30,962 bases of DNA, from the IMG/VR virus record IMGVR_UViG_3300020196_000159, positions 1 through 30,962 of that record, one strand, 5' to 3'. This document shows, one piece after another, positions 1 through 30,962 of this stretch (position 1 is the first letter of the stretch; every line of letters starts with the position of its first letter). The notes below the pieces were generated by a model that was not told the DNA's origin, did not search any database, and was given only the letters and a program-made list of their open reading frames with translations. Made by a program: the position numbers and the translations under genes. Source of the stretch: a virus.

Positions 1-207
1 TTTTACGACCTTAGAAATGGACAAATTGTGATATACGTCGGCGCATTGATTTATGACGATGTGAGAAAAGTATTTGGTCTTGTAACGGAACATCTTGACG
101 AATCCGCCGAGACATGGTATATTTCTTGGAACAATGGTTATGAATCTTGGATTTTTGAAAGAGATTTATATAAATTCATAGAAAGCGCACAAAGGTTACG
201 TACATGA
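1..207 (+). CDS. hypothetical protein, 5' end outside window
   Basis: An open frame runs from base 1 to a TGA at 205-207, giving the last 68 residues of a protein whose start lies upstream. The fragment is rich in Trp and Tyr (WYISWNNGYESWIF) and hydrophobic in alternating pattern, suggesting a small beta-rich domain. The stop overlaps the next start in an ATGA arrangement, so the two genes are probably translationally coupled. I do not recognise the family. The continuous frame and the coupled junction are the only support. Confidence 0.7.
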   Translation, partial: FYDLRNGQIVIYVGALIYDDVRKVFGLVTEHLDESAETWYISWNNGYESWIFERDLYKFIESAQRLRT

Positions 208-398
208 AAGTCTGGACATTCATAGATTGGTATGAGGCAAGCCGTTTGCGTTTATTTAAGAACAAGCGGGATGTATATAGATATACAGAAGATTTATACT
301 TTGAATTGTATAACGAGAATATTAAAATCTCTGATAAAAATATCAAAGAAATTAGTGATTATGTCGGCTTAACAATCAAACAAATGAAGGTGCAATAA
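204..398 (+). CDS. small hypothetical protein (64 aa)
   Basis: A 64-residue protein starting at the ATG that overlaps the previous stop (ATGA). An AAAGG Shine-Dalgarno element lies about 9 bases upstream, at roughly 190-194. It is charged and helical, with no membrane segment. The C-terminal stretch ISDYVGLTIKQMKV could be one helix-turn-helix-like unit, but it is too short to claim. Function unknown. It sits at the start of a coupled run of small genes leading into the DNA polymerase gene. Confidence 0.65.
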   Translation: MKVWTFIDWYEASRLRLFKNKRDVYRYTEDLYFELYNENIKISDKNIKEISDYVGLTIKQMKVQ

Positions 399-529
399 TT
401 TCCAACGAAGAATTGCTAGATTTATTAATTCGTGCCGCAAGTGATAACAATAAGTTTGACAATAGAAGCGAGCTAGAGTATTATCGTTTGCAGGTCTTGA
501 GCAGGATGAAGAAATCAAAGGATAAATAA
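398..529 (+). CDS. candidate 43-aa ORF with non-ATG start
   Basis: Between the stop at 396-398 and the ATG at 529 one frame stays open from 359 to a TAA at 527-529, with no ATG before residue 37. The encoded peptide (ISNEELLDLLIRAASDNN then KFDNRSELEYYRLQVLSRMKK) looks like a normal helical phage protein and fills the gap exactly. Its stop overlaps the next ATG, as in neighbouring genes. Possible starts are ATT at 398, preceded by GAAGG at 386-390, or TTG at 413. Alternatively it is the C-terminal part of the preceding protein reached by a frameshift, but I see no slippery heptamer. Which option is right cannot be told from sequence. Confidence 0.45.
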   Translation: MSNEELLDLLIRAASDNNKFDNRSELEYYRLQVLSRMKKSKDK

Positions 530-870
530 TGTCTGAACGTAAGCGCGTTAGTGATATTTTTGCTAGAGAAATAGAAGATAATTCTATTGAGTCTCTACGT
601 TATCTTTGCGAAAATGCTATTGCTGCCGAAAACAGTGGAGAGTGGCACGGGCTTCATATTGATAAAGAATGGAGTTTTGGGTATGACAATTATGATACAG
701 AGTGCCAAATCGTTATCAAAGGTGAGCGTTGGGAAACAGACAAAGAGTATGCCAAACGCATGAAACAAAAAGAACGCTCAAAAGTTCAGAGCGAAAAGGA
801 TAAGATAGCGAATTTGGAAAACGAGCGTAAGCAATACGAACGTCTAAAGAAAAAGTTTGAGGGAAAATAA
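529..870 (+). CDS. hypothetical protein with C-terminal coiled coil
   Basis: 113 residues starting at an ATG 8 bases after an AAAGGA element. The first 70 residues contain an aromatic/acidic segment (EWHGLHIDKEWSFGYDNYDTE). Residues about 70-113 are almost entirely charged (KQKERSKVQSEKDKIANLENE), typical of a long solvent-exposed or coiled-coil helix. The stop overlaps the polymerase ATG (TAATG), so it is probably co-translated with the polymerase. Function unknown; a replication accessory role is only suggested by position. Confidence 0.7.
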   Translation: MSERKRVSDIFAREIEDNSIESLRYLCENAIAAENSGEWHGLHIDKEWSFGYDNYDTECQIVIKGERWETDKEYAKRMKQKERSKVQSEKDKIANLENERKQYERLKKKFEGK

Positions 871-3800
871 TGAGCGATAGAAAGAAATCTTCAATTCCGT
901 TTTTCTCCATGCATATGCACAGCACGTATTCGATTTTTGATGGAATCGGCTATCCTGATGATTTTGCTGATTATTCTTATAGTAATGGTCTTTCAGGAAT
1001 GGCGATGACGGAGCATGGGTCAATGAATTCTTTTAGTCATTCCTTTATGAAGGCTAAACAGATGAAAGAGCAAGGTATTAACGATTTCAAAATTGCCTAT
1101 GGAATTGAGGCTTATATCCACCCATCAATTAGTAGATGGAAGCAAGAACACACAAAGCATAAAGAAGATGCAAAGCTTGCAAAGCAAGTTGACGATGATG
1201 TTGGTCTTGTTGTCGAAGACGAAAGCGAAACAAAGAAGGGTATTCGTTCGACGTTAAATCGTCGTTCACACCTTGTGTTGGTTGCCCAAAATCAAAAGGG
1301 TTTGAACAATCTTTTCAAGCTTGTCTCCGATTCATATCGTGGAGACAATATGTATCGTTTTCCTCGTATGGATTACGATATGCTTAAGCAATATAACGAA
1401 GGCATTATTGCAAGCTCTGCCTGTCTTGGTGGTGTTCTTGCGAACGACTATTGGGATAATATTGAGAAGGGCGAGAAGGCTGTTTACGCAGCAATGGAAA
1501 AGACTGTCAAGGCAATGATGGATATCTTTGGCGACCGTTTCTATGGCGAATTACAGTGGGCAAACTATAAGGAACAGCACATTGTAAATCAGTACGTTAT
1601 CAATCTTTCAAAGCAATTAGGATTCCAATTAATCAGCACTTGTGATGCACACTTTCCTAATCCTGATATGTGGAAGGACCGTGAAATTTACAAGATGCTT
1701 GGCTGGATGGGCAAGCGCAAAGACGAGATAAAGATTGATGCTTTACCTAGAACACTTGAAGAAATGGAATATCAGCTTTTTCCAAAGAATGGCGATGAGC
1801 TTTATGATACATATAAACGTTTCTCAGGCGCTCTTGGATTTAGTTATGATGATAAATTGGTAGAAGCGAGTATTGCTCGTACAGCAGATATTCTCAAGAA
1901 TCGTATCGAAGATTATATGCCTGATACGAGCATTAAACTTCCAAGCTTTGTTATCCCAGAAGGTGAAACTGCGGATAGTGCTTTAGCAAAGTTTTCTGTT
2001 GATGCGTTAAAGAATACCGGTCTATACAAGAATCAAGAATACATTGATCGTCTAAAAGAAGAATTACACACGATCAAAGACCGTGGATTCTCTAAATATT
2101 TCCTGACTATGAAAAAAATCAGCGATAAGGTTTCTGATAACCAACTTGTTGGTTCTGGTCGTGGCTCTGGCGCAGGATCTCTTGTATCATATCTACTCGG
2201 TATTACGCAGGTAGATCCAATTAAGTATAAACTCCAGTTCTCAAGATTCATTCGTAAGAATGCAAAAGACTTTCCAGATATTGATTATGACTGTGCAGAG
2301 CCAATGGAAGTAAAAGAAATGTTTATTAAGGAATTCGGTGAAAATACTGTTGTTCCTATTTCTAATTATAATACGCTACAAATCCGTTCGCTTATTAAAG
2401 ATATCAGCAAACTATATGATATTCCATTTACAGAAGTAAATGATGTAACAAGCAAAATGTTATTAGAAGCTACTCCTGTAGCAAAGCGTGAAAAAGGTAT
2501 TACTGCCGGTGTATATAATCCAACTTGGGATGAACTAAAGAATTACTCTCCAAGTTTGACACAGTATTTAAACAAATATCCACATGTTGCAACTCATGTA
2601 GAAAATCTGCAAGGTCAAATCCGCAGTATTTCTCGTCATGCGGGTGGTGTGTTATTTGCAGATAATCTGGATCAGAAGATGCCGCTAATTAACAGTGGTG
2701 GTGTAATTCAAACTCCTTGGACTGAAGGGCAAACTGTACGTCATTTGGAACCATTGGGATTTATTAAGTTTGATATCCTTGGTCTTGCTTCTCTACGCAT
2801 GATTGAAACCTGTATTGAACATATCTTAAAGCGTAATCACAATATTCCTAATCCAACATTTGCGGATATCAAAAAATATTATGATGAGAAGCTGCATCCA
2901 AATTCAATCAATCTTGAAGATGAAGCAGTATATAAATACGTATTCCACGAAGGTAACTTTTGTGGTACTTTCCAGTTCACCAATACTGCCGCACAGAAAT
3001 TCTGTAAACAGGCATTGCCAAGAAATATCCTAGATATTGCCGCCATCACTTCTATTTTCCGTCCCGGTCCATTATCAGCCAACGTCCACGAAAAATATAT
3101 TGAAGCAAAGAAAAATCCTGAAGATATTTCTTATGTGCATGAACTAGTTAAGGAAGTAACAAAAGATACATATGGATTTATTGTTTTCCAAGAACAATTA
3201 AGTCTTCTCGCTCACAAGTTAGGGAAGGATATTTCGCTGGATGAAGGCAACGAACTTCGAAAAGTACTCACAAAAAAAGGCACTGGAAAAGAAGCTCAAG
3301 TTAAAGAGAAGCTGTACGGCAAGTTCATTGACGGCTGTAAAGAAAAAGGACTCCCAGAGTCTACTGGATCTTCTCTTTGGAAAAGTATGGAGTTTTTCAG
3401 CGGATACGGCTTTAACTTGTCTCATGCTATTTGTTATTCTATACTTTCTTATCAGTGTGCTTATCTCTTTTACTATTATCCTGCTGAGTGGCTTGCTGCC
3501 TTCTTGGATAAAGAGCCTGAAGAAAGAAAAGAAGCAGCAATAAGTCTTGCCAAGAATTATAATTTTAATATCAAGCGTCTAGATATCAATAGTTCTGGTA
3601 GAAAATGGGAAGTTGATGCAGATGGTAAAACACTAATTCAGCCATTATCTTCAATTAAAGGTTTGGGCGATACAGCAATTGAACAAATTATGAATAATCG
3701 TCCATTTACATCTATTGATAATTTGCTTTTCAATGAGAATATAGTTTATAGCAAATTAAATAAGAAAGCTCTTGATGCCCTAACAAGAAGTGGTGCTATG

Positions 3801-4304
3801 AATAAACTTGTAGATAGTAGATTTACTGGTCTTAAACATTTCTGGTCAGCAGCGGTTGTGGACCGTCCAAAGACACCAAAAAAGTTTGCAGATAACATAG
3901 AAAAATATAAACCAGAAGGTGACTTTTCTGATGAAGAAAAACTAGAACACATGGTATCCTTAACTGGTGTATATCCAATCAATATGGTTATGACTCCTGA
4001 AATCTTTAAAAGATTGGAAGAGAAATATATTCCTGCAATTGGCGATTATGATCCACAACTTGGTGAAGTAGTCTGGTTTATTCCACGCAGTATTGAAGAA
4101 AAGAAAACAAAGAATGGTAAACTTTATTGGATTATGAGCGTCACGGATAATACCAATAAAATAACAGCAATTAAGTGCTGGGGCATAGATCCAGCAAAAG
4201 ATAAGGTATGGACTAATAGACCATATCTTGGTAAACTTTCATATGATGAACAGTGGGGTTGGAGCACAAGAAGTATCCGGCATACATTTAAGCTATTAGG
4301 ATAA
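870..4304 (+). CDS. dnaE: DNA polymerase III alpha-type replicative polymerase (DnaE-like)
   Basis: A 1144-residue C-family DNA polymerase, close to the length of bacterial DnaE (about 1160). An N-terminal PHP domain retains metal-ligand-like motifs: HMH at residues 15-17, TEHGS, SACLGG and CDAHF. The palm has GSGRGSGAGS at 428-437. It also has PDIDYDC, whose D472 and D474 align with catalytic D401/D403 of E. coli DnaE, and KFDILGL with D635, matching D555. Further signatures are FRPGPL, VFQEQ, LRKVLTKKGTG and FSGYGFNLSHA. A C-terminal OB-like segment (about 1060-1144) ends the protein. An intact PHP site suggests intrinsic proofreading, as proposed for some bacterial alpha subunits; this is inference. 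GAGGGA lies before the ATG. It is followed by a homing endonuclease, a common neighbour of phage polymerases. Confidence 0.97.
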   Translation: MSDRKKSSIPFFSMHMHSTYSIFDGIGYPDDFADYSYSNGLSGMAMTEHGSMNSFSHSFMKAKQMKEQGINDFKIAYGIEAYIHPSISRWKQEHTKHKEDAKLAKQVDDDVGLVVEDESETKKGIRSTLNRRSHLVLVAQNQKGLNNLFKLVSDSYRGDNMYRFPRMDYDMLKQYNEGIIASSACLGGVLANDYWDNIEKGEKAVYAAMEKTVKAMMDIFGDRFYGELQWANYKEQHIVNQYVINLSKQLGFQLISTCDAHFPNPDMWKDREIYKMLGWMGKRKDEIKIDALPRTLEEMEYQLFPKNGDELYDTYKRFSGALGFSYDDKLVEASIARTADILKNRIEDYMPDTSIKLPSFVIPEGETADSALAKFSVDALKNTGLYKNQEYIDRLKEELHTIKDRGFSKYFLTMKKISDKVSDNQLVGSGRGSGAGSLVSYLLGITQVDPIKYKLQFSRFIRKNAKDFPDIDYDCAEPMEVKEMFIKEFGENTVVPISNYNTLQIRSLIKDISKLYDIPFTEVNDVTSKMLLEATPVAKREKGITAGVYNPTWDELKNYSPSLTQYLNKYPHVATHVENLQGQIRSISRHAGGVLFADNLDQKMPLINSGGVIQTPWTEGQTVRHLEPLGFIKFDILGLASLRMIETCIEHILKRNHNIPNPTFADIKKYYDEKLHPNSINLEDEAVYKYVFHEGNFCGTFQFTNTAAQKFCKQALPRNILDIAAITSIFRPGPLSANVHEKYIEAKKNPEDISYVHELVKEVTKDTYGFIVFQEQLSLLAHKLGKDISLDEGNELRKVLTKKGTGKEAQVKEKLYGKFIDGCKEKGLPESTGSSLWKSMEFFSGYGFNLSHAICYSILSYQCAYLFYYYPAEWLAAFLDKEPEERKEAAISLAKNYNFNIKRLDINSSGRKWEVDADGKTLIQPLSSIKGLGDTAIEQIMNNRPFTSIDNLLFNENIVYSKLNKKALDALTRSGAMNKLVDSRFTGLKHFWSAAVVDRPKTPKKFADNIEKYKPEGDFSDEEKLEHMVSLTGVYPINMVMTPEIFKRLEEKYIPAIGDYDPQLGEVVWFIPRSIEEKKTKNGKLYWIMSVTDNTNKITAIKCWGIDPAKDKVWTNRPYLGKLSYDEQWGWSTRSIRHTFKLLG

Positions 4305-4310
4305 TTTATG
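4298..4310 (+). repeat. 13-bp direct repeat, upstream copy flanking HNH gene
   Basis: AGGATAATTTATG contains the end of the polymerase gene, the Shine-Dalgarno AGGA and the start codon of the HNH gene. The same 13 bases recur at 5030-5042, where they hold the ribosome site and start codon of the following small gene. The HNH gene is therefore bracketed by identical translation-start cassettes, as expected if it was inserted between two genes while keeping a working start for the downstream one. Confidence 0.7.
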
Positions 4311-5036
4311 GAAGCAAAAATTTGTTCTAAATGTAAAGAAGAAAAAAGCGTAAGTGATTTCTACATCGGTAGAAAACAATGCAAAAAATGTCTTGTAGAA
4401 CGTGAAGCTCAATACTATTCTGCCAATAAGGAAAAGATTGCAGAACAAAAAGCTCAATATCGTTCTGCCAATAAGGAAAAGATTGCAGAACAAAAAGCTC
4501 AATACTATTCTGCCAATAAGGAAAAGATTGCAGAACAAAAAGCTCAATACTATTCTGCCAATAAGGAAAAGCTTGTAGAACGTGAAGCTCAATATCGTTC
4601 TGCCAATAAGGAAAAGATTGCAGAACGTCAAGCTCAATATCGTTCTGCCAATAAGGAAAAGATTGCAGAACAAAAAGCTCAATACGTGAATAAAAGACTT
4701 AAAACCGATCCGCGATTTAAATTAGACATTTATTTCAGTAGATCCATTAGAGATACTTTAAAAAATATTAATTCTTCAAAGAATGGCCGTAGTTGGGAAA
4801 GTTTAGTAGGTTATAGCGCACAACAATTAAAAGAACATCTTGAGAAACAATTCAAACCAGAAATGAATTGGGAAAATCACGGGACATATTGGCACATAGA
4901 CCATAAAAGGCCGAAGAGTTGGTTTAATTATGATAGCGCTGAACATCCAGATTTTAAACAGTGTTGGGCTTTAGAAAACTTGCAGCCATTAGAGGCTACA
5001 GAAAATATGAAAAAGAGTAACAAATTTGAAGGATAA
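4308..5036 (+). CDS. HNH homing endonuclease with tandem 15-residue repeats
   Basis: A 242-residue free-standing nuclease. The N-terminus has a CxxC...CxxC zinc-finger-like segment (CSKCKEEKS to CKKC, residues about 5-29). Residues 34-123 are six nearly identical 15-residue repeats (AQYxSANKEKIAEQK). The C-terminus carries the HNH core: WHIDHKRPKSWF with H196, D198 and H199, then CWALENLQPLEATENMKKSNK, the Asn/His pattern of phage HNH homing enzymes. The repeats probably form a long helix acting as a spacer between the DNA-reading finger and the nuclease. It is a selfish element next to the polymerase gene; such enzymes usually cut alleles lacking the insertion. The flanking 13-bp repeat marks likely insertion borders. 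Confidence 0.9.
   Translation: MEAKICSKCKEEKSVSDFYIGRKQCKKCLVEREAQYYSANKEKIAEQKAQYRSANKEKIAEQKAQYYSANKEKIAEQKAQYYSANKEKLVEREAQYRSANKEKIAERQAQYRSANKEKIAEQKAQYVNKRLKTDPRFKLDIYFSRSIRDTLKNINSSKNGRSWESLVGYSAQQLKEHLEKQFKPEMNWENHGTYWHIDHKRPKSWFNYDSAEHPDFKQCWALENLQPLEATENMKKSNKFEG
4407..4676 (+). repeat. 45-bp tandem repeat (six units) inside HNH gene
   Basis: Six in-frame units of exactly 45 bp start at 4407, 4452, 4497, 4542, 4587 and 4632, and a truncated seventh begins at 4677. Differences are few and mostly second/third-position changes (YY versus YR; EQK versus ERE or ERQ). Near identity at the DNA level indicates recent expansion by slippage or recombination, so copy number may vary between relatives. 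Confidence 0.95.
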
Positions 5037-5042
5037 TTTATG
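5030..5042 (+). repeat. 13-bp direct repeat, downstream copy flanking HNH gene
   Basis: Second copy of AGGATAATTTATG (first at 4298-4310). It supplies the Shine-Dalgarno and ATG for the 58-residue gene at 5040. Confidence 0.7.
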
Positions 5043-5216
5043 AACGACATTCCAGAAAAGAAACTTTGTTGTAATCGGCATCCTATGTATGATACTCTAA
5101 CTTGCCATTTAGAATATGGACACGAAGGTTTACACAGAACTTCTTTCCACTATGAAACCCTTAAATGGGGTATACCAACTTACGAGGAAATGTATGATGT
5201 TAAAAAAACTAAATGA
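5040..5216 (+). CDS. small Cys/His protein (58 aa)
   Basis: A 58-residue protein with an AGGA ribosome site 6 bases before the ATG. It contains a dense set of possible metal ligands (LCCNRHPMYDTLTCHLEYGH, then EGLHRTSFH), which suggests a small zinc-binding fold; the spacing matches no finger class I can name. Its end overlaps the following cytidylyltransferase-like gene (start 5194) by 23 bases, indicating translational coupling. Before the HNH gene arrived it probably lay directly after the polymerase gene. Confidence 0.75.
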   Translation: MNDIPEKKLCCNRHPMYDTLTCHLEYGHEGLHRTSFHYETLKWGIPTYEEMYDVKKTK

Positions 5217-5664
5217 TTTATTTAAAGAATATGATGGATTTCTACAAGAGTGGTTTAAAATTAAAAAGCCAACTGTTGTAGCCTGTTCTGGTTATTTTAA
5301 TCCACTTCATAAAGGACACGTAGAATACCTAGAGAAAGCTAAATCTTTAGGCGATAAATTAGTTGTTATTGTTAACAGCGACCATCAGCGTGCTATTAAA
5401 GGATCTAAAGAGTTCATGGATGAAAACGAACGTATGCTTATTATTAAAGCATTGCGTTGCGTAGATGAAGTGGTACTATCAGTAGATAAAGATGGAACAG
5501 TATGTGAGTCTTTAAAGTTGGTAAAACCAAATATATTTGCCAAAGGTGGAGATAGATTCGCTAGTGAGATTCCAGAAGCTAAAATTTGTAATGAGTTAAA
5601 TATAACAATGGTTGATGGTTTGGGAAATAAGATTCAAAGCTCTTCGTGGTTATTAGATAAATAG
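5194..5664 (+). CDS. cytidylyltransferase-like nucleotidyltransferase
   Basis: 156 residues if started at ATG 5194 (ATG 5197 is equally possible), 4-5 bases after GAGGAA; an upstream in-frame ATG at 5116 lies deep in the previous gene and is rejected. The class I nucleotidyltransferase signature GYFNPLHKGH (HxGH at residues 39-42) is followed by VNSDHQRAIKG, PNIFAKGGDR and IQSSSWLL near the C-terminus. The pattern resembles the nucleotidyl-transfer half of HldE/RfaE and TagD, which transfer AMP or CMP to a sugar phosphate or glycerol phosphate. The substrate cannot be deduced. It may activate a sugar or alcohol for surface or DNA modification, or serve cofactor synthesis. No kinase half is present. 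Confidence 0.85.
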   Translation: MMLKKLNDLFKEYDGFLQEWFKIKKPTVVACSGYFNPLHKGHVEYLEKAKSLGDKLVVIVNSDHQRAIKGSKEFMDENERMLIIKALRCVDEVVLSVDKDGTVCESLKLVKPNIFAKGGDRFASEIPEAKICNELNITMVDGLGNKIQSSSWLLDK

Positions 5665-5673
5665 GAGATTATA

Positions 5674-6114
5674 ATGGTCGAACTACAATGCAAAAAATTA
5701 ACTGATACCGCTAAACTTCCTTCGAAAGCGCATTTTGATGATGCTGCTTACGATTTATTTGCTGATTTACCAAATGGTTCTCTGCAAATTCCTGCTGGTC
5801 AAACAAGAATTGTTCAAACTGGCATGGCAATTATGCCACCGCAAGGTTGGAGTTGTGACATACGTGGCCGCAGCGGTATGTCGAGTAAAGGAAGATTAGT
5901 GGCTTTAGGACTAGTTGATGCTTATTATACTGGACCGTGGGGCATCATTCTTTTTAATAGCACTTTTGATACATTAACAATTAATCATCATGATAAGGTT
6001 GCCCAATTTACTGTAAATAGAGTAAATGAAAGTGTAATACAATTAGTAGATCAGTTTAATATTCCAAATAATTCTAGAGGAGAAGGTGGCTTTGGTTCCA
6101 CAGGAACTAAATAA
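5674..6114 (+). CDS. dut: dUTP diphosphatase (trimeric dUTPase)
   Basis: 146 residues with all five dUTPase motifs in order: DDAAYDLFA (1), RGRSGMSSKG (2), LGLVDAYYTG (3, with the catalytic Asp), KVAQFTV (4) and the glycine-rich C-terminal RGEGGFGSTG (5). It hydrolyses dUTP to dUMP and pyrophosphate, keeping uracil out of phage DNA and supplying dUMP for thymidylate synthesis. GGAG lies 8 bases before the ATG. It follows the cytidylyltransferase-like gene by 9 bases. No uracil-DNA features are apparent, so the ordinary housekeeping role is the simplest reading. Confidence 0.95.
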   Translation: MVELQCKKLTDTAKLPSKAHFDDAAYDLFADLPNGSLQIPAGQTRIVQTGMAIMPPQGWSCDIRGRSGMSSKGRLVALGLVDAYYTGPWGIILFNSTFDTLTINHHDKVAQFTVNRVNESVIQLVDQFNIPNNSRGEGGFGSTGTK

Positions 6115-6125
6115 TACTATTTATA
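6115..6125 (+). promoter_or_regulatory. ACTATTTAT box upstream of 6147 gene
   Basis: TACTATTTATA directly follows the dUTPase stop and ends 21 bases before the next ATG. It is one of five intergenic copies in the window, each just before a + strand gene. Candidate phage-specific promoter element; no transcription evidence exists. Confidence 0.45.
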
Positions 6126-6146
6126 TTATTATTTGGAGACATACAT

Positions 6147-6926
6147 ATGAAAATTAGCAGAAATTATTTAAAACAAGTTATTAAAGAAGAATATCAAAGA
6201 GTGATTAACGAATCATTTACTGAAGATGTTACAGTAAGAATGAAAGCGTTAGACTATCTAAAGTTAACAACAGATGAAGAAACAAGGCAATATCTTTCAA
6301 AGCGTTTTGAAATAGAAGGTATGGATTACTATCCTACCCGTGCGGGCGATCTATTTATAGCAGTTCGCAATGATAAGGTTGTTAATCATGAAGGACGCAA
6401 CAGAGCATATGCAAACATTAAGAAAAACGGTCCAGATGCAGAAAACGATGTTTTAATAACCATTGAAAATGGTAGATATGATGATTTAACATATTTGAAT
6501 GGTCAACTAGAAGATGATGTTTATGTAAATGTTAAAAATTTTAAAATAATTAGTCGCAATATTGAAGACCAAGTTTCTAATTTCTTAGATTTTGGCGATG
6601 GACCAATAAAGTTTAAGACATTAGTTTATCCACCTAATCCATACATGCCAGAAGAAAGAGTTAAGCCGGGATCTAAAGAATTTTTAGATTTTATTGAAGA
6701 AAAATATGCCCCTTATGCAATGAATTACAGAAAGTTAAATAATATAGAAAACTTTACTGGTGAAGAAAGAAACAAATTTTTTAAAAATTATATAGAACAA
6801 ATAAATGATAATTTTATTATTTCTGACAGCGAAGGGCCGTTAAAATTAATACATAAAGGCTTTAGACAGGTAGAGCTAGACAGACAGCCAAACCCAAGAG
6901 ATACAATAAAATTAGAGAAGAAATAA
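6147..6926 (+). CDS. signature-bearing hypothetical protein, possible virion component
   Basis: 259 residues with a GGAG site before the ATG. The N-terminus (KISRNYLKQVIKEEYQRV) belongs to a recurring amphipathic signature found on at least five other proteins here. I infer a head-targeting or cleavable leader with a possible cut after I-K-E, by analogy with T4 internal proteins. The rest is soluble, mixed alpha/beta, with no recognisable enzyme motif; the middle (AYANIKKNGPDAENDVLITIENG) may be a beta-rich domain. It is the first gene after an ACTATTTAT box and ends in a TAATG overlap with the next gene. Function unknown. Confidence 0.75.
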   Translation: MKISRNYLKQVIKEEYQRVINESFTEDVTVRMKALDYLKLTTDEETRQYLSKRFEIEGMDYYPTRAGDLFIAVRNDKVVNHEGRNRAYANIKKNGPDAENDVLITIENGRYDDLTYLNGQLEDDVYVNVKNFKIISRNIEDQVSNFLDFGDGPIKFKTLVYPPNPYMPEERVKPGSKEFLDFIEEKYAPYAMNYRKLNNIENFTGEERNKFFKNYIEQINDNFIISDSEGPLKLIHKGFRQVELDRQPNPRDTIKLEKK

Positions 6927-7141
6927 TGTCATATCAATCTGGAGATGTTTTAATAGCTGAATTTGATGGATTTGTTAATGATATATATATTATTGTTCAA
7001 GAATCTAAAGAGACCCCACATAAATCATATATTGTATATTCCAGAGAGCAAGATATTAATTTAGTTTATCCAGAGGCTTATTTACGTTCTACAACTATAA
7101 GCGGAGAGGAATTTAGGTCTAAATATGGGATCAAGAAGTAA
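6926..7141 (+). CDS. small hypothetical beta-rich protein (71 aa)
   Basis: 71 residues, coupled to the previous gene through TAATG. Alternating hydrophobic strands (GDVLIAEFDGFVNDIYIIVQ, then KSYIVYS) suggest a small SH3-like barrel. A similar opening (IGDLVHLPQG) occurs in the protein at 17205, but overall similarity is too low to claim homology. Function unknown. Confidence 0.65.
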   Translation: MSYQSGDVLIAEFDGFVNDIYIIVQESKETPHKSYIVYSREQDINLVYPEAYLRSTTISGEEFRSKYGIKK

Positions 7142-7376
7142 AACAGGTAATAAAAAAAAGAAACTAGAGCATAAGATGGCCACAACAGCCAATATGATTC
7201 TTAATATTCCTGATAAATGTAAAAGCTGTAGTGAGCCGTTTGACAAGAAAAATAAGATGATGGTATTATCATGGTATGTTGAGGTCTATAACGAACAAAA
7301 ACGTGTAGACCTATATTGTCCTAAATGTCAGGAAGATCGGAAAACCAATGAAGCTACAAGAAACTCTTGCGTTTGA
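7125..7376 (+). CDS. small putative zinc-ribbon protein
   Basis: 83 residues, overlapping the previous gene by 17 bases and the next by 29. A lysine-rich N-terminus (residues 5-16) precedes CKSC and, about 35 residues later, CPKC. This two-CxxC arrangement is typical of a zinc ribbon that binds nucleic acid or protein. The overlap with both neighbours is larger than usual here, so the start could lie downstream, for example at the Met of HKMATTAN. Function unknown. Confidence 0.65.
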   Translation: MGSRSKTGNKKKKLEHKMATTANMILNIPDKCKSCSEPFDKKNKMMVLSWYVEVYNEQKRVDLYCPKCQEDRKTNEATRNSCV

Positions 7377-8373
7377 TGATGTTTTACTTGTCCCACAATA
7401 TAGTGATATAGAAAGCAGAAAAGATACAGATATTTCATCTTGGCTAGATGGAGAAATAAAGCTATCTATTCCAATTATCTCTAGTCCTATGGATACAGTC
7501 ACTGGTCATGTAATGGCCTGCGAAATAAGCATCTTAGGTGGTTTGGGCATTCTTCATAGATATTCTAGTATTGATGAACAAGCTGATTGGGTTAAGTATT
7601 GTAAAGATAATTATGCATCACATGTAGGAGTAGCGGTTGGTTCTACGGGTGATTTTTTAGAGCGAACAGAAAAATGTTTAAATGCAGGCGCAAATGTTAT
7701 TTGTGTTGATGTAGCGCACGGCGATCATATATCAGTTAAAAATGCCATAAGAGATATAAGAAATAAGTTTGGTTGGCGTATCCATGTCATGGCAGGAAAT
7801 GTAGCTACTAAAGAAGCGTTTGATCATTTAGCGCATTGGGGTGCGGATAGCATCCGCGTTGGAGTTGGCGGTGGAAGCATTTGCAGCACGCGCATACAAA
7901 CTGGTCATGGTATGCCAACGCTAGCTTCTATAATTGATTGTAAGGATACTACTTTTAATGCTAAGTTAATAGCAGACGGTGGTATAAAAAGCTCTGGTGA
8001 TATTGTAAAAGCATTAGCAGCAGGAGCAGACTTTGTTATGCTGGGCTCTATGCTTGCTGGTACTAATGAAACTCCCGGTGAAATTTTTGAAGAAAATGGT
8101 AAACAATACAAAGTTTATCGTGGTATGGCGAGCAAAGAAGCCCAAATAGCTTGGAAAGGAAGTTACTCTAGTTTTGAAGGAGTAGCTTCCAAAGTAGCCT
8201 GTAAGGGTCATCTACCTAATGTTCTTGATGATATTGCACGCAATATTCGCAGCGGTCTATCGTATAGCGGTGCTAAAGATTTAGTGGAATTACGCGCAAA
8301 AGCTAAGTTTATTAAACAAAGTGGCGCTGCCCAAATAGAAAGTTCGCCACATATATTAATTCGTCATGGATAA
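7348..8373 (+). CDS. IMP dehydrogenase/GMP reductase family protein without CBS domains
   Basis: 341-residue TIM-barrel oxidoreductase. Visible motifs are the N-terminal TFDDVLL-type segment ([20 protein letters not shown]), [27 protein letters not shown] and [16 protein letters not shown] with the nucleophile Cys at residue 179. Then come [20 protein letters not shown], the GSMLAGT phosphate-binding loop and YRGMASKEA. Bacterial IMPDH has about 490 residues with an inserted CBS pair; here [11 protein letters not shown] runs straight on without it, matching GMP reductase in length. The C-terminus ([19 protein letters not shown], then ESSPH) is closer to IMPDH. The enzyme therefore makes XMP from IMP or IMP from GMP; I cannot decide which. 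With the PurA gene at 30680 it suggests steering of purine pools. Confidence 0.9.
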
Positions 8374-8692
8374 TGAAAAGAAAGATAACCGTAAGGCTTT
8401 TTTCTTTGCGTTAGAAGAAGACACACATGCAAGATTAAGAATACAGTTAAAATATGATCAATTAACACAAACAATGTTTTTTAATTATATTATTAAAGGT
8501 TATCTGGATAATAATCCGCATATTCGTGATTATATAGATTATGCAGTTGCTGATTTACGTAGTAAAAGAATAAATAGAAATAGAAAAAATGATAGAAAAG
8601 AAGAAAAAAAGCAGATAGATACATTTTTATTTGATGATGAAGAAATAGAAAATATTTTTGATATACTAGAAAGTGAGAATCCCGACTTATGA
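8366..8692 (+). CDS. hypothetical protein, possible ribbon-helix-helix-like N-terminus
   Basis: 108 residues overlapping the previous gene by 8 bases. The opening AFFFALEEDTHARLRIQLKY, followed by helices ending in IIKGYLDNN, has the strand-helix-helix rhythm of small ribbon-helix-helix regulators. The middle is very basic (RSKRINRNRKNDRKEEKKQ) and the end acidic (FLFDDEEIENIFDILESE). DNA or RNA binding is plausible but unproven. It overlaps the start of the sigma-like gene (ATGA), so the two are probably made together. Confidence 0.65.
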   Translation: MDNEKKDNRKAFFFALEEDTHARLRIQLKYDQLTQTMFFNYIIKGYLDNNPHIRDYIDYAVADLRSKRINRNRKNDRKEEKKQIDTFLFDDEEIENIFDILESENPDL

Positions 8693-8946
8693 GTTCTAAT
8701 ATGCAATGTTTAAACGCCTGCAAAAATCTTAATGTTTCATGTCCAAATAGTGGTTGCCGTAATTGGGTTAATTATGAAAGCGAATATAATTGTGTTTTAG
8801 AAACCGTCGCCTTGGCAGAACAAGACGGTAGGCAACTAACTTTAAGAGATGTAGCAAAGCGGCTAGGATGTAGTTTTGTACGGGTTAAACAAATAGAAGA
8901 TGAAGCTTTGAATAAACTTAATAGTGTAAAAGAGTCCATCTACTAA
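8689..8946 (+). CDS. small sigma-factor region-4-like DNA-binding protein
   Basis: 85 residues. The C-terminal half (LTLRDVAKRLGCSFVRVKQI, then EDEALNKL) matches the helix-turn-helix of sigma-70 region 4, where bacterial sequences read like LTLEEIGKRLGVSRERVRQIE. The N-terminal half holds five cysteines (CLNACKNLNVSCPNSGC) and the segment CRNWVNYESEYNC, a possible zinc-binding module. It lacks the region 2 needed for -10 recognition, so it is a partial sigma or a co-regulator of RNA polymerase, perhaps for late genes. It is the last gene before a roughly 90-base gap that contains an ACTATTTAT box and a hairpin. Confidence 0.8.
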   Translation: MSSNMQCLNACKNLNVSCPNSGCRNWVNYESEYNCVLETVALAEQDGRQLTLRDVAKRLGCSFVRVKQIEDEALNKLNSVKESIY

Positions 8947-8983
8947 TTATAGTGCATTATTTTATACTTTTACTGGCCAATAC

Positions 8984-8994
8984 AACTATTTATT
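8984..8994 (+). promoter_or_regulatory. ACTATTTAT box upstream of scaffold-like gene
   Basis: AACTATTTATT ends 42 bases before the ATG at 9037, in one of the longer gaps of the window. It is followed by an inverted repeat and a strong TAGGAG ribosome site. Candidate phage promoter. Confidence 0.5.
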
Positions 8995-9000
8995 TTAAAT

Positions 9001-9018
9001 TTGTATGTATTCATACAA
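9001..9018 (+). promoter_or_regulatory. 7-bp perfect inverted repeat in leader of 9037 gene
   Basis: TTGTATG-TATT-CATACAA lies between the ACTATTTAT box and the TAGGAG site. If the box is a promoter, the transcript would start about here and carry a 5' hairpin that could stabilise the messenger. It could equally be an operator for a dimeric regulator. Confidence 0.45.
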
Positions 9019-9036
9019 TATCTTAGGAGATAATAC

Positions 9037-9918
9037 ATGAGCAAAAAAGAATTATTAAATGAAACAGAAATTCGTCGTTTCATGAAATTAGCTAATCTTG
9101 AACCATTAGCTAGAAACGTTGTGGTAGAACGCGGTGGCCAAATCCAACAAGATGCATCTCTCCCTGAATATACACTCCCAGAAAACGAAAAATGCCTAGC
9201 AGAAGTAGATGGGTCCGCCGATGGTGTACCTGCACCAGCTCCAGCTATCGCAGAAAAAGAAGGTATGGATGTAGAATTAGATGACGCTGGTGGTGTTGAC
9301 GCAAAGGCTGTTGTTAAGGCCGCAGTTGATGCGCTCCTAGCCGGTCTAAAACAAGCTGGTGTGGACGTAGGTGATATTTCCGTGGAAGAAGAAGGAGGTG
9401 AAGAATCAGGAGCGGAAATGGATATGGGCGGCGAAGAGGAAAAAGGTGAAGAAGAAGGCGGCGAAGAGGAAGAAGAAGCCGATGAAGAAGAAATGGATGA
9501 GTCTGCCGCTTCTGCCTCTGCTCTTTCTGAAGACGCACTAGTTGAAGCTGTCCTAACTCGCGTTACTGCTCGCTTAATGGAAGAAGCAAAAAAGGCAAAA
9601 GCCAAGAAGGGCAAGAAAGGCGTTCCTGCAAAGATGGCAGCTAAAGCAGCCTCCAAACCAGCAGAAGAGAAGGATAAAGAAGAAGACAAAAAGACCCTAG
9701 AAGAAGCTACTAGTGCCGAAGGTGGTGGTCCACTTCTAAAACAAGGTAAGAATAAGTATGATGTTTATAAGGGTCATGCAGATATGACCATGGCCAAGGG
9801 CGATAAGGGCGGTAAAGGCGGTCACTCACTAGAAACCGTAACAGCAAAAGCCGAACACACTGTAAGCCATGGTGGTAAAAATCTTGCAACACTAGGTGGT
9901 AACAAGAAGAAAGTATAA
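9037..9918 (+). CDS. acidic scaffold-like protein, probable prohead core/internal head protein
   Basis: 293 residues. The N-terminus LLNETEIRRFMKLANLEPL resembles openings I recall from structural proteins of large aquatic phages. Residues about 110-165 are extremely acidic (repeated GGEE/EEE blocks), followed by a lysine/alanine block (about 185-205) and a glycine/lysine-rich tail. This low-complexity charged layout is typical of scaffold or internal head proteins and argues against an enzyme. TAGGAG 7 bases before the ATG and codons richer in GC than its neighbours (GCC, GGC, CGC) suggest strong expression. It is the first gene after a candidate promoter and hairpin. The scaffold role is inference; the long - strand frame opposite it is a by-product of GAA/GAG repeats. 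Confidence 0.75.
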   Translation: MSKKELLNETEIRRFMKLANLEPLARNVVVERGGQIQQDASLPEYTLPENEKCLAEVDGSADGVPAPAPAIAEKEGMDVELDDAGGVDAKAVVKAAVDALLAGLKQAGVDVGDISVEEEGGEESGAEMDMGGEEEKGEEEGGEEEEEADEEEMDESAASASALSEDALVEAVLTRVTARLMEEAKKAKAKKGKKGVPAKMAAKAASKPAEEKDKEEDKKTLEEATSAEGGGPLLKQGKNKYDVYKGHADMTMAKGDKGGKGGHSLETVTAKAEHTVSHGGKNLATLGGNKKKV

Positions 9919-9939
9919 CAAATAGTCATAGTATTATTT

Positions 9940-9987
9940 CCTAAGCTCACCGGCATATCCCGTAAAAAGGTGTGCCGGTGCTTTAGG
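9940..9987 (+). other. strong intercistronic hairpin without T-run
   Basis: CACCGGCA (9948-9955) pairs with TGCCGGTG (9973-9980). The flanks CCTAAG and CTTTAGG extend the stem to about 14 bp around a 17-base loop. No T-run follows; instead the AAGGA ribosome site of the next gene comes directly after. It may be an RNA-stability element or processing site that sets different amounts of the scaffold-like protein and its neighbour, or a weak terminator. Confidence 0.7.
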
Positions 9988-10000
9988 TTAAGGATAAATC

Positions 10001-10273
10001 ATGGAACTCACAAAAAAACAATTAAAGCAAATAATTTCAGAAGAAGTAGAAAAGATTTCTGAATCTCCTGATTCCTACCAAAGATTGGTAGAAGGCTATG
10101 CCGATGGTTATGCTACTTCAGATGATACAGTATCCAAGCAGGCGCTAATTGACTTACTAGAAGTATTAGACGAAAGCACTATTCCTAGAGATGCTTTTGA
10201 AGCATTCATGGAAAATCTAGATGAAGGTTCTGTTTTACCATTATTAAAAGAAGTAGTTAGCGAAGAAGAATAG
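10001..10273 (+). CDS. small signature-bearing acidic protein (90 aa)
   Basis: 90 residues with the recurring N-terminal signature (ELTKKQLKQIISEEVEKI) and a mostly acidic helical body (VSKQALIDLLEVLDEST, FMENLDEGSVLPLLKEVV). AAGGA lies 9 bases before the ATG. It sits directly behind the scaffold-like gene and ahead of a terminator, which fits a minor internal head protein; this is inference. No enzyme motif. Confidence 0.75.
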   Translation: MELTKKQLKQIISEEVEKISESPDSYQRLVEGYADGYATSDDTVSKQALIDLLEVLDESTIPRDAFEAFMENLDEGSVLPLLKEVVSEEE

Positions 10274-10289
10274 AATTTTTTAACAGTTT

Positions 10290-10333
10290 AAACCCCGCTC
10301 TATCCTTGGTATACTTGGTGGTGCGGGTTTTTT
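10290..10333 (+). terminator. rho-independent terminator after 10001 gene
   Basis: AAACCCCGC (10290-10298) pairs with GCGGGTTT (10323-10330) with one bulged C, a loop of about 24 bases and six T (10328-10333). It ends the 9037-10273 transcription unit. The loop is longer than usual, so efficiency is uncertain. Confidence 0.65.
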
Positions 10334-10347
10334 ATTATATAATTTAT

Positions 10348-10725
10348 ATGTCATTCTTATGGTTTGTAGCAGGGTTCATAGCTTGTTATGTAATGTTTGA
10401 GTTGGGAAAAAATATTGTTATTCGTGATTCATTCAAGCGAATTGAATTGCAATTTTTGCTTGGATCATTGTATTTGCTGCAATACAAATATCAAGTATTA
10501 CAAATTATTAATATTGTGTATGACAGAGCCAGCGAAGACGATCCAGCATATAACGAAGAAAGAAGGAAAGTAATAAATTCTATAGAAGAAAAATATAACT
10601 CTTTTGGTAATGTCTGGATTAACCAATTAAAAGGTTTATTGCCATATGATTTAAAATATAAAAATTGGAATGAGGCGATAGAATACGGCAACAAACTATT
10701 TAGTAAAAGAGAAATTAGAAAGTAA
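10348..10725 (+). CDS. hypothetical protein with N-terminal membrane segment
   Basis: 125 residues from ATG 10348. An in-frame ATG at 10306 is rejected because it would read through the terminator stem. Residues 2-20 (SFLWFVAGFIACYVMFEL) form one transmembrane helix, and the remainder (about 21-125) is a soluble helical domain. The upstream sequence is AT-rich (TATTATATAATTTATATG) with no clear ribosome site. Likely an inner-membrane-anchored early or lysis-related protein of unknown role. It is followed by three to five genes with almost no gaps. Confidence 0.7.
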   Translation: MSFLWFVAGFIACYVMFELGKNIVIRDSFKRIELQFLLGSLYLLQYKYQVLQIINIVYDRASEDDPAYNEERRKVINSIEEKYNSFGNVWINQLKGLLPYDLKYKNWNEAIEYGNKLFSKREIRK

Positions 10726-10730
10726 AATAA

Positions 10731-11003
10731 ATGAAGAATTCCAAGGCAATGAATTATATAACAAAAGAACAAGCGATAAGAACAATATTAAAAAAACATT
10801 TATCTGTAAATGATAATTTGTTTTTGTCGCAAAAATTATTTGTTGCCAAATCTGTTATAAATTGGATATTTGATAATGTAAAAACAGAACCTGTAAAAAA
10901 AGTTTACTTTGAAGATGTAGAAAAATATTTAAAAGGTGAATTAGATTTAAAATGGTTTAATGGTTTGATAATCAAAAATAAATCCCCTAAGAAAGAAAAA
11001 TAA
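10731..11003 (+). CDS. hypothetical protein (90 aa)
   Basis: 90 basic, helical residues beginning 5 bases after the previous stop. A second in-frame Met lies at residue 7. Segment SQKLFVAKSVINWIFDNVKT and a lysine-rich end (IIKNKSPKKEK) are visible, with no known motif. It abuts the ClpP-like gene (one base between stop and ATG) and is probably co-translated with it. Confidence 0.65.
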   Translation: MKNSKAMNYITKEQAIRTILKKHLSVNDNLFLSQKLFVAKSVINWIFDNVKTEPVKKVYFEDVEKYLKGELDLKWFNGLIIKNKSPKKEK

Positions 11004-11004
11004 A

Positions 11005-11649
11005 ATGAAAACAACCAAAAATAATCCTAAGAAAAGCGATGAGCAGCATAAGCATGAAGAAAGAGAAGGTTTGATTATTTTTCAAAACGATGCTAGCATG
11101 GAAGAACCATCGCGAACAATAGGATTATTTGGTGATGTTGCGGAACAAACATGCGCTGAAGTTATATCTAATTTAATTGCCTTAAGTAAAACAGGCGAGA
11201 TTCCTAAAAATGAACGCAAAGACAAATATACAAACTTACCTATTGAATTTTATCTTAATACGCATGGTGGATCTGCCAGCGATATGTTTGCGATTTACGA
11301 TATGATGCGTCAAGTGCGCAAAAAATGCGAAATACAAACTATAGGCATGGGTAAGATAATGAGTGCCGGTGTGCTGCTAATGGCAGCGGGAACCAAAGGA
11401 AAGCGTAAAATCGGTGCCCATGCCCGCGTCATGATACATTCAGTTCTTGGTGGAACCGTAGGCCCATTACATAATGTACAAAACGAATTTGACGAAATAA
11501 AGTTTGTTCAGGAAGCTTATACAAAAGCTCTAATTAAAGAAACAGATCTTACACCAAAAGCAATGAAAGACCTATTAGAGCGTCACGTAAATATATATCT
11601 TTCTGCGCAAGAAGCTGTTAAATACGGCATAGCTGACGAGGTAATTTAA
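11005..11649 (+). CDS. ClpP-like serine protease lacking the usual Asp
   Basis: 214 residues of the ClpP/crotonase-like serine protease fold. Family motifs are GLFGDV, FYLNTHGGSASDMFAIYDMM, GMGKIMSAGVLLMAAG (nucleophile S120) and ARVMIHSVLGG (H145). S120 and H145 are 25 residues apart, as are S97 and H122 of E. coli ClpP. The third triad member does not match: in LERHVNIYLSAQEAVKYG the position of D171 holds H194 or N196, depending on where a two-residue insertion is placed. The first 30 residues are charged and disordered-looking. It may be a head-maturation protease, a partner or decoy for host Clp ATPases, or weakly active. The terminal YGIADEVI is normal for the family. Confidence 0.9.
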   Translation: MKTTKNNPKKSDEQHKHEEREGLIIFQNDASMEEPSRTIGLFGDVAEQTCAEVISNLIALSKTGEIPKNERKDKYTNLPIEFYLNTHGGSASDMFAIYDMMRQVRKKCEIQTIGMGKIMSAGVLLMAAGTKGKRKIGAHARVMIHSVLGGTVGPLHNVQNEFDEIKFVQEAYTKALIKETDLTPKAMKDLLERHVNIYLSAQEAVKYGIADEVI

Positions 11650-12633
11650 ATGTCGAATGAATTTAATACTAAAATAGAAAAACTATTTTTATCTAAAACT
11701 AAAACTTTGCAAGCTGATGGTTTTCTCAGCTTGCTAAAAGAGAGTCTTGCAAATAGTTTGCAAGAAAAAGGCGAGCTTTCTGGACAACAGCCCACTAAGA
11801 TCGCTACTAGCGACATAATAAAGTTTTTGCCAAAGTTTGAATTTAATGAAAAAGCTGTAGGCAAAGTGGATACCGAAGAAAGAAAACAATTTGAGCTATT
11901 TATGGGTCCAAGTATTAAGGCTGCTGGCAATCTAAAACAAAAAATACAGGTAATAAATAGCTTTGCTAACGCACCAAGCTCTAAAAGCAACGATACTCAG
12001 GGGATTTTATCTTCTCTTATGATGCTTAAAATACTCAAAAACATTGTTATTGGTTCTTCTCCCGGCCCTTCTGGATTAAAATTTGAGGCTTTCTTTGCTG
12101 CTCTTTTTGGTGGCAACCAAGTGGAAGTAAGTGCAGGCGGTGCAATAGATGTTTTGGTTGGTCAAACAAAATATCAGCTAAAATTATTAAAACCAAAAAG
12201 CAGAGTTAGAATAGCAAGAAGTAGCATAGAAAAGCTAAGTGAAGATGTTGAAAGTGCGGCAGAAACCCCTACACAGCCTAAAAACGCCCTTAACTTTATA
12301 ATTGCTAATAAGTTTGGCAATGAAGCAGTACAAGAAGTGGTTTTTTATTCGCTTGAAAACGTTATCCCTGTAGTAAAAGATGGGCGTGCTGAATACACTA
12401 TCAACCCAGCAGAATATGAAACAAAAGAAATTGGTAGGTTAAGTATCACCAATGAAACATTTAACAATCTATCCGCTAATTTACAAAACAATGTAGTAAA
12501 AGTTTTAACAGATGTTACTAGCCTTGTTAACAATATAAATGAATTTTATTTTGCAAGTGATACAAAAGCGGCCAAAAAAGGCATCGACGATGCAACGACA
12601 ATCAGCAAAGATTTAACAGAACAAACAAAATAA
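11650..12633 (+). CDS. hypothetical protein, possible PD-(D/E)XK-like core
   Basis: 327 residues starting immediately after the ClpP-like stop. A helical N-terminal half is followed at residues about 140-190 by GLKFEAFFAALFGGNQ, AGGAIDVLVGQTKYQLKLLK. The order Glu in a helix, Asp at the start of a hairpin and Q-x-K at its end recalls PD-(D/E)XK nucleases, with Gln in place of Glu. The motif is short, so this is tentative. A long helical tail contains SLVNNINEFYFASDTKAAKK. The neighbouring gene at 12634 has a comparable pattern. It could be a structural protein instead. Confidence 0.7.
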   Translation: MSNEFNTKIEKLFLSKTKTLQADGFLSLLKESLANSLQEKGELSGQQPTKIATSDIIKFLPKFEFNEKAVGKVDTEERKQFELFMGPSIKAAGNLKQKIQVINSFANAPSSKSNDTQGILSSLMMLKILKNIVIGSSPGPSGLKFEAFFAALFGGNQVEVSAGGAIDVLVGQTKYQLKLLKPKSRVRIARSSIEKLSEDVESAAETPTQPKNALNFIIANKFGNEAVQEVVFYSLENVIPVVKDGRAEYTINPAEYETKEIGRLSITNETFNNLSANLQNNVVKVLTDVTSLVNNINEFYFASDTKAAKKGIDDATTISKDLTEQTK

Positions 12634-13878
12634 ATGAATCAATTATTTAAATATCTTCGTGAACAAATAGAACACGAATTAGATGAAGAGCTAAACAGGC
12701 AAGATGATTTAATATCTGATGTCAAAAAAGCTTTATCTGATATCAATGGTTTATCGCATTCTTCTTCTAATAAAAGTGATTTAGCAATTGTTGTCCGCGT
12801 TGATGATAAAGAAACTATAGAGCCAACTAGAAAAAAAGTTCGCTCTGCTTTAAATAAGTTAGGTTTATCTTTAGAAGATAAGCTAGTGAAAAAATTTGAT
12901 TCTTCTAATGAAGTAACAATTGCAGAATATAAAGATGGTTCTGGAAGGGTATATATAGTATATAAATTTGACATTGGATCACGCGAAGGTCTAGCTTTAG
13001 AACATATAGTGCAATTTTTATTTAACAAAAAAATAACACCAGAATTAAAAAATAGATTAGATCTTACCGAAGAAGCCTCTAAAGAAGAGGTTATTCAAAG
13101 GTTAAAGGGTGATTACGCCGATACTCTAGCTATTGCTTTAGAAGGTAAAAAATTGGTAAATGATAAAATAGGTGAAGTGGAAACAGCTGAAAGCGTTGGC
13201 AGCACTAACAATAAAGCTGACTTAATTTTATCAACAATAGATGGTAAAAAAATAGGCTTGTCTATCAAGCTTGTTACTGAAGAAGGACGAGGCGTAAGAT
13301 TTACATATAATAAAAATCTTGGCTATGGAGATGAAACAGACGATAACCTTGTTAGTAATCCGAGTGGAAAGCCTTGGTGGCTTGTCGGCAGGCAAATATT
13401 TGCGAGGAAAGTCGGCTCTAGAAGTTATAATCCCAGTAAAGAAGAGTTAGAACCACCCGCTTGGATGACAAGCGCGAAAGAAAAACATCCAGATCTTTAT
13501 AAAGAAGCCATGAGTGAAGTATACGAAAAAGTGCGCGATGTATTAACAAGCAATCTTCGTCGGATGAAATTAAAAGAGCTTGTAGCTATGGTCAATGAAG
13601 CGCATTTAGGTGGCAAAGAAGAACGTCAAGAGTATGATTTATTTTTAAAATTAACTGCCACAAGTGAAGGTATAAATCTTGAAGAAGAAGGTTATGAAAA
13701 ACCAGATTTAGAAAAAATCAAAATAAATGGTATGAACAAAGCTGATCTTGTTAAACAAGAAGACAGTTTGATTATTATAGATATCCCCGGGATGACTCCA
13801 TTAACAATTCACAGTGTTAAATTCCATAGCAACATGTTAAGCGGTAAAAAAGATGATTTGAAAATTAAGACTAGGTAG
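12634..13878 (+). CDS. hypothetical protein, possible nuclease-like fold
   Basis: 414 residues abutting the previous stop. The N-terminus (LFKYLREQIEHELDEEL) is a charged helix loosely like the recurring signature. GLALEHIVQFLFN (Glu in a helix) and later NKADLILS...KKIGLSIKLVTEEG give an E...D...(x)K order like PD-(D/E)XK folds. The first 100 residues contain KSDLAIVVRVDD and a possible alpha/beta domain. Adjacency and similar layout suggest this protein and the 11650 product act together, but I cannot name the process. The long - strand frame over its start is a shadow. Confidence 0.7.
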   Translation: MNQLFKYLREQIEHELDEELNRQDDLISDVKKALSDINGLSHSSSNKSDLAIVVRVDDKETIEPTRKKVRSALNKLGLSLEDKLVKKFDSSNEVTIAEYKDGSGRVYIVYKFDIGSREGLALEHIVQFLFNKKITPELKNRLDLTEEASKEEVIQRLKGDYADTLAIALEGKKLVNDKIGEVETAESVGSTNNKADLILSTIDGKKIGLSIKLVTEEGRGVRFTYNKNLGYGDETDDNLVSNPSGKPWWLVGRQIFARKVGSRSYNPSKEELEPPAWMTSAKEKHPDLYKEAMSEVYEKVRDVLTSNLRRMKLKELVAMVNEAHLGGKEERQEYDLFLKLTATSEGINLEEEGYEKPDLEKIKINGMNKADLVKQEDSLIIIDIPGMTPLTIHSVKFHSNMLSGKKDDLKIKTR

Positions 13879-13887
13879 CCTATTAAA

Positions 13888-14850
13888 ATGATTAAAATAA
13901 AAATTAAAAACAATCTTTTTAAAGAGGCTCTTTTTAAATATTCTAAAACAGCTAGTGAAGAAATCTATAATACTCTAATACCATATTTTAAAAATAACGA
14001 AGAACACAAAATTTCTATTGGCGTACCATTAAATGAAATATTATACGATCAAAGAGCACAAAGCAATGGTGCGCCTTTTTTATATTACGCTAATGCTTTA
14101 GGAAATGAATTTACTGAGATATCGCAATTAAAAACATATTGGAATAAAAAAAATAAGCTATTTGATCAAAAATTTATTAAGTCAATAATACAACAAAAAT
14201 TTCCGATACAGATAGAGTTATCTAATAAAATTACTAATAAAAAAACATTTGGAGATATTTTTATATATCAACAAGATAGAATAAACACTGTATTTAAAAT
14301 TGTATTTTATATTAAAAATTATAACGGTAACGCAGATGTTTTTAAGCAAGCTATAAAACATGAACTTCGTCACATAAATCAATATATAAATAAATTAGCA
14401 ATAAAATATGGTGAAGAAATAGATTTAGAAAATGATGTTAATAAAATGTTTCCAATACCAATTAGAATACAAGAAGAATTCTTATTTACACCTATTGGAA
14501 TTGGGCAACAAACAACTGGTTTAGAAGCGGATACTGGCGGTAAGAGATATATTCAAGGCGATATAGAATTTGAGCCTCATTTAGCGGACGTAGTAGAATA
14601 TACTATAGGCGGCTTAATTAATACAAATAAACAAATATTAGATAAAAGCATCGATTCTAAACAGCTAGCAAATAATTTAGTAGATAAAATTATTAATAAT
14701 AGAATATTTGCCTATTCTGTGTTTAAGTCTAGTGGAAGAACAGATTTGCTAAATATTGTAGATGAATTAAACAAAATTAGGTCTGACGAGTTTTCTAAAA
14801 AATTTAAAAAGAATTTAAAAATTGAAATAGATAATGTTAGAAAAGCATAA
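13888..14850 (+). CDS. putative zinc metallopeptidase with MIKIKIK N-terminus
   Basis: 320 residues. VFKQAIKHELRHINQYINKL contains HELRH at 158-162, a match to the HExxH zinc-site helix of zincin peptidases, within a helix-compatible hydrophobic context. A plausible third ligand is in EFEPHLADVVEY, about residues 230-240, but I cannot fix it. The N-terminus MIKIKIKNNLFKEAL matches the start of proteins at 18692 and 23348, which I read as a shared sorting signal. The protein is very rich in Lys, Asn and Ile, following the low GC of its gene. It ends the 11005-14850 run, 20 bases before the chaperonin start. Role in virion maturation or cell-wall entry is only a guess. Confidence 0.7.
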   Translation: MIKIKIKNNLFKEALFKYSKTASEEIYNTLIPYFKNNEEHKISIGVPLNEILYDQRAQSNGAPFLYYANALGNEFTEISQLKTYWNKKNKLFDQKFIKSIIQQKFPIQIELSNKITNKKTFGDIFIYQQDRINTVFKIVFYIKNYNGNADVFKQAIKHELRHINQYINKLAIKYGEEIDLENDVNKMFPIPIRIQEEFLFTPIGIGQQTTGLEADTGGKRYIQGDIEFEPHLADVVEYTIGGLINTNKQILDKSIDSKQLANNLVDKIINNRIFAYSVFKSSGRTDLLNIVDELNKIRSDEFSKKFKKNLKIEIDNVRKA

Positions 14851-14870
14851 CTAGAAAGGTGTGGTGTTTT

Positions 14871-16451
14871 GTGAAGAAAGTTTATGATAGTGGATTAAGT
14901 CTTAATTCTAAAATTTTGTCTGGTGTAAATAAATTAGCTGATGCTGTTAGTAGCACTCTTGGTCCAAAGGGACGGAATGTTATTATCCACAATAAAGGTA
15001 AAAGCCCTGTAATCACAAAAGATGGTGTAACGTGTTCTGAAGCAATAGTTTTTGAAGATGTGTTTGAAAATGTTGGAGCGCAAGTATTAAAACAGGCAAC
15101 AGCTGTAACAGCAACAGAAGCTGGCGATGGCACAACTACTGCAACTGTGTTAGCAAGGGCCATTGTTAATCAAGCGCAAAAATATATTATTGCCGGTGCT
15201 TCACCAACCGATTTAAAACGTGGCATGGAAAGTGCGGCTATCAAGATTGTGTCTAAAATCAAAGAACACAGTAAACCGGTTGCTTCATTGGAAGATATTG
15301 AACATATAGCAACTATATCTGCAAATGGTGATAACAAAATTGGCAAGCTTATATCTACAGCAGTAGATAAAGTTGGTAAAGATGGAGCTGTAACAATTGA
15401 AGAAGGAAAAAGTCTAGATACAGTATTAGATATCGTAGAAGGCTTTCAATTTGATAGCGGTTATGTGTCAACGCAATTTATAACCGATGAAAGACGTGGA
15501 GCGGTTCGTTATGAAAATGCGCTTGTCATGGTCACGGATCATAATCTATCATCTATCGATGAAATGATGCCTATTTTAGAAATAGTAGCTAGAGAAAATA
15601 AGCCATTTATTATTGTTGCCGATAACATTGAAGGCCAATTGTTAGCAGCGCTTATTCTTAATACACTTCGTGGTACAATGCGTATAGCCGCTATTAAAGC
15701 ACCAAGATATGGAGAAGAGCGCAAAAATATCCTTAGTGATTTAGCATTATCAGTAGGCGCTACATTTGTTTCCCGTGAAAGCGGTTTGGCAATAAATGAG
15801 TTAAAGCGCCAGCATTTAGGAACCGCTAAAACGGTTGAATCATTAAAAACTTGGACTACAGTTGTTGGTGGCGGTGGTAACTATGATGACGTTGAGCGCC
15901 GCATAGAAGCTCTAAAAACAGAAATTTCAAATACATCAGATATGCGAGAATGTCAGAAGATACAAGAACGCATAACCAGATTAGCCTCTGGAATCGCCAT
16001 AATCCGCGTAGGAGGCTTAACTGAAGTAGATATGGTAGAACGTAAGCACCGAATAGAGGACGCCCTAGAAGCCGTTAAGAGCGCTCAACAGGAAGGTGTA
16101 TTGCCGGGAGGTGGAACGGCATTATACAGACTATCGCGTAATTTAGATACTGAAGTGTCTACAGAAAATCAAGATGAACGCTTTGGTGTCGAAATTATTA
16201 TGAAAGCCTGCGAGGAACCAATAAGAAAACTATCAGAAAATTCAGGGCTTAAAGCTGATGTTATCCTAAACGATCTTGAAATTAGTCATAATGAATTCTG
16301 GGATGGCATGAATTTCGCTACTGGACATTATAGTGATATGGCTGGCGTGGGCATAATAGACCCAGCTAAGGTTACTCGTTGTGCTTTACAAAATGCCGTA
16401 AGCGCTGCGTCTACTTTACTCACCACCTCCCATGCTATTATAGAAATTTAG
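14871..16451 (+). CDS. groEL: GroEL-like chaperonin (Hsp60)
   Basis: 526 residues from GTG 14871, which follows AAAGGTG. An in-frame GTG at 14859 is possible but adds MWCF with no ribosome site. Equatorial motifs are intact: TLGPKGRNV, ITKDG (D51, equivalent to E. coli D52), EAGDGTTTATVLA (D86, equivalent to D87) and GLTEVDMVERKHRIEDAL (equivalent of D398), then GVLPGGGTAL. An apical domain lies between about 190 and 370. The protein ends in TTSHAIIEI, so the Gly-Gly-Met tail of host GroEL is missing. No GroES gene is visible, so it must use the host's, one encoded elsewhere, or work alone. Phage chaperonins probably fold virion proteins. Confidence 0.95.
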   Translation: MKKVYDSGLSLNSKILSGVNKLADAVSSTLGPKGRNVIIHNKGKSPVITKDGVTCSEAIVFEDVFENVGAQVLKQATAVTATEAGDGTTTATVLARAIVNQAQKYIIAGASPTDLKRGMESAAIKIVSKIKEHSKPVASLEDIEHIATISANGDNKIGKLISTAVDKVGKDGAVTIEEGKSLDTVLDIVEGFQFDSGYVSTQFITDERRGAVRYENALVMVTDHNLSSIDEMMPILEIVARENKPFIIVADNIEGQLLAALILNTLRGTMRIAAIKAPRYGEERKNILSDLALSVGATFVSRESGLAINELKRQHLGTAKTVESLKTWTTVVGGGGNYDDVERRIEALKTEISNTSDMRECQKIQERITRLASGIAIIRVGGLTEVDMVERKHRIEDALEAVKSAQQEGVLPGGGTALYRLSRNLDTEVSTENQDERFGVEIIMKACEEPIRKLSENSGLKADVILNDLEISHNEFWDGMNFATGHYSDMAGVGIIDPAKVTRCALQNAVSAASTLLTTSHAIIEI

Positions 16452-16463
16452 GACTAATTATAT

Positions 16464-16485
16464 ATGCCTGCCAATTTTCTGGCAT
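16464..16485 (+). other. small hairpin between groEL and holin-like gene
   Basis: TGCCA-ATTTTC-TGGCA (16469-16484), or alternatively ATGCC (16464-16468) with GGCAT (16481-16485), lies before the GGGAG site of the 16500 gene. No T-run follows. Weak; it may only be an intercistronic structure. Confidence 0.3.
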
Positions 16486-16499
16486 AGCGGGAGTTCGTC

Positions 16500-16829
16500 A
16501 TGGAGGAATCCAACCTTGAATACGCTGTCAGAGAATTGACAGAGGGTATTCATGAAATAAAATTGAATACTGAAAGACTTGTTGCAAAGCTGGAACAAGT
16601 TAATAATAATATAGAAAAGTTAGAGGCTAGCGTAGAAGACTTGCATACCTCTTTATCGGAACAAGATAGACGTTTAACTAAATTAGAACAATTAGTTCCA
16701 CGTAATCTTATAGAAGATGTTGCTATTTTAAAACAAAACCAATCCTCAGTAACTAAAATATTATGGTTATTAGGTGGTGGAGTTATAACGGCTTTAGGTG
16801 ACATGATGTTAAAAGCTTTAGGAAAGTAG
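16500..16829 (+). CDS. coiled-coil protein with C-terminal membrane helix (holin-like)
   Basis: 109 residues with GGGAG 7 bases before the ATG. Residues about 10-70 have heptad hydrophobics (LNTERLVAKLEQVNNNIEKL, then LHTSLSEQDRRLTKLEQL), a strong coiled coil. KILWLLGGGVITALGDMML (about 87-105) is one membrane helix at the very end. This layout resembles XhlA-type holin accessory proteins and other tail-anchored phage proteins. I see no endolysin nearby, so the lysis role is uncertain. The gene ends 31 bases before a terminator stem. Confidence 0.65.
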   Translation: MEESNLEYAVRELTEGIHEIKLNTERLVAKLEQVNNNIEKLEASVEDLHTSLSEQDRRLTKLEQLVPRNLIEDVAILKQNQSSVTKILWLLGGGVITALGDMMLKALGK

Positions 16830-16858
16830 TTTAACTGTTGCAATGTTGTGTTATAGTA

Positions 16859-16891
16859 GAGGAACGGATTGATTCCGTTCCTTTTCTTTTT
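16859..16891 (+). terminator. rho-independent terminator after 16500 gene
   Basis: GGAACGGA (16861-16868) pairs with TCCGTTCC (16874-16881) around a 5-base loop; A16860-T16882 adds a pair. TTTTCTTTTT follows (16882-16891). It is a textbook terminator of the groEL-16500 unit. A TATAGT sequence at 16852-16857 just upstream has no good -35 partner. Confidence 0.85.
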
Positions 16892-16900
16892 GGAGACAAT

Positions 16901-17212
16901 ATGAATGCTAAAATTGTTATAACTGTACCAATAGATAATATACCAGATGAAGTATCTAAAATTATGGAACGTTTAGTAGAAAGCATATCTTCTGTAAAAG
17001 AAAAGCTGTCTAATTGCACTTATAGTGATAACCATACTACGGTTATTGAAGAGATAGATAGTATTAGAAAGTCGCTTTCTCTTATTGACAATAACTTAGA
17101 AGATTGCTATAGTATTTTATTAGGATACGTAAAATACAATACAGAACAAAAAATCAAGATTATACAAGACAATTCTTCTAATACTAACAGTCAAGAAAGC
17201 AATAATGGATAA
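16901..17212 (+). CDS. hypothetical helical protein (103 aa)
   Basis: 103 residues from ATG 16901 with GGAG at 16892-16895. An in-frame ATG at 16838 would lie ahead of and read through the terminator, and is rejected. It opens with a short strand (AKIVITVPIDNI), followed by helices with heptad-like spacing (ERLVESISSVKEKL, IEEIDSIRKSLSLIDNNL) and a polar Asn/Ser tail. It overlaps the next gene by 8 bases. Unknown function. Confidence 0.65.
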   Translation: MNAKIVITVPIDNIPDEVSKIMERLVESISSVKEKLSNCTYSDNHTTVIEEIDSIRKSLSLIDNNLEDCYSILLGYVKYNTEQKIKIIQDNSSNTNSQESNNG

Positions 17213-17474
17213 TATATTTAATATAGGCGATTTAGTACATTTACCGCAAGGTACTACATTATATAGACTAATTAATAGTGATAAAAGATTTGTTTATGAT
17301 AGACCTATGCCTGCTAAGTTAGTTGATAGGCCAATTGTTGCTTTAATATTAAAGAAGTCAATATACGATTTTTATGTTGTTAGTATAAAAAATGAAGAAT
17401 ATATGGTTAAATCAGAAGAAGCCTTTATAATAAATGGAGATACTAATGTTTATAAAACTATTGGAAATTTATGA
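17205..17474 (+). CDS. small hypothetical protein (89 aa)
   Basis: 89 residues, overlapping the previous gene by 8 bases. The opening IFNIGDLVHLPQGTTLYRL and later YDFYVVSIKNEEYMV suggest a small beta-barrel of SH3 or KOW-like type, comparable in layout to the protein at 6926. No catalytic motif. It overlaps the next gene by 29 bases, which fits translational coupling. Confidence 0.65.
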   Translation: MDNIFNIGDLVHLPQGTTLYRLINSDKRFVYDRPMPAKLVDRPIVALILKKSIYDFYVVSIKNEEYMVKSEEAFIINGDTNVYKTIGNL

Positions 17475-17763
17475 AGAGATAGTAAACTATAATAAAGCCG
17501 AAGGTTTTAAAACTTTCTCCATAAGAGAAATTGCTATTAATCCTAATTTTATTACTAATTTAAAAAATGATATTTTGATAGAAAATACTATTAGAGATAA
17601 TCCTAAGTGTGCAGAAGGATTACAAAAACAACAAAAATTTACTAGATTATATTTAAATCGCGGTAGCTCTGGTCATGAAACAGTTGTTCTAGGAGATTTA
17701 GATAGTATTCTTAAATTATTGGACATGAATGCGTCTTCTGATAAAAAAGTTATAAAAGGTTAA
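17446..17763 (+). CDS. hypothetical protein (105 aa)
   Basis: 105 residues from ATG 17446, chosen over the in-frame ATG 17434 because GGAGAT lies 5 bases ahead of it. It has a helical N-terminus (KLLEIYEEIVNYNKAEGF) and later VVLGDLDSILKLLDM. No recognised domain. The stop is followed 3 bases later by an ACTATTTAT box, so this is probably the last gene of the unit starting near 16901. Confidence 0.6.
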   Translation: MFIKLLEIYEEIVNYNKAEGFKTFSIREIAINPNFITNLKNDILIENTIRDNPKCAEGLQKQQKFTRLYLNRGSSGHETVVLGDLDSILKLLDMNASSDKKVIKG

Positions 17764-17766
17764 TAT

Positions 17767-17777
17767 AACTATTTATA
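17767..17777 (+). promoter_or_regulatory. ACTATTTAT box directly before 17781 gene
   Basis: AACTATTTATA ends only 3 bases before the ATG at 17781. If this is a -10-like element, the transcript would be leaderless or start inside the gene. It is one of two copies with this very short spacing (the other is 18678-18688). Confidence 0.4.
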
Positions 17778-17780
17778 TTA

Positions 17781-18164
17781 ATGTCCAATAATTCTAAAAT
17801 ACAGTATTATACAATAACTCTCAATAAAGTTTTGAATTTATTAACAGATTCTGATAGATGCACGCGCATGTTTTCTGACACCGTTAAGAACATGGTACAG
17901 AAATATGATATAGAAAATTGGGATAGTACGCCATTATCAGATTATATGGATGCTTATTTGAATGCAAAAGTTTTAAAAGACTTTATTAGCAAAAAAATAA
18001 AAGAACCAGATGAAAAATTAGTAGAATTTGCAGCAAAAAATAAAATCGATGGCATTTTACTAACTAAAAATGAATTAACTATGTTGCAAACCTTAGTAAA
18101 TAATTTTGAAGAAACAAAAGAGTATTTACAAAAAAATTATGGTTTTTCAACAATGTTAAATTAG
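17781..18164 (+). CDS. hypothetical helical protein (127 aa)
   Basis: 127 residues, all-helical by composition, with charged segments such as SKKIKEPDEKLVEFAAKN and NNFEETKEYLQKNYGF. No membrane segment and no known motif. There is no clear Shine-Dalgarno because the ACTATTTAT box occupies that space. It ends just before the -35 of the Hsp20 promoter. Confidence 0.65.
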   Translation: MSNNSKIQYYTITLNKVLNLLTDSDRCTRMFSDTVKNMVQKYDIENWDSTPLSDYMDAYLNAKVLKDFISKKIKEPDEKLVEFAAKNKIDGILLTKNELTMLQTLVNNFEETKEYLQKNYGFSTMLN

Positions 18165-18167
18165 ATC

Positions 18168-18195
18168 TTGACATATTATTAGCTTGTTTTATTAT
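18168..18195 (+). promoter_or_regulatory. sigma-70-type promoter of hsp20 gene
   Basis: A perfect TTGACA (18168-18173), a 16-base spacer and TATTAT (18190-18195, five of six consensus) give the best bacterial promoter in the window. A start near 18202 would yield a leader of about 38 bases beginning with the weak hairpin GCTGTTGG-ACTAA-CCAGC and containing AAAGGAG. It suggests early, host-polymerase transcription of the heat-shock gene. Confidence 0.7.
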
Positions 18196-18239
18196 ATCTC
18201 TGCTGTTGGACTAACCAGCGATTATAAAGGAGAATAACT

Positions 18240-18611
18240 ATGTCTTTACACACACTTAACACTTTGATGGATGTATTCGATATCTATGCCTCGCCAGCTT
18301 TTAAACATGATCCAGCTTATTCTAAAAGCGAATATTATGTCACTGCTGGCGACAAAGAATGGACTATAGAAATTCCATTACCCGGAATGACTAAAGAAAA
18401 TCTCAAGATAGATTTTGAAGATAGCTTATTAACTGTTCAAGCGAATACAACTATTAAGTCTAAAGCAGTTCGCAATTTTAAATGCTCATGGCATATTGAT
18501 GAAGCGGTAGATGTTTCTGGCATTACAGCTAAGTTAGAAAATGGTTTATTGCTAGTAACGCTACCAAGAATTAAGCCAGCTAAAAAAAACATAGCCGTTA
18601 CGATATCTTAA
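18240..18611 (+). CDS. small heat shock protein (Hsp20/alpha-crystallin)
   Basis: 123 residues. The alpha-crystallin domain spans about 33-120: WTIEIPLPGMTKENLKIDFE, LLTVQAN, then the hallmark ENGLLLVTLPRIKPAKK, where cellular proteins read near NGVLTVTLPK. The N-terminal arm is short and the terminal IAVTIS may provide the I-x-I docking motif. It is an ATP-independent holdase that keeps unfolding proteins soluble for other chaperones. It has its own TTGACA promoter, an AAAGGAG site and a strong terminator, so it is a monocistronic unit, unusual in this compact genome. Hsp20 genes are known from T4-like cyanophages; with GroEL nearby it supports virion protein folding. Confidence 0.95.
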   Translation: MSLHTLNTLMDVFDIYASPAFKHDPAYSKSEYYVTAGDKEWTIEIPLPGMTKENLKIDFEDSLLTVQANTTIKSKAVRNFKCSWHIDEAVDVSGITAKLENGLLLVTLPRIKPAKKNIAVTIS

Positions 18612-18639
18612 ATATTAATTAATATGTAATATAATATTG

Positions 18640-18676
18640 AGGGGAGAACAAATTTGTTCTCCCCTGTTTGTTTTTT
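18640..18676 (+). terminator. rho-independent terminator after hsp20
   Basis: A perfect 13+13-base inverted repeat (18640-18665, arms AGGGGAGAACAAA and its complement) is followed by GTTTG and six T (18671-18676). Because the arms meet with no spacer, a few central A-T pairs must open to form the loop. Very strong terminator; it isolates the Hsp20 unit from the 18692 gene. Confidence 0.9.
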
Positions 18677-18677
18677 A

Positions 18678-18688
18678 TACTATTTATA
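18678..18688 (+). promoter_or_regulatory. ACTATTTAT box directly before 18692 gene
   Basis: TACTATTTATA starts right after the terminator T-run and ends 3 bases before the ATG at 18692. A terminator followed at once by this box implies that a new transcript begins here, which strengthens the promoter reading. The short spacing leaves no room for a ribosome site. Confidence 0.5.
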
Positions 18689-18691
18689 GTT

Positions 18692-19153
18692 ATGATCAAG
18701 ATTAAATTAAAAAAACCAACTGCTAAATTAGAAACGGACACTTATAAACATTTCCATCCCATGGATGGCGAAGGTGTTCCGCAAATGAATACTATGGAAG
18801 AATGTGGCTGTGATCCAGCACCAGATGAATACGGTAAATCGCAAAGCGGAGATCCAGATTTGAATGGTGATGGTGTATATAGCCCAGCGGAATTATATTA
18901 TCACTTTGATTTAAATGGCGATGGAAACGTCTTACCAGACGAATACGAGCAACATGTTAAATGGCACGCTCGCAATCCAGAAGTATTTGGAGATAGCGAT
19001 GAGCAATTATATTTGCCGGAAGAGTTTTTAAAAGAAAAGAAAGATCGCTGTTACCGTTTAGCTAAACAAAAATACGATGTCTTCCCTTCTGCTTATGCTT
19101 CTGGTTTTATTGTGCGTTGCCGTAAAGGCAAGGTTGCTAAAAAGAAAAAATAA
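18692..19153 (+). CDS. EF-hand-like protein with MIKIKLKK start and SAYASG tail
   Basis: 153 residues from ATG 18692. The in-frame ATG 18668 lies in the terminator tail and is rejected. MIKIKLKK matches the starts of the 13888 and 23348 proteins. Two canonical 12-residue calcium loops follow: DLNGDGVYSPAE (56-67) and DLNGDGNVLPDE (73-84), with acidic or amide ligands at 1, 3, 5 and 12. They are only five residues apart, closer than in a standard EF-hand pair and more like dockerin or thrombospondin-type repeats. The end RCYRLAKQKY, FPSAYASGFIVRCRKGK is a basic Cys-containing motif I recall from other large aquatic phages. Probably a calcium-binding virion protein; TAATG coupling to the next gene. 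Confidence 0.8.
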   Translation: MIKIKLKKPTAKLETDTYKHFHPMDGEGVPQMNTMEECGCDPAPDEYGKSQSGDPDLNGDGVYSPAELYYHFDLNGDGNVLPDEYEQHVKWHARNPEVFGDSDEQLYLPEEFLKEKKDRCYRLAKQKYDVFPSAYASGFIVRCRKGKVAKKKK

Positions 19154-19482
19154 TGTCTATTAAATCTTTATTAGAAAACATGATTCGGGAAATAATTCAA
19201 GAAGAATATCTTGATGTAAGCGATTTACTGGTTGAAGGTACTTTTGATAAAGAGAAAAGCAGTGGTCTACACGGTTGGTTTCAGCGTCAAGGTGGAAAAG
19301 GTAAAAGCAAAGGTTGGGTGGATTGTTCTTCTTGTAGAACTAACCCCAAGACTGGCAAAAAAACTTGTAAGTCGTGTGGTAGACAAACCGGAGAAAAAAG
19401 AAAATATCCTTCCTGTAGGCCGACACCAAGTGCTTGTTCAATGCCGGGTAAGGGAAAAAAATGGGGTAAAAAAGGTGGATAG
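19153..19482 (+). CDS. small basic Cys-rich protein with signature-like N-terminus
   Basis: 109 residues coupled to the previous gene by TAATG. The N-terminal segment SLLENMIREIIQEEYLDV fits the recurring signature shifted by a few residues (IREIIQE-EYLDV versus KQVIKE-EYQRV). It is followed by GLHGWFQRQGGKGKSKGWVD, CSSC, CKSCGR, and GEKRKYPSCRPTPSAC. C58/C61 and C72/C75 could form a zinc ribbon; C88 and C95 are extra. The GEKRKYPSCRPT block occurs, as I recall, in proteins of many phages and giant viruses as a domain of unknown function. The strongly basic tail suggests contact with packaged DNA. Its last bases overlap the start of an HNH gene. Confidence 0.8.
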   Translation: MSIKSLLENMIREIIQEEYLDVSDLLVEGTFDKEKSSGLHGWFQRQGGKGKSKGWVDCSSCRTNPKTGKKTCKSCGRQTGEKRKYPSCRPTPSACSMPGKGKKWGKKGG

Positions 19483-19972
19483 TAAAATTTGTATTGCTTG
19501 TGGACAGTCTTTTTTTAATGAAAGTAAATATTTTAGTAGGCAAAAATATTGTTCTAAAAAATGTAAACAGAAACAAACAGATATAAGAAGATCGAAAAAA
19601 GAAAATAGACTTATAAGTAGAAGAAAAATAGATTTACGCTATAGAAACAAAAATTTAGATAAAAGAAGAAAAGCTTACTCAACTTGGGCTAAAAGCAAAA
19701 GAGGAAAAATATTAAGAAGTGTTTCCTGTTCTTGTCGTCATAAAAGAGTTAAAAAACAAACTCCACCTTGGGCAGATTTAGAAGCTATTAAAAAAATTTA
19801 TTTATTATGCGAAGAAATGAATTTAAAAGAAAATATTTATCAAGTTGATCATATATATCCTTTGAATGGAAAAGAAGTTTGCGGTTTACATATAGCAGAA
19901 AATTTAACAATAATCACAGCAAAACAAAATCAACAAAAAGGTAATAAATTACCAAACCAACCGGAAAAATAA
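19475..19972 (+). CDS. HNH homing endonuclease (GTG start)
   Basis: 165 residues if started at GTG 19475, 8 bases before the end of the previous gene. The frame extends upstream to 19232 but there only shadows that gene. The N-terminus has CIACGQSFF...RQKYCSKKC, a zinc-finger-like module common in these nucleases. A basic linker (about 35-100) follows. The C-terminus YQVDHIYPLNGKEVCGLHIA, ENLTIITAKQNQQKGNK is the HNH core: Asp-His, then Asn and a terminal N/K motif as in phage homing enzymes. It borrows the end of the host gene for its translation start and ends 1 base before the next ATG, separating two probably co-transcribed genes. Confidence 0.85.
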   Translation: MDSKICIACGQSFFNESKYFSRQKYCSKKCKQKQTDIRRSKKENRLISRRKIDLRYRNKNLDKRRKAYSTWAKSKRGKILRSVSCSCRHKRVKKQTPPWADLEAIKKIYLLCEEMNLKENIYQVDHIYPLNGKEVCGLHIAENLTIITAKQNQQKGNKLPNQPEK

Positions 19973-19973
19973 A

Positions 19974-20390
19974 ATGTTAATCAATAAGACACATTTACAA
20001 AATATAATAAAAGAAAGCTTGCATGAGCATTTGATATTTGAAAGCGAACTAGGAGAGGATACTTCAATATTAGATGATGGTACGCCGGTTTGCGAAGCTT
20101 GCCTATATGAAGTAATGACTTGCGGTTGCCCAGATACTCTTGAAGAAGCAGAATATCAAGGACGTAAAGTAAGTTTAGGTAAGCCTTTTTTAACTCCCGG
20201 TGGCCCAAAAAAAAGAGCTGTTTATGTCCGTAATAAAAAAGGGAATGTCGTAAAAGTTAACTTTGGCGACAAAAAAATGAAAATTAAAAAATCAAATCCA
20301 AAACGTAGAAAGTCATTTAGAGCCAGACATAAATGTTCGCAAAAGAAAGATAGAACTACGGCTGGTTACTGGTCATGCAAGGCTTGGTAA
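19974..20390 (+). CDS. signature-bearing basic protein ending WSCKAW
   Basis: 138 residues. The N-terminus LINKTHLQNIIKESLHEHL is the recurring signature with I-K-E. VCEACLYEVMTCGCP supplies four cysteines (C40, C43, C50, C52). The C-terminal half, YQGRKVSLGKPFLTPGGPKK, RAVYVRNKKGNVVKVNFGD, KRRKSFRARHKCS and YWSCKAW, is a very basic domain I recall from many cyanophage and other aquatic phage genomes, with no assigned function. A virion, possibly DNA-contacting, protein is likely. It is squeezed between two homing endonuclease genes; the downstream one ends with a near copy of its terminus. Confidence 0.8.
   Translation: MLINKTHLQNIIKESLHEHLIFESELGEDTSILDDGTPVCEACLYEVMTCGCPDTLEEAEYQGRKVSLGKPFLTPGGPKKRAVYVRNKKGNVVKVNFGDKKMKIKKSNPKRRKSFRARHKCSQKKDRTTAGYWSCKAW
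20370..20390 (+). repeat. gene-end repeat, copy 1 (WSCKAW stop)
   Basis: The last 21 bases of the 19974 gene, TGG-TCA-TGC...TGG-TAA, encode WSCKAW and stop. Bases 21003-21023 at the end of the GIY-YIG gene are the same length, encode WSCRKW and stop, and match at 14 of 21 positions. Possibly a duplicated 3' gene end created by insertion of the nuclease gene. Confidence 0.4.
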
Positions 20391-20393
20391 AAA

Positions 20394-21023
20394 ATGTTTA
20401 TAGTATATTTGATACAAAATAAATTTACTGATAAATGTTATATTGGCTATACAAAACATTCTATTGAAAAAAGATGGAAACAACACTGTAGAAATTCAAA
20501 AAAACAAGTCAACACGCCATTTTATAATGCAATAAAAAAATATGGATTTGATTGTTGGGATAAAAAAGTTTTATTAGAATGTAATACCGCAGAAGAAGCA
20601 AAAAGTAAAGAAATAGAATTTATAGAAAAGTTTGGTTCTTATAAGAGTGGATATAATGCAACCTTGGGTGGCGATGGGAACAACGGTTTAATAATGACAG
20701 AAGAAAGTAACTTAAAAAGAAGTTTGGCCTTAAAAGGAAAACCTAAAAACTATTTAAGAATGCACGGTAAAAAACATTCCGCACAAACTATACAAAAGAT
20801 GAAAAAACCTAAAATTGATAAATCTAATTATCAAACCGAAGAATTTAAAAATTTGATGAGAAAAAAACAAGCAAAAGCTGCCAGAGAAAGAAGAGTTTTA
20901 ACAAAAGTACAATATGATGAAATTAATAAGTTAGTTAGCGACGGCATTAGCAAAAAACAAATTTCTTTATTATTGTCAATCAACTACGATATTGTAAAAA
21001 AATGGTCCTGCCGTAAATGGTAA
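20394..21023 (+). CDS. GIY-YIG homing endonuclease
   Basis: 209 residues. The catalytic domain (1-95) has VYLIQN and CYIGYT in place of GIY and YIG, KHSIEKRWKQH with the conserved Arg, FYNAIKKYGFDCW and EIEFIEKFGSYKSGYNATLG with the conserved Glu and Asn. DNA-binding NUMOD3-like segments follow (TEESNLKRSLALKGKPK, GKKHSAQTIQKMKK). A C-terminal helix-turn-helix (YDEINKLVSDGISKKQISLL) ends in WSCRKW. It starts 3 bases after the stop of the 19974 gene without a clear ribosome site. Selfish mobile gene; together with the HNH gene upstream it marks this spot as a homing hotspot. Confidence 0.92.
   Translation: MFIVYLIQNKFTDKCYIGYTKHSIEKRWKQHCRNSKKQVNTPFYNAIKKYGFDCWDKKVLLECNTAEEAKSKEIEFIEKFGSYKSGYNATLGGDGNNGLIMTEESNLKRSLALKGKPKNYLRMHGKKHSAQTIQKMKKPKIDKSNYQTEEFKNLMRKKQAKAARERRVLTKVQYDEINKLVSDGISKKQISLLLSINYDIVKKWSCRKW
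21003..21023 (+). repeat. gene-end repeat, copy 2 (WSCRKW stop)
   Basis: The last 21 bases of the GIY-YIG gene; see 20370-20390. Both copies keep the W-S-C-(K/R)-x-W-stop pattern with synonymous or conservative changes. Confidence 0.4.
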
Positions 21024-21057
21024 TAGCATTTAATTGCCATAAAGGATAAATGTTTTT

Positions 21058-23346
21058 ATGAGCAATCCAAAGAATGATATTAATTTTTTAAGAGTAAAAT
21101 TAAAAAGGTTAGAGGGTTTTAAGACTTCTGCTAACACAGACTTGATAGACCTTAAAAGCTTTAAAACTAATACAGGTATAGATTTAACAGACCTAAAAAG
21201 TTTCAAAACTAATACAGGTATAGATTTAACAGACCTAAAAAGTTTCAAAACTAATACAGGTATAGATTTAACAGACCTAAAAAGTTTCAAAACTAATACA
21301 GGTATAGATTTAACAGACCTAAAAGGATTCAAGACTACCGCCAATACGGATTTAACAGACCTAAAAGGATTCAAGACTACTGCCAATACGGATTTGACGG
21401 ACCTTAAAAGCTTTAAAACTAATGCCGGTTTAGATTTAACCGATTTAAAGAGTTTCAAGACCAATGCAAATATAGATTTATCAGATTTAAAAGGGTTTAA
21501 AGCATCAGCCAACACAGACTTGATTGATTTGAAAGGTTTCAAGACTACTACCAACACAGATTTAACAGACCTAAAAAGCTTTAAAACCTCTACCAATACT
21601 GATTTGACAGGCTTAAAAAGCTTTAAAACTGGGCTAGAGAACGGAACCAGTATTCCAGTGGGATTATCTAATACTTTTAGAACCGCAGCGCAGGTTTCAA
21701 ACGATATAGCTGGCTTTAATTTTGATGGGGGCGCCAATCCTACTGTTACGCCGATAAGCAGATTTAATTCCGTATCACAATCGCATACGCAATATACAGG
21801 TAGTTATAACAATTTCTCTTCTTCGCACGGCTTTAAATTAAGTAGTATCGCATTTAGTGCTGCAGAAGAAGGAGCTTTTAAATTTGCTTCTTTGGCGGCA
21901 GCTTTAAAAACTTCTTTTTTTGCCGCCGCTAATGACCCAACAACTGGTTATGATAAAGGAAAGTGGTATTTTACTAATACCTTTCCAAGCGGAAACGCAG
22001 ATTATAAACTCTCTTCATATTCTTATCAGGGATACGATACACAAGAACGCTATAACAAAGAGGACTTTATAACTTATAGAAAAAGATTGTATACTGTTAC
22101 TAATAATGCTTATAGTAATGTTATAAATCAAGAAAGTGAACTTTTATTACAAGCTGGTAAGACAACTATTAGAGCTGGTACTCCAAATAACACCACTCCA
22201 ACTTTAAAAATAATTGGTGAGAGCGCTGCTTCCAATGGCGTTGGCGACGACCAAGGACAATTATTATTACAAGATGAAGATAATACAACAAGCGGTTTGA
22301 TGATTGGATACAAATATGTCGCCGCAGGAAATGAATACGGTAGGATACAAGCAAAGAATAGCGCTGGAAGTGCTACTGATTTATATATCAATCCTGCCGG
22401 TGGAAGTGTAAGGATAGGTCGTTTAAATAACAATTATGTAACGGATGGAGCTATAGAATTAAATTATTATGGAGCAGGAAATAGAAATTCATTTATAGAT
22501 TTTCATTCTGATGATTATTACGGCTATCCGGGTGGTAATCCTTCCGCTGGAGGAGATGGCGATTATAGCGGTAGAGTTATAAGATATTCTGGTACTGATG
22601 GAATGATGCAAATTGAAAATAAGGGTTTGGGTGGAATAAGAAATAAAGTTTCTTATGGCGATAGTGGAAATATTTTTGATTGGTATGTTGATAATACTAG
22701 ATTGATGTTTGTAAAAAGTACAGGTCAATTATGGGTTAAGGGTGGTACAACAACCGGAGCAGGAATTAACGTATGGAATGGCGATGTAGCATTAAATTTA
22801 GGCCATCATCACTCCAGTGAAAATGCAGGTAGAATACAAGTTAAATCTGCTGGTTTGGAAGGCACCATCGGAGAAACGAATTATATCTTAAAATTAAACC
22901 CAGATGGTGGAACCGTTTACTCAAATAATGGTATAGTATCTACATCCGATGAAAGAATAAAATATGATATAAAAGAAAGTATTTTAGGATTAGAATTTAT
23001 CAATAAAATAAAACCCGTATCTTATAAATATAAAATAAGAGATATAACTTATGCAACAGGTTCCAACGGAGAAGAGGTGAAAATTCAAAAAACAGGCGTC
23101 AGACCACATTACGGCTTCATAGCACAGCAAATTAAAGAGGCATTGGGAGAGAATGATTTTGCTGGCTATATTTATGAACCATCTCTAGACGAACATGCTT
23201 TACGATATGATGAATTTATTTCTCCAATGGTCAAAGCAATTCAAGAATTATCACAAAAAAATGACTATTTACAGAAAGAACTAGAAGAAAAAGATAAATT
23301 ATTACAAGATATTTTATCAAGATTATCATCACTAGAAAATAAATAA
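21058..23346 (+). CDS. tail fibre/spike with 14-residue repeats and S74 chaperone domain
   Basis: 762 residues. After 19 residues come twelve 14-residue repeats (consensus SFKTNTGIDLTDLK, residues 20-187), two heptads each, which should form a rigid trimeric coiled-coil shaft. The middle (about 190-620) is a beta-rich region with Gly/Asn/Ser-rich strands. The C-terminus is a peptidase S74 intramolecular chaperone: STSDERIKYDIKES with self-cleavage expected before S630, then INKIKPVSYKYK, YGFIAQQIKEAL, RYDEFISPMVKAIQEL and a final coiled coil. The chaperone drives trimerisation and is then cut off. AAGGA lies before a three-codon ORF (21050-21061) whose stop overlaps this ATG. First gene of the adhesin block. 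Confidence 0.93.
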   Translation: MSNPKNDINFLRVKLKRLEGFKTSANTDLIDLKSFKTNTGIDLTDLKSFKTNTGIDLTDLKSFKTNTGIDLTDLKSFKTNTGIDLTDLKGFKTTANTDLTDLKGFKTTANTDLTDLKSFKTNAGLDLTDLKSFKTNANIDLSDLKGFKASANTDLIDLKGFKTTTNTDLTDLKSFKTSTNTDLTGLKSFKTGLENGTSIPVGLSNTFRTAAQVSNDIAGFNFDGGANPTVTPISRFNSVSQSHTQYTGSYNNFSSSHGFKLSSIAFSAAEEGAFKFASLAAALKTSFFAAANDPTTGYDKGKWYFTNTFPSGNADYKLSSYSYQGYDTQERYNKEDFITYRKRLYTVTNNAYSNVINQESELLLQAGKTTIRAGTPNNTTPTLKIIGESAASNGVGDDQGQLLLQDEDNTTSGLMIGYKYVAAGNEYGRIQAKNSAGSATDLYINPAGGSVRIGRLNNNYVTDGAIELNYYGAGNRNSFIDFHSDDYYGYPGGNPSAGGDGDYSGRVIRYSGTDGMMQIENKGLGGIRNKVSYGDSGNIFDWYVDNTRLMFVKSTGQLWVKGGTTTGAGINVWNGDVALNLGHHHSSENAGRIQVKSAGLEGTIGETNYILKLNPDGGTVYSNNGIVSTSDERIKYDIKESILGLEFINKIKPVSYKYKIRDITYATGSNGEEVKIQKTGVRPHYGFIAQQIKEALGENDFAGYIYEPSLDEHALRYDEFISPMVKAIQELSQKNDYLQKELEEKDKLLQDILSRLSSLENK
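21115..21618 (+). repeat. 42-bp tandem repeats coding fibre shaft (12 units)
   Basis: Twelve units of 42 bp run in frame. Units at 21199, 21241 and 21283 are identical in their first 36 bases or more, and the unit at 21157 differs by one or two bases, so the array grew recently. The opposite strand stays open for over 700 bases only because of this repeat. Shaft length could vary between isolates. Confidence 0.95.
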
Positions 23347-23347
23347 A

Positions 23348-23977
23348 ATGATTAAAATTAAAATTAAAAAATCAAGTGAAAAAATGATTGGTGGCGCTGG
23401 AGATTTTAGACCAGATAGTGAATTGGATCCAGAATTACTTGATTTGGCTATCGATAAAGAAATAGGCGATCATGGTTTGGATTCTGAACAAGCAAAAGAA
23501 GTAGCAAAAGATGAATTTATACTTGATGACAAAAACTATTCAAAAGAAGTAAAAAAGAAAGCTAGCAGAAAGCTAAGTGAATATTGGCGCTCAAGAGCAA
23601 AACGCAGAGCGCATAATGCAGGGCGCTCATGGGTTAACAAAACAGACTATAATTGGGCTCTGCAAGAACAAGCTAAATCAACTTTTATTAACGATTCAGT
23701 ACAACGTTTATTCGAAAAAGAATTACAAACTAATGAAGAAATAAGTGGCGTAATACATGATTTATTAGAAAAATTAAAAAAGAATAGGCAAAGAAAAAAC
23801 AAGCTTAATGTTAAAAAGTTTGGTCCCGGCACACCTAATAAAGCAAATAAAAGCTTATCAAAACCATATCCACCACACAAAAAGGGCGAAACAGTTGGTG
23901 GTTATTATAGAAAGGCCGCTAAGAAACTTGGTGGCATAACTGCTGCTCCCGGTGAAGCTATAGGACCAATGGAATAA
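23348..23977 (+). CDS. basic virion-type protein with MIKIKIKK start
   Basis: 209 residues starting 1 base after the fibre stop. MIKIKIKKSSEKMIGG shares its opening with the 18692 and 13888 proteins. An acidic segment (RPDSELDPELLDLAIDKEIG) is followed by the basic block SEYWRSRAKRRAHNAGRSWV, NKTDYNWALQEQ, which I recall from other large aquatic phages. It ends with a basic, Pro/Gly-rich tail (FGPGTPNKANKSLSKPYPP). It has no enzyme motif. I infer a DNA-contacting or head-internal protein, although it sits among fibre genes. Function unknown. Confidence 0.75.
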   Translation: MIKIKIKKSSEKMIGGAGDFRPDSELDPELLDLAIDKEIGDHGLDSEQAKEVAKDEFILDDKNYSKEVKKKASRKLSEYWRSRAKRRAHNAGRSWVNKTDYNWALQEQAKSTFINDSVQRLFEKELQTNEEISGVIHDLLEKLKKNRQRKNKLNVKKFGPGTPNKANKSLSKPYPPHKKGETVGGYYRKAAKKLGGITAAPGEAIGPME

Positions 23978-23990
23978 GAAAGGTACAACA

Positions 23991-24419
23991 ATGGCGATTA
24001 TATATCCTAGCATAAATACTAGCAATTTTGCAACTAACGGTTCAAACAGTTTTACTGGCAATCAAACAATAAATGGTAATATAGTTTTAACTGGTTCATT
24101 AGTTAATGGCAATGCAAAATATCCTATATATGTTTTAGATATAACTACAGTAGATATTTTTTCTGCTTCTTACAATGCAGCAAAATATACTGTTTTGGTT
24201 GAAACAAGTACTGGTCCATACCACGTTCAAACAGCTGACATTTTATTAGCTCACAACAATTCATCAGTACTAATTACTCCATATGGCGTAACAAGTACCA
24301 ATGGTTCTATTTTGGCTTCTTTTGACGCACAAATTAATGGTAGCAATATAGAAGTTTTGGCAACAAATTTAATTGATGAAGATTTAGTAGTAACAATCAC
24401 AAAGACTTATCTTGTATAG
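23991..24419 (+). CDS. small fibre/adhesin tip protein
   Basis: 142 residues with AAAGG before the ATG. A short N-terminal solenoid-like stretch (SNSFTGNQTINGNIVLTGSL) is followed by a domain of about 95 residues (AKYTVLVETSTGPYHVQTAD, then SILASFDAQINGSNIEVLAT). This resembles the C-terminus of the next fibre (AKYVIKAKEQAGTNYCHMVE, IMRYEVVINGANVDVKVIN). The shared domain is probably a trimeric receptor-binding or capping tip. Translation of the next gene may be coupled across a 25-base gap with a GCGC-TTT-GCGC mini-hairpin. Confidence 0.8.
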   Translation: MAIIYPSINTSNFATNGSNSFTGNQTINGNIVLTGSLVNGNAKYPIYVLDITTVDIFSASYNAAKYTVLVETSTGPYHVQTADILLAHNNSSVLITPYGVTSTNGSILASFDAQINGSNIEVLATNLIDEDLVVTITKTYLV

Positions 24420-24444
24420 CGCTTTGCGCAAGGAAAAAATGTAG

Positions 24445-25890
24445 ATGGCAATATCAAATTTTAAATTACCAACAGGATTAGATGTAAGCGGTAGCACAAC
24501 TTTAACTGGCACTCTTGATGTATCTGAATTAGTAAACGTAACAACACTAACTGCTAGTGTAGGTGTATCTGGAACCGTTGGTAACTTTGGTACTTTAAAT
24601 GCTGGTGCATTAAGTGTACCAAATTTAACATTATCAAATAATTTAATAGTTAGCGGTAATACTATATTAGGCGATGGAGTAGGTACAGATATTGTTACTG
24701 TGAATGGACAATTAACAGCAAGTAATGGTTTTAATATTACTGCTGGAACACTAAACGCTAGTGCCGTAGCCGTAAGTGCCAGCGCGTTAAACGTGACTAA
24801 TGATATTAGCGCTCGCAGCGCTTCTTTGTCTGGTGATTTAACTGTTAATGGTAATTTAACTGTTAAAGGCACAACCACATATATTGATTCAACAACAGTA
24901 AATATTGGCGACAAAAACATTAATCTTGGCACTGGTAGCTCCACATTATCGGTGTTAGATGGGGGCGGTATTGATTTAGGTACTGGCGCAGAGGTGCAAT
25001 GGCGTTATGATAATTCCAATACAGCTTGGACTTCAAACGTAGATGTAAATCTTGCTGCCACTAAAACATTAAAGCTTGCTGGTGTCTCGGCGTTAACAAG
25101 AATAGCAGGAGCTAATGCGCTTGTTAATTCAACTAACGGTTCAGTTAGTATTACTGGCACTGGTTTGACAACCGTAAGTGGCAGTTTGACAGCCTCTATG
25201 TCTGCACCAACTATTAATGTTGGTTCTTTGTCTGCTGGTAGTTCTTCTTTAGTAGCAGCTAATAGTGTAACAGTTGGTAATGCATCTACATTAATAACTA
25301 CAATCAACGGTGTAAATACAACCGTTTATGGTACAAACGTATTTCTAACTGCAGCTTCTGATATATACCTAACAAGCTCTAATCTTTATGTGACTGGTGC
25401 TTCTTATTTTAATAACACTCTTTCTGGCACAACAGCACAGTTTAATATTGTTACTGGCTCTACGGTCACAGGCTCACTTGTAACAGCGACAACTGTTTCT
25501 GCATCTGCTATGTCAGCTTCAACTATACTTGTTAATAGCATAGCACCAAACTATAGATATGAAGCCCCTTCGGCCCTATTATCTATTAACACCTTGCAAA
25601 CAGGAACAATAGATACATTCCCTTGGGGCGTTGGTGGTATAGGCGGCGCTAAGTATGTAATAAAAGCTAAAGAACAAGCAGGTACTAATTACTGTCACAT
25701 GGTAGAATTATTAGTCGCCACAGACGGTACATACGCAGTAGCAACTCCATATGCTTCAACATATACCGGAACAGGTCCAATAATGAGATATGAAGTTGTA
25801 ATAAACGGTGCAAACGTTGATGTTAAAGTAATTAATGATTCTGCTCAAACAGTAGAAGTTAAATGGATCAAAGATTACCTTACAAGATAG
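24445..25890 (+). CDS. tail fibre/adhesin with beta-solenoid shaft
   Basis: 481 residues, dominated by Ser/Thr/Gly/Val/Asn strands without cysteine clusters. The N-terminus MAISNFKLPTGLDVSGSTTL matches that of the next fibre (MSISRFTLENGLQVTGSSSF), so both may dock to the same virion site. GDLTVNGNLTVKGTTTYIDS, TTVNIGDKNINLG is a module common in phage fibres. The last roughly 100 residues repeat the tip domain of the 23991 protein. AAGGA lies about 10 bases before the ATG. Long - strand frames opposite are shadows. Confidence 0.85.
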   Translation: MAISNFKLPTGLDVSGSTTLTGTLDVSELVNVTTLTASVGVSGTVGNFGTLNAGALSVPNLTLSNNLIVSGNTILGDGVGTDIVTVNGQLTASNGFNITAGTLNASAVAVSASALNVTNDISARSASLSGDLTVNGNLTVKGTTTYIDSTTVNIGDKNINLGTGSSTLSVLDGGGIDLGTGAEVQWRYDNSNTAWTSNVDVNLAATKTLKLAGVSALTRIAGANALVNSTNGSVSITGTGLTTVSGSLTASMSAPTINVGSLSAGSSSLVAANSVTVGNASTLITTINGVNTTVYGTNVFLTAASDIYLTSSNLYVTGASYFNNTLSGTTAQFNIVTGSTVTGSLVTATTVSASAMSASTILVNSIAPNYRYEAPSALLSINTLQTGTIDTFPWGVGGIGGAKYVIKAKEQAGTNYCHMVELLVATDGTYAVATPYASTYTGTGPIMRYEVVINGANVDVKVINDSAQTVEVKWIKDYLTR

Positions 25891-25912
25891 TATAGTATTA
25901 TAGGAACATATC

Positions 25913-27988
25913 ATGTCCATCTCAAGATTTACATTAGAAAACGGGCTACAAGTAACAGGGAGTTCAAGCTTCTCTGGTTCCGTAAGTTCATCTGGAGGTT
26001 TTACTGGTAGTTTATCTGGTACAGCTTCTTATGGGCAAGACGCTAATTTATTAGATGGCCTTGATAGTTCTGCTTTTGCTTTAACGGGTAGCACAAATTA
26101 TTTTAAAGCAAGTCAAGTTATAACTGGTAGTTTAACGGCAAGCGTTGGTCTTTCTGGTGCTCTAGGGTTATTTCCAACAATTACTGGTTCAAGTGTTTCA
26201 GGGACTACAGCACAATTTACTATTATTACTGGTTCTGCTATCAGTGGTGCTTTGATAGGCACTCTTAATACAATTAGCGTAATTAATGCGGGCACTAACT
26301 TAACTGCATCAAACGTTGGCAGTACCAGAAGCTTGGCTTTAACCTCCAGTATTACGACTGGTTTAACTTTATTAACTAGCACAACTGGTAATTTTACAGT
26401 ATTATCTGGTACAACTACAACAGGTTCGACTGCGTTATTTACAACTGTTAGTGGCACTGACATTAGCGGCACTAATTTAAGTTATACAACTCTTAATACC
26501 ACACAAATGACTTCTAGTGGTAAGATATTGGTTGATAATGGAATAACAATTGGTAGTGGAAAAAATAGAACAGCTACAGATATCGGAATAGGCGTTGAAG
26601 CTCTAAATTCAACAAACGCCGTCAGTAATTATAATATAGCTGTCGGACCATATGCTTTAAGAAGCAACACAAACGGTACTTCTAATGTAGCAATAGGTTA
26701 TAATTCTTTATATTCTAATATAGGAGGAGCGCACAGCATAGCATTAGGGTTAAATGCTTTATATAATAACAACGCTGGAGTAAATATAGGTATAGGTACA
26801 AGAGCTGGCTATTCTACTATAACCGAAACTAATAATTTTTTTATTGGATATGAATCGGGCTACTTTGCTCAAAAAGAATACAACTTATTTATTGGTAATT
26901 TATCTGGTAGAGAAATAAATTCAGCAAATAATCTTGGTATTGGCCACAGTGCGTTAAGAGTACATAAAGACACTGCTGGAGGTAACTTTGCTCTTGGTTT
27001 AAACTCCATGGGAGGCTTAGTAAGCGGATCCGAAAATATTGGAATTGGTGTCGATACTTACAATGGCTTCACTAACGCATCATATAACATTGCTATTGGC
27101 AGCAGAGCCATGTCCCCCGGACTTAATGCTGCGTCTAATATAACTGGCAGCTACAATACTGCTATTGGATATAATTCTTTAGGAGCAATAATCGGAGGTG
27201 ATGAAAACTTAGGTATTGGTTATTATAGTTTATTGTATTTAACAACAGGTTCTCAAAATAGCGGCATCGGTACTTCGGTTCTTGGTGGTCTTAGATCTGG
27301 TTCGTTAAACACTTCTATAGGTTATAGATCTCTTGGCAATCTTCTTACGGGCAGCGGTAATGTAACTATAGGAAACTACGCTGGCAGCTCTATTTTAACC
27401 GGCTCTAACAACGTTGTCATAGGTAGTGTAACAGGCGCTAATAATGCCGATAACAATATTTATATTGGTGACGGTGCTGGTAATTTAAGATTACAGGTTG
27501 ACAGCAACGGAACATTTGATGTTAAGACAGGACAAATTAAATTTCCCGCTTCACAAAACGCCTCTGGCGATGCAAATACTTTAGACGATTATGAAGAAGG
27601 AACATGGATACCAGCTCTTTCCGGTGCTACCACCACTAATTTCACTTATAACACAGCCGACACAAGTGGTAGTTACTGTAAGATAGGAGAAAATGTTTCC
27701 TTAAATGGTCAAATAAAAATAACCAGTACAGGTAGCAGCGCTGGACAAATATATATTAGTAACTTGCCTTTTGCACTCCCGGCAGGAACTATAAATTATT
27801 ATTCTCTAAATGTTGGCTATCACGCTAACTTGAGTGCTACAGTTCTTGCTCCAATGGGCTACGGCGCACTTGGTAGTAGTGTTGTCGTTCTAGTTAAAAA
27901 TACTGTTAGCACAGCGCAAACAATGAATGTAACAGATTTAACAAACAATGCTACAATAATGTTTAATATAAATTATAACGTTTCTTAG
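25913..27988 (+). CDS. tail fibre/adhesin with YadA-head-like repeats
   Basis: 691 residues. The N-terminal docking motif is shared with the previous gene, then comes GSLSGTASYGQDANLLDGLD, a phage-fibre linker. From about 215 to 530, repeats of the form N-x-x-IG-x-x-(A/S)L recur every 14-22 residues (NIAVGPYALRS, NVAIGYNSLYS, NIGIGTRAGYS, NTAIGYNSLGA). This is the left-handed parallel beta-roll of trimeric autotransporter heads. Near 560 LDDYEEGTWIPALSG begins a roughly 135-residue C-terminal domain known from fibres of aquatic phages. AGGA lies about 10 bases before the ATG. A host-binding adhesin; the receptor is unknown. Confidence 0.87.
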   Translation: MSISRFTLENGLQVTGSSSFSGSVSSSGGFTGSLSGTASYGQDANLLDGLDSSAFALTGSTNYFKASQVITGSLTASVGLSGALGLFPTITGSSVSGTTAQFTIITGSAISGALIGTLNTISVINAGTNLTASNVGSTRSLALTSSITTGLTLLTSTTGNFTVLSGTTTTGSTALFTTVSGTDISGTNLSYTTLNTTQMTSSGKILVDNGITIGSGKNRTATDIGIGVEALNSTNAVSNYNIAVGPYALRSNTNGTSNVAIGYNSLYSNIGGAHSIALGLNALYNNNAGVNIGIGTRAGYSTITETNNFFIGYESGYFAQKEYNLFIGNLSGREINSANNLGIGHSALRVHKDTAGGNFALGLNSMGGLVSGSENIGIGVDTYNGFTNASYNIAIGSRAMSPGLNAASNITGSYNTAIGYNSLGAIIGGDENLGIGYYSLLYLTTGSQNSGIGTSVLGGLRSGSLNTSIGYRSLGNLLTGSGNVTIGNYAGSSILTGSNNVVIGSVTGANNADNNIYIGDGAGNLRLQVDSNGTFDVKTGQIKFPASQNASGDANTLDDYEEGTWIPALSGATTTNFTYNTADTSGSYCKIGENVSLNGQIKITSTGSSAGQIYISNLPFALPAGTINYYSLNVGYHANLSATVLAPMGYGALGSSVVVLVKNTVSTAQTMNVTDLTNNATIMFNINYNVS

Positions 27989-28007
27989 AAAGGAAAGGGG
28001 AAATAAA

Positions 28008-28259
28008 ATGGCTTTAACAGAACGTAGTACAATTGATAAGATAGAGGTACTAGAAAATGGTATTATTCAAATTCGTCGTGCGGATATAGTAGAGCGCGAC
28101 GGGGTGGAAATTGCTAAAAGTTACCATCGCTGGACGCTAACTCCCGGTCAAGATTTAACAGGCCAAGAGCAACGAGTGACAGATGTAGCTAACGTAGTGT
28201 GGACACCAGAAGTAGTTGCAGCTTATGCTGCAATTATTAATGCTAATGAGCAGAAATAA
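28008..28259 (+). CDS. small fibre-associated protein (83 aa)
   Basis: 83 residues behind a purine-rich AGGAAAGGGGA ribosome site. The sequence IEVLENGIIQIRRADIVERD, KSYHRWTLTPGQDL and VVWTPEVVAAYAAI forms a compact family I recall downstream of fibre genes in several aquatic phages. Its function is not established; a fibre assembly or tip factor is plausible. It is followed after 3 bases by a signature-bearing gene. Confidence 0.75.
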   Translation: MALTERSTIDKIEVLENGIIQIRRADIVERDGVEIAKSYHRWTLTPGQDLTGQEQRVTDVANVVWTPEVVAAYAAIINANEQK

Positions 28260-28262
28260 TAT

Positions 28263-28589
28263 ATGAAAATCTCCAAGGATTTTTTAAGACAAATTATTAA
28301 AGAGTGTATGGCAGATATGGGTGCTCCTTATCCTGCTGCTTTACCTCCAATGCGACAAGCCAAAGTATCTAATTTCGTCGCTGATCCTGATGGCTATGAA
28401 GGCAGAATGGCAAAAGCTAATTTGTATAAAACAGCCGAGTATGCTACAATGCTGCAAGGATTAATACAAGATAATGAAAATCTTGAACCTTGGGTACAAG
28501 AAAAGATTGCTGTTGCAGCTTCAATGATGGAGAGCGTCGGACATTATTTACAATATGAAAAAATGCGCGGAACATCAGTTGGTGAATAG
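28263..28589 (+). CDS. signature-bearing helical protein (108 aa)
   Basis: 108 residues. KISKDFLRQIIKECMADM is the recurring signature with I-K-E. A proline/alanine linker (APYPAALPPMRQAK) joins it to a helical domain: YEGRMAKANLYKTAEYATML, NENLEPWVQEKIAVAASMME, HYLQYEK. That domain is a small conserved family I recall from large phages, without known function. The modular layout of signature, disordered linker and domain fits a sorting signal on a packaged cargo protein. Confidence 0.8.
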   Translation: MKISKDFLRQIIKECMADMGAPYPAALPPMRQAKVSNFVADPDGYEGRMAKANLYKTAEYATMLQGLIQDNENLEPWVQEKIAVAASMMESVGHYLQYEKMRGTSVGE

Positions 28590-28591
28590 AG

Positions 28592-29188
28592 ATGAAAAGA
28601 TATTTTCATATCTGGAAATTTTTCTTAAGTGAAAGAAAGATAAGAGACAATAAAGATAAACAAAATATAACTTCTCTATGTGTATTTGATTTTGACGGTA
28701 CCCTTTTTAAAAGCCCTCAAAAGCCGGAAGACGAGGGAAACAGTTGGTGGCTACATCGCAAAAGTCTAGACGTTCCTAATACTCCTTCAAGCCCCGGACG
28801 AGAGTGGTGGTATAATAAAACAGTACAGGCAGCAGAGGCGAAAACTAAAGATCCATCCTGTTATACAATAATGTTAACAGGAAGAAGTGATAGATATTTA
28901 GAGGAACGCATTAACGAATTACTTTTACAAAGAAAACTCGTATTTGATGAAGTTGGCTTAAATGATGCCGGATTAGAATCCGAAGATTTCAAGATCGCCA
29001 GAATTAATGAAATAGTTAAATCACTCCCAAACTTAAAAGAGATTGAGATGTGGGAAGATAAGGAAGATTTAGCTAGAAAATACCAAAAAGAATATGGTAA
29101 CGGTCCATATAAGTTTAAAATAAATATAGTGGATGAATCATACTCTAAAGCTCCAAAAAATAAAATAGTTGTAAGAATTAAAAAGTAA
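28592..29188 (+). CDS. HAD-fold phosphatase-like protein (Swiss-army-knife HAD type)
   Basis: 198 residues. VFDFDGTLF gives the HAD nucleophile D33 and acid D35. LTGR (T96 to R98), FKIARINEI with K134, and MWEDKEDLARKY with the acidic pair E155/D156 complete the HAD set. SWWLHRKSL and EWWYNKTV between the motifs resemble the HAD module named for Swiss-army-knife RNA-repair proteins. It probably hydrolyses a phosphate on a nucleic acid end or small molecule; the substrate is unknown. The first 13 residues (YFHIWKFFLSE) look like another short targeting-type helix ending in L-S-E. It starts 2 bases after the previous stop with a weak ribosome site. Confidence 0.8.
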   Translation: MKRYFHIWKFFLSERKIRDNKDKQNITSLCVFDFDGTLFKSPQKPEDEGNSWWLHRKSLDVPNTPSSPGREWWYNKTVQAAEAKTKDPSCYTIMLTGRSDRYLEERINELLLQRKLVFDEVGLNDAGLESEDFKIARINEIVKSLPNLKEIEMWEDKEDLARKYQKEYGNGPYKFKINIVDESYSKAPKNKIVVRIKK

Positions 29189-29198
29189 AACTTAGTTC

Positions 29199-29227
29199 TT
29201 TACAAGCAGGCAGACAGAAGATAGTAT
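29199..29227 (+). promoter_or_regulatory. sigma-70-like promoter before 29278 gene
   Basis: TTTACA (29199-29204), a 17-base spacer and TAGTAT (29222-29227) form a moderate sigma-70 match in a 90-base gap. It is followed by AAGGAG at 29263 and the ATG. Confidence 0.4.
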
Positions 29228-29242
29228 AAAGCGGTTTTTACT

Positions 29243-29253
29243 TACTACTTATA
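29243..29253 (+). promoter_or_regulatory. variant of ACTATTTAT box
   Basis: TACTACTTATA differs by one base from the box found before five other genes and lies 24 bases ahead of the ATG at 29278. Possibly a second promoter for this gene. Confidence 0.3.
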
Positions 29254-29277
29254 ATTATTTCTAAGGAGATTGTATCT

Positions 29278-29556
29278 ATGTGCATGATCTGTAAGGGTTT
29301 ACAAAGAGGCAAATTTACCGCTGATGAGGCTAGAGATAAGCTGGAAGAATTTGTTGATTTGGACTTACTCGATGAAGACCACCAAGAGGTAGTAGAGAAT
29401 CTTATTTCTGAAGTCGAGGAAGAAGATTACTATTGGTCAAATGCACAGAAAAATGCTCGTAAAACGCTTGATGACAATTACGATTATGGCATGGATGATT
29501 ATTACGAAGACGAAGAAAATTACGATGAAGGATACGATATTCCAGACGAAGAATAA
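29278..29556 (+). CDS. small acidic protein with CxxC (92 aa)
   Basis: 92 residues with a strong AAGGAG site. MCMICKGLQRGKFTADEARD has a CxxC at the very start. The body is helical (DLDEDHQEVVENL region), and the last 30 residues are nearly all Asp, Glu, Tyr and Asn, a DNA-mimic-like or disordered acidic tail. Own promoter and good ribosome site suggest ample early expression, fitting an inhibitor or regulator of a host protein, but nothing identifies the target. Confidence 0.75.
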   Translation: MCMICKGLQRGKFTADEARDKLEEFVDLDLLDEDHQEVVENLISEVEEEDYYWSNAQKNARKTLDDNYDYGMDDYYEDEENYDEGYDIPDEE

Positions 29557-29566
29557 TTAGTATATA

Positions 29567-30259
29567 ATGAAATTCCTTTTTAATCATGCATATGGTTTCG
29601 GAAAAATGCGAAACCAAAATATGATTTATGTACCTTTTGCGGTCATGCTACAACCGCATGAATATAAAGAATATCTAGAACAAGGTTGGTATCCTGCTAC
29701 AAATGATATATGGTTTCAAACTCGTAGCACACGTATTAACCTTGAATTATATAAGCCAACCAAAACAGTATTACGTTTAGCAAAGAAAGTAAAATACTTT
29801 CCTGATGTAAATATGACACCCGCCAAGCGTGAAAGGTTGGCAAGAATATATGACAGGTATATCGCACATAAAGGCTATAGTGATGATATGTCAATTGATG
29901 ATATCATCTCTAATAGTCACGGGCATATCTACTACGTATACAATAATGAAATCGTTGCATTTGCGTTTCACAAAGTTGTTGAAGATGCTTACCTTGGTAT
30001 AGAATTTGCGTGGGATTATGGCGAACCAAAACTTTCTCTGGGTCATGTCAATATATATTACAATTCTCTTTTTGCTCGCTTCAAGCGTTGTAAATATATT
30101 TATTTATCTTCTGGGTATGAAAGTTGTTCCATTTATAAAAGCAATTATCCCGGCTTTGAATGGTGGGTTGGTTATCAATGGTCAACGGATGTTGAAATAT
30201 ATCGTGAGCTTTGTTTGCGCGATGACCAAATCAAAATAGATGCTGGTGATTTAATATAA
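29567..30259 (+). CDS. aminoacyl-tRNA-protein transferase-like (ATE/Bpt-type GNAT fold)
   Basis: 230 residues. The order of features follows bacterial Bpt and eukaryotic ATE1: LEQGWYPATNDIWFQTR, where those read GFRRS-x-x-x-YRP. Then LYKPTKTVLRLAKKV (residues 61-75) resembles F-x-PSRSQRRVLRRN, and MTPAKRERLARIYDRYIAHK (83-102) resembles T-x-EQ-x-LY-x-RY-x-x-RH. After IVAFAFHKV, PKLSLGHVNIYYNSLF (154-169) resembles RSLG-x-x-x-ILWQI. YIYLSSGY (177-184) and YKSNYPGFEWW (190-200) resemble YLGYWI and YKA-x-F-x-P-x-E. The N-terminal Cys cluster of ATE1 is missing. Such enzymes transfer Leu or Arg from tRNA to protein N-termini, making degradation signals. Activity here is inferred. Confidence 0.65.
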   Translation: MKFLFNHAYGFGKMRNQNMIYVPFAVMLQPHEYKEYLEQGWYPATNDIWFQTRSTRINLELYKPTKTVLRLAKKVKYFPDVNMTPAKRERLARIYDRYIAHKGYSDDMSIDDIISNSHGHIYYVYNNEIVAFAFHKVVEDAYLGIEFAWDYGEPKLSLGHVNIYYNSLFARFKRCKYIYLSSGYESCSIYKSNYPGFEWWVGYQWSTDVEIYRELCLRDDQIKIDAGDLI

Positions 30260-30282
30260 TTTTGTCTTACTAGCAAAAAAAA

Positions 30283-30293
30283 TACTATTTATT
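30283..30293 (+). promoter_or_regulatory. ACTATTTAT box upstream of 30324 gene
   Basis: TACTATTTATT lies in a 64-base gap and ends 30 bases before the ATG at 30324. It is preceded by an A-run and followed by an AAAGGA ribosome site. Candidate phage promoter of a signature-bearing gene. Confidence 0.5.
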
Positions 30294-30323
30294 ATAGTTT
30301 TTCAAACATAAAAGGAAAAACAT

Positions 30324-30611
30324 ATGAAAATTACAAAAGATTATATTCGTGAATTAATTAAAGAATCTTTAAAAGAAGGTGGCAATTTCACACCTGCGAG
30401 TTTACCATATGAAGTTGGTCAAGAAGACGCCAGTTCACAAAATGAAGAAACTACTACTTTAACATTTGATATGCCTCCAGAAAAAATTGCTAATTTTCTT
30501 TTTACCATGACTAACCCCAATAGACTGCTTGGAAAACTAACTTACGTTTTTGCTGATAAGTATCCTCATCTAATACCTAAAGATAAACAATACCTTATTA
30601 GAAAAAAATAA
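30324..30611 (+). CDS. signature-bearing small protein (95 aa)
   Basis: 95 residues. KITKDYIRELIKESLKEGG is the clearest example of the recurring signature with I-K-E. It is followed by a polar linker (residues about 20-45) and a small domain (FDMPPEKIANFLFTMTNPNR, LTYVFADKYPHLIPKD). AAAGGA lies before the ATG, behind an ACTATTTAT box. Likely a minor virion or head-internal protein; no enzyme motif. Confidence 0.75.
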   Translation: MKITKDYIRELIKESLKEGGNFTPASLPYEVGQEDASSQNEETTTLTFDMPPEKIANFLFTMTNPNRLLGKLTYVFADKYPHLIPKDKQYLIRKK

Positions 30612-30621
30612 TATAAACTTA

Positions 30622-30649
30622 TTAACAGTAGAAGAACCTGTGGTACTAT
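30622..30649 (+). promoter_or_regulatory. sigma-70-like promoter before purA-like gene
   Basis: TTAACA (30622-30627), a 16-base spacer and TACTAT (30644-30649) lie 31 bases ahead of the ATG at 30680. Both hexamers match four or five of six consensus bases. Suggests early transcription of the metabolic gene by host polymerase. Confidence 0.45.
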
Positions 30650-30679
30650 CAGTTACGTTGTTCAGCCAACGAGGAACAA

Positions 30680-30962
30680 ATGATTGAGTACGCAGATGTT
30701 ATTGTTGATTTAGCTTATGGTGATAGCGGTAAAGGTAAGGTAACACATCTACTTAGCAAGAGCGGTGAATATACGCATTGTATTAGGTACAATGGGTCTA
30801 ATAACGCAGGTCATACAATCTATCACGAAGGTAAAAAGATTGTAACACATTCAATTCCAACTGGAGTTGTGCATGGCGTTAAGTCCATTATTGGTCCCGG
30901 CTGCGTATTAAACGTAAAGCAATTTTTTGATGAACTAAAAGAATTACAAGATGCAGGTATTA
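30680..30962 (+). CDS. purA: adenylosuccinate synthetase (PurA family), 3' end outside window
   Basis: The first 94 residues of a gene running off the window, with GAGGA 5-6 bases before the ATG. DLAYGDSGKGKVTHLL corresponds to the GTP-binding WGDEGKGK loop of PurA. RYNGSNNAGHTI carries the conserved NAGHT with the catalytic His, and HSIPTGVVHG and IIGPGCVLN match LIPSGIL and IIGNGVVL. PurA joins IMP and aspartate using GTP on the way to AMP. The first Asp of the loop, the catalytic base, is kept; in PurZ enzymes of diaminopurine phages I recall this Asp replaced by Ser (GSTGKG), so ordinary PurA chemistry is favoured. The Glu of the loop is Ser here. The rest of the protein is not available. 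Confidence 0.9.
   Translation, partial: MIEYADVIVDLAYGDSGKGKVTHLLSKSGEYTHCIRYNGSNNAGHTIYHEGKKIVTHSIPTGVVHGVKSIIGPGCVLNVKQFFDELKELQDAGI

Follow-up and report, generated by a model that had tools for sequence, protein, structure and literature searches.

An HNH nuclease gene with six 15-residue repeats beside a viral DNA polymerase III gene, probably a mobile endonuclease with a portable targeting arm

Introduction

The GIY-YIG homing endonuclease I-TevI, encoded by the td intron of phage T4, joins its DNA-binding and catalytic parts through a long linker that carries a zinc finger, and linker and finger together act as a 'protein ruler' (PMC2988022; PMC4065259). Homing genes are known for modular targeting parts, for repeats and for the swapping of domains (PMC10448857; PMC1564403), and in phages these genes often sit beside DNA polymerase or other replication genes (PMC10448857). 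The T4 mob genes and the IPA-HNH genes of ICP1-like phages combine an HNH nuclease with a separate targeting part, adjoin polymerase or essential genes and are patchily distributed among relatives (PMC2988022, PMC10448857). In the T5orf172 homing endonucleases the targeting modules are repeated, recombination occurs between the repeats and domains are swapped between genes (PMC10448857).

NUMODs are common to GIY-YIG and HNH enzymes. These are small modules joined to the nuclease domains of homing enzymes (PMC1564403).

Here we describe a nuclease gene in a viral DNA stretch of 30,962 nt (IMG/VR record IMGVR_UViG_3300020196_000159; from here: the window) in which an array of short repeats separates a C4 finger from an HNH-type nuclease domain. 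The likeness to I-TevI is one of function only: the latter has another type of nuclease and a 75-residue linker without described tandem repeats, whereas the window protein carries finger and arm at the N-terminus and the nuclease at the C-terminus. The mob and IPA-HNH proteins have other targeting regions (AP2 in IPA-HNH), and arrays of 15-residue repeats hinged at asparagine are not among their descriptions (PMC2988022, PMC10448857). The repeated modules of T5orf172 proteins are whole zinc-finger domains, in contrast to the single 15-residue helices considered here. Pfam searches gave no NUMOD match to the repeats, either in the window protein up to E 1 or, with E 0.1 as the limit, in ten proteins that carry repeats. 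The open-access literature yielded no description of an Asn-hinged 15-residue repeat, and no Pfam model for the repeat was found.

Results

The nuclease ORF occupies positions 4308 to 5036 on the forward strand and encodes 242 amino acids, with an ATG start codon that is preceded a few bases upstream by AGGA. From N- to C-terminus the product consists of a C4 finger, six repeats of 15 residues and a nuclease domain of the HNH type. The finger (4323 to 4391, forward strand) is defined by cysteines at residues 6, 9, 25 and 28. Among solved structures it comes closest, in fold and weakly in sequence, to the HNH enzyme PacI with its zinc sites (3ldy; rmsd 1.7 over 40 columns, 35% identity, Foldseek probability 0.94), at E-values that are not significant (E 0.85 for this best PDB match); PacI has 142 residues and differs in lacking a repeat arm. 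The nuclease domain (4785 to 5033, forward strand) contains the motif WHIDH at 4890 to 4904, followed by N224 and N233. In a family alignment of 40 sequences, D198, H199, P202 and N224 of this region were invariant, and 18 of the 40 members matched Pfam HNH weakly (best 0.0012). Cas9 HNH domains appeared among the PDB matches on a second look, with Z values of 2–2.5. The HNH catalytic motif was thus recovered from the alignment, from the weak Pfam matches and from PDB entries, while Pfam gave no match to a GIY-YIG domain in the ORF. PHROG matches were to phrog_1035 (1.1e-16) and phrog_2340 (3.8e-8).

Directly upstream, at 870 to 4304 on the same strand, lies the gene for the DNA polymerase III alpha subunit (Pfam DNA_pol3_alpha 2e-49, PHP 1e-28; phrog_405 5e-225). 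The nuclease gene is flanked by a 13-bp direct repeat, AGGATAATTTATG, whose first copy (4298 to 4310) spans the Pol III stop codon, the Shine-Dalgarno-like AGGA and the nuclease ATG, and whose second copy (5030 to 5042) lies at the other end of the gene, both read on the forward strand. The string occurs in the window at these two places only. Three viruses with Pol III alpha genes 83–89% identical to that of the window (L118, L124 and L135 in our set of records) lack the nuclease gene at this position. In L124 the polymerase gene is followed directly by a dUTPase gene, in L118 and L135 by a cupin-like gene, assigned by eye, and a nucleotidyltransferase gene. The junction between Pol III and the next gene in L135 carries the identical 13 bases. 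Since the string consists of a stop codon, a ribosome site and a start codon, part of this match may be functional or convergent. Because the closest viruses found lack the gene, and because the Pol III alpha junction matches an empty site, the ORF between these conserved genes is probably a free-standing mobile endonuclease of the homing type, homing itself being our reading of these comparisons. Relatives likewise adjoin replication genes, namely the polymerase gene in Kolesnikvirus, a T4-type polymerase gene (L030, L049) and an exonuclease gene (L035).

The same neighbourhood would also suit a structure-specific nuclease, a resolvase similar to endonuclease VII that belongs to the replication and recombination module and is not a selfish gene. 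The PHROG label 'endonuclease VII' and several record annotations point in this direction. Pfam, however, gave no Endonuclease_7 match to the ORF even at E 1, and the absence of the gene from the closest viruses shows that it is not essential there. Distant kinship to T4 endonuclease VII is possible; a resolvase role we consider improbable.

Two more candidate homing nucleases are encoded in the window, making three with the ORF at 4308 to 5036. A second HNH ORF at 19232 to 19972 (phrog_26577 1.8e-17, Pfam HNH_4 2.6e-4) combines a finger with a single repeat-like stretch, LRYRNKNLDKRRKAY. The listed start of this ORF overlaps the ORF upstream of it, which makes a later start codon probable. 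The third, at 20394 to 21020, is a GIY-YIG homing endonuclease with NUMOD3. Other genes of the window are a phage-borne GroEL-like gene (14859 to 16451, Pfam Cpn60_TCP1) and, both assigned by eye only, an IMP dehydrogenase-like gene (7348 to 8373) and a ClpP-like gene (11005 to 11649).

The six repeats of the nuclease gene, 45 bp each, extend from 4407 to 4676 on the forward strand, with unit starts at 4407, 4452, 4497, 4542, 4587 and 4632. The spacing is exactly 15 codons throughout, and after unit 6 a seventh start (AQY) continues into the nuclease region. Tandem Repeats Finder reported positions 4405 to 4685 with period 45, 6.2 copies, 91% matches and no indels, at a score of 443 that is far beyond chance. 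Units 1 and 3 are identical in all 45 bases, as are units 2 and 6; the remaining pairs differ at 3–8 bases. The DNA identity of these pairs indicates that duplication or homogenisation of units was recent. Blocks larger than one unit were probably copied too, because the 15-base string CTTGTAGAACGTGAA, which precedes unit 1, is found again where unit 4 ends, 180 bp further on. At the protein level, units 1 and 3 differ from units 2 and 6 solely at a position occupied by Tyr or Arg. Unit identity was 0.83 within the window array and 0.37 to other arrays. A search of viral contigs with a degenerate 40-base pattern gave no match to the window array with another number of units. The first-pass annotation had described an HNH nuclease with a finger, six near-identical 15-residue repeats between the two and a recent 45-bp duplication; the four cysteines and the invariant D198, H199 and N224, the exact spacing with the Tandem Repeats Finder result, and the unit pairs identical over 45 bases bear out these points in turn.

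With tblastn, relatives of the nuclease were recovered from 134 phage records, none of them reaching 60% identity, and from 143 stretches of viral contigs. Autocorrelation, which uses no motif, peaked at lags of 15, 30, 45 and 60 among 75 non-redundant proteins. A position-weight scan of the non-redundant relatives, biased to 15 by design as the autocorrelation is not, yielded 360 units, with 249 of 287 unit-to-unit steps exactly 15 residues long. The consensus reads K-K-Y-[YR]-x-x-N-[KRP]-[ED]-K-[IVL], in which Asn is by far the most conserved residue, partly by construction since the seed motif contained it; Asn 55 and Asn 85 are conserved to at least 90% in the family alignment. One position per unit is nearly two-valued (Tyr in 158 and Arg in 124 of the 360 units), and one helix face bears the aromatic residue and Ile, Val or Leu. 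The mean net charge per unit is +2.2 over the family, while the window units are near neutral (-1 to +2). Unit numbers range from 2 to 17 across the family, with a mode of 4 among the proteins retrieved when the whole protein served as query. Two apparent regularities were discarded. Spacings other than 15 seemed to favour 11, 19, 22 and 26, as expected of one-turn indels, when strict anchors were used, but a looser anchor gave no excess (19/91, p 0.46); and a link between lack of the finger and long arrays was dropped because the query was biased to long arrays.

AlphaFold modelled the window protein, aligned with 39 relatives, at a mean pLDDT of 95.3 and about 98 in the repeats. Each repeat was predicted as a 14-residue helix, with a single non-helical residue at Asn 40, 55, 70, 85, 100 and 115. 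The array alone, aligned with 17 arrays of which many are joined to other nucleases, showed the same breaks (pLDDT 94.4). Helices classically begin with proline after a capping Asn, and a continuous helix disfavours an internal proline. Among the 360 units, 42 of 45 prolines immediately follow the Asn; the proteins concerned number 24 of 73. The breaks in two models, together with this concentration of proline, which is independent of AlphaFold, favour a view of the array as short helices with hinges at Asn over one continuous 15/4 helix. In a calculation with ideal geometry, a beta-region residue at every fifteenth position gave bends of about 95–125 degrees and a rise of about 11–16 Å per unit, compared with 23 Å if the helix is continuous; clashes arise with several choices of torsion, and these values are only a rough guide. 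A structure search of the PDB with the array alone gave no match at E 10, which is no evidence for a new fold because searches of this sort may discard repetitive helices. Sequence profiles of the array and of the family gave nothing significant against the PDB.

The first-pass annotation had taken the repeat to be helical and, more specifically, a right-handed coiled coil. Ordered helices without predicted disorder (pLDDT 94–98) agree with the former. A continuous 15/4 coiled coil, probably dimeric and serving as a rigid ruler, would account for the exact 15-residue period and for the aromatic and aliphatic residues on one face; pentadecad coiled coils are known, and AlphaFold can bend coiled coils spuriously (PMC11676326). 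Both models nevertheless break at every Asn with high confidence, proline occurs right after it, and the array is without a PDB match, a weak negative. A continuous coiled coil therefore has, in our judgement, only a slight chance of being correct. Copy number differs in related phages, both across the family and, as described below, at a single locus, in agreement with its expandable repeat.

Arrays of this kind are joined to several types of nuclease. Finger and repeats occur with a C-terminal GIY-YIG domain in L025 (Pfam 4.6e-8), L089 and L094 (phrog_314/7168), with a second HNH type in L075 (phrog_26577), and with a classical HNH domain in L113 (Pfam 3e-10) and, by eye, L093. Repeats without a finger accompany an N-terminal GIY-YIG domain in L101 (by PHROG) and L070 (by eye only), and several HNH types in L081, L083, L088, L097 and L100. 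The window array is 62% identical to that of the GIY-YIG protein L025 over 90 ungapped residues. These comparisons are read most simply as common descent combined with exchange of domains; convergence of short repeats is possible.

In six records of the Kolesnikvirus type the nuclease gene follows the polymerase gene. Both ends of the gene, the N-terminal stretch and the HNH-coding end, show about 90–99% DNA identity where aligned, whereas finger and array align poorly between three alleles. Counted by eye from the translations, these have 6 (L140, L148), 8 (L142) and 9 units (L139, L141, L149). Length at one locus thus varies naturally, along with array sequence, a pattern that fits exchange of a targeting region and is no proof of tuned length. 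As the array is exchanged between conserved ends and joined to several nuclease types, it is probably a portable, reusable targeting arm. In Prophecy and SeKF_13 an extra HNH gene lies between the polymerase gene and the repeat-bearing nuclease gene.

Discussion

We favour, with some reserve, a homing-type HNH endonuclease in which finger and Asn-hinged arm bind DNA and keep the nuclease at a preferred spacing from the site they occupy. Finger and arm would bind together; contact of the arm with DNA would be suited by the positive charge that family units carry on average, though the window units come closer to neutrality. The arm would then set or limit the distance at which the nuclease cuts, which is the least certain step and is drawn from the I-TevI linker; by the same analogy it is possible that the arm serves as a 'ruler'. 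Unequal recombination between 45-bp units would add or remove units and so alter reach or target.

The arm might instead be a tolerant spacer, whose 45-bp repeat expands and shrinks without effect on function beyond the separation of two domains. The wide range of unit numbers in the family and at the Kolesnikvirus locus would be expected of such a spacer, as would the homogenised units of the window array. A free spacer, however, need not keep the 15-residue period and the Asn, aromatic and Glu/Lys positions, and these are kept across nuclease types in arrays that are only 20–60% identical. We therefore regard the spacer as unlikely, though still to be reckoned with.

At the other extreme, each repeat might read DNA, the order of units encoding the target. 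The nearly two-valued Tyr/Arg position, by which the otherwise identical units of the window differ, would suit such a code, and so would the exchange of Kolesnikvirus arrays while nuclease and N-terminus were kept. The Tyr/Arg alternation may equally be mere variation in packing or charge, and we hold a code-like array to be highly improbable. Also speculative, and given a very slim chance, is a broader view in which an unnamed class of Asn-hinged single-helix repeats tracks DNA, each unit spanning a fixed number of base pairs, with Tyr or Arg reading sequence or groove shape, as an extendable and exchangeable targeting array common to viral GIY-YIG and HNH nucleases.

Apart from the nuclease gene, the window holds a second in-frame repeat expansion, in a tail fibre gene (21058 to 23346) with about 12 copies of a 42-bp repeat (14 residues, TDLTDLKSFKTNTG-like) and a C-terminal Peptidase_S74 chaperone. 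In Pseudomonas phages, relatives of the nuclease lie under 'tail fiber protein' features (KT887557, KU199710), possibly an annotation error. As no Pfam model represents the repeat, which is scattered over several PHROG families without a name, the labels 'endonuclease VII', 'tail fiber' and 'coil containing' on many repeat proteins may mislead or say little.

Phage homing nucleases switch targets readily, by a mechanism that is only partly understood. An arm that is shared between nuclease types, grows unit by unit and is exchanged between conserved ends would offer natural length variants with which to test whether a linker sets the cutting distance.

Follow-up and report, generated by a model that had tools for sequence, protein, structure and literature searches.

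What three genes, each ending in a small, basic, cysteine-containing module, might do for a virus is the question raised by a 31-kb record of a virus contig (30,962 nucleotides, called the window below), on the plus strand of which they lie. The original prediction, made from the letters alone, saw in their products a set of packaged DNA- or RNA-binding proteins, a chromatin-like kit of the virion. In phage T4 the protease gp21 cleaves after L/I-X-E, and internal proteins enter the head via a removable N-terminal targeting sequence; a capsid-targeting sequence (CTS) of about 10 residues is enough to package foreign proteins (PMC9026906). In this work we conclude that genes 1 to 3 probably encode precursors of gp21-processed internal head proteins in a T4-like phage; their targeting, cleavage, DNA binding and ejection we infer.

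The window encodes a DNA polymerase III alpha, a dUTPase, an IMP dehydrogenase, GroEL, Hsp20 and an S74-type tail fibre. It is syntenic with a 187-kb relative, G001, which encodes a T4-type prohead protease (PF03420) and a T4-type capsid protein (PF07068). Neither gp21 nor gp23 is present on the 31-kb fragment, which does not cover the head genes. Two repeat arrays were noticed elsewhere in the window. The tail-fibre protein (21058-23346) carries about ten near-identical 14-residue DLKSFKTNTGIDLT repeats ahead of its S74 chaperone domain, and a reading frame at 4308-5036, zinc-finger-like at its start and HNH-like at its end, has YRSANKEKIAEQKAQ repeated in tandem in between.

We named the modules D1 (SAYASG), D2 (GEKRKYPxC) and D3 (SFRARHxC..YWSC). 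Genes 1 to 3 share a general plan, comprising an N-terminal tag, an acidic front and one distinct basic Cys module at the end (Table 1). The three motifs singled out by the prediction were confirmed to be in frame in three consecutive same-strand genes, with SAYASGFIVRCRKGK as the C-terminal end of gene 1, GEKRKYPSCRPTPSAC within gene 2 and SFRARHKCS...YWSCKAW as the C-terminal end of gene 3. Genes 1 and 2 overlap by one base, and the D1 part of gene 1 matches DUF5872/phrog_727. The acidic front of gene 1, predicted to be removed, contains two DLNGDG calcium-loop-like repeats (window 18857-18949), the EF-hand match of which is weak and below the cut-off (E 0.0058). The order D1, D2, D3 was correctly read, but the string is not unbroken: an HNH frame, which the prediction did not mention, splits D2 from D3. 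This gene is absent from the close relatives L003 and G002, where D3 starts directly after D2, and the GIY-YIG endonuclease is also absent from both (the place after D3 was checked in L003). Since these relatives carry neither endonuclease, we take D1-D2-D3 back to back to be the ancestral order. Both endonuclease genes were considered as parts of the system and rejected, being missing in the relatives; they are free-standing mobile elements.

Table 1. Positions of the features discussed, numbered along the window; a slash marks the predicted point of cleavage.
Feature	Position	Strand	Characteristics
Gene 1	18692..19153	+	MIKIK-type N-terminus, acidic front with two DLNGDG repeats, C-terminal D1 (SAYASG)
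Predicted P1 Glu codon, gene 1	19034..19036	+	Site FLKE/KKDRC; from sequence, relatives arranged alike
Predicted mature D1 piece	19037..19150	+	38 aa, pI 10.4, net +12, 2 Cys
Gene 2	19153..19482	+	Tag MSIKSLLENMIREIIQEE, predicted site LLVE/GTFDKEK, D2 module
Predicted mature D2 piece	19237..19479	+	81 aa, pI 10.2, net +17, zinc-ribbon-like Cys pattern
HNH endonuclease	19480..19972	+	About 490 bases, start codon uncertain; inserted between D2 and D3 genes
Gene 3	19974..20390	+	Tag MLINKTHLQNIIKES, predicted site TLEE/AEYQGRK, D3 module (phrog_7595)
Codons of predicted site, gene 3	20136..20147	+	T-L-E-E before A-E-Y-Q-G; same offset as in relatives
Predicted mature D3 piece	20148..20387	+	80 aa, pI 11.0, net +23; beta hairpins then two helices in model
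GIY-YIG + NUMOD3 homing endonuclease	20394..21023	+	Inserted after D3 gene
D7 protein	23348..23977	+	MIKIK-type start, basic module KLSEYWRSRAKRRAHNAGRSW
Same-tag protein	6147..6926	+	MKISRNYLKQVIKEE...VINE/S
Same-tag protein	10001..10273	+	MELTKKQLKQIISEE...KISE/S
Same-tag protein	28263..28589	+	MKISKDFLRQIIKE
Same-tag protein	30324..30611	+	MKITKDYIRELIKES

Across phages the modules occur together, in keeping with their proposed grouping as a set. Among 80 loci fetched by D1 alone, with 3 kb on either side, D2 was found within 3 kb of D1 in 73, and further modules were present, namely D6 (DUF6321) in 43, D5 in 21 and D3 in 13. Among the 919 genes called in five large relatives (712 kb), the D1-D3 hits fall in essentially one place per genome, with the exception of G011, which shows weak D1/D3 hits elsewhere. 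Fusions of D1 to D2 occur in G001, Flavobacterium phage immuto and many contigs, and a single 641-residue ORF of the relative L091 contains all three of D1, D2 and D3. The grouping of D1 to D3 is not due to chance. A search of 84,980 bacterial species genomes gave 54 D3 hits; because these are, by their titles, mostly metagenome-assembled contigs, a cellular origin of D3 is unlikely. The WRSRAKRRAHNAGRSW block at 23348, which the prediction had added to the set, turned out to be a recurring module too (D7), fused to several enzymes in relatives, where its homologues (L087, L085, L030, L009) make up the C-terminal portion of proteins resembling kinases, exonucleases and proteases. The D7 protein of the window is likely to be a further member of the kit. 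The D7 module has the pattern KLSxYWxxRAKRRA..W, and in several relatives it directly follows LLGE, LLIE or YLQE.

Each module was said to stand behind an N-terminal tag, and this was borne out, MSIKSLLENMIREII and MLINKTHLQNIIKES being of one type and MIKIKLKKP of another. The first type, of consensus MKITKxxLKxIIxEE, is carried in the window by the D2 and D3 genes, and it also heads otherwise unrelated proteins at 6147, 10001, 28263 and 30324. Tags were scored by a PSSM, the score being attained by 2 of 4231 internal Met-anchored 15-mers; a loose regular expression was dropped, as its counts were about those of chance in most genomes. In three relatives (G001, G012 and G007) the gene immediately upstream of gp21 starts with an MKITK-type tag, and some D3 proteins from gp21-bearing phages are devoid of it. 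This short N-terminal sequence, common to unrelated proteins, would thus be a candidate targeting sequence. A second common N-terminus, MIKIKIK, is borne by three unrelated window proteins (13888, 18692 and 23348) and may be another targeting tag; the protein at 13888 has a HELRH metalloprotease-like motif. A third recurrent N-terminus, ELLNETEIRRFMKLANLEPL, heads an acidic low-complexity protein (window 9037-9918) and occurs also in G001 (140097) and G002 (3982).

Potential prohead-protease sites were found ahead of the modules. In an alignment of distinct upstream sequences anchored at the D3 start, 40 of 41 had [LIVM]-x-E at one fixed offset, with a variable P2 and a P1 Glu followed by A, G or S, and the control motif [LIVM]-x-D was scattered or absent, with no fixed position. 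Before D1, T4-like phages have FLYE/KKDRC, LSE/GKKKKKG, ISE/GKKDAC and similar sites, and the strict D1 pattern fits 16 of 19 gp21-bearing records; D2 is often preceded by LVE/GTFDKEK or a similar site. In 59 ORFs with at least two modules, the linkers contain 275 [LI]xE motifs versus 166 in shuffles of the same linkers, the motif being short and common in acidic linkers, so that shuffles reach 60% of the observed count; the modules themselves contain 8, versus 8.5 in shuffles. The major capsid proteins (MCPs) of relatives have an L-x-E/A/S/T site at the end of their propeptide. The overall density of [LI]xE was tried as a marker of virion proteins and rejected, since it gave no separation in Synechococcus phage S-CREM2 (0.93 per 100 aa in virion proteins versus 1.27 in non-virion proteins), and for this reason only positional tests were used. 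Each mature part would accordingly be preceded by a predicted L/I-X-E site.

The sites were then considered with respect to the protease. A gp21-type protease was found in G001, in HTVC008M, Melnitz, C48C1, immuto and pT24, and in S-CREM2. Complete D3-bearing phages fall into those with both gp21 and gp23 (HTVC008M, Melnitz, C48C1, immuto and pT24) and those with neither (Aegir, CRP-3, CRP-902, HTVC106P and CRP-6). D3 is preceded by LEE/A in HTVC008M, MME/S in Melnitz, LTE/A in C48C1 and LDE/G in immuto, and D3 genes of phages lacking gp21 begin at the would-be cleavage point (MA-KYQGRT in Aegir, MA-TYKGKS in CRP-902), as do the bare D1 genes of such phages. Tenacibaculum phage pT24 is an exception, with a very divergent gp21 hit and a D3 that has no LxE directly before it. 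An LxE was present upstream of D1 in 35 of 46 loci without a Mu-gpT-type capsid operon versus 2 of 33 within one (Fisher p=1.6e-10; p-values here overstate independence, the sequences being related by descent). Of 17 bare D1 genes, 16 have a capsid or adaptor gene within 3 kb; L204 shows the arrangement capsid protein (PF25209/PF10124), D3, D1, D2 and SU10-type adaptor. In Roseobacter phage CRP-6, an XkdF-type head protease (PF14550, E 7e-18) has D3 as its N-terminal part, and a match in a viral structure library was an XkdF-named protein containing the D3 fold.

The predicted mature products would be small and basic, with masses of 4.5, 8.8 and 9.2 kDa for D1, D2 and D3, and the propeptides of genes 1 to 3 are acidic (pI 4.2-4.5, net -15, -5 and -11). 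The charge of these putative pieces is consistent with the predicted DNA or RNA binding and chromatin-like role. Conserved Cys residues are present in each of D1 to D3; their interpretation as ordinary zinc ribbons was set aside, the best Pfam zinc-ribbon match being below the cut-off (E 0.012). The structure models were made from alignments without rows from annotated phage records. The D3 model is confident (pLDDT 88.8), and it had no match in the PDB at E<=0.001, hence no likeness to a solved DNA-binding protein; as there is no solved relative, the function of D3 cannot be read from its fold. The D1-D2 AlphaFold model is of low confidence and too poor to interpret, and PDB sequence searches with the D3 and D1-D2 profiles returned nothing. 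With regard to known families, Pfam DUF5872 (PF19197) covers both D1 and D2. Its gathering cut-off of 27.5 bits is reached by neither the window D1 protein (14 bits) nor the relative L085 (25.8 bits); a score of 60.3 bits was obtained with the bare D2 gene from L204. As judged by these scores, the window D1 protein is related to DUF5872 but below the membership cut-off. DUF5754 (PF19058) weakly matches some D3 members, and DUF6321 (PF19846) corresponds to D6. DUF5872 and DUF5754 are also present in a haptophyte virus (PMC12085832).

Evidence for a location in the virion comes from a homologue in S-CREM2. Its gp160, the only D1 protein of this phage, comprises a D2 variant, D5 and D1, and was detected by mass spectrometry in CsCl-purified virions, with 7 unique peptides and 13.1% coverage (PMC10665884 Table 3). 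The gp137 protein, which ends in D6, was likewise detected in virions (PMC10665884). Ahead of its module regions gp160 has the LxE sites LSE/ARDGK, LEE/KKNCW and ISE/GKKDAC. The N-terminus of this D1 protein differs from that of the window D1 protein, and S-CREM2 has no D3. The multi-module HMMs of D2, D5 and D6 were seeded with S-CREM2 sequences, so that their E-values in this phage are not independent; the D1 hit is. S-CREM2 has five proteins with a strict T4-type CTS, and every one of them was detected in the virion, versus a background of 52 of 219 (Fisher p=6.5e-4), which supports the use of T4-type CTSs in these phages. Absence from virions, which would have spoken against the prediction, is thus not what was observed in a relative, where a homologous D1+D2 protein is present. 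The idea of a set of packaged proteins is well supported by the co-occurrence of the modules, by [LI]xE sites matching the gp21 motif, by the capsid-gene neighbourhood in a second phage type, by the prohead protease fusion in CRP-6 and by gp160 in purified virions.

Taken as internal head proteins, the three products would act as follows. The N-terminal tag would serve as a CTS, bringing each precursor into the prohead core. During head maturation a gp21-type protease would cut after [LI]-x-E; with the tag and the acidic propeptide taken off, the small, very basic, Cys-bearing D1, D2 and D3 pieces would be released inside the head. In the many relatives in which the modules are chained, with [LI]xE in the linkers, one precursor would yield several pieces. 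The pieces would remain with the packaged genome, probably binding DNA, and may enter the host along with it, as T4 IPI-III do.

A possible, if rather unlikely, alternative is that the pieces are delivered host-takeover factors, like T4 Alt and IPI, instead of DNA-condensing proteins. The five strict-CTS proteins of the S-CREM2 virion include a SAM hydrolase, a kinase-like protein and a cytidylyltransferase, and the enzyme fusions of D7 point the same way. Against such a role, D1 to D3 have no enzymatic signature, and their highly basic character is the same in phages whose hosts are unrelated and range from cyanobacteria to flavobacteria, in better agreement with a general role than with one tied to a particular host. 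The notion that all three are early host-takeover genes was also considered and set aside.

It is less likely still that the modules are capsid-lining or cement proteins that stabilise the shell and contribute little to DNA binding or ejection, their Cys pairs forming disulphides or binding zinc. The conserved Cys of each module would suit such proteins, as would the bare D3-D1-D2 genes located between major capsid and head-tail adaptor genes in Mu-gpT-type phages. Residues 17-70 of gp160 (L162), just after a predicted cleavage site, resemble a capsid protein (phrog_696, E 4.8e-10), which also favours the shell. However, targeting and release by a prohead protease indicate the interior and not the outer surface, T4 outer decoration proteins are uncleaved (PMC9026906), and a net charge of +12 to +23 on 38-81 residues suits contact with nucleic acid better than with the shell. 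That the modules are non-virion, intracellular nucleic-acid-binding proteins, with LxE sites and tags as compositional accidents, is highly improbable: LxE is frequent in acidic linkers and D3 also adjoins non-head genes, such as peptidase M15A in HTVC106P, but the site has a fixed position and is lost in phages lacking gp21, the modules are located in capsid operons, one is fused to a head protease, and gp160 was detected in virions.

The internal-head-protein reading can be compared with known systems. With T4 IPI, IPII, IPIII and Alt (PMC9026906) the precursors share a short N-terminal targeting propeptide, an [LI]xE motif and, in relatives, a gp21-type protease; they also share small basic mature products (about 8-10 kDa for IPI and IPII) and a virion location, here that of a relative. 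They differ in the tag, MKITKxxLKxIIxEE not being of the T4 type, in mature D-module sequences that are unrelated and have paired Cys, and in the frequent presence of several modules in one precursor with internal sites, the modules being untagged in gp21-less phages. Judged by the features that could be tested, the system is a variant working like the T4 internal-protein system; we did not place it in the IP family because its mature modules are unrelated to the T4 IPs, modular and tagless in other phages. The T4 core proteins gp22 and gp67 (PMC9026906) likewise are single precursors with several [LI]xE cuts by gp21, some fragments of which are kept in the head, but these fragments come from scaffold or core proteins and not from a string of recurring Cys modules. 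The ejection proteins of phiKZ and SPN3US (PMC7411985) are similar in that a gp21-like protease acts on many internal proteins, recognising a short x-x-E motif; in SPN3US, however, the motif is AXE, and no modules in common were found in this analysis.

More tentatively, and with considerable doubt, D1 to D7 might constitute a transferable kit that is common inside the heads of unrelated aquatic viruses and the pieces of which would form a shared virion chromatin. They would be delivered as protease-cut 'string of beads' polyproteins in T4-like phages and as bare capsid-operon genes in Mu-gpT-type phages, with relatives in algal giant viruses.

The open-access library to which our search was confined yielded no earlier description of a link between these DUFs and prohead processing. 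Widespread as they are in aquatic phages, the modules have been catalogued only as DUFs or unknown PHROGs, and gp160 of S-CREM2 is listed as a hypothetical protein. For DUF5872, DUF5754 and DUF6321, families of unknown function, we propose a location in the head and processing sites. Their reading as prohead-protease substrates suggests a job for widespread function-less families, gives them a location in the virion and names precise cleavage sites that can be checked. On this reading, moreover, the T4 head-loading system may reach far beyond T4, often in the form of polyproteins, and that the same cargo modules may travel between phages with unrelated capsids.
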